A stretch of DNA of 64,000 nucleotides from Pedosphaera sp. (lineage in GTDB: Bacteria > Verrucomicrobiota > Verrucomicrobiia > Limisphaerales > AAA164-E04): positions 25,442 through 89,441 of the forward strand of contig NZFL01000026.1 of NCBI GenBank assembly GCA_002690655.1. The letters are read 5' to 3'. Each line of letters begins with the position of its first letter. Position 1 is the first letter of the stretch. The position numbers and the translations under genes are program-made. Positions 1 to 64,000 of the stretch are shown in pieces. The notes beneath the pieces are model-generated. The model did not search any database, was not told where the DNA came from, and saw nothing but the letters and a program-made list of their open reading frames with translations.

Positions 1-24
1 TCACAGATCAATCCAGATCTGTGA
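1..24. promoter_or_regulatory. Perfect 9-bp inverted repeat upstream of the symporter fusion
   Basis: TCACAGATC (1-9) and GATCTGTGA (16-24) are exact reverse complements around a 6-base spacer, ending 12 bases before the ATG at 37. No T-run follows, so an intrinsic terminator reading rightward is unlikely. An operator for a sugar-responsive regulator is possible. The window edge hides anything further upstream. Confidence 0.45.
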
Positions 25-36
25 GCTACGGACATC

Positions 37-2628
37 ATGTATTTGCTCGATTCATTTCACAAAAAAAAACACCTTTTCCGTATGATCCATCTGCTTGGAT
101 TGATGACGCTGACTGCTATCCTCCTCTCTGAGAACAAGGGGATCGGCGCAGAGTCAAATACAGAAGATATTTCCACTGTATTAAAATGGGAATCCCTTCC
201 AGATTTACCTGAATCATTAGGTGTCGCAGGGCCATTTGCAGGATCACACAAAGATGCGCTCATCATTGCTGGTGGTGCCAATTTTGCAAAACCCATATGG
301 GCAACTGAAAAACAATGGACCCAGCAAATTCACGTTTTGGCAAAAAAAGAGGACAGCTACACCTGGCATGATGGCGGCCTTCTGAAAAAACCAATTGCCT
401 ATGGAGCAAGCGTTACGACGGAAAATGGTATTGTGTGCATGGGCGGCAACGATGGCTCACAAACTTTTCGAGATGTTTTCCTGCTGCAGTGGGACCCAAA
501 AGGCAAAAAAACAAAAACGGTAACCTACCCTGCGCTACCCGAGCCATGTGCCTACGGCCAAGCTGCACTCGTCGGAAACACAATCTATCTCGCTGGCGGT
601 CAGAATGGGCCTGACCTTGATTCCACCATGAAGAATTTCTGGTCTCTGGACTTATCCAATGAAAACATCCCCGAAGACTTCCAATGGGAAAAATTGAAGG
701 CGTGGCCGGGAGAATCCCGTGCATTCAATATTACGGTTGCTCAGCATAACGGATATGATGACTGCATCTACGTTATCAGTGGCAGACGAGAGTTTGAAGG
801 GGCAGCGCAGTTTCTCAAGGACGTTTGGGAATTTACCCCGAGGACAAAAACATGGCGTTCGAGAGCAGCATTACCACGCTGTGTGATGGCAGGGACCGGG
901 ATTGCGATCGGACATAGTCATATCTTCGTTTTGGGCGGAGCCGACGGCTCTTTATTTTTCAAGGCAGACGATCTTAAGGACGCTCATCCAGGTTTTCCTA
1001 AAGAGGCGTTAACCTACCATACCATCACTGACACCTGGACAAGCGCAGGAACCATGCCTGCAAATCACGTCACAACCACAGCACTTAAATGGGGAAGCAG
1101 GATTATTATTCCCAGCGGTGAAGTTCGCCCACGCGTACGTTCCCCCAAAATCTGGAGTATCGCTCCCGAATCCACACGCAAGGGTTTTGGTGCGGTGAAT
1201 TATACGATTCTAATTGCTTATCTTCTCTTGATGATTGGGATTGGTTTTTACTTCAATCGAAAAAACAAGAATACGGATGATTATTTTCGCGGAGGCAGCC
1301 AGATACCCTGGTGGGCTGCGGGATGCAGTATCTTTGCAACCATGCTGAGTTCCCTCACCTTCACTGGACTTCCCTCCAAAGCCTTTGCGCAGGATTGGGT
1401 TTACGCAATGGGGAATATGATGATACCGGTGGTTGCCATCCTTGCAGTCTATATCGCATTGCCGCTTTATCGGAAACTTGATGTGACGAGTGCCTATGAA
1501 TATCTGGAAAACAGATTCAGCCGCGGTGTTCGTCTTTTTGGGAGTGCAAGTTTCACACTGTTTCATATTTTCCGCATGTCGGTCGTCATGTCACTCACCG
1601 GACTCGCACTGGCAGTTGCAACGCCACTTACACCGGCAGAATCCGTTGTTTTGATGGGTGCTCTCAGTATCCTGTATTGTACGCTTGGGGGCATTGAAGC
1701 TGTCATCTGGACCGATACCATCCAGACCATTGTTCTAATGGGAGGAGCTTTACTGGCCATTTATTTCATGACAGCAGGAGCCGATGGAGGTTTCCTTGGA
1801 GCCACTCAAATGGCAATGGATGCAAATAAATTCCGCTTTTTGAATACTCATTGGGATATGACGAGCACGCAGATCGCACTTTGGGTTATTATTTTCGGAG
1901 GCATTGGCCAAAACGTCTCCTCTTACACGGCGGATCAAGCGGTTGTTCAACGATACATGACGACAAGCAGCTCAAAGCTTGCAGCACGCTCCATCTGGAC
2001 CAATGCGCTCATGAGCGTCGTCGCCACCGTCTTGTTTTTTGGAATCGGCACCGCACTCTTTGCTTTTTACCAGTCAAACCCACAGAAACTTGATCCAACC
2101 ATAACGACAGATCAAATATTCCCATTGTTTATCGCGATGGAAATGCCTGTTGGCGTTGCAGGTTTAATCGTGGCTGGAATTTTCTCTGCAGCTCAGTCAA
2201 CCGTCTCGACAAGCATGAATTCAACCGCCACGACTTTGGTGACTGACTTTATGCGCCCATTGAAGATTTGTCAGGATGAGAAGGGTTATCTGAAAGCCGC
2301 AAAACGTACGACTTTCTTTATTGGAACCTTGGGAACCCTGCTGGGACTTGTGTTTGTGAATCCGGAAATCAAATCTTTGTTTGATACGTTCATTAAGATC
2401 ATTGGCTTGTTCATGGGGGTTTTGGGCGGATTGTTTCTTCTTGGGTTCTTGACCAGAAAAGCAAATTCCGCAGGCGCCATGACGGGAGCAATCCTTGGCA
2501 CTGTCTTCATGTTTTATTTATGGAAATACACTTCCGTCAATGGATACCTGTATACATCCTGCGGTATCACTGCTTGTTTTGTATCAGGTTATCTGACGAG
2601 TCTTTTAACAAGCAAAGATTCTGATTGA
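37..2628 (+). CDS. Kelch/cyclically permuted mutarotase domain fused to a sodium:solute symporter
   Basis: An 863-residue two-part protein. After an N-terminal hydrophobic export segment (residues about 15-38), residues about 45-380 carry Kelch-type blades with repeated double glycines ([28 protein letters not shown]). This resembles the cyclically permuted mutarotase/N-acetylneuraminate epimerase family. From about residue 383 ([19 protein letters not shown]) onward it is a complete SSS-family symporter with about 13 membrane spans. In this family such fusions point to uptake of sialic acid or a related acidic sugar, the periplasmic propeller interconverting anomers before transport. That substrate is inferred; no nan catabolic genes are in view. 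ATG at 82 is an alternative start. A 9-bp palindrome lies just upstream. Confidence 0.88.
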
Positions 2629-2711
2629 AGTATCTCCTGAAAACAATCGGTTTGAAGCTTGAACCAACAGGAAATAATTCCTTTCATGGGTGCGGCTGTT
2701 TTGGATCTTTC

Positions 2712-5700
2712 TCAATCCGGTGATATGCTTTGCTCTGCGATTACACGGTAAAACCGAGTATCTTGATAAGGGGATGCATCAAATACCACATCTGAATCCC
2801 CTGTTCCGGTTAATGTTCTCAGGTCATTCCAATGTCCCCTGTTTAACGCATCGGTATGCTGCACCGTGTAGCGGACACCCACTTGAGTGGCAATTTCCAA
2901 AACAATTCCCCCCTCAACCAGAGACAAGCCTTGGATGAACCCCGAGTTTTGCTTGGGATGGGTAACCTCGCTTAATTGCCCTGGAGAAGGACTATTGAAA
3001 CCCCAGTTCAAAGAGACGTTACCGTATGAATCCTGATCAAGTCTATGAAGACTGAACACACCGCTTTGTAGAGGAGTTACCCAAGAAACATCAGAAGCGT
3101 ATTCAATCCGATCCTCATCAACCCAACCCAGAGACTCTGCATTATGTTCTAGCCCCATTGAGTTTGGAAGCATCACCAATTCCTGAAGCCTGACAAGGTC
3201 CCCGCCATTGTCCAGTCTGCCTTTGAATGGACCATACACGGAAACCATCAAGGGGAGGCCCCAACTTTGCTGAAGGGCTCCAGTGATCATCGGTTCCTTG
3301 GAAGGATCATAGTTCACTACCAACAATACCTGACCAGGCTCAAGTTCGACGTCAGATTTAAAATGATAACTCACACCTCCAGCCAATCGCCAGCCACGCA
3401 AATTACGAACTGTGTCAGAGAGTATCACGCTTTCATTGGAACGATTGTAAACTTCAATGAACTCAACACCATCCAGTATGGAAGGTAATAGAGTGGCGCC
3501 TGTTTTTGTGTCGATGAGTAATTCAGAGATTACCAAGGGGCCCATCGAGGGAATCACATTCTGTCCGCCTGCTGATAATTGAAACGTTTCAAGGGATTCA
3601 GTGAGGGACTTACCAAAAGTTGCAGACTGCAAACGCGCAAACTCATCCACATGACTCAAATCGAATTTCCCGAATGATTCGTTCCAATGCGTAGGCAGAA
3701 CCGGTGCTGACAAACGTCTTCCAGTCGGAATGCCTTGGGAATCTATCTCTGAGATGTATATGCGTTCAGTCAGTGAAATTTGCCAATCTCTCGAACGAAT
3801 AATATCGGAGGGCAACCAAAACGCCTCATGCAAAACATGAAATTGACCTGGTCCCACCACCGTGCCGGCTGGCAATCGAAAGGCATCAAGCGAGCTTCGC
3901 TCGGATCCTATAGCCCATCCCGAAATATCAACAGGATTCGCCCCGAAATTGAGCACCTCAATCGCTCGGCCTGAAGGAGTCCTTGGGGTCAAAAGCAACT
4001 CATTGATTTGAAGGCCTTCAATTTGAGTGTGGTTTGGAATTCCCTTTGATGTTTCAACCACATCAAAACTTACCAAACGATCCTCCCCATCTGGCAATCT
4101 TCCGTTGGAACCTCCTTGCACAAACGATTCCGCCACAAGAATCTCATCAATCACATTCAGGGAATCTGAGTAAATCCGTAATGTTTCTCCCTTCGAAGAA
4201 AGTCGAAAATTCAAGTGATCGCTGCCTCGCTGGGGTTCCCCATCAGCTCTAAAAACAACCCAGGACTTAGGGCCAACAAAACTCAAGTTTGCAATGGCAT
4301 GCTTGGTCTTCCCTGCAAGAGAAGGATCATCTGTCAAATAGAGAGCACTGATATCAACTGGCTGATTGCCTCTTTGGTATAGTTCCAACCAGTCGTCTCC
4401 CTCCCCTCCTCCACTCCATTCATTGATTCGCAAATCATCGGTCGAACCAAGGAGCGCTGCGTTGCCATTGACTTTTCCCGGAGTCCCTTCAGCAAGTAAT
4501 TGCCATTGATTTCCTTTCCTGCCGATTGTTTGATCAATCACCTGAATACCAAATCTCAATTGATCAAGCTGTCTGCCCTCGGCAGTCAGAAGTTCAATAC
4601 TGGCCCCGGAAGGGGGTAGTGAACGATCAACGACAATTCCCGGAAATTCACCACGACGAATCAGGTCATCGCCATCAAACCATACAATGAAATGATCATG
4701 ACCTTCCAAATAAATCCCGTCGGGTAAAACCCATTCATCGCCCCCATCCAACCTCAACCTCATCCCGCTCAAATCGATGAGACCATCCGTCTTGTTGAAC
4801 AACTCTATCCAATCCGGTGTCCCAGCCATGCCTGGATAAATGACTGTTTGATTCCGTGCCATGATTTCGTTGATCACGATTGACGAACTTTCCTGAATGA
4901 CATTTTTTTGCCCGGGAGTTGCCTGCTCAGAAAACTGTTGAAATCCCCCGATCCCATTGGGCAGGCGTCCCAAGGATGTGCCTTCGATCTGTAAACCAAA
5001 GGATATTTTATCCAGAAGATTCCCTTGCGAATCTAATAATCCAAGCTCCGCACCCGCCGATGGGATTTTGAATCTCAGTGATCCACGCCGAGGTATGTTG
5101 ACCGGATAAAAAGCTCGATATCCACCTGCTTCAAGAAAACCTGGGGAGGATAGACCCACCGCATAACCATCAAGTGCAAAATGCAAACCACTTAAATCAA
5201 CAGGCAATGCATCATTGAGATTCAACACTTCCAACCAATCTTCCTCACCAGCTAAAGGGTTTGCCATGAACTCATTGATACGCAGGGAATCGACCAACGA
5301 TGCCGTTGCGGTTGCCCGGTTTTTTTGAGCAGGGCTTGGTTCCCCTAAAAACCATTCGCCGTGATCGTCTCGATTAAGTGAATAATCAAACAACTGATGA
5401 CCAAAGGTCACGGCATCTACTTGATTCCCCTGCGGGTCCAGTAGAACAAGAGAATCGCCTTCCCGATCCAATCCAAAGGAAAACCCCTCTGGATCAGAGC
5501 CACTTACCGTTTGCCATAGCACCAAACGCTCTGCTGGTTCAATGAAACTGCCCTTGGAGAAAACAAAATCCGATCGGCCAGATTCATCTCGAAGACGATA
5601 TCCGGCCAGATTCAATCTGCGATCACTACGATTCTCCAGTTCAATCCAATCGGGTAATAAACCACTCGGCTGCTTGATCGTTCGGTTGGCTGCAACGATT

Positions 5701-8700
5701 TCACTGATCACCAAGTCGCCTTGAGATTGGTTTTCAACAAACCTCCCGGGACTTCCGCCAGCAGATAAACTTCGCCACCAATCCGCAGGGTTTGGATTAC
5801 TTCCACCTGCTATCTTGAATTCCAGACTATCCCCCCCACCATCGGCTGATATCGGCCAAGCACCTTCATCGCCATATCGCACGCCTGTGACATATTTTCC
5901 CTGCTCGTCTTCCAGAATGAGTGATTCGCCTCCGTTTGAAAGACTACCCGCAAAATACCCCCAAATACTCACCGAAGGATATCTCGACTGAAAAGCGGCT
6001 GGATTTTTGTCCGATGCCAAAAGGATGACGCCACCTGATTCCAGATAGGATTCAGGAGCAAACAAGTAGGAAATACCTCGAAAAGAGTAGCGCGAGAGAT
6101 TGACCGAAACGGGACTGAAATTGGTCAATTCAACAAACTCAAAAGCGTCGCCTCCCGGGGGATGATACATTATTTCAGTCAATTTCAGTTCCGGAGTCAA
6201 TCCGCCTGGATAGAAATCCCCGGAACTCATGGCACTCCACCTGCCGTTGATCAATGCTCTTGCCTTTATTTGGGTCACCGACTTAATCGGGATAGGGCCT
6301 TCATACAAAACCGCGGAATCGGCAACCCTTCCTGGCTGTTCAACTCCTATTTCAAGCAAAAGATCAAAGAGAAAATCAGAGCTGGATAGTTGTGCATTGA
6401 GTCCGTGAATAGCCAGGGTGTTGCCTCCTTCTTTCAAGAGTTGCATGTGATCGCTCACGTTGAAGGACTGGAAAATAACAGCTGAGGCATCAGGATGATC
6501 GCCGTTCGCTGAAGTGTTCCATTGCAGACGGGATGGGGCATTGGCAGCAGCAATAGGTTTCCCGTTGAGGTAGGCAGCAAATCCATCGTCATACTTCACC
6601 CGGAGATTCATGAGATTCCGGCCATCTAGATCATTGGATCGAACATTGAATGGAATGACAATGTATACGGTGGTGTTTTTATCATTCATGGATGCGTTCA
6701 CATCAATGCCAATATGAGCATCATAGGTCTGGTTTTCATCATAGCCGACGCCTCCACGTCCGCGCACCCAGTCAGCAGTATCAATATCGGGATCATCGGC
6801 GCGCCATTTTGTTCCCAGACTGCCATCTGTCGGAACGTGGGCAAACTTAATCGTGCGATTGGAAATCAGCTCTGTTCGAGTCGAGGCCGTGATGCTTGGC
6901 AGAAGCGGATCCTTACCATCAAGTGTGTAGTAAATATCGCCCTGCTCACTGTCCAACCTCAAAGCATTGGCACGCATACTTCCTGCCGGTTCCGAGAAGC
7001 GCGGCACATTGGACTCAAGAAAAAGGCCTTCCGCTGCCAGATGTGAAAGCACATTCTGGCGCCGTTGAGGTATCCATGACCTGGCAATGGAATTGTTGAT
7101 GTTGCGTATACTGGACATATCCCCTCTTAACTCCTGAAAACGGCTCATGATGTTTGCATCAGTCAGCGCGCCGTTATTGTAAAAGTGTTGATATACTCGA
7201 TCAGCAAATCGCGTTCGGAACTCAGTATTTTTCGACAGTGATTGATAAAAACGAGCGATATCCTGATTCACTGCCAATTCACTCATCAACGTATTATGCC
7301 GGACTGAGCCTCCTTGATTGAAAAAAGACCACTCTGCATCCCATGCATAAAAACGCCATTGGGCACCGTCGACTCTTTCCCGTGCAGCGCGCCAGTTATT
7401 ATGCGGCCAATCACGCGTTCCGGCGTAAATGTTGAGGATTAAATAGTCGATGAAATTATCGATGTTGAGCAATTGCCTTGCCTGCTCATAATTGGCTGCC
7501 ACGGAGAGGTCTCGACGCAAGGTCTGCTTGAGTTGATTCCACATGACCAAATCACCCGCTCTTACTTCCCCAAATTGAGCAATGATATCGTAATCACCGT
7601 TGCCGCCCTGCCATGTGTCCAGGAAGTCTTCATCAATCCTTTCCGTTGGATTGTAGTATCCTTTGTATACACCATTCACGAAAAGGTTCACCAATGTTCC
7701 CTGGCTGGAAACTTGCCCCATGTCTGCAGATAATCGACGTACAAGTTCGTCCACTATGAAAGGGTCGGAATGATCATTCATTCCTGCGCGCAAAACAATC
7801 TGTTTGTATTCATCCTCCGGAGAGCGAGGTATGAACGGATACCTGAGTGCGGACTCACCGTAATCCCCCCTGAAATAAAGGCGATACGAATATTTACTGA
7901 AAGGCAACCCCCCGTTGGGGTTATACCTCCCTCTTACATAATCCCCTCCTTGAATACGAAGCCCACAATCAATTTGAAATCCGGTTGAACCATCAGGAAG
8001 AAAATATTCCACCGATACGGGGCGTTCCCAGGATCGACCCCGCTTGGAAGTGTTTCGGGGACTTGTTTCCATGATACCTTGAGCACCCCAAAGGTGATTA
8101 TTATCCGTCACTAAAGATAAAACAGGTAAAGACCGTCTGGCAGCGCTCAACCGAAACAAATAGGAATGTGTGACCGTTTCTGAAGGTAAGTAACCTTCTT
8201 TGAAAACTGCAGCTCTCACGATGGCGGAACGACTCAAGCTGATGGGTTGATCGTATTCAAATCCATTGTTCAGCGTCGGCTCTGACTTGTCCAATGTGTA
8301 ACGAATCGAAGTTCCCTCTATGGCTGAGGAGATGACCAAGTTAAAGGGTTTGTCATAGAAGCCTCGCCTGGCACTGAAGGAAGCAGGTGGTAAAATTTCA
8401 GATAGCGTTTCATTGCTGTTTGCGCTTCCGGGTGTAGGCGATGAAAAATACCCGATCAGTCCGTCCGAACGCCGACCATACGAATGATCGTTGCGTTGTT
8501 CAGGGAAACGATTACCTAAATCACTGACCAGACGTCGCGGCAATTCAGGGCTGTACAGGCCAATGAATTCACCTGCACTACTTAACTTGAAATTAGTGTG
8601 CGGTGAATGACCTGAGCGATGGTTCAATCGTCCTTTTGCAGATGCATAGACAAGCTTGTATTCATTTGGGGCAAGGATAAATCCGTCAAACATCCATTTC

Positions 8701-10049
8701 CCGGTATCATTGATATCATCAGAAAGAGCCCACCCCGAGAGATCGACATCGAAGTCGTTGGTGTTGTGGAGTTCAATCCAATCAACACGCGCTCTATCAT
8801 CATCCACTATGCCACTCTGGTTCGCAGCTAATATTTCCGAAATGATGACACCACCATAATTGGTTTGAGGATTAATGGTATATTCCCATGCATCTGTTTG
8901 CAGTGGGTTAGGCTCGCTTGCAACGTCTTCAATCCCATGATCAAGACGCCATTCCAGTTGGGGTGCAGCCTCACTCGTTTCCGAAAAAGAAAAGATATAA
9001 GGTCCTGCGCCTGCTCCTGAAAGCGAAAGCGCTGGCTCACCGTCCACCAATAAATCCGAAGCATCCAAACCTCTTACTGTTTCAGAGAATAGAATTTCGA
9101 CTTCAGTAAACTCGCTCAATTGTTGCCCAGGCAGGGGGAATATACGGATTACAGAAGGCGCATTTTGATCCATCAATTGATAGGAGCGTACTTCTGAGGG
9201 GTTTTGCCAATCAAACTCATTAGGAGTAGCAGCAAGGTCTACGATACCCGCATCCTGCTGCCAACGCAGGGTAAGCTCACCCGGTTCAGTGTTCGTGAAG
9301 GTAAAGAGGTAAGCATCTCCACCCCCAGTCAAACGTGAAGCTGGTTTTCCATTCAATGTGAGATCTGAGGCCTCGACACCTACCACTGGCTCTGAAAAAG
9401 TCACACGAACTTGACTAAAAACTCCAACCAACCCTGGTGCTGGCTCGACAGCAATGACGGAGGGAGCCTGTGTATCCAGCCCAATAAAATTTAATTCCGG
9501 GTGCAGCACAAAATCGCTGCTCGATAAATTGACATTGAAACCCTGAACAGCGATAACATTGTCGCCGTCACGCAAATGTGCAATCCCCCTATTTAAGGAA
9601 AAAACTTCAAAACTGCCAGACTCATGACCCTGAGAGGCAAATCCATTCACAGCGAGTGCGTCAGGTGCATTCACCCGCAGCAACTCATTACCGTTCAACC
9701 AGACAACAAATCCATCGTCATAATCGACATTTAATTCCAACCCCTCGACTAACGAAACAGAATCCACAGAGAAATGTCGGCGAAGGAAATAAGTGGAATA
9801 AGTATTGCGCATGCCTTTGATTTCAGTACCGCCTGCTCCATCGCCATATCGAAAAGGCGCGCTTCCTTTGAACCATTCACTGTCGTTAAAATCAAACTCA
9901 ACCCACTTCAAAGTTTCGGCAGATGGAGCCTGACTACCGGGCCATGCATGCCATTGACTTCCCTTGGCAATCAAGGTTCCAGCATGGGCACGGAATGAGA
10001 GCGCGGCAACTAGTCCAAGAAATGCTCCTGTTAAGATTAGATTTTTCAC
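2712..10049 (-). CDS. Giant secreted CotH-kinase/lamin-tail-domain surface protein
   Basis: 2445 residues with a clear signal peptide (MKNLILTGAFLGLVAALSF, cut near AHA). In order: a galactose-binding-like domain (about 25-195), two SbsA-type Ig-like domains (about 195-390, each with FSEPV/FSETV), lamin-tail domain 1 (about 400-545), a chitobiase C-terminal-like segment (RYTLDKSEP, about 550-635) and a CotH-kinase-like domain (about 640-1000; TRDWPHNNW and FYAWDAEWSFF look like its active-site strands). A second YTLDGKDP segment, a second galactose-binding-like domain (about 1075-1240) and seven more lamin-tail domains follow, each opening with an I-(S/N/T)-E motif and D-W-(I/L)-E-L. The C-terminus (2370-2445) is a YTVQ...FYRV module. 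CotH proteins phosphorylate coat proteins in spore formers; here the role is unknown, perhaps attachment or surface-protein modification. It converges on the symporter fusion. Confidence 0.85.
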   Translation of the reverse strand: MKNLILTGAFLGLVAALSFRAHAGTLIAKGSQWHAWPGSQAPSAETLKWVEFDFNDSEWFKGSAPFRYGDGAGGTEIKGMRNTYSTYFLRRHFSVDSVSLVEGLELNVDYDDGFVVWLNGNELLRVNAPDALAVNGFASQGHESGSFEVFSLNRGIAHLRDGDNVIAVQGFNVNLSSSDFVLHPELNFIGLDTQAPSVIAVEPAPGLVGVFSQVRVTFSEPVVGVEASDLTLNGKPASRLTGGGDAYLFTFTNTEPGELTLRWQQDAGIVDLAATPNEFDWQNPSEVRSYQLMDQNAPSVIRIFPLPGQQLSEFTEVEILFSETVRGLDASDLLVDGEPALSLSGAGAGPYIFSFSETSEAAPQLEWRLDHGIEDVASEPNPLQTDAWEYTINPQTNYGGVIISEILAANQSGIVDDDRARVDWIELHNTNDFDVDLSGWALSDDINDTGKWMFDGFILAPNEYKLVYASAKGRLNHRSGHSPHTNFKLSSAGEFIGLYSPELPRRLVSDLGNRFPEQRNDHSYGRRSDGLIGYFSSPTPGSANSNETLSEILPPASFSARRGFYDKPFNLVISSAIEGTSIRYTLDKSEPTLNNGFEYDQPISLSRSAIVRAAVFKEGYLPSETVTHSYLFRLSAARRSLPVLSLVTDNNHLWGAQGIMETSPRNTSKRGRSWERPVSVEYFLPDGSTGFQIDCGLRIQGGDYVRGRYNPNGGLPFSKYSYRLYFRGDYGESALRYPFIPRSPEDEYKQIVLRAGMNDHSDPFIVDELVRRLSADMGQVSSQGTLVNLFVNGVYKGYYNPTERIDEDFLDTWQGGNGDYDIIAQFGEVRAGDLVMWNQLKQTLRRDLSVAANYEQARQLLNIDNFIDYLILNIYAGTRDWPHNNWRAARERVDGAQWRFYAWDAEWSFFNQGGSVRHNTLMSELAVNQDIARFYQSLSKNTEFRTRFADRVYQHFYNNGALTDANIMSRFQELRGDMSSIRNINNSIARSWIPQRRQNVLSHLAAEGLFLESNVPRFSEPAGSMRANALRLDSEQGDIYYTLDGKDPLLPSITASTRTELISNRTIKFAHVPTDGSLGTKWRADDPDIDTADWVRGRGGVGYDENQTYDAHIGIDVNASMNDKNTTVYIVIPFNVRSNDLDGRNLMNLRVKYDDGFAAYLNGKPIAAANAPSRLQWNTSANGDHPDASAVIFQSFNVSDHMQLLKEGGNTLAIHGLNAQLSSSDFLFDLLLEIGVEQPGRVADSAVLYEGPIPIKSVTQIKARALINGRWSAMSSGDFYPGGLTPELKLTEIMYHPPGGDAFEFVELTNFSPVSVNLSRYSFRGISYLFAPESYLESGGVILLASDKNPAAFQSRYPSVSIWGYFAGSLSNGGESLILEDEQGKYVTGVRYGDEGAWPISADGGGDSLEFKIAGGSNPNPADWWRSLSAGGSPGRFVENQSQGDLVISEIVAANRTIKQPSGLLPDWIELENRSDRRLNLAGYRLRDESGRSDFVFSKGSFIEPAERLVLWQTVSGSDPEGFSFGLDREGDSLVLLDPQGNQVDAVTFGHQLFDYSLNRDDHGEWFLGEPSPAQKNRATATASLVDSLRINEFMANPLAGEEDWLEVLNLNDALPVDLSGLHFALDGYAVGLSSPGFLEAGGYRAFYPVNIPRRGSLRFKIPSAGAELGLLDSQGNLLDKISFGLQIEGTSLGRLPNGIGGFQQFSEQATPGQKNVIQESSSIVINEIMARNQTVIYPGMAGTPDWIELFNKTDGLIDLSGMRLRLDGGDEWVLPDGIYLEGHDHFIVWFDGDDLIRRGEFPGIVVDRSLPPSGASIELLTAEGRQLDQLRFGIQVIDQTIGRKGNQWQLLAEGTPGKVNGNAALLGSTDDLRINEWSGGGEGDDWLELYQRGNQPVDISALYLTDDPSLAGKTKHAIANLSFVGPKSWVVFRADGEPQRGSDHLNFRLSSKGETLRIYSDSLNVIDEILVAESFVQGGSNGRLPDGEDRLVSFDVVETSKGIPNHTQIEGLQINELLLTPRTPSGRAIEVLNFGANPVDISGWAIGSERSSLDAFRLPAGTVVGPGQFHVLHEAFWLPSDIIRSRDWQISLTERIYISEIDSQGIPTGRRLSAPVLPTHWNESFGKFDLSHVDEFARLQSATFGKSLTESLETFQLSAGGQNVIPSMGPLVISELLIDTKTGATLLPSILDGVEFIEVYNRSNESVILSDTVRNLRGWRLAGGVSYHFKSDVELEPGQVLLVVNYDPSKEPMITGALQQSWGLPLMVSVYGPFKGRLDNGGDLVRLQELVMLPNSMGLEHNAESLGWVDEDRIEYASDVSWVTPLQSGVFSLHRLDQDSYGNVSLNWGFNSPSPGQLSEVTHPKQNSGFIQGLSLVEGGIVLEIATQVGVRYTVQHTDALNRGHWNDLRTLTGTGDSDVVFDASPYQDTRFYRVIAEQSISPD

Positions 10050-10419
10050 AATTATGATAGGCTTTTTCTAGAGCAAGATTCGTGCAGGGTCGAGGAAGGC
10101 GGCAAAGTTTTTGAGCGTTTTTGGTTCATGAGGAGTGAATAGGAGCGGATGATGAACCAAACGCGCACTGGATAAACGGGCTAATCATCACATCCCGCAG
10201 GAGCATGATGCATGCAGCATTCCGAGATGGATCTGAAGTTATTTTGAGTTGGAACGTTTCCTCTGGAATGAAACTTTCCTGTTCTATTGCATGGACATTA
10301 CAGGAATCGGCGGAGTCTTTGAGACAGCAATGGATTAGCACTGCGCCCTTAAAACGATAAGAAAATGAAATTTTCCGTTAGGAGCTTTAGGCATCTTCGG
10401 GATATGGTCGGGGTTTTGA
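10050..10419. other. Intergenic region between divergent genes, with a hairpin
   Basis: 370 bases separate the giant surface-protein gene (minus) from the DEAD-box helicase (plus). I see no credible ORF or RNA gene. TTGGTTCAT (10121-10129) pairs exactly with ATGAACCAA (10152-10160), and flanking GCGTTT/AAACGC extends the stem past a two-base bulge. No T-run follows on either strand, so it is not a simple terminator. It lies about 260 bases before the helicase start and could belong to a long 5' leader. Confidence 0.5.
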
Positions 10420-12429
10420 ATGAAACCAACTCTATTTTCTGAACTAGATCTTTCTCCTGAACTCGAAAAAGCCATCAAAAAGCTTGGATTCGAACAAGCT
10501 TCACCCATCCAGGCTGCTGCCATCCCATGTCTATTGAATGGCAAGGACGTTGTTGGTCAATCTCAAACAGGCTCCGGCAAGACGGCGGCCTTTGGTATCC
10601 CTGCGATTGAACGCACTGAAGCAAAGCTCAAAGCCGTGCAAGTCCTCGTTCTGTGCCCGACACGTGAACTTGCGGTTCAGGTATCAGAGGAAATGCATAA
10701 ATTGGCTTATTACAAGCGTGGAATCATCTGCTTGCCGATTTACGGAGGGCAATCTTATGAGCGCCAGTATGCAGGTTTGCGTCAGGGTGCACAGATTGTG
10801 ATCGGAACTCCCGGCAGAGTCATGGACCATATGAGACGTGGTTCTCTCAAACTGGACCAATTACACACCATTATTCTGGACGAAGCCGATGTCATGCTTG
10901 ACATGGGTTTTCGAGAAGATATTGAAATGGTCTTGAGCGACCTTCCACCCGAGCGACAAACCGTCTTCTTCTCGGCTACCATGCCACGCCCCATTCGCAA
11001 CTTGATTGAACGATTTGCCAATGAGCCTGAAAGTGTCCGGATTGAACAAGAGTCCATGACCGTTCCCACAGTGGAACAATCCGTCTTTGAAGTTCAGCGT
11101 CGTTTCAAAGTGGAACTGCTGACACGTTTGATTGATATACATGACCTGAAGTTAGGAATCATTTTCTGCAACACCAAAGCCATGGTGGACGACTTGGTCG
11201 AACACCTGGTGGCTCAGGGATATCAGGCCGACCGACTTCATGGAGACATGAGTCAGCAGCAGCGAGATCGCGTGATGAACCGTTTTCGAAAATCCGGCCT
11301 GGAATTTCTCGTGGCCACGGATGTGGCTGCTCGTGGCATAGATGTGAATAACGTGGAAGTCGTTTTCAACTATGACATACCTTACGATGCAGAAGACTAT
11401 GTTCACCGTATAGGCCGGACGGGGCGAGCCGGCAAAAGTGGCATTGCCATTTCCTTCGTTTCCGGGCGCGAGGTATTCAAAATACGAAATATTGAACGAT
11501 TCACGCGAACGTCGATTCGTCGGGGAAGGATTCCAACACTGCAGGATGTGGATGAAGCTAGAAACAGCCACGTGCTGAACCGAGTAAGAGAAACCCTGCA
11601 GGGCAACGAATTCCGAACTCAGGACCACCTCATTGAACGACTTCTTGAGGAGGGGTTTACATCGACAGATGTAGCTGCATCGTTACTTTATTTGTTACAG
11701 CCAAATGAATCCAATGTTGGAAATGAACACCGCCGGGACGAGCTTGGTGAGCGATATACCACGCGTGAACAAGATGGCCGAGGCAGAGAGCGTCGAGGGC
11801 GATCTGATCGTGGAGGTTCAGAGGATTCCCGGGGAAGATCTCGGGAACGCTTCAAGAACGATCGATTCGAAAACAAGGAGCCTAGAAGACGCACAGGTGA
11901 AGCCAGACCATTCAAGCAGGGCAGGCAAAGTGCACCCAACCCGGATCGGCCAACAAATGAGCCTGAAAAAAATCTCAGGCCAAAAAAGGACCTGAGAGAG
12001 AATGTCAGCTCACAGGAAAAAACTTCGCGAACCATTACAAAGCCAAAACCAGTGCCAGAGTCTTCAAAGGTTGAAGCTCCCGAGACAGTAAAAAAAATTG
12101 ACACCAAGGAGAAAAAAACAACTGAACTCAAGAAACATAAAAAAACATCAAAGTTCAGCTTACCAGATGAGAATAAATCATCCGATGGCTCTCAGGATTC
12201 CAGAAATCAATTGCGCTTAAACATTGGCAAAGATGCCGGCGTCACAGCTGATCAGATACGCGATGCCATTCTTGGAGAAACCGGAGTGCCAGAAAGTATC
12301 ATTGGGAAAGTGGAACTACAGGCAAAGCACGCCACCATTGACATTGCTGCTGAAAAAGCAAACGCAGTGATGAGTAAAATGAAACGGGCTAACATTGCAG
12401 GGAAACGAGTGAAAGCTAAGTTGGTATAA
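10420..12429 (+). CDS. deaD: DEAD-box ATP-dependent RNA helicase, DeaD/CsdA type
   Basis: 669 residues. The motifs appear in order: Q-motif region near the N-terminus, SQTGSGKT (about 46-54), PTRELA, TPGR, DEAD (154-157), SAT (about 186), ARGID and HRIGRTGR (about 329). A long charged, probably disordered linker rich in R, E, D and K spans about 430-590. Residues about 595-669 look like a DbpA/CsdA RNA-binding domain. These features fit a cold-shock or ribosome-assembly helicase that unwinds structured RNA in the cytoplasm. It begins a same-strand run with the zinc-ribbon SDR (37-base gap) and a SUI1-type factor, so the run may have a translation-related theme. A 370-base upstream region could carry a regulatory leader. 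Confidence 0.93.
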   Translation: MKPTLFSELDLSPELEKAIKKLGFEQASPIQAAAIPCLLNGKDVVGQSQTGSGKTAAFGIPAIERTEAKLKAVQVLVLCPTRELAVQVSEEMHKLAYYKRGIICLPIYGGQSYERQYAGLRQGAQIVIGTPGRVMDHMRRGSLKLDQLHTIILDEADVMLDMGFREDIEMVLSDLPPERQTVFFSATMPRPIRNLIERFANEPESVRIEQESMTVPTVEQSVFEVQRRFKVELLTRLIDIHDLKLGIIFCNTKAMVDDLVEHLVAQGYQADRLHGDMSQQQRDRVMNRFRKSGLEFLVATDVAARGIDVNNVEVVFNYDIPYDAEDYVHRIGRTGRAGKSGIAISFVSGREVFKIRNIERFTRTSIRRGRIPTLQDVDEARNSHVLNRVRETLQGNEFRTQDHLIERLLEEGFTSTDVAASLLYLLQPNESNVGNEHRRDELGERYTTREQDGRGRERRGRSDRGGSEDSRGRSRERFKNDRFENKEPRRRTGEARPFKQGRQSAPNPDRPTNEPEKNLRPKKDLRENVSSQEKTSRTITKPKPVPESSKVEAPETVKKIDTKEKKTTELKKHKKTSKFSLPDENKSSDGSQDSRNQLRLNIGKDAGVTADQIRDAILGETGVPESIIGKVELQAKHATIDIAAEKANAVMSKMKRANIAGKRVKAKLV

Positions 12430-12466
12430 TGAACCCGAAGATATCGGCGCGCGTTGACTGAGCCCC

Positions 12467-14056
12467 GTGAAACCCCTCATGGATGCAGGCAATCACGAAA
12501 TCCACCAAGAAGAATCAATCTCTTCAATGCCATCAGGTGCTGTGTTGAAGGATCAAATGCAAAAGGCTGTTCTCTTACTGGAAAGCGTCGCCTCGGATCG
12601 TTCTATGTTGATGGCACTTTCGGAGGATTACCGCGTACGCCTCCACAAAGCAGCTGGGGAGGTTTTTTGCCCTGATGTACGGCAGCGTCGAAAACTCAGC
12701 AAGGCAATTATCAAGAAACGCAGGGAGGAGAAATTATCTAAGGATCAAAACCAGTTGAACAAAAGCGGCATTCGTTCCCTCCGCAAAAAGACGGTTTATA
12801 CAACCCCGGATTTTTATCCACCAAAAGAGATAAAACTACCGAAAAAACATGGTTCCTCCGACTCACGTCATGTCGCCCATCCTCAGAATTGCTATATATG
12901 TAAGCAGGATTACTCAAAACTGCATGCTTTCTACGATCAATTATGCCCGACATGTGCCGAACTCAATTTCCGCAAACGGACCGAATCCGCAAATCTGAAA
13001 GATCGCGTAGCACTCCTGACGGGGGGACGGGTCAAAATCGGCTACCAGGCAGGCATTAAACTCCTCAGAGCAGGCTCTGCATTGATCGTCACAACGAGAT
13101 TCCCCATGGATGCCGCGCTCCGTTACTCAAAGGAGAAAGACTTTGAACACTGGAAACATCGCCTGCATGTCTTTGGACTCGATCTGCGCCATACCCCAAG
13201 CGTGGAGGGGTTTTGTCGATATTTGGAACAGCATTTTGAGCGGTTGGATTTCATCGTCAATAATGCGTGTCAAACCATCCGCAGGCCGCCTGAATTTTAT
13301 CGACACATGCTCGAAAAGGAATCCACGTTCACCAATCAAATTCCGGAAAACCTTCGCGGCCTGCTGAAAGAATATCAGCAACTTCGTGAAGTTGGAATTC
13401 CTCCTTCCAAGACAGGTTTATTTAAGAACCCCGATAAAAACCTTGTCGACCTCACCGACGTAGCAAGGTTATCCCAGCAAGCACTGACAGGAGAAGATTT
13501 TGATGTAGGCGAACACTTGTTTCCAAGTGGCCAGCTCGACCAAGACCTTCAGCAAATAGACCTCAGAAGCCGCAATTCATGGCGCTTGCTCATGGACGAA
13601 GTTTCTTCGGTAGAGCTCATGGAGGTTCAATTGATTAATGCCATCGCGCCGTATGTGATCAATGCTCGACTCAAGTCAATGCTGGTGAGGGGCAAAGAGC
13701 GTGATCGACACATCATCAATGTCTCGGCCGTAGAAGGACAGTTCTATCGTAGATTCAAGACGACAAGACATCCTCACACAAATATGGCCAAGGCGGCCCT
13801 GAACATGATGACTCGTACTTCGGCAGCGGACTACCATTCGGACGGCATTCACATGAATAGTGTGGATACTGGCTGGGTAACAGATGAAGATCCCGCTGAA
13901 ATAGCAGAAAGAAAGACCGCAGAACATCAATTTCACCCTCCCTTGGATGTCGTGGATGGAGCCGCGCGCATCGTAGATCCTATCATGAACGGGTTTAATT
14001 CAGGAGATCATGTCTGGGGAAAGTTTTTGAAAAACTACAAGGAAACAAATTGGTAA
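12467..14056 (+). CDS. SDR-family protein with an N-terminal CxxC-CxxC zinc ribbon
   Basis: 529 residues from GTG at 12467; ATG at 12479 and 12527 are alternative starts. Residues 1-135 are charged and unrecognised. Cys142/145 and Cys160/163 form a CxxC...CxxC zinc ribbon. A Rossmann SDR domain starts near 178, with TGGRVKIGYQ (185-194) and NNAC (265-268), the latter resembling the usual NNAG. About 100 extra residues sit between NNAC and the helix containing Asn391. Ser420 (NVSAVEG) and Lys442 fit the catalytic positions, but the Tyr of YxxxK is Thr438 (TNMAK). Classical SDR chemistry is therefore doubtful. It may be a specialised or non-catalytic nucleotide-binding SDR. It lies in an apparent operon between deaD and the SUI1 gene (13-base gap). 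Its function is unknown. Confidence 0.75.
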   Translation: MKPLMDAGNHEIHQEESISSMPSGAVLKDQMQKAVLLLESVASDRSMLMALSEDYRVRLHKAAGEVFCPDVRQRRKLSKAIIKKRREEKLSKDQNQLNKSGIRSLRKKTVYTTPDFYPPKEIKLPKKHGSSDSRHVAHPQNCYICKQDYSKLHAFYDQLCPTCAELNFRKRTESANLKDRVALLTGGRVKIGYQAGIKLLRAGSALIVTTRFPMDAALRYSKEKDFEHWKHRLHVFGLDLRHTPSVEGFCRYLEQHFERLDFIVNNACQTIRRPPEFYRHMLEKESTFTNQIPENLRGLLKEYQQLREVGIPPSKTGLFKNPDKNLVDLTDVARLSQQALTGEDFDVGEHLFPSGQLDQDLQQIDLRSRNSWRLLMDEVSSVELMEVQLINAIAPYVINARLKSMLVRGKERDRHIINVSAVEGQFYRRFKTTRHPHTNMAKAALNMMTRTSAADYHSDGIHMNSVDTGWVTDEDPAEIAERKTAEHQFHPPLDVVDGAARIVDPIMNGFNSGDHVWGKFLKNYKETNW

Positions 14057-14069
14057 CACATAAAGAACC

Positions 14070-14462
14070 ATGAGCAAAAAAAAACGCATCGAGACCGTGG
14101 GGGGCGAACCTCTGACTCAGAATCCTTTCGGGGGTTTGGAAAACCTGGAACTGCCGGACGCGACTCCGAAGCATATCCCACCTGCGACGGAAAGCAAAAG
14201 GTCCAAGCCGAACAAGAACCGGGGCCGGGTTGACATCATTCGTCAAAAAGCACACCGGGGTGGAAAGACGGTTACCGTTATTACCAATTTTAAAGGCATT
14301 GGAACCCCTGAAAAAGAAGCACTGGCCAAAAAAATGCAGAAAACATGCGGCAGCGGAGGCACCGTCAAGGCTGGCAATATCGAAATTCAGGGAGAGCAAC
14401 GAGACAAAATTGCGGACATACTGAGGGAAGCCGGATTCAGACCGGTCTTCGCGGGAGGCTGA
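14070..14462 (+). CDS. SUI1/eIF1-like (YciH) translation factor
   Basis: 130 residues. The C-terminal half carries the SUI1 fold signature: GGKTVTVITNFKGI, then a GSGGTVK loop and IEIQGEQRDKI. The first about 60 residues are charged and variable. Bacterial YciH proteins resemble eIF1 and can influence start-codon discrimination or stress-time translation, but they are not essential initiation factors. It sits 13 bases after the zinc-ribbon SDR, so co-transcription with deaD is likely. The msrB gene converges from the other side. Family assignment is firm; the exact role is not. Confidence 0.88.
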   Translation: MSKKKRIETVGGEPLTQNPFGGLENLELPDATPKHIPPATESKRSKPNKNRGRVDIIRQKAHRGGKTVTVITNFKGIGTPEKEALAKKMQKTCGSGGTVKAGNIEIQGEQRDKIADILREAGFRPVFAGG

Positions 14463-14497
14463 CTGAAGCAATTTGTTTCCTGCAATCTGATCGACGG

Positions 14498-15076
14498 TCA
14501 TTTTTGGGCGGGCTTCGCCTTTTTTGGGGTTTTATTTGTTTCCGTTTTTTTCCTGAATTTGAGCGAAGCGGAGTTGATGCAGTAACGCAGGCCCGTGGGT
14601 CTTGGGCCATCATTGAAAACATGACCTAGATGACCCTCGCAGCGATTGCAAACAACCTCGGTTCGTGTACTGAAAAACCCACGGTCTATTTTTTCACCAA
14701 CATGCTCCTTCTTGACGGGCTGCCAGTAGCTTGGCCAGCCTGTACCTGATTTGTATTTGGTATCGGAACTGAATAGAGGCAAGTCACAGGCAACGCAGTG
14801 ATATATCCCCTTTGCTTTATTGTTCCAGTAAAGACCTGTGAACGCTCTTTCAGTGCCTTGCCTTCGAACGACTCGATATTGTTCAGGCGTGAGGATTTTC
14901 CTCCATTCGGCGTCAGGTTTGACAATCTTTTTTAGAGATTCCACCTGAGCAGTCTTCTTCTTTTCATCCTCGGCCACGGCCCAAAAAGAGGACTGGATAA
15001 AACACACGCCAGCAAGGATGAGAGTAAGGCAGGTAGTCAGGAGAGAGCACTGAATGATAGATTTTCTTTTTTTCAT
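14498..15076 (-). CDS. msrB: Peptide-methionine (R)-S-oxide reductase, exported
   Basis: 192 residues from ATG at 15076, chosen because [17 protein letters not shown] then begins a normal signal peptide; a longer frame to 15124 is less likely. MsrB features are complete: CVAC and CNRC zinc-binding pairs, the [11 protein letters not shown] block, [11 protein letters not shown] and the catalytic Cys in RYCINSASL. It reduces methionine-R-sulfoxide in proteins, here presumably in the periplasm. A lysine-rich tail follows the domain. A candidate promoter with TTGACA lies about 115 bases upstream. It diverges from the BamD-like gene and converges with the SUI1 gene. Confidence 0.93.
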
Positions 15077-15188
15077 AAATGCCAATTCTAGTTCGCATTG
15101 ATAATGAAGCCAGCAACGCGGCAATACAAATTTAATGTTACCTTTCTGGGCTTCTTATAAATCTCCGTCATGAACCCCCTCAGATCAA

Positions 15189-15217
15189 GTAGAGAAATAA
15201 ACTTTGATTATTGTCAA
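15189..15217 (-). promoter_or_regulatory. Candidate sigma-70 promoter for msrB
   Basis: On the minus strand TTGACA (15217-15212) is followed, after 17 bases, by CTCTAC (15194-15189). The -35 is a consensus match and the spacing is ideal, but the -10 is weak. It would give a leader of about 105 bases before the ATG at 15076. Confidence 0.35.
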
Positions 15218-15255
15218 AAAGGCAAACATTCAAATCAATCCCATTGCGGAGTCTC

Positions 15256-15284
15256 TTGACTTGCCTGGCCGGCTTTTCTAGCCT
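15256..15284 (+). promoter_or_regulatory. Candidate promoter giving a near-leaderless BamD-like mRNA
   Basis: TTGACT (15256-15261), a 17-base spacer, then TAGCCT (15279-15284). Transcription would start around 15291-15293, at or beside the ATG at 15293. No Shine-Dalgarno sequence lies between, which fits leaderless translation. The -10 match is partial. Confidence 0.4.
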
Positions 15285-15292
15285 CAAGCTAC

Positions 15293-16321
15293 ATGACAAA
15301 GAGATGGATCATAATGTGTCTCACTGTTTTCCTGACAGTTGGCGTCACTTATCGTTGCCCTGCACCTCTGATTTTTACCCCAGGTGAAGGCTGGAGCTAT
15401 GAAACTCCCGGAAGTGCGGGTGAGTGGCTGCGTGACCGGGCAGAAGATCAGTACACGGCCGCCAAGGACTTATATGAAAACAAAGACTTCAAGACATCCC
15501 TCAAGGCAGCAAAGAGGGTAATCCGAGAGTGGCCCTTCTCGGACTTTGCTCCCGGAGCTCAATATCTGGCAGGCCTGACCTACGAAGCAATGAGTCGAGA
15601 TGAAAAGGCTTTCAAGGAATACCAGCAGCTGTTGGATACCTATCCTACCTCTGAACACTATGATGACTCTCTGAATCGACAATTCGCTATCGCAAACAAG
15701 TTTCTTGCTGGTAAACGTTTCAGGCTGTGGGGCTTGATTCCGTTATACAAGTCCATGAAAAAGACGACCGACATGTACCTGGAATTGATTGATAACGGTC
15801 CATTCAGCGAAGTTGCCCCAAAGGCCCAGATGAATATTGGCAGAGCCAAGGAAAACCAGAAGAAATTTGCTGAAGCAGTTATTGCTTACGAGCAGGCAGC
15901 TGATAAGTACAACAAGCAGCCCAATGTCGTATCCGATGCCTTGTATCGTGCTGGAATGGCGCTACTGATGGAAGCTCAGACAGCAGAATACGATCAAGGT
16001 GCCGCTTTGAAAGCCATCGACATTTTCACAGACTTCATGGCTCTATTCCCCGATGATGCAAGACTGGAGAAAGCTAGAGCTCACATTGATGAACTGCGGA
16101 TTGAACAGGCGCGAGGAAGCTTGATGATTGCTCGTTTCTATGACGGAAAAAAAGCTATCGATGGCGCCCTCACTTATTACAACGATGTGGTCGATATCTT
16201 GAACAGACTTTTAAACGATCCTGATCACCCTTTTGCGGTAGAAGCCAGAGACCGCATCACCAAATTGAAAAAAAACAACCCATCACCCGCATCCAATGAG
16301 AATACTGAAACTCGCTCGTGA
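15293..16321 (+). CDS. BamD/YfiO-like TPR outer-membrane assembly protein
   Basis: 342 residues with an N-terminal hydrophobic export signal and then TPR-like helical repeats throughout (EDQYTAAKDLYENKDFKTSL, then YLAGLTYEAMSRDEKAFKEY and later copies). The spacing resembles BamD, which helps insert beta-barrel proteins into the outer membrane. A Cys occurs near the end of the signal (TYRCPA), but the preceding residues are a poor lipobox, so lipidation is uncertain. The stop codon overlaps the start of the next gene by four bases (GTGA). That gene encodes an LptE-like lipoprotein, so the two are probably translated together as envelope-biogenesis partners. A generic TPR periplasmic protein is the alternative reading. 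Confidence 0.75.
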   Translation: MTKRWIIMCLTVFLTVGVTYRCPAPLIFTPGEGWSYETPGSAGEWLRDRAEDQYTAAKDLYENKDFKTSLKAAKRVIREWPFSDFAPGAQYLAGLTYEAMSRDEKAFKEYQQLLDTYPTSEHYDDSLNRQFAIANKFLAGKRFRLWGLIPLYKSMKKTTDMYLELIDNGPFSEVAPKAQMNIGRAKENQKKFAEAVIAYEQAADKYNKQPNVVSDALYRAGMALLMEAQTAEYDQGAALKAIDIFTDFMALFPDDARLEKARAHIDELRIEQARGSLMIARFYDGKKAIDGALTYYNDVVDILNRLLNDPDHPFAVEARDRITKLKKNNPSPASNENTETRS

Positions 16322-16842
16322 GGCTGCCCATGCCTGATTTATCACGACGTTTTCTCTTGCTTTTGGGATGCTTGCTGTTGAGCGGTTGTGCGGGCTATCG
16401 TCTGGGCTCAACCGGTGGATTTGCTGACGGGCGCTCGATTGAGATACACGCCTTCCAAAATCAAACTACGGAACCAGGACTCACTGAGCAACTTTCAATT
16501 GCTTTGAGACAGCAAATTCACAGGGATGGAACCTTGTTACTCGAAACAAGGGACCGAGGTGATATTCTTCTTGAGGGTAGTATCACGCAATACATGCGAC
16601 AGGGACTTACCTTCCAGCCGAGGGATATCCTTACTGTGCGTGACTTTGAAATTCAAATCCTTGCCAAAGTCAAAGCGCGCAACCGAAACAGCGGGGAGGT
16701 TATTCTTGATCGGGAGGTTGCCGGGCGCACGCTCGTCCGTGGACAAATTGATCTCACTGCAGCAGAAAGGCGCGCCACACCTCTGCTGATGAAAGATCTA
16801 GCACGCAAAATCACCGATCTGCTGGTTAATGAAGATTGGTAA
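16318..16842 (+). CDS. LptE-like LPS-assembly lipoprotein
   Basis: 174 residues from GTG at 16318; ATG at 16330 would shorten it by four. LLLSGCAGYRLG is a good lipobox with Cys24 as the lipidated residue, followed by the GYRL stretch usual in LptE-type proteins. The body (IEIHAFQNQTTEPGLTEQL, then an alternating strand region and a final amphipathic helix) matches the DUF/LptE layout. LptE plugs LptD and helps deliver LPS to the outer leaflet. Four-base overlap with the BamD-like gene suggests translational coupling. The family is recognised by pattern only, as LptE sequences diverge widely. Confidence 0.75.
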   Translation: MRLPMPDLSRRFLLLLGCLLLSGCAGYRLGSTGGFADGRSIEIHAFQNQTTEPGLTEQLSIALRQQIHRDGTLLLETRDRGDILLEGSITQYMRQGLTFQPRDILTVRDFEIQILAKVKARNRNSGEVILDREVAGRTLVRGQIDLTAAERRATPLLMKDLARKITDLLVNEDW

Positions 16843-16862
16843 ACCCGGAAGTTACCCAACAT

Positions 16863-18416
16863 TCAAAGCGTCGGACCAAGCATCCACGGTGCGAATTCTT
16901 CATCCCCCATCCCACATTGTTCGCTCTTTGTTTTTTCACCGCTTGCCACCGAAATCATTTTTTCAAACAAGCGCATGCCAACCTGCTCCACTGTTTCTGC
17001 TCCATCCAGAATGGTACCGGCGTTGAGGTCCATATCATCTTCCATCCATTCGTAAAGCGGCGTGTTGGTTGCCACCTTGATACAAGGAGCCGGCTTGCAA
17101 CCAAAAACACTTCCTCTACCGGTTGTAAACACACCCAGATTGCAGCCTCCCGAAACAAGCCCGGTCATGCTGACGGGATCATTGCCAGGCGTGTCCATGA
17201 AGCATAGTCCGGAGCTGGATATCTTCTCCCCGTATTTATAGACAGCCTCCAAAGGAGCCTGACCGGCTTTTGCCACAGCTCCCAGACTTTTTTCGTAAAT
17301 GGTGGTCAATCCTCCCTCTTTGTTCCCGTAGGAGGGGTTATTGTCAATGGTAGCTCCAAATTTTGCAGTGTAAGATTCCCACCAACGAATCAAATCGAGA
17401 AGTTTTTCCCCAACTTCCCTTGAAGCAGCTCGCTGGGTGAGAAGATGTTCGGCACCATAAATTTCACTGGTTTCACCGAATACCGAAGTCGCTCCGTGTC
17501 TGACCAAGGCGTCTGAGGCAACTCCAAGGGCAGGATTGGCGGTGATTCCACTGTTGCCATCCGAGCCCCCACAATTCATGGCAAGCATGAGATCACTGAC
17601 TGAGCAAGGAGTACGCTTGAGGCCAGCCAGTTTGGGCAGGAATCCAGTCAATGATTTTACTCCTGCTTCGACCGTTTTACGAATACCACCCAGGGTCTGA
17701 ATGTTCATATGAATCGGTGCAGAATCAGGGTCATCTGGATTGGTTAATCCATGTTTTCGAATCAGGTGAGGGATTTGATTCACTTCGCACCCAAGCCCTA
17801 CCAGGATGTAGCCGGCAATGTTGGGATGGACAGCCATACCTGCCAGCACACGCTGCAGCACCTCCAATGGCTCATCGGGCAAAAGGCTGCAACCCGATTT
17901 GTGGGTAAGAGCCATCACTCCGTCAATGTGCGGAAAAGACCGCTTGAAGTCATCTCCTTTAAAATGCTCAGCAATGTATTTTGAAACAGATGCAGAGCAG
18001 TTGACACTTGAAATGATTGCAATGTAGTTGCGAGTACCCGATTTGCGACCAGGACCACGGTTATACCCCATGAAAGTCCTGTGATCAGTATCATTTATTG
18101 AATCAAGAGGGGAGTGAAGCTCACCAATACGATAGTCTCGACCAAAGTCCCCCATACCAAGGTTGTGTGAATGAACATGATCACCCACCTCGATATCCTG
18201 TATTGCAAAACCAATGATCTGGCCGTACTTGGCCACTGATTCCCCTTTCGCAAGAGACATCAGAGCGAGCTTGTGTCCGGCAGGAATGGTAACTCTGACT
18301 TTAATTTCCACACCTTCCCCCGAGAGTTTGGCTCCAGCTTTGAGGGTTTTCTTCAAAACAGCCACGTGATCGTCAGGATGCAAGCGCACCGCATATTTAG
18401 AAAATTCCAGATTCAT
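16863..18416 (-). CDS. UxaA-family altronate/galactarate-type dehydratase
   Basis: 517 residues from ATG at 18416; the frame extends to 18569 but that part lacks family character and would overlap the divergent gene. An N-terminal SAF-like segment (AVLKKTLKAGAKLSGEG, up to about residue 95) is followed by the long UxaA C-terminal domain: GYNRGPGRKSGTRNYIAI, SVNCSAS, HKSGCSLL, GLGCEVNQI, MNCGGSDGNSG and TGRGSVFGCKPAP. The conserved cysteines fit an iron-dependent sugar-acid dehydratase such as altronate dehydratase in the galacturonate route. The precise substrate cannot be told from sequence. No uxuA/uxaC neighbours are present. It diverges from the asparagine-synthetase-like gene. Confidence 0.88.
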   Translation of the reverse strand: MNLEFSKYAVRLHPDDHVAVLKKTLKAGAKLSGEGVEIKVRVTIPAGHKLALMSLAKGESVAKYGQIIGFAIQDIEVGDHVHSHNLGMGDFGRDYRIGELHSPLDSINDTDHRTFMGYNRGPGRKSGTRNYIAIISSVNCSASVSKYIAEHFKGDDFKRSFPHIDGVMALTHKSGCSLLPDEPLEVLQRVLAGMAVHPNIAGYILVGLGCEVNQIPHLIRKHGLTNPDDPDSAPIHMNIQTLGGIRKTVEAGVKSLTGFLPKLAGLKRTPCSVSDLMLAMNCGGSDGNSGITANPALGVASDALVRHGATSVFGETSEIYGAEHLLTQRAASREVGEKLLDLIRWWESYTAKFGATIDNNPSYGNKEGGLTTIYEKSLGAVAKAGQAPLEAVYKYGEKISSSGLCFMDTPGNDPVSMTGLVSGGCNLGVFTTGRGSVFGCKPAPCIKVATNTPLYEWMEDDMDLNAGTILDGAETVEQVGMRLFEKMISVASGEKTKSEQCGMGDEEFAPWMLGPTL

Positions 18417-18486
18417 GATCTGATACAAGGATGATTCAAGCCAAAGAAGATAGCGAGAAAAACCAGAATTGGAGGCATCTGAAGCG

Positions 18487-19869
18487 ATGTTTCCTCTTGC
18501 CTTCAATCGAATATGGCAATTTGATGCATGCATGATCAATGAATACGTGGAACGTGTTGTAAACCTCATTCCGGAAGATTCGCATAGGCTTTACCAGATA
18601 TCGTATAAGGATGCCTGCGATCTTGTATTATCGGGCGACCCTGAGGCAGTCAGCCAAATTGATGGTTCGTATGCATTATTGGCAAAGGAAGGTAAAACGG
18701 TCCGCATGGCTCGCTCTCTGGATCGGCCCATGCGCTACTTTTTGGCAAAGCGCGAAGAAGGACCTGCCCTGATCGTAGCTGACCGAATGGACACCATCAA
18801 AGAATGGCTTGTTCAAGAGGGTTTTGAAGACCAATTTCACCCCAGTTATACAAGGATGGTTCCGGCACATTACGTCGTTGAAATCCAGTTGATCGGCTGC
18901 CCTGACCCGGATCCAATCTATAAACGCTTTTTTGACCCGCAAAAAAACACGCAGTCCAGTAACTTAGAAAAAATTGGCAGGCAATACATAGGCGCATTGG
19001 CAGAGGAAATCGCCAAATGGATCTCAACAGTCCCCTCCAAAGAACCCATTGGTGTCTGCTTTTCCGGTGGAATCGATAGCGGTGCAGTATTCCTGACGAC
19101 TCAGCATGTGATGCAATCAATGGGCGCACAACTGAGTAGACTCAAGGCATTCACCCTGAATTTTGGAAACGGTGAAGACCTGACTCAGGCGCAGGCGTTC
19201 ATGAAGCAGACGAATAACAGTCTGTATCTTGAGGAGATACTGGGTGATATCACTCATCTCGATCTCAATGAAACTCTAAAAATACTTGAGGACTACAAAC
19301 CGCTGGATGTGGAATGTGCAGCCATGGGAATGGCTCTCCACGAGGGCATTCGTAATCAATATCCGGACTGGAACTTTCTTATCGACGGTGATGGGGGTGA
19401 TGAAAACCTTAAAGATTACCCTATTGAAGAAAACCCCGAGTTGACCATTAAAAGCGTACTTCACAACCAAATGCTCTACCACGAAGGTTGGGGCGTTGGT
19501 AAAATAAAACACTCTCTGACTTACAGCGGAGGCCTGAGCAGGTCCTACACACGGACTTATGCTCCGGCAAAACATTATCACTTTGAAGGTTTCAGTCCGT
19601 TTACAAGACCTTCTGTCATCAATATATCCGAAGGAATTCCTTACATAGAAATGACAGATTACGATCACAAGCGTCTCTATGGACTGAAAGGAGACATCGT
19701 GGCCAAGGGCATCAAAGCTGTCACCGGAGTGGACATGCCCATCTTTGAAAAACGTCGTTTTCAACATGGTGCAGTGCCCGTTGAACAATTGCGGCAAGCT
19801 ATTACGGACAACGAGCAACTTCTCAGAAGAAGATTCCACTCTATGCATGAAGAGCCGGTAAAAGATTGA
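18487..19869 (+). CDS. Asparagine-synthetase-like protein lacking the glutaminase cysteine
   Basis: 460 residues from ATG at 18487, chosen because GGAGG lies 11 bases upstream; TTG at 18469 and ATG at 18532 are alternatives. A PP-loop CFSGGIDSGAV (about residue 194) and DGDGGDENL mark the ATP-pyrophosphatase half of asparagine synthetase B. The first about 170 residues resemble the glutaminase half only in its tail (DGSYALLAKEG, then ARSLDRPMRYF). No Cys follows the initiator Met at any candidate start, so glutamine hydrolysis is unlikely. It may use free ammonia or catalyse another adenylation-amidation. AsnB proteins usually exceed 500 residues, so the N-terminal half is shortened. Function remains open. 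Confidence 0.72.
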   Translation: MFPLAFNRIWQFDACMINEYVERVVNLIPEDSHRLYQISYKDACDLVLSGDPEAVSQIDGSYALLAKEGKTVRMARSLDRPMRYFLAKREEGPALIVADRMDTIKEWLVQEGFEDQFHPSYTRMVPAHYVVEIQLIGCPDPDPIYKRFFDPQKNTQSSNLEKIGRQYIGALAEEIAKWISTVPSKEPIGVCFSGGIDSGAVFLTTQHVMQSMGAQLSRLKAFTLNFGNGEDLTQAQAFMKQTNNSLYLEEILGDITHLDLNETLKILEDYKPLDVECAAMGMALHEGIRNQYPDWNFLIDGDGGDENLKDYPIEENPELTIKSVLHNQMLYHEGWGVGKIKHSLTYSGGLSRSYTRTYAPAKHYHFEGFSPFTRPSVINISEGIPYIEMTDYDHKRLYGLKGDIVAKGIKAVTGVDMPIFEKRRFQHGAVPVEQLRQAITDNEQLLRRRFHSMHEEPVKD

Positions 19870-19989
19870 ATGCTTTCAATCCTGCTGACGTCTTAAATAC
19901 GATGCTTTACTGAGCGATTCATGTCTGAAACCAGCTCATGATTGACAAGCCAAGAGTCAATCCGCAAATTGTAGGTGAAGTTTTTACTC

Positions 19990-21717
19990 ATGAAGAAAAT
20001 CACGATTCAAACAGTATTCTCTGGCTGGATGGCCATAGGCCTTGTCACTACCACCCAAGGAGAAGAGAAAATTGACTTTGCAAGACAAGTTAAGCCCATT
20101 CTGGAAAGCACATGCCTGAGTTGCCATAACCCGGACAACATCAAAGGCGAACTCCTGCTCGACACTCGTGTAAACGCCTTGATTGGAGGAGAATATGGCC
20201 CTGTTATCGAACCCGGAAAACCTGACGAGAGCTCTCTCTATACGCTCACGATTCTAGACCCAGATGACGATGACATCATGCCACCCAAGGGAGACCCCTT
20301 GTCCAAGGAACAAACTGATATACTGAAGCACTGGATTGAGCAGGGCGCGGAATGGCCAGAAGACATTGTTTTGAAAACAGCTCAGAAAGTGGATTTCGTC
20401 GCAGATGTTCAACCTGTGCTGGAACTGAATTGTGTCAGTTGCCACCGTGAAGGACATGCCGAAGGTGGACTACAACTGGATATTCGCGAAAAAGCGTTTG
20501 CGGGAGGCAAGGCGGGTAAAGCCATCATTCCTGGACGATCAGGTTTGAGCTCACTTTACACGTTTACCATTTTACCCGAAGACCATGACGACCTCATGCC
20601 ACCGGCCAAGAAGGACGGTCCCATGTCGTCCGAAAAATCGAATACCCTGCGTTATTGGATCGATCAGGGTGCCCAGTGGCCCGATGATGTCGTGCTGGTC
20701 CCCAGAAAAGAAGATGCTGGACCAACAGGAGCGAACATGGAATTGGTCTCGGCCATCCATGAGCGTATTACACAGAAAAACAAGGTCACCGATGCGTCCC
20801 AGATGGAGGACTACAAAGAAACCATTACAGGCACCAAGGTCACCTTTGACATGGTTGCCATCCCGGGAGGCACCTTCAAAATGGGTAGTCCGGAATCCGA
20901 AGAAGGCCGACGCGAGGATGAGGGCCCTCTGGTGGAAATCGGTATTTCCCCTTTCTGGATGGGCAAGCACGAAGTCACGTGGAATGAATATGAACTTTTC
21001 ATGTATCCGGAGGAAATGGCAAGACTCATCAATGTAGGGGATGACTACAATGACCCACTGGCAGATGCGGTGACCAATCCCACCAAGCCTTATGTCGAGA
21101 TGAGCTTTGGTATGGGCAAGGAAAAATTTCCGGCTATCAGCATGACCCAACATGCTGCCAACAAATATTGCCAATGGCTCAGCGCCAAGACAGGTCACTT
21201 CTATCGTCTGCCAACCGAGGCTGAATGGGAATATGCCTGTCGCGCGGGAACGACCACTGCATTCTGGTTCGGAGACAACGGAGAAAACATAGGCGATTAT
21301 GAATGGTATGCTGATAACGCTGATTTTAAATATCAAAAAGTAGGAACCAAAAAACCGAACCCTTGGGGACTTTACGATATGCACGGAAACGTGGCCGAGT
21401 GGGTACTGGATGCCTACACAAAAGAAGGTTATCAGATCATCGACGGCATAGAGCAGGTTGATCCTTGGATTGTGGCTGAAACACTTTATCCGCGAACCGC
21501 TCGGGGTGGCTCTTGGGATGATTACCAGGAAAGCATGAGAAGTGCTGCTAGAAGAGGGTCTGATCCGCTATGGAAAATGCAGGACCCGCAACTCCCGAAA
21601 AGTATCTGGTATTTAACAGATGCACAAGTTCTGGGAATGCGTGTTGTCCGTCCCATGAACATACCTGAAAAGGAAAAAATGGCGTTGTACTGGAATAATT
21701 TAGGCGAACGAGATTAA
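19990..21717 (+). CDS. Two PSD1-type cytochrome-like domains fused to a SUMF1 domain
   Basis: 575 residues from ATG at 19990 (GTG at 19975 also possible), with a signal peptide. CLSCH (about residue 42) and CVSCH (about 148) lie in two tandem copies of the planctomycete cytochrome domain, each ending in a D-x-D-D-x-M-P-P-like stretch and a WIEQGAEWP/WIDQGAQWP strand. From about 285 a SUMF1/formylglycine-generating-enzyme fold follows (VAIPGGTFKMGSPESEEG, LPTEAEWEYACRAGTTTAFW, NPWGLYDMHGNVAEW). The region holding the active-site cysteines in true FGE reads RGGSWDDYQESMRSAAR and has none, so sulfatase activation is unlikely. An exported redox or binding protein is more probable. The downstream neighbour is a Tat-exported oxidoreductase. 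Confidence 0.85.
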   Translation: MKKITIQTVFSGWMAIGLVTTTQGEEKIDFARQVKPILESTCLSCHNPDNIKGELLLDTRVNALIGGEYGPVIEPGKPDESSLYTLTILDPDDDDIMPPKGDPLSKEQTDILKHWIEQGAEWPEDIVLKTAQKVDFVADVQPVLELNCVSCHREGHAEGGLQLDIREKAFAGGKAGKAIIPGRSGLSSLYTFTILPEDHDDLMPPAKKDGPMSSEKSNTLRYWIDQGAQWPDDVVLVPRKEDAGPTGANMELVSAIHERITQKNKVTDASQMEDYKETITGTKVTFDMVAIPGGTFKMGSPESEEGRREDEGPLVEIGISPFWMGKHEVTWNEYELFMYPEEMARLINVGDDYNDPLADAVTNPTKPYVEMSFGMGKEKFPAISMTQHAANKYCQWLSAKTGHFYRLPTEAEWEYACRAGTTTAFWFGDNGENIGDYEWYADNADFKYQKVGTKKPNPWGLYDMHGNVAEWVLDAYTKEGYQIIDGIEQVDPWIVAETLYPRTARGGSWDDYQESMRSAARRGSDPLWKMQDPQLPKSIWYLTDAQVLGMRVVRPMNIPEKEKMALYWNNLGERD

Positions 21718-21822
21718 TCTCGCCAAATTCAATCAAAGAGCTAAGGTTAAGCCGAATTCCAGAAAACAAGGCTCGGTCGCACGTAGTGTATGCGTGGCAG
21801 CCACCGAAAACTTAATAATCCT

Positions 21823-23148
21823 ATGAAAGAAGATAAAAATAACCAGGATTCAGTTACGCGCAGGAACTTCCTGAAACAATCATCCACCGTGGTGGGAGGA
21901 AGCGTTTTGGGTTCCATGGCGTTAAACCACGGCGTCTTTGCGGCGCAGAATGATGAGTTGAAAGTTGCCCTCATCGGTTGCGGTGGACGCGGCTCCGGTG
22001 CAGCAGATCAGGCATTGAACACCCACGATCAAGGCCCCCTCAAGCTCGTTGCCATGGCAGACGCCTTCGGAGATCGCCTGGAAGGCAGCCTCAAGAATCT
22101 GGCTCGCAAACACGGGGATCGAGTCGACGTCCCGGAAGATCGACGATTCGTTGGTTTTGATGCCTACAAGAAGGCCATCGAACTGGCGGATGTTGTCATT
22201 CTGGCAACCCCTCCAGGCTTTCGCCCCATCCACTTTGAAGAAGCTGTCAAGCAGGGCAAACACGTGTTCATGGAAAAACCCGTGGCCACCGACGCTCCTG
22301 GAGTAAGAAAGGTTCTCGCTGCAGCTGAAGAGGCCAAACGAAAGAACCTGAAAGTGGGTGTTGGATTGCAACGCCACCATCAGGCAGGATATATCGAAAC
22401 CATCAAGCAACTGCAGGATGGTGCTATCGGAGATATCAACACCATGCGCGCTTACTGGAATGGTAATACTCCCTGGGTACGTAAGCGGGCCGACTTGGAG
22501 GCGCAATACGGCCGTAAGATTTCCGAAATGGAATATCAGATGCGCAACTGGTATTATTTCAACTGGATTTGTGGTGATCATATCACGGAGCAACACATTC
22601 ACAATCTTGATGTCATCAACTGGCTAAAGGGGGATTTTCCTGTCAACGCCAATGGCATGGGCGGTGCAGAGGTGCGCGTAGGCATTGATTATGGTGAAAT
22701 TTTTGATCATCACACGGTTGAATTCGAATACGCAGATGGATCACGCTTGTATAGCCAATGCCGTCATCAGGTTGGATGTTGGAACAGCGTCTCCGAACAC
22801 GCTCACGGTAGCAAGGGAAGCTCGAACATTGGACGTTACATGATCAATGGGGATCGTGTTTTCCGTGGTGGGAAAAACCCTTATCAGGTCGAGCATGATG
22901 ATTTATTTAATGCCATCCGCAATAACGTGGCTTACAACGAGGCGGAATACGGAGCAAAAAGCAGCATGACGTCTATCCTCGGCAGGATGGCAACTTACTC
23001 TGGTAAAGTGGTTCAATGGAAAGATGCTATCAACTCCGGAATCAGTTTGCTGCCAGAAAAATTCACTTGGGATGCCATGCCTAAATCGCTGCCTGGTCCC
23101 GATGGCATGTATGCCACTGCCATTCCAGGTAAGACAGTGGTTGTTTAA
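21823..23148 (+). CDS. Tat-exported Gfo/Idh/MocA-family oxidoreductase
   Basis: 441 residues from ATG at 21823; ATG at 21790 would add 11. SVTRRNFLKQ followed by a hydrophobic stretch is a twin-arginine signal, so the protein is exported folded with its cofactor. VALIGCGGRGSGAADQAL is the dinucleotide-binding loop, and HVFMEKPVATDAPGV contains the family EKP motif. GDHITEQHIHNLDVINWL is the usual C-terminal histidine-rich block. Members oxidise or reduce sugars and cyclitols with NAD(P). Exported versions are abundant in Planctomycetes and Verrucomicrobia. It follows the cytochrome-SUMF1 gene on the same strand (105 bases). The substrate is unknown. A terminator hairpin starts 26 bases after the stop. 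Confidence 0.9.
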   Translation: MKEDKNNQDSVTRRNFLKQSSTVVGGSVLGSMALNHGVFAAQNDELKVALIGCGGRGSGAADQALNTHDQGPLKLVAMADAFGDRLEGSLKNLARKHGDRVDVPEDRRFVGFDAYKKAIELADVVILATPPGFRPIHFEEAVKQGKHVFMEKPVATDAPGVRKVLAAAEEAKRKNLKVGVGLQRHHQAGYIETIKQLQDGAIGDINTMRAYWNGNTPWVRKRADLEAQYGRKISEMEYQMRNWYYFNWICGDHITEQHIHNLDVINWLKGDFPVNANGMGGAEVRVGIDYGEIFDHHTVEFEYADGSRLYSQCRHQVGCWNSVSEHAHGSKGSSNIGRYMINGDRVFRGGKNPYQVEHDDLFNAIRNNVAYNEAEYGAKSSMTSILGRMATYSGKVVQWKDAINSGISLLPEKFTWDAMPKSLPGPDGMYATAIPGKTVVV

Positions 23149-23157
23149 TTTTTAAAT

Positions 23158-24687
23158 ATGCCTGAAGAGTCTCGAAGGGGCGGCCAAAAAGGTCGTCCCT
23201 TTTTCTTACACTTGCCTCGCCTTCACAAACGTTGGATTTTTCGAATTTCGACCATCATCCTTGTATTTCTTCCACTCCTTCTGATAGAAGCCGCACTAAG
23301 AATATCAAGCCCTAAATGGTTGGAACCAAATTTTGACCCGCTTATCGGTTTCAGCTCAAACCAGCCTCTATTTGAACTAAACACTGCAAATGCAACATTT
23401 CGAATCCGAAAGAATCAACTCAGATCATTTGCACAAAATACATTTTCTCACAAAAAAAGCAGGGATACTTTCCGTATTTTCTGCCTGGGAGGTTCAACCG
23501 TTCAGGGTCGTCCCTATTCAGTCGAAACTTCATTTACATCATGGTTAAGGCTGGCGCTGCAGACTAAACACCCTGAAAAGAAATTTGAAGTAATTAACTG
23601 CGGGGGTGTTTCTTACGCAAGCTATCGCCTGGTTCCAGTTCTCCAGGAATGCCTGAATCAATACGACCCCGACCTCATCCTTATCTGCACCGGAAACAAT
23701 GAATTCCTTGAAGACAGGAGTTATCGCTTTACCAAGAAGTTCGCTCCATCACTCGATCCTGTTTTGAATTTCGCACGCACATCCCGATTGATTCAATCCG
23801 TTATCTCATTGGCGAATCACAATCGGTCAGCTGGTACAAACCACTCAACCCTGGACCTTCAGGTAAACGCAATGCTCGATTATGAAAGAGGCATCGAGCG
23901 GTATCATAGAAATGAAGCATGGCAGACTTCAGTCGAAGACCATTTCCGCATGAATATTCATCGCATGCTCAGGATTTGCAGTGGTCATCATGTGCCGGTA
24001 ATGCTTGTCAGCCCATGCTTCAATCTCAAGGATTCACCACCTTTTAAGTCAGAAGCATCGAAAACCCTGAATCAAGAAGCATCGAACAAGTGGAAATCAC
24101 ACTTGAAGGCGGCCTCAGACAATATGAGAGATGATTTGGATAAGGCCATCGCCCAACTGCAGAAAGCCCTTTCAATAGACAAAGGCTATGCGGCCACCTG
24201 GTATGCCTTAGGTCAGGCATACCTTCAGAAAAGTCATTTTCAAAAAGCCAAACAATGTTTTCAACAAGCACTGGAACTGGATGTCTGCCCATTGCGAGTC
24301 AACACAGCTCTCCGCGCAACGTTGAAGCAAGCCGCGAAAAATTGGTCTGTTCCATTCTATGATCTTCAGGAGCTTGCCGCTGAAGATTCTGCCTTGGGAA
24401 TCGTGGGCAATGAGTTTCTCATCGACCATGTGCACCCAACTATCCGTGGACATCAGCGCATTGGTATCGAACTGGCCAGCCGTATTCAATCACATTGGTT
24501 GGAGTCATATCCGGAACTGAATTTGGAAAAGGAAGTTGAAACGGTCTTCAGCGAACATTTAAGATCCATTCCAAGCGTTTATTATCTCATTGGAATGGAA
24601 CGGCTAAAAGGCCTCAAAGCCTGGACACAAGGCAGGGCCGAGGGATCCCCCATCGAAAACCATCCGGATATACCCGACGGTATTTAA
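23158..24687 (+). CDS. SGNH/GDSL-type hydrolase with an internal TPR segment
   Basis: 509 residues. One membrane anchor lies near residues 22-45. The SGNH blocks are CLGGSTVQG (about 110; Ser nucleophile), INCGGVSY, CTGNNEF (about 179) and DHVHP (about 423; Asp and His). Between blocks III and V, residues about 315-380 form TPR-like repeats (ALGQAYLQKSHFQKAKQCFQ). This is like the membrane-anchored SGNH/AlgX-type acyl hydrolases or acyltransferases of glycans. A strong hairpin with T-run overlaps codons 7-16, so the true start may be a later codon such as TTG near 23212. nadC begins 20 bases downstream. Confidence 0.82.
   Translation: MPEESRRGGQKGRPFFLHLPRLHKRWIFRISTIILVFLPLLLIEAALRISSPKWLEPNFDPLIGFSSNQPLFELNTANATFRIRKNQLRSFAQNTFSHKKSRDTFRIFCLGGSTVQGRPYSVETSFTSWLRLALQTKHPEKKFEVINCGGVSYASYRLVPVLQECLNQYDPDLILICTGNNEFLEDRSYRFTKKFAPSLDPVLNFARTSRLIQSVISLANHNRSAGTNHSTLDLQVNAMLDYERGIERYHRNEAWQTSVEDHFRMNIHRMLRICSGHHVPVMLVSPCFNLKDSPPFKSEASKTLNQEASNKWKSHLKAASDNMRDDLDKAIAQLQKALSIDKGYAATWYALGQAYLQKSHFQKAKQCFQQALELDVCPLRVNTALRATLKQAAKNWSVPFYDLQELAAEDSALGIVGNEFLIDHVHPTIRGHQRIGIELASRIQSHWLESYPELNLEKEVETVFSEHLRSIPSVYYLIGMERLKGLKAWTQGRAEGSPIENHPDIPDGI
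23175..23205 (+). terminator. Intrinsic terminator after the Gfo/Idh/MocA gene
   Basis: An 11-bp stem (23175-23185 with 23191-23201, two G-T pairs) around an AAAAA loop is followed by TTTTC. It ends transcription of the oxidoreductase and lies inside the annotated 5' end of the SGNH gene. Confidence 0.75.
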
Positions 24688-24706
24688 ATATCGAATTGCG
24701 GCGAGG

Positions 24707-25615
24707 ATGGCAGAATTACGCTATTCAAAACTCAGCAATTTTTCTAATGTCCACCCCATGCAGATTGGCGATCAAACAATTCAGAAAGCCGTACAACAAG
24801 CACTCGAGGAAGATATCGGGTCAGGTGATGCGACAACTGCTTCAGTGATCCCGGTGGATGCTGAAGCAATCGCTGAAATGCGTGCACGCTCAAACCTGAC
24901 TTTATGCGGATTGGATTTCGCGCGTGCCACATTCAAACAGATTGATGAGGGAATTGAAATGACCTCCATCTACAAAGATGGTCAACGCATTGAACGGGGC
25001 GATTGTTTGCTTCGAATCAAAGGACGTGCGGCTGCCATTTTGACAGCGGAACGCACCGCATTGAATTTTATACAACGCCTCTCCGGAATTGCCACTGTCA
25101 CTCAGCAATATGTGGATCGTATCTCGCATACAAAGGCAAAACTATTGGACACCCGAAAAACAACTCCCGGTTGGCGCGTTTTTGAAAAATACGCCGTGGC
25201 CTGCGGTGGTGGCACCAATCATCGCTTTGGGCTCTTTGACCAAATCATGATCAAAGACAACCATCTTGCCACTCTGGGTCTCAAACATGATCGAACCATT
25301 CCAATGGCACTTGAAAAAGCAAGAGCCATGTATCCATCACTGAAGATCGAAATCGAGGCCGACACATTGGAACAGGCCGCCATCGCCATGGATGCCGGGG
25401 CAGATATTATTTTACTGGACAATATGCCTCCGTCCTTACTCGCAAAAGCGGTAAAGACAAATAAAGGTCGATGCCTGCTGGAAGCCAGCGGAGGTGTTAC
25501 CTTGAGTGTCATCACCCAGATAGCCGAGACGGGGGTCGACTATGTTTCCGTTGGATCAATTACCCATTCAGCAACTGCCGTCGATATCGCACTGGATTTC
25601 CAACTCCCTGAATGA
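24707..25615 (+). CDS. nadC: Nicotinate-nucleotide pyrophosphorylase (carboxylating)
   Basis: 302 residues, normal for the family. Typical blocks are LEEDIGSGDATT near the start, ERTALNFIQRLSGIAT, LLDTRKTTPGWR and KYAVACGGGTNHRFGL, with a C-terminal IEIEADTLEQA and DIILLDNM barrel strand. It converts quinolinate and PRPP to nicotinate mononucleotide in NAD synthesis. ATG at 24758 would shorten the N-terminus by 17 residues. It overlaps birA by four bases, and coaX follows at once, giving a compact NAD-biotin-CoA operon. Confidence 0.95.
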   Translation: MAELRYSKLSNFSNVHPMQIGDQTIQKAVQQALEEDIGSGDATTASVIPVDAEAIAEMRARSNLTLCGLDFARATFKQIDEGIEMTSIYKDGQRIERGDCLLRIKGRAAAILTAERTALNFIQRLSGIATVTQQYVDRISHTKAKLLDTRKTTPGWRVFEKYAVACGGGTNHRFGLFDQIMIKDNHLATLGLKHDRTIPMALEKARAMYPSLKIEIEADTLEQAAIAMDAGADIILLDNMPPSLLAKAVKTNKGRCLLEASGGVTLSVITQIAETGVDYVSVGSITHSATAVDIALDFQLPE

Positions 25616-26610
25616 TGATGTCCACGCTAAGCCACATTTTACGTGCACTCCGAAATGATGCCGGAACAGGCGTGCACGGAACTGATATTTCGCAGAAACT
25701 GGGAATCAGTCGGGCCGCAGTATGGTCGCACATTGAGGAGCTCAGGAGCCTTGGTTATGGGATTAATGCCGGTCCACACAAGGGCTACAGACTGACAGAG
25801 GTACCCGATATTCTCATTGCTGACGATCTGACCTCGCAACTCAGTGAGGATCAGATCATAGGAAACCAGATACGTGTTTTCAGGGAAACTGCTTCTACGA
25901 ACCAATTAGTCGATCAAATCGGATTGGCAGGCGAACCGGAGGGTTTGGTTATTTTTGCAGAGTCTCAAACTCAAGGTCGAGGTCGCCTTGGTCGGCAATG
26001 GATATCCCCTTCAAAAAAAGGGCTTTGGTTTTCCGTTCTGCTGCGACCAGCCCTGAGACCCCCGCAAATGACTCAATTAACGGTCATCGCGGCAACTGCA
26101 CTCGCACGCGCCATACGGGAGACAACCCCTCTGATACCCGAAATCAAATGGCCCAATGATATACTCATCAATGGAAAAAAGGTGGCAGGTGTCCTTACCG
26201 AAATGAGTGCAGAACCCGATAGGGTTCTGCATGCCGTCATTGGCATAGGGCTGAATGTGAATCTGAACGAGGAGAATTTCCCAGACGACCTCAAACCACT
26301 CGCCACCTCGCTTCGACTGGAATGCGGCAAGCCGATATTGCGTTCAAGTTTGGCCGTCCACCTTCTCAGAGCTCTCGATGCCGATTACAGGCGCATCCGT
26401 GAAGGACAATTCAAAATGGTATCAGAAGAATGGGAATCACAGTGTATTACATTGCAAAAACGCGTTCGAATCCACCAAATGGACCGCGTCATTGATGGAT
26501 ACGCTGAATCGCTGGACAGCGAAGGCGCTTTGATGGTGCGCACTGCCAGTGGTCTCTTGGAACGTATAACTGGAGGAGATGTCACGATCGACAAAAGAAA
26601 AGTCAAATAG
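25612..26610 (+). CDS. birA: Bifunctional biotin-protein ligase/biotin repressor
   Basis: 332 residues beginning at one of three consecutive ATG codons. An N-terminal winged helix-turn-helix (about 1-65; ISQKLGISRAAVWSHIEELR) is followed by the ligase with TQGRGRLGRQW, KWPNDILINGKKVAGVLTEM and a C-terminal SH3-like cap. It biotinylates carboxylase carrier proteins and, because the DNA-binding domain is kept, probably represses biotin genes. No biotin genes are in view. The start overlaps nadC by four bases and coaX begins three bases after its stop. Confidence 0.95.
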   Translation: MMMSTLSHILRALRNDAGTGVHGTDISQKLGISRAAVWSHIEELRSLGYGINAGPHKGYRLTEVPDILIADDLTSQLSEDQIIGNQIRVFRETASTNQLVDQIGLAGEPEGLVIFAESQTQGRGRLGRQWISPSKKGLWFSVLLRPALRPPQMTQLTVIAATALARAIRETTPLIPEIKWPNDILINGKKVAGVLTEMSAEPDRVLHAVIGIGLNVNLNEENFPDDLKPLATSLRLECGKPILRSSLAVHLLRALDADYRRIREGQFKMVSEEWESQCITLQKRVRIHQMDRVIDGYAESLDSEGALMVRTASGLLERITGGDVTIDKRKVK

Positions 26611-26613
26611 AGC

Positions 26614-27387
26614 ATGCCCACTGAACCACACGCAAGTCTACTGATCGATATTGGCAATACCCATACCCACACAGGATGGCATGATGGCAATGAGTGGATT
26701 CTCTTTAATGAGTTTTCAACAGAAGAATTGCTTGAGAATGATTTTAACCAGCTCAGCCATCCACGGAACTTGGACACTCCATTCATCTGGGCAGGTTTTT
26801 GCAGTGTCGTCCCAAAAGCATCCGAACGTGCAAGGATCTTTTTGCGAAAACAATCTTTAAAGCATGGTTACACCGAATTAACCCATCGAAACCCAGTGGG
26901 CATTGGTATTGATTACCCACAACCAGAAACCATCGGTCCCGATCGTATTGCAAACGCCATGGCGGCGGCGCATTATTTCGGCTCACCTTCCGTGGTGGTG
27001 GATTTCGGAACAGCGGTCACATTTGATGTCGTGAACGAAAAAAAACAATATGTAGGTGGAATCATTGCACCTGGCGTCTCGGTCATGACCGATTACCTCC
27101 ACGAAAAAACGGCCTTGCTGCCAAAAATCAAAATTGAAAACCCAGGCGCTGTGATTGGTAAAAACACCCAGCAAGCCATGCAGATTGGGGCAGTTCACGG
27201 ATATCGAGGCTTGGTTCGCGAGTTGATTGCCGAACTTAGCAATTCACTCAAGGTGAAGAGCCTTCCAGTCATCGCGACGGGTGGTTACGCCGAACTCATC
27301 GCTGGCAACCTGCAATCCATTACAGCCATTCGACCAAATCTGACTCTGGAAGGGTTGCGCCTCCTGCAACACATCCGCCCCGATTAA
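26614..27387 (+). CDS. coaX: Type III pantothenate kinase
   Basis: 257 residues, the usual CoaX length. LLIDIGNTHTHTGW is the N-terminal phosphate-binding motif; GPDRIANAMAA and VVVDFGTAVTFDVV are the acidic and second phosphate motifs, and GGIIAPGVSV follows. It phosphorylates pantothenate, the first step to coenzyme A, and needs a monovalent cation. It is the last gene of the nadC-birA-coaX run. AACGG-CTT-CCGTT followed by TTATT about 40 bases past the stop may be a weak terminator. Confidence 0.95.
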   Translation: MPTEPHASLLIDIGNTHTHTGWHDGNEWILFNEFSTEELLENDFNQLSHPRNLDTPFIWAGFCSVVPKASERARIFLRKQSLKHGYTELTHRNPVGIGIDYPQPETIGPDRIANAMAAAHYFGSPSVVVDFGTAVTFDVVNEKKQYVGGIIAPGVSVMTDYLHEKTALLPKIKIENPGAVIGKNTQQAMQIGAVHGYRGLVRELIAELSNSLKVKSLPVIATGGYAELIAGNLQSITAIRPNLTLEGLRLLQHIRPD

Positions 27388-27597
27388 TTTTACTTTATTA
27401 AGTATTCAAACCAGTATTGGCTCAGAAAAGCATAACGGCTTCCGTTTTATTCGCCCCATCTTTCGCCGATGATCATTGATGATGGTTATCATTCACTCCA
27501 TGCATCTCTAAAAAACCTGCACGGAACGATAATACAAAAGTTCATCAGGACAGAGGATTACAGATGAGTTGGCAACATCACTTTTGATGACTGAAGC

Positions 27598-27646
27598 CCC
27601 TTTGCCGAAAGTTATTCAAATTGTTTCGGCAAGGCTGTTTTTTTTT
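27598..27646 (+). terminator. Probable rightward intrinsic terminator at the convergent junction
   Basis: TTGCCGAAA (27602-27610) pairs with TTTCGGCAA (27624-27632), extended by CC/GG across a one-base bulge, and a nine-T run follows from 27638. It would stop transcripts coming from the nadC-birA-coaX side, though coaX ends 210 bases earlier. Most of it lies within the 3' coding end of the convergent sulfatase gene. Confidence 0.6.
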
Positions 27647-29147
27647 CCTCCCAGGAGAGGGCCAAATCAAAGATAGTCCCGAAGGGCTTGTAGTCGTTAT
27701 GAGGGACGGCATTCTTTTTCCATCGATTCAACTCTTCATTGTAATGGCTTTTCATACTCTGCAAGGCAGGATGATTTTCCTGCATTACAGCCAGATTCCG
27801 CATTTCGTAAGGATCAAATTGTATATCAAACAACTCTTCGCGCGGATCCATCCCTTCTCCATAAGGCCAGAAAATATATTTATATTGTTCGGTGACGACT
27901 CCCATCGCCAGCGTTCCTGCCGTACCCCAAACCTGAATCAGAGGTAAACGATCGCGCACCCTTTTTGCTTTCCCTCTCACCATGGGCATAAGGCTCCGGC
28001 CATCCATTTCATGAGTGTGTCCAAGACCTGCCAGGTCCATGATCGTCGCAGTAATGTCGATATTACCAGAAACGGCACTGGTCCTGCGCCCACGAAGCAA
28101 TTCAGGGACGCGGGGGTCAAGAATCATCAAAGGCACACGTGCACCTTCCTCATAAGGTAAGACCTTGCTTCCGAGTCCATGGGAACCGTTGAAGAAACCG
28201 TTATCCGAAGAATAGATAATAACGGTATTATCTGCAACTCCTTGATTTTCCAAAGCTTGCATGAGCATCCCAACGGCAACATCAATGGCATGAATCTGCT
28301 GGTGATAAGTGCGGAGGGCTGATTGATAGCTTTCTTCTGTATGATAACCCCATTCTTCAAAGCGAGGATACTGACGTCCCATTTTACTTTGTGGCGCCAA
28401 ATGACGTCCTGCCTCGCGGCCGTAGTTAGGTAATTTCCGGAAGTGCGTTTCACGATAAACGTGATCAAAGGCCGGGTCTGGTGTTGTCGGCCGATGCGGA
28501 GCCTTGAAAAAAAGCGTCAGACAAAATGGCTGATCTGCCTTCACCGATTCAGAAATAAAATCAACACCTGCCGCCCCGTATGCGCGTGTGCTGTGCGGAT
28601 AGTGTTCGGCATATGGAGCCAGGTATTTATTTTTGGCTGTTACGTAATGTGTCTGCCCCAATCCTCCGACCCAAAAATCAAAATCAGTGAGGGGTAAATG
28701 CTCATACTTGTTATCCGAGCCTCCTTTCCGAGGGTCTTCCACAATTGCAAACCCGAACTTGCCGCCAAAGGCCGTTCGATATCCCGACGATCGCAGGCGC
28801 TTTGGATAGGAGTGTTCCCATATCGATTGTGCCATTGGCCCGTGCATGAAATTACATCCCGTGCGATATTCAAGGAGCCCTGTCATGACATTGGCTCTAC
28901 TGGCCATGCAGATTGCGGTCGTGTTGTAGTGCCGATCAAATATCAATCCGGATTGCCCAATGCGATCAATGTTGGGCGTCTTGACATCGGGATTCCCGTA
29001 ACAGCCCAGAGTGTCGTAAGCCTGGTCATCAGCGAAAAGAAAAATAATGTTAGGCCGATCTTCGGCGCGAGTGATCAAGGAAACAAAGACTCCCATGATG
29101 CTGAGGAACCCCCAAAGAAAAATCATTTTTCTGGTCATCATAATCAT
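27612..29147 (-). CDS. Exported family S1 sulfatase
   Basis: 511 residues from ATG at 29147. The frame continues to a TTG at 29168, but that lies inside the RNase P RNA P1 helix. A signal peptide covers about residues 1-28, then RPNIIFLFADDQ supplies the metal-binding Asp pair (40, 41). CMASR (80-84) is the sulfatase signature in its C-x-A-x-R form, with Cys80 the residue converted to formylglycine. SDNGFFNGSHGLGSK carries later active-site residues. It likely removes sulfate esters from polysaccharides in the periplasm. No true FGE or radical-SAM maturase is in the window. It lies 13 bases downstream of rnpB in the same direction. Confidence 0.9.
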   Translation of the reverse strand: MIMMTRKMIFLWGFLSIMGVFVSLITRAEDRPNIIFLFADDQAYDTLGCYGNPDVKTPNIDRIGQSGLIFDRHYNTTAICMASRANVMTGLLEYRTGCNFMHGPMAQSIWEHSYPKRLRSSGYRTAFGGKFGFAIVEDPRKGGSDNKYEHLPLTDFDFWVGGLGQTHYVTAKNKYLAPYAEHYPHSTRAYGAAGVDFISESVKADQPFCLTLFFKAPHRPTTPDPAFDHVYRETHFRKLPNYGREAGRHLAPQSKMGRQYPRFEEWGYHTEESYQSALRTYHQQIHAIDVAVGMLMQALENQGVADNTVIIYSSDNGFFNGSHGLGSKVLPYEEGARVPLMILDPRVPELLRGRRTSAVSGNIDITATIMDLAGLGHTHEMDGRSLMPMVRGKAKRVRDRLPLIQVWGTAGTLAMGVVTEQYKYIFWPYGEGMDPREELFDIQFDPYEMRNLAVMQENHPALQSMKSHYNEELNRWKKNAVPHNDYKPFGTIFDLALSWEEKKTALPKQFE

Positions 29148-29160
29148 AAGCAAAAAGGAT

Positions 29161-29540
29161 GGTTTCAAGAGGGCGATAAGCCGAATTTTGTCTATCCTGA
29201 TAAATCAGGAGAGAGGATCATTTATCTTAGCGGCCCTACCCGGAACCATGATAGAGCGGGCAGCTCCGAGGTTCCCTATTTGGCCTTGCACCCGATGGGG
29301 TTTACCGTGCCTCGCGGATTACTCCTTGAGCGGTGGGCTCTTACCCCACCTTTTCACCCTTACCAAGCCGAAGCAAGGCGGTCTGTTTTCTGCTGCACTG
29401 GCCGTCAATATGATTTTGCAAGCATACCGCCCGCGTGTACTACTGTTCAAAAACAATATTACGCGGCATCGCGCCCTGCGGAGTTCGGACTTTCCTCCCC
29501 CGGTTCATGACCGGAAGCGATCCCCTGCCCTCCTGAAACC
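29161..29540 (-). ncRNA. rnpB: RNase P RNA, bacterial type A
   Basis: 380 bases on the minus strand. The ends pair as helix P1: GGTTTCAGGAGGGC at the 5' end (29540 downward) with GCCCTCTTGAAACC at the 3' end (to 29161). The conserved 5' core GAGGAAAGTCCGAACTC lies just after the first helices, and the conserved 3' element TTCGGCTTATCG precedes P1. This is the catalytic RNA that removes tRNA 5' leaders. No separate terminator follows; only ATCCTTTTTGC separates it from the sulfatase start. Confidence 0.95.
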
Positions 29541-29648
29541 AGCGTGAGCCTATAGACCAAACGATGATGAAACAAGGAGCTTCGTGAAAAAAGGCGGTGC
29601 ATCAAACAGTGTCAAACAGGAAAGACATGTGCCTGATGATGGCGCACT

Positions 29649-30512
29649 TTACATCCATTTCCCCTGATTTTCACCTATTTCAAGTGAGTATCGTCCCGCT
29701 CGCCTGCGCAGCTTGACATTTGCCTTGAAGGTGGCTGAGAGATTATCGGAGTTCAAACTCTGCTTCATGGGGCCATTGGCAATCACTCGACCGGATTTAA
29801 GCATCAGGGCGTGCGTATACATTGGGGTAATTTCTTCGACGTGATGGGTCACCAGAATAAAAGTGGGGGCATCTTGCTCCTGCCCCATTCGCTCAAGGAA
29901 CTGAAGGAAATGCTCACGTGCTGCGGGATCCAATCCGGCACAGGGTTCATCCAGAATCAAGACCTCTGGTTTGGCCATCAGGGCGCGCCCTATCAATATT
30001 CTCTGCCGTTCTCCCTGAGATAAGATTGCCCAGGGACGGTTGGCCAGTTTTTGGCATTCGATTAAGCGCAGGATCTTTTTTGCTTCAATCACATCAGCCT
30101 GTTTGGGTTTCCCCCAAAGGTCGATCATGGCATATTTGCCAGTGATCACAGCATGGAGAGCGGGTTCATCCTCGGCCATTAATTGTCGAAGTGATGAACT
30201 CACGATTCCCAGTTTCATTCGCAGTTGCCTCCAATCGCAGTTACCATATTGCTCTCCAAGCAAGGTAATATCACCTCGGGTAGGCACAAAGTAACCCAGG
30301 AGGGTACTCAGCATGGTTGTTTTACCGGAACCATTCGATCCAAGCACGACCCAGTTTTCCCCCTTGCGAATCTGCCAGTGCACATTTCTCAGAATACGTT
30401 TCCCGTTTCGTTGAACAGAAAGTGATTTAATGTTCAGCGGATCAGCATCCTGCGTTGTTTGAGATGGCTTTGTTTTGCCATTCTTTCTGACCCTGGTTAA
30501 TCTGTGGTTCAT
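29649..30512 (-). CDS. ABC transporter ATP-binding protein (YlmA/ModF-like)
   Basis: 287 residues. Walker A is LGSNGSGKTTM, the signature is LSQGERQR, Walker B is VLILDEPCAGLDPAA, and the switch His lies in LVTHHVEEI. The first about 25 residues are basic and not part of the domain. No permease is adjacent, so it is either an orphan ATPase serving a distant transporter or a non-transport member. It follows the esterase gene by 24 bases on the same strand, suggesting co-transcription. The closest family by eye is the YlmA-type stand-alone ATPase. Confidence 0.85.
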   Translation of the reverse strand: MNHRLTRVRKNGKTKPSQTTQDADPLNIKSLSVQRNGKRILRNVHWQIRKGENWVVLGSNGSGKTTMLSTLLGYFVPTRGDITLLGEQYGNCDWRQLRMKLGIVSSSLRQLMAEDEPALHAVITGKYAMIDLWGKPKQADVIEAKKILRLIECQKLANRPWAILSQGERQRILIGRALMAKPEVLILDEPCAGLDPAAREHFLQFLERMGQEQDAPTFILVTHHVEEITPMYTHALMLKSGRVIANGPMKQSLNSDNLSATFKANVKLRRRAGRYSLEIGENQGKWM

Positions 30513-30536
30513 ATCAATGCTTCCTCAACAAGCTGA

Positions 30537-32525
30537 TTAGTAACCCAGTTGCCATTCTTCGTTGAAGAAACCTGCCAGAGGTATTCCACCAGGCACTTCC
30601 GTATTGGGTCTTACATTTGTATCAATCACCGCATAATCCGGGAGACGTGGAACTTGCGTGGCGTTGCTGCCATATCCACGAAATGTGAATCCACTGTTCA
30701 ACACGATGTACTTGCCTGGATTCATCGGATTTGGAAAAACCATCACGGGAACGAATCTTTGATCATCGAACCGATGTTCACCGAAGATGATCTCATTCCC
30801 GCGCCATTGAATGGGTAAATAGGGCAGAATCTGCTTAATCAACAGATTGGTCTCAGGATTCCCAAAAAGAACCCAATGAGCATCCTTCCAATCCGAAATA
30901 TTGAAATCGCCATCACTGATGCTAAGCGGTTCTCCACGGAACTGCTCTCTCCATTCTTTCTGAAGGCGGAACTGTTCACGCCGAATCCAACGATCCGATT
31001 TACTCCGCCTCATGCGACCACTGGGCGTCACAATGACAAATCGATCCATGAAAGCATCATCAATAGGACCTTGCAAGCCGGGTCGTTTCTTGAGATTGAC
31101 CCCGGCATTCCCCTGCTTACCTGTGCGCCAGATATCCCCTTCTTTATGCAATGTGACGTTCCAGGACTTGTCCGATAGAACGTTGGCGCCTTCAAGAGAT
31201 TGACCGTCAATCAAGATACCGGGAGTATGACCAGCATCCAGAGGGCACTCACCCGCATCCATTGCCAATGAAAGTGCAGTGACATTTTTTGTCTCGATGA
31301 CCACGGTATGCGAATCCTTGATTTCCGCATTCACCAACGCTTTCTCCCAATGTTGATTCAATCCCTCCAGATGAACCCAGTGCATGTCTGGATATTTCAA
31401 AGTGTATGTCGTCATTCGAACCTTGGCGGGAACTTTTCTTTTTCCTGCATTGGCAACTAGATCCACACGATTCTCGATTTCCTTTTTGGAATCTGGATGA
31501 TAGCGATGACCGGTATCCGGTCCAATAATGTGTGCCAGTTCCATACCTTCATCTTGCAACGCAATTTCCATCATTCTTGCGGCTTGAATCTGTTTGTCCG
31601 CACCTCCACTGTAAGCAACGGTTGGCAAATGAAACAAATTGAGTGCGTATTCGTCGGCATCATAAAGTCTCCAGAGTTTGGTCTCAAACCAATTGGGTTT
31701 CTTGTCTTTTTTCCAAAGCCCAAGGTAATGCGCAGATTCCGAAAAACCTGCCCCCGGTGCAGCCACTACCCATTGATCTGAATGATGAACCGCCAGATGC
31801 CAGCAACCTGCTCCCCCCATTGAAAAGCCCCTCATGGCTACCCGGCTGGTATCGATCGAATACTGACCTTGCACATGCTCCTTGGCTTCAAACACATCCA
31901 CTTCGCCCCCGAATTTGAATGCATTGCAGAATCGACCATATGGGTGGAGGACAAAGGTATTCTGGGGAGCAAATTGGCCTTTCGATCGTTCACGCTGATC
32001 AATGAACTTTAATTCTGTTAATCGATTATCTCGACCATGCAGCCATATGTCCATTCGATGAGCGTCGTTGCCTGTGCTTTGATATGTTTCAGGAACAACC
32101 AAACCATAAGGCTGAATGGAGTCATCCAATTTTGATCGGTAACCGCGAACAACCAAACCTGTTTGATCTGCCCAGGGCGCCTTGCCGTTCAATAAATGAG
32201 CCGCTCTTGCCAATCCTGTCTGGATCAGGCGATCAGCAACCTCAAACTGTTTTTCATAATGAAATTCATTATGTTCAACAGCAGTTTGAACCGCCTTCAA
32301 ATAAATACTGACATCCGGTTCGTAGGCAGCAACGAAAGGATCCTCTTGCTGCTTGATCAAAAGAACGGCTTCCTCCAGTGGTTGGAGTGATTCTGCCAGG
32401 GAGGTTTGAGTTTCTCGTGGAATCGCAATTCCCCTTTCCATCAGTCCCTGCCCATCGACAACAATAAAAGAGAGGATGGCAAGGACCGCAGTAAAAAAGC
32501 CGCGTTTAAAACGGTGAGGAATCAT
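30537..32525 (-). CDS. Secreted prolyl-oligopeptidase/esterase-like alpha/beta hydrolase
   Basis: 662 residues from ATG at 32525, where MIPHRFKRGFFTAVLAIL begins an export signal; the frame runs 20 codons further upstream. GFSMGGAGCWHLAV (about residue 232) is the nucleophile elbow of an alpha/beta hydrolase, and GPDTGHRY probably holds the catalytic His. The C-terminal about 300 residues form beta-rich domains without a clear family. Such proteins in Verrucomicrobia often act as carbohydrate esterases or peptidases. The substrate is not deducible. It is transcribed toward the ABC ATPase and diverges from the DUF1501 gene. Confidence 0.75.
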   Translation of the reverse strand: MIPHRFKRGFFTAVLAILSFIVVDGQGLMERGIAIPRETQTSLAESLQPLEEAVLLIKQQEDPFVAAYEPDVSIYLKAVQTAVEHNEFHYEKQFEVADRLIQTGLARAAHLLNGKAPWADQTGLVVRGYRSKLDDSIQPYGLVVPETYQSTGNDAHRMDIWLHGRDNRLTELKFIDQRERSKGQFAPQNTFVLHPYGRFCNAFKFGGEVDVFEAKEHVQGQYSIDTSRVAMRGFSMGGAGCWHLAVHHSDQWVVAAPGAGFSESAHYLGLWKKDKKPNWFETKLWRLYDADEYALNLFHLPTVAYSGGADKQIQAARMMEIALQDEGMELAHIIGPDTGHRYHPDSKKEIENRVDLVANAGKRKVPAKVRMTTYTLKYPDMHWVHLEGLNQHWEKALVNAEIKDSHTVVIETKNVTALSLAMDAGECPLDAGHTPGILIDGQSLEGANVLSDKSWNVTLHKEGDIWRTGKQGNAGVNLKKRPGLQGPIDDAFMDRFVIVTPSGRMRRSKSDRWIRREQFRLQKEWREQFRGEPLSISDGDFNISDWKDAHWVLFGNPETNLLIKQILPYLPIQWRGNEIIFGEHRFDDQRFVPVMVFPNPMNPGKYIVLNSGFTFRGYGSNATQVPRLPDYAVIDTNVRPNTEVPGGIPLAGFFNEEWQLGY

Positions 32526-32682
32526 GAATCTTGGTAACTGAAATCTTATGCGATTATCCAACATGGCAAGCTGTTGACTTATCATGTTTCAAAAGCATCA
32601 GCAAGCGACGAATGCATTGTCAAAAACGCAGGAGCATGATTGTATATGCAAAATTCACCTTTTGCAGGAACCTGAGTAAGAA

Positions 32683-34116
32683 ATGAACATCGCATCACCA
32701 CACTCCAGAAGAAAATTCCTTGGGCAATTATCGACTGGCCTGGGCAGCATCTCTGTGATGGACTTGAATAGTAAGATCGAAGGCGCGCAAACGGTAACAA
32801 ACGACCAACGCGGCCTGCTGGAAACCACACACATACCGGCCAGAGCCAAGCGCGTTATTTACCTGTTTCAATCTGGGGGACCATCCCAGCTTGACCTTTA
32901 CGATCACAAACCAGAATTGAAAAAGCGCCAGGGAAACGATCTCCCTGATTCGGTCCGCAAGGGACAAAGATTGACTGGAATGACCGCGGGACAATCCCAA
33001 TTCCCCATCGCAGCATCGGGATTTGATTTCAAGCAACATGGACAATCAGGCCACTGGATGAGCAGTGCAGTTCCTCATCTATCGAGTATGGCTGATGATA
33101 TGTGCATGATCAAAACCATGCATACGGAAGCGATCAATCACGATCCTGCCATCACCTATTTTCAGACCGGATTTCAATTATCAGGAAGGCCCAGCATGGG
33201 ATCCTGGCTTTCGTATGGTTTGGGAACCGTCAACGAAAATTTACCAAATTTTGTCGTCATGGTTTCTCACCGAGGAGGACAGCCACTCTATGATCGACTC
33301 TGGGGCAGTGGCTTTCTTCCATCTGTTCACCAAGGTGTGAAATTCCGCAGCAAAGGAGATCCTGTCCTCTACCTTTCCGACCCGAAAGGGTTCCCGAAAG
33401 AAGCGCGAAGGCGGGTATTGGATGATATCGCCGCCCTGAATCTGGAATCATTCGATAAAACTCGACAACCCGAAATCCTTACAAGGATCTCCCAGTACGA
33501 AATGGCCTTTCGCATGCAAAGCTCCATTCCGGAACTGACCGATTTGTCAGGTGAGAGTGATACCACCTTTAACCTTTATGGAGAGGAGGCCAGGCAACCC
33601 GGCACATTTGCGCACAACTGCCTGATGGCACGCCGACTCACCGAGCGGGGTGTTCGATTTGTTCAACTGTTTCACCGGGGATGGGACCATCACTCAAGCC
33701 TTCCCAATAATTTGAAAGCCCGTTGCAAGCAAACAGACCAGGCCTCGGCAGCCTTGCTGACTGACTTGAAACAAAGGGGACTTCTGGATGATACACTCGT
33801 CGTGTGGGGCGGAGAATTTGGACGCACCGTTTACTGCCAGGGAAACTTGACCGCAACCAATTATGGTCGCGACCACCATCCACGATGCTTCAGCATGTGG
33901 ATGGCCGGAGGAGGTGTGAATCCGGGAACAGTTTATGGTTCCACCGACGATTTCAGTTACAATATCGCTGAGAATCCTGTTAGTGTGAATGACCTTCACG
34001 CAACCATGCTGCACTTACTGGGGGTGGATCATTTGCGTTTAACCTTTAAATTTCAAGGACGCCATTATCGATTGACAGACATCGCCGGAAACGTCATTCC
34101 CGAGCTGATCGCCTGA
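32683..34116 (+). CDS. DUF1501 exported protein
   Basis: 477 residues with a Tat-like N-terminus (HSRRKFLGQLSTGLG). DUF1501 features include VIYLFQSGGPSQLDLYDHKP, MIKTMHTEAINHDPAITYF, ARRLTERGVRFVQLFHRGWDHH, GGEFGRTVY and DLHATMLHLLGVDH. The fold is related to sulfatases and alkaline phosphatases, but the formylglycine motif is absent and the activity of the family is unknown. DUF1501 genes usually follow a DUF1549/DUF1553 gene. Here no such partner is adjacent, unlike the pair at 52090-55970. It diverges from the esterase gene. Confidence 0.88.
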   Translation: MNIASPHSRRKFLGQLSTGLGSISVMDLNSKIEGAQTVTNDQRGLLETTHIPARAKRVIYLFQSGGPSQLDLYDHKPELKKRQGNDLPDSVRKGQRLTGMTAGQSQFPIAASGFDFKQHGQSGHWMSSAVPHLSSMADDMCMIKTMHTEAINHDPAITYFQTGFQLSGRPSMGSWLSYGLGTVNENLPNFVVMVSHRGGQPLYDRLWGSGFLPSVHQGVKFRSKGDPVLYLSDPKGFPKEARRRVLDDIAALNLESFDKTRQPEILTRISQYEMAFRMQSSIPELTDLSGESDTTFNLYGEEARQPGTFAHNCLMARRLTERGVRFVQLFHRGWDHHSSLPNNLKARCKQTDQASAALLTDLKQRGLLDDTLVVWGGEFGRTVYCQGNLTATNYGRDHHPRCFSMWMAGGGVNPGTVYGSTDDFSYNIAENPVSVNDLHATMLHLLGVDHLRLTFKFQGRHYRLTDIAGNVIPELIA

Positions 34117-34160
34117 GAATCGCTGCAGCTTCCCATTCCTTGACGATACAATAGCAATCA

Positions 34161-34865
34161 ATGATTATTCATCGACTCATTGCTCACCACCTCAAGAACG
34201 GTGATGACACCAGATTTTACGAAATGCAGGCGCAGGATGCCATCCAGTGGATGAAATCTCGCGGTGTCAAAATGAACACTGACATACGGGTATTGGATCT
34301 TGGATGCGGTCACGGAGTTTTTGGTGGAGAGCTGGAAAAATCTGGGTGCCAGGTTGATTACGCGGACATTGAATGCAGCCTGATACCGGAGCGTGCCAAT
34401 GCACCATTTACTGCAATCAATCTGGACCTGGATGATTATGATACCCTTGGTCAGCACGAACTCATCGTTTGTTCCAACGTGTTTGAGCATCTGGCAAACC
34501 CCAGGAATTTTGTAAAGAAACTCCCCGCACTACTTCAGCCGGGTGGATGCCTTTACCTGAGTTGGACCAATTGGCTTTCACCTTGGGGCGGGCATGATTT
34601 CTCGCCTTTCCACTACCTTGGACCATGCTTGGGCCCAAAAGTATTTGATCAGATTGTAGGCAAGCCACGTATTCACTACCCTTTCAAAACCCTCTATCCA
34701 ACCTATATTGGAAAAACGCTCGAGTGGATCCGGGAAACAAGCCAGTTAGGAGTTGAAGCCTGTGTACCGAGGTATTACAACGAATTATCATTCCTCACAA
34801 AAATCCCAGTTTTCAGAGAATTCTGGACATGGAATACGGCCATGCTCATCAGAAGGAATCCATGA
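34161..34865 (+). CDS. Class I SAM-dependent methyltransferase
   Basis: 234 residues. VLDLGCGHGVFGGELE is motif I, DYADIE ends strand beta 2, and LIVCSNVFEHLANPRNFVK is the post-motif region; LQPGGCLYLSWTNW follows. The C-terminal half has an aromatic-rich insert that may define the substrate. Methyltransferases of this kind often modify lipids, quinones or glycans, but nothing in the sequence picks one. It follows the DUF1501 gene by 44 bases. A glycan-modification role is possible given the neighbourhood. Confidence 0.8.
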   Translation: MIIHRLIAHHLKNGDDTRFYEMQAQDAIQWMKSRGVKMNTDIRVLDLGCGHGVFGGELEKSGCQVDYADIECSLIPERANAPFTAINLDLDDYDTLGQHELIVCSNVFEHLANPRNFVKKLPALLQPGGCLYLSWTNWLSPWGGHDFSPFHYLGPCLGPKVFDQIVGKPRIHYPFKTLYPTYIGKTLEWIRETSQLGVEACVPRYYNELSFLTKIPVFREFWTWNTAMLIRRNP

Positions 34866-35061
34866 GCAGCAGAGGGCAAGGCAATCTCAACATCGATAGC
34901 AGGCATTTCACGTGTTTGAACGCATCTGATGGAACACCCTTGGATAAAATTGGATTTGTATCCTGATTAGTGGCTCATCAAATCATCGAACCATGATTTG
35001 CCAATGCTTGCGGTAATATTTCTTTTTCATTTTGCGGATTTTTGCTTCAATCCACGACCTG

Positions 35062-36354
35062 ATGAATATCTTGGTAATCGGTTCCGGAGGAAGAGAACAC
35101 GCATTGGTATGGAAGCTGGCTCAATCGTCATTGACCGAAACCATGTATTGCGCTCCCGGCAATGCCGGTATTGCAGGCGAAACTTTGACAGCCAATGGCA
35201 ATTCGGTTCAATGCATCAAAATTGGTGCAGAAAACTTAGAGGGCCTTCTCGCCTTCGCGAAAGAAAAACAACCGGATCTGACTGTCGTAGGTCCGGATAA
35301 TCCTTTATCGCAAGGAATAGTTGATCTTTTCAATAAAGAGGGACTGACCATCTGGGGACCAAATCAAAAGGCTGCCAGATTCGAATCTTCAAAGGCTTTT
35401 TCTCAGGAGTTCATGCTCCGCCACGAGATTCCAACTGCGAAATCAGGCATCTTCTCCAACCCGACGGAGGCTCTTGCCTTTGCGACATCCATTCAAGGCA
35501 AATGTGCCGTAAAAGCAGATGGACTCGCTTTAGGCAAAGGAGTGATTTTGACATCGAACGTGGAGGAAGCGAAAAATGCCATCCAACAATTAATGATCGA
35601 TAAATCATTTGGTGATGCCGGAGATCAAATTGTCATTCAAGAATATCTCGAAGGCATGGAAGTCTCTCTTCATGCACTTTGCGACGGTCATGGTTACTTG
35701 TTATTTGAATCATCTCAGGACCATAAACGAGCCCTGGATGGAGACAAAGGGCTGAACACGGGAGGCATGGGCACCTACTCACCTGCACCGTTTATAAGTG
35801 ACCACGAATTGAAATCCATCCGTGAAACCATTCTGGATCGATGGGTAGATGGGTGTAAGAGGGAGGGCATCGATTTCAAAGGGATGCTTTACCCTGGTTT
35901 GATGCTCACTGAATCAGGCCCTAAAGTCCTGGAATTCAATGCTCGTTTTGGAGATCCAGAAACACAGGTGTATTTAATGCGACTCAAAAATGATCTCCCC
36001 ACGCTTTTGATGGCGAGTGCAGAAGGCAAATTAGACCAACACCGTTTGGAATGGGATGACCAGGCAGCCACGTGTGTCGTGTTGGCTTCTGGCGGCTACC
36101 CTGAGGCATATGAAAAAGGTAAAACCATCACCGGCATCAAGGATGCCGAGCAAGACCCTCAAGTCAAAGTGTTCCACGCTGGCACAGGGTCGAACGCTGA
36201 TAATCCGATAATCACTGCAGGAGGCCGGGTATTAGGAGTCACTGCGCTGGGTAAAAATCTGAAAGAAGCAACTGAACGCGCATACGAAGCGACTGAAAAA
36301 ATTCATTTTGACAGATGTTATTTTCGTCGTGACATTGCCGCCAAGGCCTTATAA
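35062..36354 (+). CDS. purD: Phosphoribosylamine-glycine ligase
   Basis: 430 residues from ATG at 35062 (MNILVIGSGGREHALVWKL), which matches the normal start; the frame runs ten codons further up. ATP-grasp motifs are present: KADGLALGKGVIL, QEYLEGMEVSLHALCDG, NTGGMGTYSPAP, and EFNARFGDPETQ with metal ligands. It joins phosphoribosylamine and glycine, the second step of purine synthesis. It stands alone here; other pur genes are not adjacent. A small hairpin follows the stop. Confidence 0.95.
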   Translation: MNILVIGSGGREHALVWKLAQSSLTETMYCAPGNAGIAGETLTANGNSVQCIKIGAENLEGLLAFAKEKQPDLTVVGPDNPLSQGIVDLFNKEGLTIWGPNQKAARFESSKAFSQEFMLRHEIPTAKSGIFSNPTEALAFATSIQGKCAVKADGLALGKGVILTSNVEEAKNAIQQLMIDKSFGDAGDQIVIQEYLEGMEVSLHALCDGHGYLLFESSQDHKRALDGDKGLNTGGMGTYSPAPFISDHELKSIRETILDRWVDGCKREGIDFKGMLYPGLMLTESGPKVLEFNARFGDPETQVYLMRLKNDLPTLLMASAEGKLDQHRLEWDDQAATCVVLASGGYPEAYEKGKTITGIKDAEQDPQVKVFHAGTGSNADNPIITAGGRVLGVTALGKNLKEATERAYEATEKIHFDRCYFRRDIAAKAL

Positions 36355-36368
36355 TGGTTTTCGAATAG

Positions 36369-36443
36369 TTGGGGTTCAGCGCTTTGAAAAATTTTGGATC
36401 GATGATCCGTTCTTGTTCAATCTGAATTGATTAAAGACCCCAA
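36369..36443. other. Structured intergenic segment after purD
   Basis: GGATC (36396-36400) and GATCC (36404-36408) form a short hairpin. TTGGGGT (36369-36375) can pair with ACCCCAA (36437-36443) around it. There is no clear T-run, so a terminator is doubtful. It may be part of the leader of the next gene. Confidence 0.25.
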
Positions 36444-36475
36444 TTAGAACTCATTAGGAATGTCATCTAACATTC

Positions 36476-37540
36476 ATGGAAAATATTAAATTGCCCGTTT
36501 TGCTATCATGCCTGAGCGTTATCTGTGCATGCGTCCTCCCTTTGTCTGCACAAGAACCAGTAGAGTCGAGGGAGCCAGTGGCTTCATTGCCTGATTATGG
36601 CGAAATATTTGAGATCATCAGCAATCAACTACCATCAATCAGCGAGCAGGACCTGCAACATGCTGCTTTGCAGGGCATTTTAACCGAATTTCAATCCCAG
36701 ATTGAATTGGAATCAAATTCCTTGAAAGAAGGAGAGGAGCAGGACAAGCAGGCATCTATTGCCAAAATGGAGCTCATTGCTGAAAAAATTGCCTATTTTC
36801 GTCTTCATCTCATATCGAAGGGTTTGGAAAGCATCCTAAGAGAAAAAATTGAATCATTCCGAATTGAAAATGGAGCCGAAGGTATTGTGCTCGACCTTAG
36901 GTATGCGGACGGCTCAGATTACGGTGAAGTTTTAAGATTGGCGGGACTATTTTTGAATGATGCCGTGGCATTATTGGATTGGGGATCCGGCAGTCAAAAG
37001 GCAGTCGTGGCATCCCCCTCCATCCAGCTTCCACTTGTTGTACTGATCAATGAATCCACAAAAGGTGCTGCAGAAGCATTGGCTGGTGCATTGAAGCTGA
37101 TCGAAAAAGCGGCGATCATAGGCCGCCCCACGTCAGGGCTCGCTATGCTTAGAAAACGTATTCCCCTTGAAAGCGGGCACGTTTTGTCCATCGCAACGGG
37201 CAAGGTCCAATTAGCAGATGGTACACCCATAACAGGTAAAGGGGTGGGTCCTGACATTGAGGTTGATATCAGTCCGACCGAGCAAGCCGCTTATTTCGAT
37301 GATCCTTATGGAGAATTAACCTCAAAGGAAAAGGAAAGTAATACCGAACGACTCAACGAAGCTACCCTGATGCGCCGCCAGAATGATTCCAACGGCACGG
37401 TAGAGATAGAAATCAATGTCCCACCCGAGGGCGAACAGGAATCCAACTCACAACAAAACGCCATCGTGGACCCTATTCTAGCTCGAGGGGTTGATTTATT
37501 GAAAGGTTGGACCATTTTCAATAGACAGTGGAATCGATGA
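36476..37540 (+). CDS. Degenerate S41 (C-terminal-processing-type) peptidase homologue
   Basis: 354 residues with a signal peptide (about 1-25). GIVLDLRYADGSDYG (136-150) matches the S41 core strand, and VVLINESTKGAAEALAGAL (188-206) and IIGRPTSGLAML (214-225) match the two catalytic blocks. In active enzymes the nucleophilic Ser and the Lys lie 25 residues apart. The aligned positions here are Gly197 and Leu222, also 25 apart, so both residues appear lost. No PDZ domain is visible. GKGVGPDIEVDI is the usual end of the domain, and an acidic tail follows. It is probably an exported binding or scaffold protein. It precedes the LMW-PTP/RpiB/GlyA fusion by 55 bases. Confidence 0.72.
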   Translation: MENIKLPVLLSCLSVICACVLPLSAQEPVESREPVASLPDYGEIFEIISNQLPSISEQDLQHAALQGILTEFQSQIELESNSLKEGEEQDKQASIAKMELIAEKIAYFRLHLISKGLESILREKIESFRIENGAEGIVLDLRYADGSDYGEVLRLAGLFLNDAVALLDWGSGSQKAVVASPSIQLPLVVLINESTKGAAEALAGALKLIEKAAIIGRPTSGLAMLRKRIPLESGHVLSIATGKVQLADGTPITGKGVGPDIEVDISPTEQAAYFDDPYGELTSKEKESNTERLNEATLMRRQNDSNGTVEIEINVPPEGEQESNSQQNAIVDPILARGVDLLKGWTIFNRQWNR

Positions 37541-37595
37541 TTCCGAAAGCGCCTATCAAAACGAAGATGTGGGCCCAGACCCCAATCATAATTAA

Positions 37596-39776
37596 ATGAA
37601 ACGTATCCTTTTTGTTTGCACTGGAAATATATGTAGAAGCCCCATGGCCGAAGGGTATTTGAAGCATTTACTCAAACAGGAAGGCTTGGGTGATGTGGAA
37701 GTTACCTCTGCAGGGGTCGGAGCCATGACTGGTCAGTCTCCCAGCAAACATGCGGTTGAGGCTCTGGCTGATTGGGGTATTGATATTACGGACCAGCGCA
37801 GCCAGATGATTTCCAATTCCGATATTAACGAGACGAATTGGATTTTTGGGATGACACAGGGACATGTCGATATGATCAACTCCATGTTTCCGGAAGCTGC
37901 ATCCAAGACCTTTCTGATTCGTCGGTTCGTGGATCATTTGTCCCAATACGATAAAGAAGTCTCGGATCCCATTGGAGGAAACCTTCAAATTTATCAAACA
38001 TGCAGGGATGAAATCAAACAGGGCATCGATCACATACTTGTCAACATACTTTCCGAATTAAAACCTCAACCCTGTTCATCCGATGACACCAATCCAAAAA
38101 TGACCATTGCCATTGCCTCAGATCATGCCGGATTCGCATCCAAAGAGGCTATCAAATTGATTCTGGAATCTCATTCTTACAGGATAGATGACTTCGGCAC
38201 CGAGAACGAGAACTCTACGGACTATCCAGATTACGCAAAATCAGTGGCGGAGCATGTCGCTGAGGAGAAAGCGGATATTGGCATATTAATTTGCTCGACG
38301 GGCATTGGGATGAGCATTGCCGCCAATAAAGTGTCCGGAGTCAGAGCGGCTTTGGTCAACGACCTTGAAACTGCTCGCCTTTCGCGGGAACACAACCATG
38401 CAAATGTCATTTGCATGGGAGCAAAGGGAAAAAATCCTGAAATTTTATGGGCCAACCTTCAGGCCTTTCTTTCTGCCAAATGTGAAGGCGACCGACACAA
38501 GCGACGTGTCCGAAAAATTACAGCCATGGAACAAAAACAATCGCACTCAGTCAGCGCCGTAGATCCGGCCATCTCTCAAATCATTGAAAAAGAACGTCAG
38601 CGTCAACAAGAAAACATCGAGTTGATCGCAAGTGAGAACTTCACTTCACCGGCCGTCATGGAGGTGCAAGGATCCGTACTCACCAATAAATACGCCGAAG
38701 GTTACCCCGCCAAACGCTGGTATGGGGGATGCGAATTTGTTGACGAAGCAGAAACTTTGGCAATTGAACGAGCCAAGAAACTATTCAAGGCTGATCACGC
38801 CAACGTTCAACCACACTCAGGTTCGGGTGCCAATATGGCAGTTTACTTTTCAATGTTGCAACCCGGGGACAAGATTTTGACCATGGACTTGAATCATGGA
38901 GGCCACTTGACTCATGGTAACAAAGCCAACTTCTCAGGAAAATTCTTTGAAGTCGTTCACTACGGTGTGCGCAAGGAAGATGAGCGCATCGACTATGATC
39001 AACTGGAGGCCTTGGCCAAAGAACATCGCCCTAAAATGATCACGGTCGGCGCCAGTGCCTACCCTAGGGTGATTGATTTTGCGCGCATGGGAGCAATAGC
39101 AAAGGAAGTTGGAGCTTATCTCTTGGCGGATATTGCACACATTGCCGGATTGGTCGCAGCCGGTATCCATCCAAGTCCGGTGGAACATGCTGATTTTGTA
39201 ACCACTACCACCCACAAGACCTTGCGCGGTCCTCGCGGCGGTCTCGTTCTTTGCCGCGCCGAATATGCCAAGGCAATTGATTCTCAAACATTCCCTGGCA
39301 TTCAAGGCGGCCCGTTAATGCATGTGATCGCAGCAAAAGCTGTTTGTTTTGCTGAAGCACTCCAACCCGAATTCAAGCGTTATCAAAACCAAGTCGTTAC
39401 CAATGCTAAGACCCTTGCGGAGGGAATGGTCAGCAATGGTTTCAGGCTTGTCAGCGGGGGAACAGAGAATCATCTCATGCTGGTGGATGTTGGTGCTCGT
39501 GAAATGACAGGCAAAGCGTGTCAAAATGCTCTGGATGAGGCAGGGATCACCGTGAATAAAAACACGATACCTTTTGAAACTCGCTCTCCTTTCCAGGCAA
39601 GTGGTATCCGTATTGGCACTCCAGCGGTCACAACACGTGGGATGAAGGAACGGGATATGGTTCTAATTGCTGATATGATCTGTGAAGTCCTCAACGACAT
39701 TAAAAACCTTGACGTAGCCAGTGAAGTCAGGCAACGTGTGAACCGATTGACCGCAAGTTACCCCTTGCCATACTAA
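37596..39776 (+). CDS. Triple fusion: LMW protein-tyrosine phosphatase, RpiB, serine hydroxymethyltransferase
   Basis: One uninterrupted 726-residue frame. Residues 1-150 are a low-molecular-weight phosphotyrosine phosphatase: Cys8 and Arg14 in [10 protein letters not shown], and the SDPIGG acid loop. Residues 169-300 are ribose-5-phosphate isomerase B ([36 protein letters not shown]). Residues 311-726 are complete GlyA ([43 protein letters not shown] with the PLP Lys). Each part is near its normal length and keeps its catalytic residues. Internal ATGs at 38100 and 38526 sit at the domain starts but lack clear Shine-Dalgarno sequences, so separate translation is not excluded. It links phosphatase signalling, pentose-phosphate and one-carbon metabolism in one polypeptide. 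Confidence 0.88.
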
Positions 39777-40001
39777 GCAAAACGCTTCAGAGGTTTGGTT
39801 TCTTTGGAATACCCCATTGGAAATCACCGATTTAATACATTTCAGAAGGATTCAGCCGATTGGTCGGTTGAGAGAATGTAGCAATACGGGATGAGCTTCC
39901 GAGCTCTAAGTGTTGTCGCTACGCGACGTTTCATAATTTCTGAGACGGATTACCTCAGGAGCCCTCACGTTCGCTTGGTAAAATCCCCAAAAATTAATTT
40001 T

Positions 40002-41816
40002 ATGCCCAAAGCAGTTAAAAGTACCGCTCGCAAGAAAACTGGCACCAAGACAAGTGCCACCGAGGAGAATGCATCTACTGAAAATAAGCCGGAGCTGATG
40101 CCTGACGCGGAGCCACAAATATCGGGAAACGATTCATCCGCAAGCCCAGCTCCCAAGAAGAAACGTGCCGTGCGAAAGAAACGTGCCGCTAAAAAAGTGA
40201 CAGCAACTGACACGGACGAAAAGGTTGAGAAAGATGATTCAGACTCTTTGAACTCAAAGCGGACAGAAACTGCTTCCAGTGAATCCGAGGTGGCTGGTCC
40301 TCATGCGGAAGCCAGTTTGGCCGAACCCTCTGATAGCGCTGAGGACGCGATGAATTCTTCACCGGATAAAAAGGAGCAAACTGCTGAACAGTCCAGCGAC
40401 AACGCAGAACCCGCTGCAGAGGGTGATGAGCGATCTCAAGATCAGGACTCGGTTTCTCATGAAACCACTAGCGGCGATGCTCCTGCGCGACACCACAAGG
40501 ACAGACACGGGAAGCACTCCAAGAAGCACAAGGACAAGCGAAAGGACAAGCCCGCTAAAACAATCAATATCAGTAAACTTCAGTCTATTCCAATGGCTGA
40601 ATTGAACACGATGGCCAAAGAACTCGAAATCGAGAACTTCGGCACAATGAAAAAACATGAATTGATCCTGGAGATCCTGCAAAAAAATGCAGAGAGAAGC
40701 GGTGTCATGTTTGCGGAGGGCGTTCTGGAAATTCTACCAGAAGGGTTTGGATTCCTTCGCTCCAGAAGTTACAACTATTTATCCTGTCCAGAAGATATTT
40801 ATGTCTCGCCATCCCAGATCCGACGATTCGACCTGCAAACGGGAGATATTGTCGCAGGACAGATCAGGCCACCTAAAGAAAAAGAGCGGTTTTTTGCTTT
40901 GCTGCGCGTGGAAGCAGTGGATAAGGAGGATCCAGAAAAAGCCAAGGACAAGATTCATTTTGACAATCTAACCCCGCTTTTCCCTGAACAACGATTACTG
41001 CTGGAAAGCAACCCAGAGGAATACTCCACTCGAGTTTTAGATCTGGTCTGCCCGATTGGGAAAGGTACGAGGGGATTGATCGTAGCCCCGCCTCGCACAG
41101 GAAAGACTGTTTTGATGCAGAATGTGGCCAATGCCATCATCAAAAACAATCCGGAAGTTTACCTATTTATCTTGTTGATCGATGAACGTCCTGAAGAGGT
41201 AACCGACATGGAGCGCACATGCCGGAACGCAGAGGTTATCAGTTCCACTTTTGACGAGCCTCCCGAACGACATGTTCAGGTTGCCGAGATGGTCATTGAG
41301 AAAGCCAAGCGCATGGTGGAACACAAGAAGGATGTGGTCATTCTCCTCGATTCCATCACCCGCCTGGCACGAGCTTACAATACAGTGCAACCTCATTCCG
41401 GCAAAATCCTCTCTGGAGGTGTAGATGCAAATGCCCTGCATAAGCCCAAACGCTTTTTTGGTGCCGCTCGAAATATCGAAGAAGGAGGTTCCCTTACCAT
41501 TATCGCTACGGCTTTGGTAGATACCGGTTCCCGAATGGATGAAGTGATCTTTGAGGAGTTCAAAGGTACTGGCAATATGGAGGCACATCTGGATCGAAGC
41601 TTGGTTGACCGGCGTATTTTCCCCTCAATCAATGTGGAATTGAGTGGCACACGCAAAGAAGAACTGCTTTATCATCCGGATGAATACGGAAAAGTTGTCT
41701 TGCTTAGAAAAGCACTCACAGGAGTACCCGCCGTCGAAGCAATGGAGCTTTTGTTGAGCAAATTGAGACAGACCGGAACGAATATCGAGTTTCTTCTTTC
41801 CGTGAGCAACGCCTGA
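40002..41816 (+). CDS. rho: Transcription termination factor Rho with a long charged N-terminal extension
   Basis: 604 residues from ATG at 40002 ([12 protein letters not shown]); the frame runs to 39891 but the extra part is untypical. Residues 1-185 are low-complexity, rich in Lys, Glu, Ser and Ala with a His/Lys run, and probably disordered. Then come the Rho N-terminal helical domain (about 190-230), the RNA-binding cold-shock-like domain ([18 protein letters not shown]), Walker A APPRTGKT (about 362), [16 protein letters not shown] and [14 protein letters not shown]. It is the hexameric RNA-dependent ATPase that ends untranslated transcripts. Such extensions are common in Rho from high-complexity lineages and may bind RNA. 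A 225-base leader could allow autoregulation. A terminator follows. Confidence 0.95.
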
Positions 41817-41844
41817 CGCATGCCGTCAATTTAAATGAAAGCAA

Positions 41845-41870
41845 AACGGTCTCGCTGGAGACCGTTCTTT
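41845..41870 (+). terminator. Intrinsic terminator after rho
   Basis: AACGGTCTC (41845-41853) and GAGACCGTT (41858-41866) form a perfect 9-bp stem with a GCTG loop, followed by CTTTC. The T-run is short. The hairpin also sits beside the convergent ubiX stop and could act in both directions. Confidence 0.65.
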
Positions 41871-42427
41871 CATTCAGGCTCCTCTTTCCACCGACTGACG
41901 AGTTTGTGCTCGATTCCCAGATGATCCAATACTCGAGAAACGACCGTGTCGGCAAGTGCTTCGATAGATTCAGGGCCATGATAAAAATGTGGAGAAGCAG
42001 GCATGATGGATGCGCCTGCGAGACATAGTAATTCCATGTTTCGGATGTGAACCAGATTGTATGGTGTCTCTCTCACAACCAATAAGAGCTTTTTCTTTTC
42101 CTTCAACATGACATCCGCAGCACGCAATAAAATATTGTCACTGTATCCATGAGCAATCCGCCCCAAGGTCCCCATACTACAGGGAATGACCACCATGACA
42201 TCAGAAGGGTTAGAGCCACTTGCAAATGGGGCATTCATGGATTTTATCTGATGCTGCTTTACAGCCGTAGAAACCTGTAACCCACCTTTCAATTCCTGCC
42301 CAATCACCTGATGAGCGTAGCTGCTCATTACGAGATGAATGTCATGTACGGAAGGATCAAGATTGTCCAGAAGACGTTGAGCATAGATCGCACCACTGGC
42401 TCCCGTGATTGCTACTGTAATTCGCAT
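41870..42427 (-). CDS. ubiX: UbiX/Pad1 flavin prenyltransferase
   Basis: 185 residues from ATG at 42427 (MRITVAITGASGAIYAQRLL); GTG at 42433 would add two. The FMN-binding TGASGA motif, SSYAHQVIGQEL, VVIPCSMGTLGRIAHG and LLLVVRETPYNLVHIRNM are characteristic. It makes prenylated FMN for UbiD-type decarboxylases, used in quinone synthesis. The UbiD partner is not in the window. It converges on rho and diverges from the NtrC-type regulator. Confidence 0.93.
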   Translation of the reverse strand: MRITVAITGASGAIYAQRLLDNLDPSVHDIHLVMSSYAHQVIGQELKGGLQVSTAVKQHQIKSMNAPFASGSNPSDVMVVIPCSMGTLGRIAHGYSDNILLRAADVMLKEKKKLLLVVRETPYNLVHIRNMELLCLAGASIMPASPHFYHGPESIEALADTVVSRVLDHLGIEHKLVSRWKEEPE

Positions 42428-42565
42428 CGACACCTTTCACACTTTGTTTGAACTTCCATGATCCTAATTTGTCCTCGATTGATTCTTTAAGCAAGAGATT
42501 GATCCAGCAGCAAGGGTTGTTTTGGCAGAAAGCTTCTTGCCGGTGGTCATGCAAATTCGTAATCT

Positions 42566-44053
42566 ATGATCATGGCTAAGGTATTGTTGGTTGATGATGA
42601 GGTAACCATGGTTCAATTGGTCGCAGACTCATTACGCAGTTGGGGACATGAAGTGCATCCTTACTCCAATGGTCCTGCTGCTCTGGAGGCTCTGGAAGAA
42701 ATTCAGCCAGAAGTAATTATCACAGATCTCTATCTTGATAAAACAAGGGCATTCGGTCTGGACCTGCTCAAACATACCAAAAAAGTTCTCCCTTCAGCGG
42801 TAGTCATTGTTGTGACTGGATTTGGTTCCATTGAAACTGCTGTTGAAGCCATGAAACACGGCTCTTTTGATTATCTGGAAAAACCATTCAAACTTGATGA
42901 ACTCAAGCTGAGCTTGGACCGCGCTCTCTCCTACAATGAGGCAGTTTCAGAAAATGCATACTTGCGGAAGCAGTTGAAGAGGAAATATCAGTTTAATCAA
43001 ATCACTGGTTCATCCGCTAAAATGCAGGAAGTCTTCAAGATGATCGAACGTGTTGCAGACACCGACAGCACCGTGCTCATCCTGGGCCAAAGCGGTACAG
43101 GCAAGGAACTTGTTGCTAAGGCGCTCCATTTCAACAGTAAGCGTAAAACAAATCCCTTTATCCCGATCAATTGCAGCGCACTCCCTGAAAACCTTCTGGA
43201 GTCTGAATTATTTGGCCACCGCAAGGGCGCGTTCACTGGTGCTTTTAGCGATAAAAAAGGTCTATTTGAAGAAGCCGATGGGGGGACAATTTTTCTGGAT
43301 GAAATCGGGACCATGCCCCCTACTCTGCAGAGCCGTCTGCTGCGTGTACTACAAGAAAAGGAAGTTCGCAGAGTAGGTGATAACACTCCAGTTCAGGTCA
43401 ACGTTCGAGTTTTATCAGCAACCAATGAGAAATTGGAAGATCGCATCAAGCAAGGTGAGTTTCGTGAAGATTTATATTATCGACTCAACGTCATTCCCAT
43501 TCACCTTCCCCCTCTCAAGGAACGTCGTGATGATATCCCATTGCTTGTCGCCCATTTCCTGAAAGACAAAATACACTCGCGAACAGGTAAATCTTTTCAG
43601 GTCAGCAAGGTGTGCATGGAGGCTATGTCGCTTCATTCCTGGCCGGGTAATGTCAGAGAACTTCAGAATGTCGTGGAACGAGCATGTGCTTTGAGTGAGT
43701 CTCATGTGATCAGGAGGCAGGACATGCCAGCCATGATTGCTGACCTTGTCAATCAGGACGACGAAGGAATCGAAACTGGCTTCATCGAAAAGGCAGCCGA
43801 AAAAGAGGTCGAGGAAAAACTGTTCCAATTGGAGCAAGCGCCGGACGTCGGTATCCATGCTTCGAGTCCCGATCAAGTTACCAGCGCAAATGCAGGCTCC
43901 CTGAAGCCGCTCAAACATTTCCTGCGTGAACAGGAAGTTGCGTATATCAATCGAGTCATGACACATTATGGAGGGGACAAAGAAGAAGCGGCAACATTAC
44001 TTGAAGTGTCTCTTGCGACATTGTATCGCAAGCTTTCGGAAGAAGAAAGCTGA
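42566..44053 (+). CDS. NtrC-family sigma-54-dependent response regulator
   Basis: 495 residues; ATG at 42566 or 42572. A receiver domain (1-about 120) has VDDE near the N-terminus, the phosphoacceptor Asp in IITDLYLD, Thr in VTGFG and Lys in LEKPFK. The AAA+ domain has GQSGTGKELVAK, ELFGHRKGAFTGAF (the sigma-54 contact loop) and GGTIFLDEIG. A Fis-type helix-turn-helix ends the protein (EEAATLLEVSLATLYRKL). It should open promoters recognised by sigma-54 when phosphorylated. No histidine kinase or sigma-54 gene is adjacent, so it is an orphan here. Its targets are unknown. Confidence 0.93.
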   Translation: MIMAKVLLVDDEVTMVQLVADSLRSWGHEVHPYSNGPAALEALEEIQPEVIITDLYLDKTRAFGLDLLKHTKKVLPSAVVIVVTGFGSIETAVEAMKHGSFDYLEKPFKLDELKLSLDRALSYNEAVSENAYLRKQLKRKYQFNQITGSSAKMQEVFKMIERVADTDSTVLILGQSGTGKELVAKALHFNSKRKTNPFIPINCSALPENLLESELFGHRKGAFTGAFSDKKGLFEEADGGTIFLDEIGTMPPTLQSRLLRVLQEKEVRRVGDNTPVQVNVRVLSATNEKLEDRIKQGEFREDLYYRLNVIPIHLPPLKERRDDIPLLVAHFLKDKIHSRTGKSFQVSKVCMEAMSLHSWPGNVRELQNVVERACALSESHVIRRQDMPAMIADLVNQDDEGIETGFIEKAAEKEVEEKLFQLEQAPDVGIHASSPDQVTSANAGSLKPLKHFLREQEVAYINRVMTHYGGDKEEAATLLEVSLATLYRKLSEEES

Positions 44054-44102
44054 CTTTCTTTTCATCATTCAAGCGGGTTTACCCTTGGGATTCCAATAGA
44101 TC

Positions 44103-46655
44103 ATGATCCCGACAGACATCGGTTCAAAACTAGACTCACAATTGGCCTTGAATAAGGTCACTATTCCGGATCTATGGCAGCAGGATGCTGTCAATGCCTT
44201 GCGCCAAGGCAAGGATGTCGTGGTCCATGCTCCAACCGGTGCAGGTAAAACGCTTATTTTTGAGCTCTGGTCAAATCAAGGAAAACTCAAGAAATCACAG
44301 GCCATCTATACCGTTCCAACAAGAGCCTTGGCAAATGACAAATTGGCGGAATGGAGATCACGCGACTGGAATGTCGGCATCGCAACAGGTGATCTGGCTG
44401 AGAACCTTGACGCCCCCATTTTAGTTGCAACCCTGGAAACCCAAAAAAGCCGATTAATCCAAGGTGACGGCCCCAAGTTGCTGATTGTAGATGAATACCA
44501 GATGATTGGAGATCAGGATCGCGGCCTGAATTACGAATTAGCCTTGGCTCTGGCGCCATCAAATACGCAATTATTGCTCCTGAGCGGCAGTGTCGCCAAC
44601 CCTCAACATGTCGTAAAATGGCTCTCGGGGCTGGGCAGGAATGTCGAGCTAGTTCAGCACCACCACCGCCCCGTTCCTCTGGAGGAAATAGCTCCCATCC
44701 ATCTTCCTCATCAATTACCTCGAGAAATGAGAAGTTACTGGGCCAAATTTACAGCCAAAAGTTTAGCTGAGGGATTGGGCCCCATACTGCTATTTGCCCC
44801 CAGAAGACGCGCAGCTGAAAAACTGGCACAGGAACTCAGCATGCAGCTCCCCAATCCAAATCCGCTCAAACTCAACGAGGACCAGAAGCATGTGGTTGGA
44901 GACAGGATGGCAAAAATGCTTTCATGCCGTATCGCATACCATCACAGTGGATTGAGCTACGCCGCTCGAGCAGGAGTCATTGAACCCTTGGCCAAAGCCG
45001 GGCAGCTACGCATTGTCGTAGCCACCATGGGACTTGCTGCTGGTATTAACTTTTCCTTGCGCAGTGTTTGCCTGGTAGGCGATTCCTATCGTCGGGACTA
45101 TCAGGAATTCCCGATTAACCCTGATGAATTACTTCAAATGTTTGGACGCGCAGGTCGACGCGGTATTGATGAAATCGGTTATGTACTTGTAGGTGGGAAT
45201 TCTGTTCGCCTCAGAGATGGACATCCGGCAAGACTATCAAGAAGCGGCATGGTGGATTGGAATGCCCTTTTGGCGATCATGCACACTGCATCACTGAACG
45301 GTAAAAACCCCTACTCTGAGGCGGTTCGTGTGCAGGAAAGGCTATTCACTACAAAACCTATTTTTCTTGGGGTCGAAAACGCCATGAAAAACCCCCACAC
45401 TCCGTGCAAACTGGGAACCGATGCCGAGCGCGCAAGGTATGTTAAGAAGAAAGTCCGCCAAATTCTCAATAGTGAGGGCGAATGGGATTACGATCCAGTC
45501 GTTCAGGAAGTCCCCATGGAGCGCGTCAGTGTTCCGGTGTATCAAAATCGTGATGGTGAGACTTTGTATTGGTGGAAACTCAAAGATACACCCAAGGATA
45601 TGACAGATTGGTCCATATCCCACCTCCAACCTGCTTTAAGCGTTCCCGATATCGTATCCAAACTTGGAGATGGACGCCTCTGTGTACTCGATGATTGTGG
45701 CAAATATAAAATCTACGGCAAAGTCCTGTCAGCCGCCGATCGTTTGCATAATGGCAAAATTATTTTGTCTAAATGGGTGCGCCGCATGACTCAATGGCGA
45801 GGCCGGCAGGTTTCTGATGGTATTTGGCAGAAACGCATTCAGCCGTTAATTCGAAAGAGAATGGATCAAAAGGGAGCCCAAGTAGTGAAGTTTATTGAGA
45901 AAAAGAACTCGATAGATGTATTGCTTAACCACGGCAAGCAAACTCTGAACGTCCCCACGGACCGCCATGGTATCGCTCTCTGGGGAGCAGCCGTTCGTAA
46001 AGTTGCTCCTTCCTCATGTCAAACTTGCAATATAGTTGACACCTGTAAAACCTTGTCGATAAAAACCGGCACTGCCATGTTATGGAGACGCCTAAAGCTG
46101 ATTGATGCCGACGGCATCCCGACCCGTCGTGGCAGGGTGGTGAGTTTTTATTCCCATGGTGATGGACTGGCAGTCGCCGCCGCTTTGGAAGATGAAAGCT
46201 ATCCTTTGAATGATTTGATATATGACATGGCCAATCTTCACGCCGGCCATCGTTTCAGCCGAGACGAAAATCGCTGGAGCGGGAGAATGGCCATGAGATG
46301 CCATGATGCTTATGGTTTTCAAAATATTGCAGGCTATCTCGAAAATGGAATCCCCACTCAATATGGCTTTGGCGCTGAGTTCATCGTAATGGATGTGCAC
46401 TCCAACGGGCTCAACAAATACAAATGGGTTACTGATTTTCTGGGAGCAGGAGATATTGACCGCATCATCATAGAATGGCGCAGTCTCCTGCGCCAGACCC
46501 TTCACTCACCGGCACTGGAATGGGAGCGCTGGATTCATTTCAAGGAATTGGCACGCAAGATCCTGGATGAAACTGAATCTCCGACCCTTAAAGACCTACC
46601 GCCATTGGAGTATGAACAGAAACAAAGAGTGAATCATGCATTACGCATGCGATAA
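44103..46655 (+). CDS. Ski2-like superfamily 2 helicase
   Basis: 850 residues. APTGAGKTLIFELW is motif I (about 43-50) and VDEYQMIGDQDRG motif II, reading DEYQ rather than the usual DExH. LSGSVANP is in motif III, YHHSGLSYAARAGVIE and VVATMGLAAGINF are motifs IV-V, and QMFGRAGRRGIDEIGYVL is motif VI. The layout resembles Ski2/Mtr4/Hel308-type helicases. A later CQTCNIVDTC cluster (about 639-648) could bind metal, but only three cysteines are close. It may act in RNA decay or DNA repair. It follows the NtrC-type gene by 49 bases and converges on the Calx-beta gene. Confidence 0.85.
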   Translation: MIPTDIGSKLDSQLALNKVTIPDLWQQDAVNALRQGKDVVVHAPTGAGKTLIFELWSNQGKLKKSQAIYTVPTRALANDKLAEWRSRDWNVGIATGDLAENLDAPILVATLETQKSRLIQGDGPKLLIVDEYQMIGDQDRGLNYELALALAPSNTQLLLLSGSVANPQHVVKWLSGLGRNVELVQHHHRPVPLEEIAPIHLPHQLPREMRSYWAKFTAKSLAEGLGPILLFAPRRRAAEKLAQELSMQLPNPNPLKLNEDQKHVVGDRMAKMLSCRIAYHHSGLSYAARAGVIEPLAKAGQLRIVVATMGLAAGINFSLRSVCLVGDSYRRDYQEFPINPDELLQMFGRAGRRGIDEIGYVLVGGNSVRLRDGHPARLSRSGMVDWNALLAIMHTASLNGKNPYSEAVRVQERLFTTKPIFLGVENAMKNPHTPCKLGTDAERARYVKKKVRQILNSEGEWDYDPVVQEVPMERVSVPVYQNRDGETLYWWKLKDTPKDMTDWSISHLQPALSVPDIVSKLGDGRLCVLDDCGKYKIYGKVLSAADRLHNGKIILSKWVRRMTQWRGRQVSDGIWQKRIQPLIRKRMDQKGAQVVKFIEKKNSIDVLLNHGKQTLNVPTDRHGIALWGAAVRKVAPSSCQTCNIVDTCKTLSIKTGTAMLWRRLKLIDADGIPTRRGRVVSFYSHGDGLAVAAALEDESYPLNDLIYDMANLHAGHRFSRDENRWSGRMAMRCHDAYGFQNIAGYLENGIPTQYGFGAEFIVMDVHSNGLNKYKWVTDFLGAGDIDRIIIEWRSLLRQTLHSPALEWERWIHFKELARKILDETESPTLKDLPPLEYEQKQRVNHALRMR

Positions 46656-46687
46656 CTCATGATGCGATTTAAGATCACTGCTTGTCC

Positions 46688-49384
46688 TCAGGGCTGTCCT
46701 GAGCTCACTTGAAAGAACAGGTTTGTGTGATCATTGAACCATTCATTCAGAATAAAAGTTTCAACGTTTCGCTCCAAGGTATCCGCCTTCCAGGTTTGCC
46801 ACTCATTGAGATCTTCCGCAAACTCTATAAGGTATGACTGTCCCGGATGGCCTTCCAGCTTTAATCCTATCGACATTTGGTCATTTATCCTCGCAGAGAA
46901 CATGGAGATATTCAGGGCCGTTCCGTCAGGCGGCGGCATCACAGTCGAATCCAGTAAGATGAATCTTGCCTGATTTGGATAAGCAATTTGATAGGAATCA
47001 TGAGGCATCAGGGAAAGAACCATGGTTTCATCTGGTTCTTCCAATTCATCTTCAATTGGAGCCAAATTCAAGATACCTGTTGTTGCCTCCTTCTGGATGA
47101 GGACTGGACCTTGACCTTGCAATATAAATAAGTCCTGATTCAAGGTAACATTTCCTTGGAGAGTAAAATTCACCCATAACTCTCTCTCCTCGTAACCCAG
47201 TCGGTGGATCCTCAAATGCTCACTGGGCAGTAGGCTTTCCGGTCCGGCCGCGAGGGCTGTAGTGATCATGTCGATTCCATTAAAAAACTCAGACAGATCG
47301 CGGCTTGATTTATCAAATTGCCAGAAAACATAAGGTTTCTCAGATCCAACAATGACATCCTCCCATTCAGTGGAAATCGTGAGATGGTTGATTAGAATGC
47401 GTCCCATCCCGCTTGATCGACTCGCAGGTTGCCGAAAGGAAAAACCATTGATATTGGATGAAGTGGTTTCATCCTGGGCCACAATGTGCGCTGTCTGAAA
47501 ACTATCAGGATCTATCCACAATCGAGTAAGGCTTTGTCCAGGTGTGAAACCCAGGATCAGCCTCAAGCTCACGGGGGCAACAAAGACCTGGGGAAACCAA
47601 ATATCGCCAGTCGATTGCCCATTGGATATGCCGAATTCAAATGTTCCTTCTGCTGGATTAACAGCCCTTGAAAACAGGCGCCCTTTGAAGGTTGATGAAG
47701 TATTTCCCCGAAAGTGCGCCCAATAATTACCTTCACCTTGAGGAGCTTTGGCCACAAATAAATCCATTCCTACAAACACTTCATATGCAGTATTTGATAT
47801 TGTCTCAACGGATCCAGAGACTGGAATATCAATCATGATATCCTCACTTTGGGTTTCATTTAAATCTAGTTGACCTTCAAATACATTCAATTCATCACTA
47901 CTTCCACTTGTGTGTTTCCATTTACCAGAGGATACATTGGTCACTGGCCCTGATTGATAATCGAAGGACTCCGACAGGAGCATACCCTCAAAATCATCAT
48001 TCAAAATTTCGACACTGATCTGATTGTTTTTGATCTGATATCGTTCCGATGGATGCAGTCGAAGTTGAAACCATTCTGGCATTTCTGGAACCGAATCATC
48101 CAGCAACGCGAGCTTGTGCGTTAAATGCTCTTGCCCTGAGGAAAACGACACTGAAAAAGGAAACGACGCATCAAAATCGACTCCTTTTTCAGTATGGCCT
48201 TCAAGCATCCAATCTACCTGCAAGGGAAGTGATAGATCACCCGTTCGATACAAGTTAATCTCAATGAAACCATCCACTCCTTCCGTCACTGTCACCGTGG
48301 GTGTTGATATTTCGACAGTCGTGAGATCATCATCCAGAATTTCCCAAATCAAGGGATTGAGTCCCAACATTCTTACCTTATCGGATACTTGAACAGTCAT
48401 TTCAATCGTTTCTGTTCCCTCCTTCAAAGCATCATTTACAAGCTTGCATTGAATTTCTGCAAAGGCCTGATCAGGTAAAAAGGAAATAAGTTCAGGCGCA
48501 CCCCGGTAATCAAGCCCAAACTCTGCTGTTCCTCCCCAAATCAATTCCAGGTCAAGCACACCATCAAGTGGCCCTCTTCTTTCCATTCGAACAATTAAGG
48601 AGGGTTCTCCCCTTTCGGGGAGAACCTTGTCGTTGCTGTGCATTCTCAAGGTTGGTTCCTGAATCTCAGCACTTGCCGATAAGTCGCTGAATTCAGTCGA
48701 GATCTTGAGGTGATCTATTTGAATTGTTCCAATGCCGGAAGACTGACGAATGGCAAACTGATTGATTGACTTTACTGAGACGGAATCCGTTGCTACTGCA
48801 GTAAGGTCGGATTCCTGATCAGGATCAATTCCCAGGCGAGTAACAGCCACGGATGGTTCATAACTCATCACAATACGATAGGATTTGCCTGCCTCCAGAG
48901 CGGTCGGAAAAGCGACAGAGTCGACGAACTTCGACGCTCCATTACTGACACCTAGTTGATATCCTCCATCATCCGAGGCAGCTATGAACAAGCGCCCGCG
49001 AAAAGTGGAGGAACCACCGCTTCTGAAATGTGCAAAATATCCGCCACCTGCTGTAGGTAGATCGACAACTTGCAAGGTGAAACTGACAAACAGGGTCTCA
49101 GAGCTGGATTCATCATAGTCCGATTCACCAATAGCAACAGCGACATCCTCGGAGGCAGAAGATCTGATTATCAGAGAACCTTCCTCGGTAACCAAATCAC
49201 CTTCCTCTCCGCTACGATGTTGCCATGCCCCATTCGAAGCCCCAACAAGGGACCCGTCAGCAAGATCGAAATCCTGGTCGACAAGTGTGGCAGCATTTGC
49301 CACGCCCTCGAGCCCATGGACAGCCATTGCACAACTGAGCCCCAGCCATAGAAAACTCGGGAACCTATTATTTAATATTTTCAT
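46688..49384 (-). CDS. Secreted Calx-beta/jelly-roll repeat protein
   Basis: 898 residues with a signal peptide (about 1-31). Two copies of a concanavalin-like or jelly-roll module are evident: residues about 33-230 and 470-680 share the pattern GxxSGxWxHxSG, AHFR(S/G)xxSSTFxGRLF and INHL(K/T)ISTEW/F. Calx-beta domains lie between and after (EGTETIEMTV, VTEGVDGFIEINLYRTGDL, EPDETMVLSL). A C-terminal YLIEFAEDLNEWQTWK segment resembles that of the giant lamin-tail protein. The protein is likely extracellular and calcium-binding, and perhaps adhesive. The upstream region is AT-rich. Function is unknown. Confidence 0.8.
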   Translation of the reverse strand: MKILNNRFPSFLWLGLSCAMAVHGLEGVANAATLVDQDFDLADGSLVGASNGAWQHRSGEEGDLVTEEGSLIIRSSASEDVAVAIGESDYDESSSETLFVSFTLQVVDLPTAGGGYFAHFRSGGSSTFRGRLFIAASDDGGYQLGVSNGASKFVDSVAFPTALEAGKSYRIVMSYEPSVAVTRLGIDPDQESDLTAVATDSVSVKSINQFAIRQSSGIGTIQIDHLKISTEFSDLSASAEIQEPTLRMHSNDKVLPERGEPSLIVRMERRGPLDGVLDLELIWGGTAEFGLDYRGAPELISFLPDQAFAEIQCKLVNDALKEGTETIEMTVQVSDKVRMLGLNPLIWEILDDDLTTVEISTPTVTVTEGVDGFIEINLYRTGDLSLPLQVDWMLEGHTEKGVDFDASFPFSVSFSSGQEHLTHKLALLDDSVPEMPEWFQLRLHPSERYQIKNNQISVEILNDDFEGMLLSESFDYQSGPVTNVSSGKWKHTSGSSDELNVFEGQLDLNETQSEDIMIDIPVSGSVETISNTAYEVFVGMDLFVAKAPQGEGNYWAHFRGNTSSTFKGRLFSRAVNPAEGTFEFGISNGQSTGDIWFPQVFVAPVSLRLILGFTPGQSLTRLWIDPDSFQTAHIVAQDETTSSNINGFSFRQPASRSSGMGRILINHLTISTEWEDVIVGSEKPYVFWQFDKSSRDLSEFFNGIDMITTALAAGPESLLPSEHLRIHRLGYEERELWVNFTLQGNVTLNQDLFILQGQGPVLIQKEATTGILNLAPIEDELEEPDETMVLSLMPHDSYQIAYPNQARFILLDSTVMPPPDGTALNISMFSARINDQMSIGLKLEGHPGQSYLIEFAEDLNEWQTWKADTLERNVETFILNEWFNDHTNLFFQVSSGQP

Positions 49385-49613
49385 GATTGTATTTTATTTG
49401 AACATTAACGGAACAAGACAATCTTGAACCTGATACAATCATCTAAATACCTTTTAGTTACGCAATATCTAACAGCTCGTAAAAAGGGACATAGAATGCT
49501 AATACACGCCATTTAATTACACTATTTAGCTTTTCCATGAAAAAAAGCCATATTCAGGCAGCAATGCGTGCAGCATGGAAGGAAGTAATTCGAGAAGAAA
49601 GTTTTGATGTAAT

Positions 49614-50972
49614 TCAGCGAGCGGAGCGGTTTGTATCGGGTGCTGTCGCAAGATCATCCAGCGCCTTGTATTTAGCTAGAAATGCTTCGCGTTCCTGCTC
49701 CAAGTTAGCCAGACGGCGGAGACCATTGTTTATGACCTGAGATTCACGCAAGATCAGTTGCCCACGTTGTTTAGGTGAAAAACCAACGCGTCCCAACTGA
49801 TCTTTAAATTCACGAATAAAAGCCATGTATTTATCAACCAGAGGAATGACTTCAAGCAAGGATTGAGCTTTGAGCATTTGAAGTTGCCGAGTGATGTGAT
49901 CTAAGGTGGAGATACGTTCTTCTCCTTTCCAATAAGCTAGGATATCTTGAAATGTAAACTGGCGCCAAGTGGGAAGACTTTCTTTATCAAGAGCAACTTT
50001 TGCTTGCGGATTCAGAATGGCACCCAGTTCAGAAAGGCTCTTGGCCATATCCCAGCGGCGCTGATCGTTGAACTGAGTCACGGATGCAGTGATAACTGCC
50101 CACCATTTCTCAAGCTCCAGCATGTTGGGAAATGAATCAGAGTAGGCCTGATGGAAAGCTGTTTGTGCATTGAAGTATTGAGGTAATAATTCAACGAATC
50201 GATGCATGGAATCAACTCCCTGAGGAGTTTGCAATAGCTCCGCAAACATTAAGTGGGCGCTGTGCCGAAAATTGGAGCCTGAAGCAAGTTCTGGGCTTGC
50301 TTGAAAAACTTGCTCTGCCGTCAGCGGATCATTTTCCCTCAGAAATTTCTTGGCGAGAAAGGTTGGATTACGCTTGTAGAACCAAGGCACAGGTTTGCCC
50401 GATCTGCCATTTAAATCCCCCACCTCGATCATGTCATCCACTGTCAATGAATGGTCTATCAGTGATGAATGGACGACATATTGGCGCAAACCCTCAACGA
50501 GCCAGACAGGAGGATCGCACATGTGTTCAGGAGACGGCCGATTGACCATTTCCATTAAGATGACATGTATAAGATTGCGAATCCATATGTCTTCACTGAT
50601 CTTGGTTTTTAGCAGTACCCGGTATCCCCACCCGCTGGAGTAGCGCGTCGGAAAGGTCACGAATGACTGGGTTTTGCGTGACCCGGTACTGATTGTGATC
50701 CGAATCTTATTGCGCCAGGTGTCCTGTACCCCCAGAGCTTCCATGATTCCATCCTTAATCCTTTCTGCAGTCAAACTGATCAAGTCGGGTGTCAGCGCGA
50801 TGAATCCTTGTCTGCGCTCGAGCGTGCTGAGATAAGGTGTGGATAGAGGATCGTTTGCCCAACTGATGACAAACTGTCCACTTTTGCTCTGCAGTGTTTT
50901 CCCGTGACTTGTCGCCAGAAATATAGTCAACCCGATTCCCGCGAGGAGACGGGTTATCAAATTGCGATTCAT
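49614..50972 (-). CDS. Exported gluzincin-like protein lacking the HExxH zinc motif
   Basis: 452 residues from ATG at 50972, which starts a signal peptide (MNRNLITRLLAGIGLTIFL). The stretch NLIHVILMEM followed about 20 residues on by PPVWLVEGLRQYVV has the spacing of peptidase-MA-like gluzincins, where HExxH precedes WLxEGxAxY. Here only the last His of HExxH seems kept (RNLIH). The Glu of WLVEG remains. This implies a degenerate peptidase with a binding or structural role. The C-terminal 130 residues are helical. The assignment is by motif spacing alone. It is read toward the Calx-beta gene, about 230 bases away, and FmdB is 66 bases upstream. Confidence 0.6.
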   Translation of the reverse strand: MNRNLITRLLAGIGLTIFLATSHGKTLQSKSGQFVISWANDPLSTPYLSTLERRQGFIALTPDLISLTAERIKDGIMEALGVQDTWRNKIRITISTGSRKTQSFVTFPTRYSSGWGYRVLLKTKISEDIWIRNLIHVILMEMVNRPSPEHMCDPPVWLVEGLRQYVVHSSLIDHSLTVDDMIEVGDLNGRSGKPVPWFYKRNPTFLAKKFLRENDPLTAEQVFQASPELASGSNFRHSAHLMFAELLQTPQGVDSMHRFVELLPQYFNAQTAFHQAYSDSFPNMLELEKWWAVITASVTQFNDQRRWDMAKSLSELGAILNPQAKVALDKESLPTWRQFTFQDILAYWKGEERISTLDHITRQLQMLKAQSLLEVIPLVDKYMAFIREFKDQLGRVGFSPKQRGQLILRESQVINNGLRRLANLEQEREAFLAKYKALDDLATAPDTNRSAR

Positions 50973-51038
50973 GTTATTCAGGTGAAACAGCATGCCTTGA
51001 ACCGACACGAATGATTCCAATGGTGCGACCGGATTGGA

Positions 51039-51347
51039 TTAAGAACTTTTCTTGGTCGCTTTTTTGGATTTCTTGGTGGATGAGGACTTCGATTCCTTGG
51101 CAGGTGATGGCTTATCGCTCTTGGCTCCTGCCTTGTAGTTCTCACTGCGGTAGTCGGTGATATAGAACCCACTCCCCTTAAAGATAAGTCCCGCACCCGC
51201 CCCAATCGCTCTCTGAACCTTGCCTTTTCCCCATCGTTTTTTCTGACAGGCCTCTTTCGGGCAAGTGGTCAAAGCATCGTCTTTCATCGACTGGAACTGC
51301 TCAAATTCCAGCCCGCATTTTTCACATTGATATTCGTATGTTGGCAT
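51039..51347 (-). CDS. FmdB-family zinc-ribbon protein
   Basis: 102 residues. MPTYEYQCEKCG is the typical start of the FmdB/CxxC regulatory family, and a second CPKEACQKK pair completes the ribbon. GAGLIFKGSGFYITDYR is the conserved middle block. A Lys/Ser-rich tail of about 30 residues follows. The family is linked to formamidase/acetamidase regulation by name, but the actual role is unknown. It diverges from the GcvH-like gene. Confidence 0.88.
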   Translation of the reverse strand: MPTYEYQCEKCGLEFEQFQSMKDDALTTCPKEACQKKRWGKGKVQRAIGAGAGLIFKGSGFYITDYRSENYKAGAKSDKPSPAKESKSSSTKKSKKATKKSS

Positions 51348-51506
51348 AGTTTAAATGTTCGATCCAAGCAGCCATCCCTCCCCTTAATCAAGCTCCAGGG
51401 AGACTGGCAGAGTTTTCACATAACAAGCAAAAAACGGATATGCAGGAAAACTTCAAGTAAATTTCAGCTTCATTTTTCTTTGCATTTGAACGGCTGACAA
51501 GTAGGG

Positions 51507-51995
51507 ATGGAAGCTTTCATGGCAAACGAGACATCCAAATTGAAAAAGAAGTTTTACAAAAGGTCCACTTTTGTAACACATCTACCTTTCGCCTATGTAT
51601 TTAGCCCTTCTCACGGATGGGCTTGGGAGATGGAACCCAATCGATGGCGGGTAGGTTTAACCAAATTTGCAACCCGCATGCTTGGCGAAATGGTTGACTT
51701 GGGTTTTGAAACCACCAAGGGAGACTCCGTGACACATGGTCAGATCATTGGGTGGATGGAAGGATTCAAGGCAATATCGGATCTGTATTCGCTGATTGAT
51801 GGAGATTTTCAGTGCATCAATCCGGCACTTGAAAAGGACATCACTAAAATATCAAAAGATCCATATGAAACTGGCTGGCTTTATGAGGCAGCCGGAACAA
51901 TCGACGATCGATGTTTGAAGGTTGACCAATACACACATTTACTCGACACAACGATTGACAAGATACTGGAGCAGCAACAGCAGGAAGAGGGCTAA
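51507..51995 (+). CDS. GcvH-like lipoyl-domain protein without glycine-cleavage neighbours
   Basis: 162 residues; ATG at 51519 would give 158. The core follows glycine-cleavage H protein: SHGWAWE for the EHEW strand, RVGLTKFATRMLGEMVDLGF, WMEGFKAISDLYS and DPYETGWLY. Lys84 (158-residue numbering) in EGFKA occupies the lipoylation position. An N-terminal basic extension of about 18 residues and a Gln/Glu-rich tail are extra. No gcvT, gcvP or lipoate ligase gene is in the window. It could be a true H protein serving distant genes, or a specialised GcvH-like carrier as seen with LbpA-type or sirtuin-linked systems, though those partners are not adjacent either. GlyA, which works beside glycine cleavage, is 12 kb away. 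Confidence 0.75.
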   Translation: MEAFMANETSKLKKKFYKRSTFVTHLPFAYVFSPSHGWAWEMEPNRWRVGLTKFATRMLGEMVDLGFETTKGDSVTHGQIIGWMEGFKAISDLYSLIDGDFQCINPALEKDITKISKDPYETGWLYEAAGTIDDRCLKVDQYTHLLDTTIDKILEQQQQEEG

Positions 51996-52089
51996 TGATG
52001 CAAAACAGGGGCTTCGAAGCTGGTGGAAATTGCCATTTCAAATGGCGATCTGCACTTGTAAAAAACCTAGAATCCCGCATGATGTAAAC

Positions 52090-54624
52090 ATGAAGCACCA
52101 AAATACTACTGGGCAATCGGGTTTGGGGCTTTTTGCCCTTTGCCTGTTGTTTGGGGTTTGGATGGTTCAAGGCCAGTCCTGCGAAGAGGGTAAATCCTCA
52201 CCTTCTCCAGAGAATGTATCAGAACCACTCCGGACAGGAGCAACATACACTCTTCAACCTTCCGCGATCAGGATTCCAGCAGGGGGCATCTGGCAGCAAC
52301 TCAACGTAAGTAAAGTCTCAACCGAAGGATTCCATACGGATCTATCGGATCACGTTAAGTTCGTAAGCAGAAACAAGGAACTATTCTACCAAAAGGAAGA
52401 TCACTGGATTGCTGCCAAAGAAGGAATAACAGTTATTGAAGTCATCGGTTCCTCAAATGATCTCATCGGACAAATCCAAGTCAACATCCTTCCTGCCCCA
52501 AGCGATCTCACCCCCAACTTCATCGATCATATTCAACCTATCTTGACCAAATCTGGATGCAATAATGGAGCTTGCCATGCAAAACCAGGGGGACGGAATG
52601 GATTTGAACTTTCTGTTTTCGGGTTTGATCCTGATTCCGACTATCAGGAAATCGTTTATGAAGGTAGAGGAAGGAGGGTGTTTCCCGCCAGCGCCGAACA
52701 AAGCCTCCTGCTGATGAAACCCACCCTCAAAACCCCGCACGAGGGTGGCAAGCAGCTTGAAGAGGATTCTGCCTTCTACCAAACGCTGGTAAAATGGATA
52801 CATCAAGGTATGCCCTTTATCCAGGAAGGAGCTCCCAAACTTACATCCATCGAAATCAATCCCAGCGGCGGTCGGCTTTTGAAAAATACAGCATTCCAGC
52901 TTCAGGTGATCGCACATTATGACAATGAAAGCATGCGTGACATAACCCACCTTGCCGAATATCAAAGTACCGATAAAGATCTATTGGAAGTAAGTCATGA
53001 CGGCCAAACCCAATCCCTCGATCGTGATGGGCAGGCAGTCGTTATTGCTCGCTTTTCAGGTTTGATCGCAGAAAGTCGCTGGATTATTCCACGAATCAAC
53101 TCTACCAAAGAGCTCACCAAAGAGTTATTTGCGAACTTAACCACTGAAAATTTTATAGATACACATGCGAATACCTATCTTGAAAAGCTTGGCTACCTCC
53201 CTTCTGAGCTATGTACAGATAGCGAATTTGTCCGACGATCTGCACTGGATGCAACAGGTTGTCTTCCAACGGTGGAGGAAACCAGAGAATTTCTGAGTGA
53301 TCCAAGTCCCGATAAACGTAAACGCTGGATCAAGGATTTGTTAAGTCATCGATGGATAGGAGATTATTGGGCAAACAAATGGACAGATTTACTCAGGCCC
53401 AATCCTGACCGAGCAGGGATCAAGAGCGTGTTCATGTTTGATCAATGGGTAAGGGACTGTTTTAGAAAAAACATGCCATATGACGATTTCGTTCGCTCCA
53501 TCTTGACGCTTGAAGGAAACAATCATCAGGCGGGCCCAGCCGCCATCTATCGTGACAAGCGCAGCCCAGGAGACCGGACTGTCTTGTTCAGTCAGGTATT
53601 TCTGGGAGTTCGACTGGAATGTGCCAAGTGCCATCACCATCCATTTGAGAAGTGGGGGCAGGAAGATTTCTATCAAACCGCCGCATTTTTTGGATCGGTC
53701 GCCCAGAAAGGAGCTGGTGTTTCTCCTCCGATATCCGCAGGTACGGAGACCTTTTTTTTCCGCAAAGGGGGTGAAGTCAAACATCCCAGAACAGAGGAAG
53801 TCATGCAACCAGCGCCTCCGGGGGGGCAATTGAATAATTACCCAGACACCTCTGACCCCAGAACTGCGTGGATGGATTGGATGCTGCACCCTGACAACCC
53901 TTACTTTGCGCAAGCAGTGGTCAATCGAGTCTGGAGTGCGTTTTTTGGCCGCGGTTTTGTGGATCCCGTGGATGATTTCAGGACCAGTAATCCACCGGTC
54001 CATGCACCTCTGCTGGAGGCTCTTGCTCAAGATTTCGCCAAAAACGGCTATAACCTTCGCCAGCTCATGAAACGAATCATGGAGTCGAGACTTTATCAGT
54101 TGAGTTCATTGCCCAATGAGTCCAACGTAACAGACAATCAATATTTTTCACGATATTACAGGAAACGACTACCAGCTGAAGTTTTATTGGATGCCGTCAC
54201 CGACATCACCGCAGTTGGCGATTATCTAGAAGGTTTACCTCAAGATGCTCGAGCTATTGAAACATGGAACTTCAAGATCAACTCTGAGTTTATGGATGCC
54301 TTTGATCGGCCAAATTCCAGCTCTGATCCTCCATGCGTACGAATCAATCAGCCCAGTGTGGTGCAATCGCTTCACATGATGCACTCGGAAAATTTGCAAT
54401 CCAAATTGGCCTCTGAAAAAGGTTGGATTGAGACTCTCATCAACAGTGGGCTCAGTAATGATGCAACTGTCGAAGAGGTTTATTTGAAACTCTTCTGCCG
54501 ACTTCCTTCCGATGGCGAAAGGAGTATAGCTGTTTCCTCCCTTTTAGGAGGAGATGCACGTGCAGGGCTGGAAGATCTGGTATGGGCACTGCTTAATTCA
54601 GCAGAATTTGTATTCAACCACTAA
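52090..54624 (+). CDS. DUF1549/DUF1553 planctomycete-type protein with CxxxxCH site
   Basis: 844 residues from ATG at 52090, where a signal peptide begins; the frame extends to 51922 and overlaps the GcvH-like gene. CNNGACH (about residue 157) is a variant haem- or metal-binding site in the PSD1-like region. An Ig-like Big_2-type domain follows (about 255-345). DUF1549 then spans about 360-570, with RRSALDATGCLPT, RPNPDRAGI and CAKCHHHPFEKW (about 511). DUF1553 runs to the end, with RVWSAFFGRGFVDPVDDF and LPAEVLLDAVTDIT. The activity is unknown. The DUF1501 gene follows after 14 bases, the usual pairing in this lineage. Extracytoplasmic polysaccharide oxidation is often proposed. Confidence 0.9.
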   Translation: MKHQNTTGQSGLGLFALCLLFGVWMVQGQSCEEGKSSPSPENVSEPLRTGATYTLQPSAIRIPAGGIWQQLNVSKVSTEGFHTDLSDHVKFVSRNKELFYQKEDHWIAAKEGITVIEVIGSSNDLIGQIQVNILPAPSDLTPNFIDHIQPILTKSGCNNGACHAKPGGRNGFELSVFGFDPDSDYQEIVYEGRGRRVFPASAEQSLLLMKPTLKTPHEGGKQLEEDSAFYQTLVKWIHQGMPFIQEGAPKLTSIEINPSGGRLLKNTAFQLQVIAHYDNESMRDITHLAEYQSTDKDLLEVSHDGQTQSLDRDGQAVVIARFSGLIAESRWIIPRINSTKELTKELFANLTTENFIDTHANTYLEKLGYLPSELCTDSEFVRRSALDATGCLPTVEETREFLSDPSPDKRKRWIKDLLSHRWIGDYWANKWTDLLRPNPDRAGIKSVFMFDQWVRDCFRKNMPYDDFVRSILTLEGNNHQAGPAAIYRDKRSPGDRTVLFSQVFLGVRLECAKCHHHPFEKWGQEDFYQTAAFFGSVAQKGAGVSPPISAGTETFFFRKGGEVKHPRTEEVMQPAPPGGQLNNYPDTSDPRTAWMDWMLHPDNPYFAQAVVNRVWSAFFGRGFVDPVDDFRTSNPPVHAPLLEALAQDFAKNGYNLRQLMKRIMESRLYQLSSLPNESNVTDNQYFSRYYRKRLPAEVLLDAVTDITAVGDYLEGLPQDARAIETWNFKINSEFMDAFDRPNSSSDPPCVRINQPSVVQSLHMMHSENLQSKLASEKGWIETLINSGLSNDATVEEVYLKLFCRLPSDGERSIAVSSLLGGDARAGLEDLVWALLNSAEFVFNH

Positions 54625-54638
54625 AAAAAGAAGCAAAC

Positions 54639-55970
54639 ATGAGCCGAACCACAATCAATTGTGAAGGAATAACACGCCGAGATTTCCTACAGATAGGCCT
54701 TGGCGGAACCATGGGCCTGGGATTATGTGATCTTCTGCGCCTGCAGGCAAACACTCAAGGTAAGAGCCAAAAAGGCTCGAACACTAAATGTATTCTTGTT
54801 TGGCTGGATGGAGGTCCTTCCCATTACGAGACATTTGACCCAAAGCCGGATGCTCCATCAGACATCCGAGGTGAATTCAAATCCATCCCAACTTCTGTTC
54901 CCGGAATACATTTCAGTGAAGTCGTTCCCAACTTGGCCAAGGTCATGGACAAGTCCACTATCATACGTTCCATATGCCACAAGGATCCGAATCATGGTGG
55001 CGGAAATCATTACATGATGACAGGCGCTCCCACTCCGGTACCAGTGGCTTGCGGAGCGTTTGTGACCTTCCATCCGAGCTATGGGTCCATGGTTTCATAC
55101 GAGCGAGGCATTCGTCGCGGCTTACCTGCTTACATGAGTTTGCCGAGGATGTCACGATCAGGGGGGCCAAACTTCCTTGGAGGACAACATGCTCCTTTCG
55201 TTATTGGAGGGGATCCTAATGGAGAAAGCTTTCGCGTCAGGGATGTCGTACTACCAAAATCGATCAGCGAAAGCCGTGCCAAAAACCGCCGTGAATTACG
55301 TGAGCAACTTGATCGCTTGAAGCGCATTCAAGATCCACTCGCAGCAGATCCTGCCATTACATTCGATCAATTTTATGAACAGGGAGTGGATTTAGTCACT
55401 TCACCGCAAGCCCAATCAGCTTTTGATATTCATCAGGAATCTGACACCATTCGCGATCAATATGGTCGAAATGATTTGGGCCAGCGTCTTTTGATGGCGC
55501 GGAGATTAACAGAGGTTGGGGTCTCATTCGTGACGGTTTATTATGGAGGGTGGGACAACCACACTAACTTGTTCAGCCGATTCAAAGGATCATTCATGTC
55601 CAAACTCGACCAGGGCCTGGCGTCATTGATCAAGGATCTTCACGATCGAGGTTCTGCTGAAAACACGATGGTCATCTGCCTGGGTGAATTTGGAAGGACA
55701 CCTAAAATCAATAAGGATGCCGGCCGAGATCATTGGCCGCATGCGATGTCAGTATTAATGTCAGGGGCCGGTATACCCGGCGGTCAGATTGTAGGCGCAA
55801 CCGATGCCAGAGGTTTTTATGCTTCGGACAACGTTTACTCCCCCGAGGATTTCGCCTCCTCCCTGTATACCAAGATGGGGATTGATCCAACCCAAACGCT
55901 TTACCAATCAACCGGAAGACCCATACGACTGGTCAACGGTGGATCCCCCATCAAAGAGTTGTTTACTTAA
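54639..55970 (+). CDS. DUF1501 exported protein paired with DUF1549/1553
   Basis: 443 residues with a twin-arginine signal (ITRRDFLQIGLGGTMGLG). It has CILVWLDGGPSHYETFDPKP, KSTIIRSICHKDPNHGGGNH, ARRLTEVGVSFVTVYYGGWDNH, CLGEFGRTPKINKDAGRDHW and a C-terminal GRPIRLVNGG. The fold is related to alkaline phosphatase/sulfatase proteins, but no formylglycine site is present. Start-to-stop spacing to the DUF1549/1553 gene is 14 bases, so they are one operon and probably act together outside the cytoplasm. The two DUF1501 proteins in this window differ clearly, so they are not recent duplicates. Confidence 0.92.
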   Translation: MSRTTINCEGITRRDFLQIGLGGTMGLGLCDLLRLQANTQGKSQKGSNTKCILVWLDGGPSHYETFDPKPDAPSDIRGEFKSIPTSVPGIHFSEVVPNLAKVMDKSTIIRSICHKDPNHGGGNHYMMTGAPTPVPVACGAFVTFHPSYGSMVSYERGIRRGLPAYMSLPRMSRSGGPNFLGGQHAPFVIGGDPNGESFRVRDVVLPKSISESRAKNRRELREQLDRLKRIQDPLAADPAITFDQFYEQGVDLVTSPQAQSAFDIHQESDTIRDQYGRNDLGQRLLMARRLTEVGVSFVTVYYGGWDNHTNLFSRFKGSFMSKLDQGLASLIKDLHDRGSAENTMVICLGEFGRTPKINKDAGRDHWPHAMSVLMSGAGIPGGQIVGATDARGFYASDNVYSPEDFASSLYTKMGIDPTQTLYQSTGRPIRLVNGGSPIKELFT

Positions 55971-55978
55971 GCCGCTAA

Positions 55979-56461
55979 TTATCGGTTCAGAAAAAAACCA
56001 TCACTTGAATTCTTGCGGGACTTATAGCGTTGAAGAAAAGAAGAACCCTTTACCGAGTGATTGGAATTTTTAGACTTGATATTGCGCATGATCTTGCGCT
56101 GTTGTTTGCGATGATCAGCAAGGACTTTTTTCTGGTTTTTTTCAATTGCTTTCTGTGAATCACGCATTGCTTTTGCAAGCTCTTCCTGACGTTTCTTCTC
56201 ATCGCGCAGTTGCTTTTTGCTCTCCTTTTCAAGGACCTTTTCAGCAGTCTTGCGTTCCTTTTCAACGTCCTTCAAATTGCGCCCTGCAGGGGCGTCAGAC
56301 TCTACGGATTGAGTCGTTGTAACTTTATCGCGTTTCTTCCAGAACTTCCACCACTGTGCTTCAACATCTATTGGAGAAAAGCAGAAAAGGAAAAGTATGA
56401 AAGGAACCACGAAGTTGAACCTTGAAAAGAAAAAAGGTAAATGTTTGCACATAACGATCAA
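55979..56461 (-). CDS. Small secreted, Lys-rich coiled-coil protein
   Basis: 160 residues, or 156 from ATG at 56449. An N-terminal hydrophobic signal (about 10-34) is followed by QWWKFWKKRDK and a long Glu/Lys/Arg-rich helix (about 60-125) likely to form a coiled coil, then a basic tail. I do not recognise a family. It lies just downstream of the CAT-anticodon tRNA on the same strand and converges on the DUF1501 gene. Codon use is similar to the neighbours, and the signal peptide supports a real gene. Confidence 0.55.
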   Translation of the reverse strand: MIVMCKHLPFFFSRFNFVVPFILFLFCFSPIDVEAQWWKFWKKRDKVTTTQSVESDAPAGRNLKDVEKERKTAEKVLEKESKKQLRDEKKRQEELAKAMRDSQKAIEKNQKKVLADHRKQQRKIMRNIKSKNSNHSVKGSSFLQRYKSRKNSSDGFFLNR

Positions 56462-56468
56462 AGGAAAT

Positions 56469-56545
56469 TGGTGGGCCCAGAGGGACTTGAACCCCCGACC
56501 CAGCGATTATGAGTCGCTTGCTCTAACCAACTGAGCTATGGGCCC
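56469..56545 (-). tRNA. tRNA with CAT anticodon, probably Ile2 (lysidine) rather than Met
   Basis: Complete cloverleaf with encoded CCA (56471-56469). The acceptor stem GGGCCCA/TGGGCCC, D stem GCTC/GAGC, anticodon stem AGCGA/TCGCT and T arm GGGGG-TTCAAGT-CCCTC all pair. The loop CTCATAA places CAT at 34-36. The anticodon arm is nearly identical to that of tRNA-Ile2, whose C34 becomes lysidine so that it reads AUA. Elongator Met cannot be excluded. Confidence 0.93.
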
Positions 56546-57216
56546 GACCTGTAAATTATAAATAAACTTCAAAATTGACGAAGCTTCAGAAGCACCATGA
56601 TCTTACCATACCTGATTTTTACTTCTCAAATAAGCAGTTTCAATAGAGGCAATATCCCACTGAAAAAGCGCGTTGGACTCAAATGGGAGGAACCGATCGA
56701 TGCAACTCGGCAATCATATTCATGTCTCAATGCGCTGCAAGCATTAATCCAAGACTATGGTTTCAATTTTTCGATATCACCTACGTCTTCCCCTACCTGT
56801 TTTCAGCCAAGGAGACCGGAAAAACCAAGCTAACGTTGAAGGAGTAGAAATGGTTTTTTGCACTCATTGATTCAGAATGCAGAACTTTATGCACCCATGT
56901 TGCGGAAGCACTTCAAATGCAGCTTACCCACCTGAAAGACACGGTTTAGCATGCATGGATTAGCCGAGAGATCGTGCAATTATGATCCATTTGAGGAGGT
57001 TCTAATCAGCCATGCCCTCCAATCTTGATATGCTTGTATTTCAAGCGCCCACCCTAAAGAAAACATAGTCAGCCATCTAACATTCAAATTCCAATTCCAT
57101 TCTACAGGTTTTATGGGATAGGACATTGGGGGTTCCCATCAGATCTTCCCCTCTATTTCTATTGCTTTTTCCTTGCTAACTAAAACCGATGTTGATCCTC
57201 TCTATTGTCAATTCAT
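56546..57216. other. Noncoding-looking gap
   Basis: 671 bases between the tRNA and the propeller gene. A 78-codon frame at 56597-56833 has no recognisable content and no Shine-Dalgarno sequence. I see no RNA gene or strong terminator. It may hold remnants of a lost gene. Confidence 0.5.
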
Positions 57217-58641
57217 ATGGAAACACCCCACTTAGTCCAACAAGATTGTGATAGCCTTAGTTCAAGGTCGATAACATTCCACTCGCTGCGCATCCTATCT
57301 TATGCATGGTATCTTGCGACGATGATATACGGCATTGGGGAGCAAGCTGCCCTGGCGGAAAACAATTCATGGAATGCATGGCTGGGGGATCACGCGGATT
57401 CGGTCTGGAGCAAACATGAAAGATCAATGGATTTAAATAAGGAACCACTCAAGCTCGCGTGGAAAAGTAAACTTGGAAGCGGCTACAGTGGCCCTTCAAT
57501 GGATTCCAATTCGGCTGTTGTAATGGATTTTACGCCTGCTCCAGGTGAAACCGCGCCGGCAAACGTGTTTAATCGTGGTAAGATTATTGGAAAAGAGGCT
57601 ATTCGATGCTTCGACCTGCAGACAGGCGCCTTGAAGTGGAGTTACAGCTACGACGAAACCTATGCGATCAGTTATCCGGCAGGCCCTCGCACAACCCCCC
57701 TTTTGACTAACGATAAAGTCATCTCACTGGGGGCAGAGGGCAGACTCAGTGTGGTAAGCAAGTTACAAGGGAACCTTCTCTGGGAAAAAAAATTGAAACA
57801 AACTCATCAAGCCAAAACTCCTTTATGGGGATTTGCTGGACACCCTCTGCTATTTGAGGGGGCAATCATCTGCCTTGTAGGAGGCAAAGAAGGAGCTGGA
57901 GTGGTTTCGTTTGATCTGATTACAGGTAAAGAAAACTGGCGAGCGCTCCATCTTGAAGAAATGGGTTATTGTCCACCAACTATCATTCAGCGAAACAAGC
58001 AACAGGAACTTGTTATTTGGAGCGGAGACGGTATTGACAGCTTGAATCCACGGGACGGTACGTCCAACTGGAACATTCCCTGGAAATTGCGTTTTGCCCT
58101 CTCCATTTCCACACCAAGACAGTATGGAGACTTCCTTTACTTCACTAGTTTTTACAATGGTTCCAACCTGCTGAATCTGGAAACACATCCTCCATCGATT
58201 GTGTGGCAAACAAAAAAAGCGAGTGAAAAGGATACCACACACCTGAACAGTATCATGAGTACGCCTTATCTTCACGAAGAACACATCTATGGCATTTGCA
58301 GCTATGGCCAGCTTCGATGCCTCGAAATGCAATCCGGAAAAAGAATCTGGGAAACCATGGATGCCACGACCGGAGATGACAGCAAACGCGAGCGTTGGGC
58401 CAATGCTTTTATCATTAAGAATGGATCCGCTGAGAGGTATCTCCTGTTCAATGAGTCTGGAGACCTGATTGATTGCGACCTGTCCCCTGATGGTTATGTG
58501 GAACACGGAAGAATGAATCTGATCAAACCCAATGGAAAAGACCTTCGAAGAAGACCGATCGTCTGGTCACATCCGGGAATCACTCGAGATTATATCTGTG
58601 TTCGCAATGATGACAGTATCGCTTGCTATAAACTGCCCTAG
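57217..58641 (+). CDS. Exported PQQ-type beta-propeller protein
   Basis: 474 residues from ATG at 57217; TTG at 57205 is also in frame. A hydrophobic export segment lies near residues 22-48. Propeller blades recur with A-x-(D/G)-x-x-(T/S)-G-x-x-x-W patterns: CFDLQTGALKWSY, VSKLQGNLLWEKK, SFDLITGKENWRA, SLNPRDGTSNWN and CLEMQSGKRIWE. This is the outer-membrane assembly factor BamB/PQQ-dehydrogenase-like repeat. No PQQ-binding catalytic residues can be assigned by eye. In this lineage such proteins are common and mostly uncharacterised. The next gene, an aldo/keto reductase, is 71 bases on. Confidence 0.82.
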   Translation: METPHLVQQDCDSLSSRSITFHSLRILSYAWYLATMIYGIGEQAALAENNSWNAWLGDHADSVWSKHERSMDLNKEPLKLAWKSKLGSGYSGPSMDSNSAVVMDFTPAPGETAPANVFNRGKIIGKEAIRCFDLQTGALKWSYSYDETYAISYPAGPRTTPLLTNDKVISLGAEGRLSVVSKLQGNLLWEKKLKQTHQAKTPLWGFAGHPLLFEGAIICLVGGKEGAGVVSFDLITGKENWRALHLEEMGYCPPTIIQRNKQQELVIWSGDGIDSLNPRDGTSNWNIPWKLRFALSISTPRQYGDFLYFTSFYNGSNLLNLETHPPSIVWQTKKASEKDTTHLNSIMSTPYLHEEHIYGICSYGQLRCLEMQSGKRIWETMDATTGDDSKRERWANAFIIKNGSAERYLLFNESGDLIDCDLSPDGYVEHGRMNLIKPNGKDLRRRPIVWSHPGITRDYICVRNDDSIACYKLP

Positions 58642-58712
58642 TTCTTTTATCAAAATCTGCTTACCGCTATCTGTCCTGCATTGATTTGTGAGGTTGAAGC
58701 ACAAAGAATCCA

Positions 58713-59687
58713 ATGGAATACCAGACATTAAACACCGGACACAAACTCCCCATGGTTGGCTTGGGTTTGTGGAAAATCGAAAAAAATATTACCGCTCAGA
58801 CAATTGTCTCCGCAGTTGAATCGGGATATAGACATTTGGACAGTGCCTGCGATTACGGTAATGAAGAAGAGGCTGGCAAGGGACTCCATGAAGTCCTGAA
58901 TCAAGGCATACTTCGGAAGGACTTATGGATTACCTCCAAACTCTGGAACACCTATCATCGTGCAGAGCACGTACGTCCGGCCCTGTTGAGAACCCTCAGG
59001 GACCTCCAGCTGGATTACCTTGATTTGTATCATATGCATTTCCCGATCGCACTCAAGTATGTCGACTTCGATTTGCGATACCCTCCAGAATGGCTTTACG
59101 ATCCAAAAGCCGATCAACCTCGCATGGAGCTTGATTCCGTCCCCTTGCTTGAAACATGGCAAGCGATGGAGGCCCTGGTCGAAGAAGGGCTTGTGCGTGA
59201 CATTGGTATCTGTAATTTTGGTACTGCTCTCTTACGCGATATTCTGGCATCGGCAAAGATACGCCCTTCCGTTCTGCAAATTGAGCTGCACCCCTATCTA
59301 TGCCAGAAAAATCTTTTGCGGTTTTGCATGGAAGAAGATATCGCTGTGACAGGATTCTCGCCTCTTGGGGCACAATCGTATTTTCAGCTGAACATGGCTG
59401 AAGCCGGGGATTCGGTGATTGAACAGCCCTCCATACACGACATTGCAAAAGCCCATAATCGAACACCGGCTCAAGTTGTATTGAGGTGGGGCATACAGAG
59501 AGGCGTCTCTATCGTTCCTAAATCATCTAATCCAAAACGTCTTCGAGAAAACATCGCATTGTTTGATTTCAAATTGAGTGATACTGAAATGAAAACAATC
59601 AATGCTCTGGACTGCCATCGACGCTTTAATGATCCAGCTGATTTTGGGCCGGCTGCCTTCAACACCTTCCTGCCGATCTACGATTAA
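58713..59687 (+). CDS. Aldo/keto reductase
   Basis: 324 residues. The catalytic tetrad is visible: Asp in HLDSACDYGNE, Tyr in DYGNE, Lys in WITSKLWN and His in YHMHFP. C-terminal SIVPKSSNPKRLRENI is the NADPH-binding loop. It reduces an aldehyde or sugar carbonyl with NADPH in the cytoplasm. GLWKIEKN and the long loop after the His resemble xylose-reductase-like AKRs, so the substrate may be a pentose. A hairpin (59704-59728) follows the stop. Confidence 0.92.
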   Translation: MEYQTLNTGHKLPMVGLGLWKIEKNITAQTIVSAVESGYRHLDSACDYGNEEEAGKGLHEVLNQGILRKDLWITSKLWNTYHRAEHVRPALLRTLRDLQLDYLDLYHMHFPIALKYVDFDLRYPPEWLYDPKADQPRMELDSVPLLETWQAMEALVEEGLVRDIGICNFGTALLRDILASAKIRPSVLQIELHPYLCQKNLLRFCMEEDIAVTGFSPLGAQSYFQLNMAEAGDSVIEQPSIHDIAKAHNRTPAQVVLRWGIQRGVSIVPKSSNPKRLRENIALFDFKLSDTEMKTINALDCHRRFNDPADFGPAAFNTFLPIYD

Positions 59688-59703
59688 GAGAAAACATTGA
59701 GAT

Positions 59704-59728
59704 AGAGGCAATGGATCGATTTGCCTCT
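59704..59728 (+). other. Hairpin after the aldo/keto reductase gene
   Basis: AGAGGCAA (59704-59711) pairs with TTGCCTCT (59721-59728) around a 9-base loop. No T-run follows, so it is at best a weak or Rho-dependent transcript end. Confidence 0.35.
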
Positions 59729-59829
59729 GTGTGTCGGGAAACATTAGCCGAGGAAGACAGCATGGGCGTGTCGGCACCAGTGCACGTGCCTCGCAGCCGA
59801 GTTGTATCTGCAATTCCGAACTAATGGAG

Positions 59830-60496
59830 AGACCTGTTGGCGAATTGCTTCATGCAATCCTCAACCTTACGTCCACGATCATCCTTCAAAGTCAATTACC
59901 CCTCTTTCCTGGAGCAGCTTGAGAATATCGAGGTATTGATCCAATGCCTGCTGTTTCTTGATACCGGCCTTGAGAAGGAGCTTGATACCACCACGATTAC
60001 CTGCGCAGACGAACAGCGATGAACAAGGGATTACGACCGACTGGAGACCTCCATCGAGATCACCGACCTCGCCCGCAAGGTATTTACAGATGCCGCACCT
60101 GCGGCAGCCCAGCATCTTTCCAATCGCATTGCTGACCGTGGAAAGACCGTGTTCAAGCAGATCAACCCGGACCCGATCGATCTGCAATGGGTGGCAAAGC
60201 AATACAGTGTCCGGATGGTTTCGGACGATCGGCGTTTCGCCATGCTAGTCCGGGGGAGAGAGAACAGACCAAGCTCGCCCTGGCCTTGCCCCTTGCCATG
60301 ATCGAGGAATTTGAAGGCCTGCGCTTCTTTATCTTCGATGAAACCACCTAAGGCGTGGATGCTGAAAGCCGCCAGAAACTGGCGAAGCCATCATTGCCAT
60401 GCAATCGGCAGCCCATCTCGAGCAACTCCTGCTTGTCTCCCTCGACCATGCCTTTGATGTAAAGATCGAGCATTCCATTCTCCTGAAAAAACCAGC
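59830..60496 (+). pseudogene. Decayed C-terminal end of a Rad50/SbcC-like ATPase
   Basis: Read in three frames, the sequence gives a recognisable SMC/Rad50-type C-terminus. A helical part (FLEQLENIEVLIQ) is interrupted by TGA at 60020-60022, and the same frame continues as ETSIEITDLARKVF to about 60245. A one-base shift leads to SGGEREQTKLALALPLA (signature) and FFIFDETT, where an intact gene would read DEPT, followed directly by TAA near 60350. GVDAESRQKLA continues, and another shift gives EAIIAMQ, LVSLDHAFDVKIEHSI. At least two stops and two frameshifts are present. The N-terminal half is missing. The region seems richer in G and C than its surroundings. Confidence 0.78.
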
Positions 60497-60656
60497 GGGC
60501 TCTGGATCGGCCGTGAACATTGGGGTATGATCCGCTTGCTTAGCATCGCCGGACAGACATCGAAACCACCGTTCCATGCAAAGCCCCCTGTCCCACGGGA
60601 CAAGGCCCCCATTTTTGGCCTTGTGTACTCGAGCCATCCTTCTCAAGATATATGTT

Positions 60657-61292
60657 ATGAAAAAATCCATACCCAAGGTCCTGTTTGCACTGGTCGGTGT
60701 GCTGCTCATTGCCTCGGGTATTCAACCCGAGGATCATTTCACCTGGGCCCTTGAAGTTTCCTGGGTGGGAGCGGGCATGATGATTCTGGGTGTTTATCAC
60801 CATAAAAACGGTGCCATCACCTGGTTTTTAGGGATGTCCCTCTTTCTGCATGCGCTGATCCTGATCTATGGTGGCTGGTATACCTATGAGAAAGTTCCAC
60901 TGGGCAACTGGATCCAGGAGTGGTTCCAGTTTGACAGGAACCACTATGACCGGATCGGACATTTTGCGCAGGGCTTCTTTCCGGCCATGCTGGCTCGAGA
61001 AGTCCTGATTCAAAACAAGGTGGTTCCAAGACGGGGCTGGAGGGAGTTCATGGTTTTCGCATTGATGATGGCTTTCACGGCTTTGTTTGAGATCCTGGAA
61101 TTCGGGGCAGCCAAGGCGTTCGGCGATGGTGCCGATGCCTACCTCGGCAGCCAGGGAGATATCTGGGACGCACAATGGGATATGGTGATGTGCTGCCTCG
61201 GTTGCGTGGTCAACATATCCCTCTTTGCAAGGCGACATGAGGGGAGAATCGAGTGCCTCCATCAGCAAGAAAATCAAACCTTAATCCATTAA
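60657..61292 (+). CDS. DUF2238 (YjdF-like) inner-membrane protein
   Basis: 211 residues from ATG at 60657; the frame extends upstream to 60576. About five or six membrane segments are visible. The conserved FDRNHYDRIGHFAQGF, GFFPAMLAREVL and EILEFGAAKAFGDGADAYLGSQGDIWDAQWDM (spread over residues about 90-185) are characteristic of YjdF-like proteins. The function of the family is unknown. It sits directly after the ATPase pseudogene and may have arrived with it. Confidence 0.82.
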   Translation: MKKSIPKVLFALVGVLLIASGIQPEDHFTWALEVSWVGAGMMILGVYHHKNGAITWFLGMSLFLHALILIYGGWYTYEKVPLGNWIQEWFQFDRNHYDRIGHFAQGFFPAMLAREVLIQNKVVPRRGWREFMVFALMMAFTALFEILEFGAAKAFGDGADAYLGSQGDIWDAQWDMVMCCLGCVVNISLFARRHEGRIECLHQQENQTLIH

Positions 61293-61308
61293 TTAAAGTC
61301 CGCCATCC

Positions 61309-61404
61309 TCAAGACCAGATAAACCGCCACGCGATGAGGATGCCCATGTTCACGACAGCCGGCCGCCCAAGCAGGATGCGCAGGTTTTCAATGGTTGTTA
61401 CCAT
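61309..61404 (-). CDS. Possible 31-residue membrane peptide
   Basis: A short frame reading MVTTIENLRILLGRPA and ending AWRFIWS, preceded by GGGAGAAAG about 12 bases before its ATG. The C-terminal half is hydrophobic enough for one membrane span. No family is recognised. It could be a real small protein or a remnant. Confidence 0.25.
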   Translation of the reverse strand: MVTTIENLRILLGRPAVVNMGILIAWRFIWS

Positions 61405-61842
61405 GCTTTTTCTTTCTCCCTGTTGACCTTGTATAACACACAAGTTGCGTTCATTCATGATACTATTCCGAGAACATGAAATTAGCACTCAGTTTCATCT
61501 TGAAGGAATCCACACCATAAAAATGAAAAGCAAGGCTCGGAAGGATGTTGCAAAGCGAGTAGCAACCGAAACACCCTCAAAACATGCCCCCCCTTTCAAG
61601 TTCAGGCAGAGATGGATCACCTTTAGGAATGCACACCAGCGCGGGTAGTCCTACAGATACCCTTTCATGGACGGGACTGGCCCCTGACAGGTCATTTAAA
61701 CCAAGCATGCGAGTTCAGTCATGACAGCACGCGCGAAGGAACCATTCTTTTTGTGAGTGCTTTTTTTACAAACACGGACCCTGGCATGCATTCCGTGATG
61801 GAAAATTCTGGACGATGGAGTCAGGTATCCCTTTCAGGATGC
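61405..61842. other. Noncoding-looking gap
   Basis: 438 bases with no convincing gene. The frame at 61445-61648 has no domain or ribosome site. I see no RNA gene. A short repeat CTTGT...ACAAG lies near 61425-61445. Confidence 0.5.
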
Positions 61843-62265
61843 CTATTCTTGTGAAAAGTAACGGACTTTCTCAAGCTTACCATCGGGTTTGAAAATCATC
61901 CTTACAGAGCGATCCGGAAAACGCACATCAGCACGATAAGCTTGAAAAGTGCGCGGCCGAATCAATGATCGATTGTAGGGCGGAAAATTCGGGTAGAAAA
62001 AGTCATCGTAATACCCGACGACTTCATATCTGGGGACAGTGGTCCCTTTTTGAAGAAGCCACTCGGCCACTTTTGTTCCATCCGAAAGGGTTTCACGTTT
62101 GTCAGCTGGGCCCATGTCCCTGATCACGTCATTGTAGGTCCATTCACCCACACGCGATTCCCAATCTACTTTGGGTGCGGTTTGGCATCCGGCAAATAGA
62201 AAAGCAATGAGCGGGGAAAACCAACAAACAAAAAGCATCCACGGCTTTCGTTTAACATTATTCAT
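61843..62265 (-). CDS. Small lipoprotein of unknown function
   Basis: 140 residues from ATG at 62265; ATG at 62277 would add four. FLFAGCQTAP is a good lipobox. The mature part has WTYNDVIRDMGPADKRETL, resembling the SmpA/BamE-like pattern in which a protein checks a small string parameter, then a Tyr/Phe-rich stretch and VRMIFKPDGKLEKVRYF at the end. Membrane-anchored outer- or inner-membrane localisation is expected. Function is unknown. Confidence 0.65.
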   Translation of the reverse strand: MNNVKRKPWMLFVCWFSPLIAFLFAGCQTAPKVDWESRVGEWTYNDVIRDMGPADKRETLSDGTKVAEWLLQKGTTVPRYEVVGYYDDFFYPNFPPYNRSLIRPRTFQAYRADVRFPDRSVRMIFKPDGKLEKVRYFSQE

Positions 62266-62382
62266 GAGATAAACCATACATACTGGTCACTTGTAGTCCA
62301 AATCTGTATTTGACGAAAAACAGTACACTGAGTGTGGCTCTTCTCGCTATGAAAACAGTGGCCTATATCGCACGGCTGTTTG

Positions 62383-62406
62383 ATGTTGAATTTCAGTTTT
62401 CAACAT
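62383..62406. promoter_or_regulatory. Inverted repeat upstream of the BASS-type transporter
   Basis: ATGTTGAA (62383-62390) and TTCAACAT (62399-62406) are exact reverse complements around an 8-base loop, 31 bases before the GTG at 62437. No T-run follows. It might be an operator. Confidence 0.3.
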
Positions 62407-62436
62407 TAAACAACTTGGTTAATGTGACCTTGGAGC

Positions 62437-63609
62437 GTGGGTATCATTCAATATCTTGATAAGTGGCTATACAGGCGTTTTATATTCCTGTTACTGGTGG
62501 CTTACGTACTGGCGGCTTACTTACTGGCGGGCTTGATACCATCACCGGGACTCTGGCTGAAAAAAATTGATTGGGGAACTCTTCCCGGCACGCATGAAAA
62601 CGTGACAACCAGTTTGGTCATGCTTGGGGCACTCCTCTTCAACGCAGGGTTCTCGGTTACTTCAGAACAGTGGAATGCGCTTCGACGCAGACCATCGCTT
62701 TCGCTGGCTGGCCTCATGGGAAAAGTCCTCATCGCTGTCACATGGATTTCTATACTGATGATTGGTCTGTCTGCCGGGCTTTCAAGCCTATGGATTTCCA
62801 TGCTCGCTGGTTTTGCCATAGTTTCCATGATGCCGGCAGCCACTTCATCCGCAGCATGGGCCCAGCAGACAAACTCCAACATGCCGCTCAGCCTTGGGCT
62901 CTGGTTAATCACCACAAGTATGATGCCTTTGATATTCCCAGTGATGAGCTGGCTTTTCCATCAACTTCCCCCTGAGGTGGGCACGCGTGGTTTTACCGAG
63001 ACAAAATCAGTGTTCAGTTTACCCTTCATCGTGGTCTGGATCATTGTCCCAGTTATTGGAGGAAGGTTCTTCAGATGGTTTTCAGGAGAAAAAGGGAAAA
63101 CCCAGTTGCCTATCTGGATGAAATGGGCGAATGCCCTGAATTTGCTTTTATTGAATTACATGCACGGAACAACCTTCCTTCCTCAAAGCCTGCAGCCTTT
63201 CCTGCCTTCAGCGATGTTCAGCCTTTTGCTGGGCGTACTGACATGCTGTAGCATGGCGTTCGTGACAGGCATATGGATAGGGAAAACATCAAAGGTAACA
63301 CCGTCTGAAAAAATGGCACTCATGTTTGGCACCGGGATGAACAACAATGGAATGGCTTTGGTTCCGGCGGCGCAGTTCCCGGGGGCATCAGGCTGGATTG
63401 GCCTGACCATTGCCTTGTGCACGTTCGGACAGCATCTGGTGGCAGCCGCGATTCAAATTTTCTTGAGTAAACCCGTCATGGGAATTCCCTGTTCATCAAG
63501 GCATGCCAACCTGAGATCGAAGATTCCTTTGGTTATATCCTCAGATGAAACTGGTCATCGTCATGAGCATTCGACTACTTTATTGGGCTGCAATCCATCA
63601 ACATCATGA
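62437..63609 (+). CDS. BASS-family (bile acid:sodium symporter-like) transporter
   Basis: 390 residues from GTG at 62437. Nine or ten membrane segments are predicted by hydrophobicity. GALLFNAGFSVTSEQW and the GTGMNNNGMALVPAAQF motif correspond to the two crossing regions of the bile-acid symporter fold. The substrate is uncertain; many bacterial members carry organic anions. A poorly conserved tail follows residue about 350. Its stop overlaps the ECF sigma-factor start (ATGA). Confidence 0.72.
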   Translation: MGIIQYLDKWLYRRFIFLLLVAYVLAAYLLAGLIPSPGLWLKKIDWGTLPGTHENVTTSLVMLGALLFNAGFSVTSEQWNALRRRPSLSLAGLMGKVLIAVTWISILMIGLSAGLSSLWISMLAGFAIVSMMPAATSSAAWAQQTNSNMPLSLGLWLITTSMMPLIFPVMSWLFHQLPPEVGTRGFTETKSVFSLPFIVVWIIVPVIGGRFFRWFSGEKGKTQLPIWMKWANALNLLLLNYMHGTTFLPQSLQPFLPSAMFSLLLGVLTCCSMAFVTGIWIGKTSKVTPSEKMALMFGTGMNNNGMALVPAAQFPGASGWIGLTIALCTFGQHLVAAAIQIFLSKPVMGIPCSSRHANLRSKIPLVISSDETGHRHEHSTTLLGCNPSTS

Positions 63610-64000
63610 ACAACCGTCCGGATCTCACCACGCAAATAGAAGCTTTGATTGATCGCTTGATGAAAGGCGATGAGTCGGCACGTGTCGAATTGGTTCAATG
63701 CACCTGGGATAGACTGCTGAAAATGACTCGCCAGATATCCCGTGATTATCCACCCGTGCGTCGCTGGGAGCAAACCGATGATATTTTCCAGAATGCCTCG
63801 ATCCGTATTTGGAAAGCGCTGGAGAAAGTTCCGCTAAAAGACGCACGTCATTTTTTGAGACTGGCAGCTGAAAAGATACGATTCGAACTAATCGATTTAG
63901 CACGTCACTATCAGGGACCTTTGGGGCAAGGGCGCAACCATCAGACGCAATTAACCCCCCGCGAATCACAGACTTCCATAGCTCCCGAAGATAATGGATG
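63606..64000 (+). CDS. ECF-type sigma factor, truncated by window end
   Basis: At least 131 residues are visible from ATG at 63606, reading off the window end. RRWEQTDDIFQNASIRIWK is the sigma-region 2 helix, and EKIRFELIDLARHY follows. Region 4 should lie beyond the window. It matches the planctomycete/verrucomicrobial ECF groups that often precede a kinase. The start overlaps the transporter stop by four bases, so the two may be coupled. Confidence 0.82.
   Translation, partial: MNNRPDLTTQIEALIDRLMKGDESARVELVQCTWDRLLKMTRQISRDYPPVRRWEQTDDIFQNASIRIWKALEKVPLKDARHFLRLAAEKIRFELIDLARHYQGPLGQGRNHQTQLTPRESQTSIAPEDNG

Follow-up and report, generated by a model that had tools for sequence, protein, structure and literature searches.

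Among described SDRs, CapE and isopiperitenone reductase offer precedents for the protein analysed here. CapE, a UDP-GlcNAc 4,6-dehydratase/5-epimerase, carries the motif M134xxxK138 and is active without the catalytic Tyr (PMC3699295). The K126A change left CapE without activity and the D125A and M134A changes lowered conversion 4-6-fold; in the accessible part of that report, Lys126 is tied to functional substrate binding and not expressly to acid/base catalysis (PMC3699295). Isopiperitenone reductase, as far as the accessible text describes it, has Glu at the Tyr site and performs ene-reduction (PMC4988501).

We analysed a stretch of 64,000 nucleotides of a Pedosphaera sp. contig (the window), in which one gene encodes a protein of 529 aa. 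Judged by its sequences, this protein belongs to a strongly conserved bacterial family, present in several phyla, that has the nucleotide-binding fold of SDRs without their catalytic Tyr and Ser. Its members must therefore either rely on some other catalytic residue or serve another purpose. With classical SDRs (tropinone reductase, FabG, gluconate 5-dehydrogenase) the family has in common the fold at residues 173-521, the tetrad Asn, the Lys of YxxxK and the NNA after beta-4. In contrast to them, it has Thr for Tyr, Ala for Ser and Lys for the middle Gly, and it adds an insertion of ~100 residues, an enlarged loop, an N-terminal hairpin and a Cys4 module. Because three defining features of classical SDRs were tested and found absent (the catalytic Tyr, the catalytic Ser and TGxxxGxG), we did not file the protein as a classical SDR; with the Lys of YxxxK and the tetrad Asn present, its sequence makes it a Ser-/Tyr-less variant within the SDR superfamily.

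The likeness to CapE consists of an SDR without the catalytic Tyr, a substitution fixed in the family and a Lys, essential in CapE, shortly before the site; the parallel is one of motif spacing only, the Lys lying 8 residues before the site in CapE and 7 in the family (PMC3699295, accessible part). CapE differs in being an extended SDR with a substrate domain and a latch, in using UDP-sugars and in carrying Met, not Thr, and the accessible part of its description mentions no Cys4 module (PMC3699295). The Met for Tyr of CapE-type enzymes was found in no member of our set, Thr standing there in 137/137. Isopiperitenone reductase is alike in that the Tyr of an SDR site is replaced and the reaction type switched; it differs in having Glu rather than Thr and in being a plant enzyme, for which the accessible text mentions neither a Cys4 module nor such an insertion (PMC4988501). 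A literature search by family and motif, covering freely accessible sources, found no description of the family among the titles and abstracts listed; one paper that it returned (PMC6003104) is, in its accessible part, about an ordinary SDR. Models specific for the family were not seen in Pfam, in NCBIfam (best 25 of 138 rows) or in PADLOC.

The protein and its predicted structure

The ORF starts with GTG; its parts and its two neighbours are collected in Table 1. Translation may start downstream of the GTG, since 64/80 relatives from a contig scan (described below) align only from residue 17-32; in-frame ATGs lie at residues 5, 21 and 31. The protein matches the Pfam families adh_short (PF00106, E 2.2e-13) and adh_short_C2 (PF13561, E 1.4e-11), each above the cut-off and with the best stretches at residues 181-275 and 386-487, and NCBIfam gave no match at the cut-off among the best 25 of 138 rows. 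The closest PDB sequences are ordinary SDRs (E 5e-7 with phmmer, 1.6e-9 with a profile of 58 rows). Residues 173-521 of the structure model match tropinone reductases I and II with NADP (Z 21.5, rmsd 3.1, 227-229 residues). By profiles, fold match and hhalign, the protein is a member of the SDR superfamily by homology.

The first-pass annotation had noticed a Thr in the position of the Tyr and about 100 inserted residues after NNAC, and we found both. The YxxxK site reads T438-N-M-A-K442, and Thr438 aligns to the catalytic Tyr column in both MAFFT and hhalign comparisons with 18 ordinary SDRs of the same genome. NNAC occupies residues 265-268 and is followed by 122 residues (269-390) before Asn391, the tetrad Asn, a span whose group means are 115-126 across the family; in an SDR such as FabG the usual span from NNA to the tetrad Asn is ~22, and judged against this figure about 100 residues are extra. 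The annotation understated what is unusual about the protein: the catalytic Ser is lost too (Ala421), the cofactor motif reads TGGRVKIG, with K190 where TGxxxGxG has its middle Gly, and the loop before Thr438 is enlarged and invariant.

Table 1. Features of the SDR-like gene and its neighbours in the window
Feature	Position	Strand	Basis
Whole ORF, member of the Ser-/Tyr-less SDR-related family	12467..14056	+	Pfam; homologues
Helical hairpin at the N-terminus, residues 23-110; stretch 66-110 net-positive	12533..12796	+	AlphaFold2 model, charge
Cys4 module, residues 134-174, predicted treble clef	12866..12988	+	Model; conservation
Rossmann/SDR domain, first half, residues 181-275: TGGRVKIG, K190, R211, NNAC268	13007..13291	+	PF00106; conservation; structural match 173-521
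Insertion following beta-4, residues ~286-380, on average acidic, modelled with low confidence	13322..13606	+	Model; charge
Helix and strand, residues 381-421: Asn391, Ser420, Ala421 in the catalytic Ser column	13607..13729	+	Conservation; alignment register
Enlarged loop at the active site with the beginning of the helix that follows, residues 422-443: Lys431, His435, His437, Thr438, Lys442	13730..13795	+	Conservation; spacing
SDR domain, C-terminal part, residues 444-529: invariant D467, W470; conserved FLK.Y..W tail	13796..14053	+	Conservation
DEAD-box RNA helicase (deaD), 37 bases upstream; context, not a conserved partner	10420..12429	+	Pfam/NCBIfam; tblastn
SUI1/YciH-like translation factor, 13 bases downstream; neighbour only in few Verrucomicrobia	14070..14462	+	Pfam/NCBIfam; tblastn

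The model of the whole protein is mediocre (mean pLDDT 65.7) and falls below pLDDT 50 over residues 306-376 of the insertion and in the loop 423-435. Among the 50 structure matches listed for this model, in which the insertion has low confidence, none is titled as a sugar-nucleotide enzyme. The N-terminal piece alone (residues 23-181, AlphaFold2) was modelled with a mean pLDDT of 82.4: helices at 24-43, 53-67 and 71-100 give a helical hairpin, followed by a beta-hairpin knuckle with C142 and C145 and then by a helix that starts at C160 and C163. The CxxC...CxxC at residues 142-163 had been called a zinc ribbon; the four Cys (142, 145, 160 and 163) are there, and for the module as a whole the model predicts a treble clef rather than a zinc ribbon. 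Knuckle and Cys pair at the helix start are what the modelled module has in common with treble-clef fingers (RING, C1, MYND and nuclear-receptor DNA-binding domains). C1, MYND, RING and nuclear-receptor domains are also frequent in the Foldseek list for the N-terminal model, in which the best match has E 0.81 and is not significant; the fold search gave none at E 0.001 or better. Against Pfam, the Cys4 region gave a weak hint of a double zinc ribbon below the cut-off (E 0.099), and the N-terminal region sub-threshold hints only. The helix at residues 66-110 has a mean net charge of +8.6 in the main group of the family and +4.4 in the low-identity group; together with the predicted treble clef, it would be weakly consistent with nucleic-acid binding.

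Conservation and distribution of the family

A scan of genome contigs used six seed peptides, one of which (QNCYICKQ) holds two Cys and none of which holds TNMAK; it gave 210 relatives, and the best 80 of the 210 were kept. The final set counts 137 distinct members, L179 having been removed from an initial 138 because it duplicates L058. It is made up of the window protein, the 80 from the contig scan and 56 found by whole-protein searches without seed peptides (52 in genome samples, 4 on plasmids). Alignment A1 holds 57/80 of the contig-scan loci and the window, and alignment A4 76/80 and the window. One relative, L005, is 93% identical to the window protein, and the other contig-scan relatives 56-65%.

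Both TNMAK and the Cys4 are kept in 82/82 when the 80 contig-scan relatives, the window and the genome's own copy are taken together. Over the full set, Thr438, Lys442, Lys431, His435, Pro436, Asn439, Arg188, Arg211, Asp467 and Trp470 are each present in 137/137, as are C142, C145, C160 and C163, although the Cys count is partly ascertained in the contig-scan subset by the one Cys-bearing seed; all 56 members found without Cys-bearing seeds keep the Cys4. The check suggested for the first-pass annotation, conservation of the Thr and of the Cys4 in homologues, thus came out in its favour, and the idea of a lone exception among homologues that keep Tyr is ruled out by Thr in 137/137. Asn391 is present in 136/137, Lys190 in 136/137 (Gly in L187 only) and Ala421, in the catalytic Ser column, in 136/137 (Ser in L187 only); Ser420 is found in 133/137 (Thr in 4) and His437 in 132/137 (Asn in 5). 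The spacing from S420 to T438 is identical in 137/137, and 53 positions are invariant over all members. Y427 was considered as a substitute Tyr and rejected: it is present in 97/98 of the main group but in 100/137 overall, hence not family-wide.

Residues 153/157 read H/D in 109/137 and D/H in 25/137, with H/P (L085), H/H (L137) and H/R once each; H/D is found in 98/98 of the main group and 10/11 of the mid group, and D/H in 25/28 of the low-identity group. This swap of order between groups suggests that the two side chains may touch. Two members show part of the insertion as unmatched or missing (query residues 295-323 unmatched in L129, 301-332 in L186), so the insertion appears partly dispensable. 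Another, L187 (genome G941 of the acidobacterial sample, 41% identity), has Gly190 and Ser421 like an ordinary SDR and keeps Thr438, Lys431, His435 and the Cys4; it may be a divergent form, or an early or intermediate one with Tyr alone lost.

We compared the protein with the SDRs of its own genome, which holds 20 PF13561 matches, the 529-aa protein included. Tyr in the Thr438 column and Ser in the Ala421 column are found in 18/19 of the others, and since two pairs among these 18 are identical, 16 are distinct. The remaining match, L189, has Met and Tyr in these two columns and resembles an enoyl reductase of the FabI type, in which the Tyr comes three positions before this one. Aligned to the 18 SDRs by hhalign (probability 99.0), the family profile shows the same pairing, Ala421 with the Ser and Thr438 with the Tyr. 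Among the 20 matches, the 529-aa protein is alone in having Lys for the middle Gly, and its spacing from S420 to T438 is 4 residues longer than in 13/18 of the genome's SDRs and 1-3 longer than in the other 5. The next-best places in the source genome for the 529-aa protein reach E 3e-6, leaving a wide score gap. The two identical SDR pairs of this genome (G000) lie on different contigs (C6/C7 and C4/C23), perhaps because stretches of the assembly are duplicated; the listed contamination of the genome is 5.92%.

Genome samples were searched at E 1e-40 for the window's phylum and at E 1e-30 for four others, the seed genome being included in the counts. Members were found in 5/288 sampled genomes of the window's phylum, in 2/299 of the phylum of a Rhodanobacter genome, in 26/296 of that of an actinobacterial MAG, in 10/199 of that of an acidobacterial MAG and in 12/149 of that of a spirochaete MAG, a sample that also contains another clade, at 45-47% identity. 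Within the five phyla sampled, occurrence of the family is patchy. We built a tree by a quick method from 116 members (the set without its last 21); it places nearly all low-identity members in one clade, mostly from the actinobacterial sample, and its main clade mixes phyla. With 39 unlabelled rows not counted, phylum labels change 10 times on this tree, against a minimum possible of 5 and 24.6 in shuffles, which is compatible with some transfer between phyla and does not prove it. Six bins titled Klebsiella pneumoniae or Akkermansia muciniphila (L018, L016, L024, L032, L041 and L052) nest among Verrucomicrobia of other names, and these record titles may be wrong. A phage or defence link was considered and dropped: phage records gave no match at E 1e-10, viral contigs gave none to the seed peptides, which reach close relatives only, and PADLOC defence models gave none to the 529-aa protein at E 0.01.

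Gene neighbourhood

In the window, deaD, the SDR-like gene and SUI1 follow each other on one strand with gaps of 37 and 13 bases. Terminator-like sites number 11 against 5.3 expected, none of them on the + strand between the three genes, and one such pattern follows SUI1 (14506-14520); promoter-like sites are at chance level. From this placement, the first-pass annotation had derived an RNA- or translation-linked function, to be checked by the presence of deaD and SUI1 beside homologues. By tblastn over 137 loci, SUI1 is the next gene on the 3' side, in the same orientation and 5-78 bases away, in the window, L005, L006, L048 and L024. These are 5/132 of the loci whose 3' flank reaches 1 kb or more, and all five, the window included, are Verrucomicrobia; in L188, SUI1 is 745 bases away. 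For deaD, 130 loci have 1 kb or more of 5' flank, and only the window and L005 carry it as the immediate 5' neighbour; L006, L022, L024, L056 and L168 show a DEAD-box match at some other place in their flanks, on either side or strand. Seen from the other gene, 76 genomes of the class hold 25 SUI1 loci, of which 2 have the SDR-like gene nearby (the window's and L148, the same place as L188); no deaD match was found within 1.5 kb flanks of the 25, the window's flank ending inside the SDR-like gene.

Neither of two neighbour clusterings nor the Pfam scans of flanking ORFs showed a neighbour shared across the clades of the family. For these scans, 103 downstream candidates were reduced to 82 ORFs and 125 upstream candidates to 81; the candidates dropped were mostly the shortest overlapping ORFs and included two very long upstream ORFs (L033, L052), the deaD ORFs of the window and L005 and the SUI1 ORF of the window were also left out, and the SUI1 ORF of L048 was added. 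SUI1 was the commonest downstream family, with 3/82, and no upstream family exceeded 2/81. Cluster 1 of the neighbour clustering was discarded, being a shadow ORF on the opposite strand of the SDR-like gene itself. Shared neighbours are otherwise confined to small sets of related loci, and for the family as a whole the argument from placement therefore does not stand; within some Verrucomicrobia, SUI1 turns up beside the gene in separate branches, and there the link could be real.

Some of these small sets can be described. An ORF shared by six Streptomyces-like loci (L123, L124, L125, L130, L131 and L132) lies 180-465 bp upstream in the same orientation and looks by eye like a wax ester synthase/DGAT, a family that Pfam found in 2/81 upstream ORFs; five of the six loci have a gene that by eye is glgC-like 1.6-7 kb upstream. 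Five Verrucomicrobia loci (L010, L013, L015, L034 and L047) have a divergent ORF of 127 aa, RidA-like by eye, 137-172 bp upstream. In the window, an ORF on the - strand at 14498-15124, by eye methionine sulfoxide reductase B-like, converges on SUI1, and a related ORF lies near the SDR-like gene in L005, L006 and L168. Before deaD, on the opposite strand, lies an ORF of 2445 aa (2712-10049, -) with repeated stretches that are lamin-tail-like or CotH-like by eye.

Candidate functions

The reading that we prefer, tentatively and at somewhat less than even chances, is a soluble enzyme of SDR descent that binds NADP(H), with its acid/base residue in the invariant loop K431...H435-P-H437-T438. Cofactor binding is likely, given that Lys442 and Asn391 are kept, and Lys442 with R188 and R211 would bind NADP(H); K190 in place of Gly could disturb this binding. 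As a stand-in for Tyr, Thr would be an implausible acid. Proton transfer would instead fall to a residue of the enlarged loop just before Thr438, and K431 and H435, by their conservation and the added length of the loop, are the natural candidates; His437, present in most members only, cannot be a universal acid because it is Asn in 5 of them. Ser420 or Thr438 would perhaps help to hold the substrate, the insertion would confer specificity, and the predicted treble clef and the hairpin would serve folding, oligomerisation or partner binding. Since Ser and Tyr are missing, chemistry other than plain carbonyl reduction is plausible, such as ene-reduction, dehydration or epimerisation. To liken the loop Lys to that of CapE as an acid/base residue would be our own reading. 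A bolder proposal is doubtful: a new SDR catalytic type in which acid/base chemistry falls to the Lys/His loop, perhaps with help from the His/Asp pair in the fused treble clef.

The double loss of Ser and Tyr is at the same time what a pseudoenzyme would show, and such a protein is a serious possibility: not itself catalytic, it would sense NADP(H) or another ligand and act on a partner, protein or nucleic acid, by way of its hairpin and putative zinc module. Ser420 was ruled out as the catalytic Ser, the register placing Ala421 in that column, and this shifts the odds towards a pseudoenzyme; the catalytic Tyr is gone in 137/137 and the Ser in 136/137, an extra N-terminal domain carries a net-positive helix and the Cys4 module, and metabolic neighbours are not recurrent. 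The enzyme reading suffers further from the pLDDT below 50 in the loop 423-435, which leaves the placement of K431 and the histidines putative. What argues against a pseudoenzyme is that Asn391, Lys442, K431 and H435 are invariant or nearly so across phyla, that the neighbour analyses found no conserved partner gene, and that the invariant positions number 53, which we take, on the alignments, to be more than the fold alone needs. From this conservation we infer catalysis, but the loss of two catalytic residues makes a pseudoenzyme almost equally probable. A factor with an SDR fold recruited to work with deaD and SUI1 in an RNA- or translation-linked role is improbable: the tight packing of the three genes on one strand, the terminator-like pattern after SUI1, SUI1 as the next gene in four other Verrucomicrobia and the net-positive helix with the predicted treble clef would suit it, but SUI1 is not the next gene in 127/132 usable loci, deaD is directly upstream only in the window and its close relative, and no translation gene was seen to recur beside members elsewhere. 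Least probable is an ordinary carbonyl reductase or dehydrogenase in which Lys442, water and Thr438 or Ser420 transfer the proton. Its fold and closest PDB sequences are indeed those of common SDR reductases and dehydrogenases, but Thr438 and Ala421 are fixed, unlike tolerated changes, the Gly motif is changed and the loop enlarged, and mutation of Ser or Tyr costs classical SDRs most of their activity.

Whichever of these readings applies, 53 invariant positions over several phyla with no recurrent genomic partner speak for a selected function, and the family makes a clear test of an SDR that works, or has been reused, without Ser and Tyr. Two of the plasmid members are annotated as "SDR family NAD(P)-dependent oxidoreductase", a label that hides the loss of two catalytic residues.
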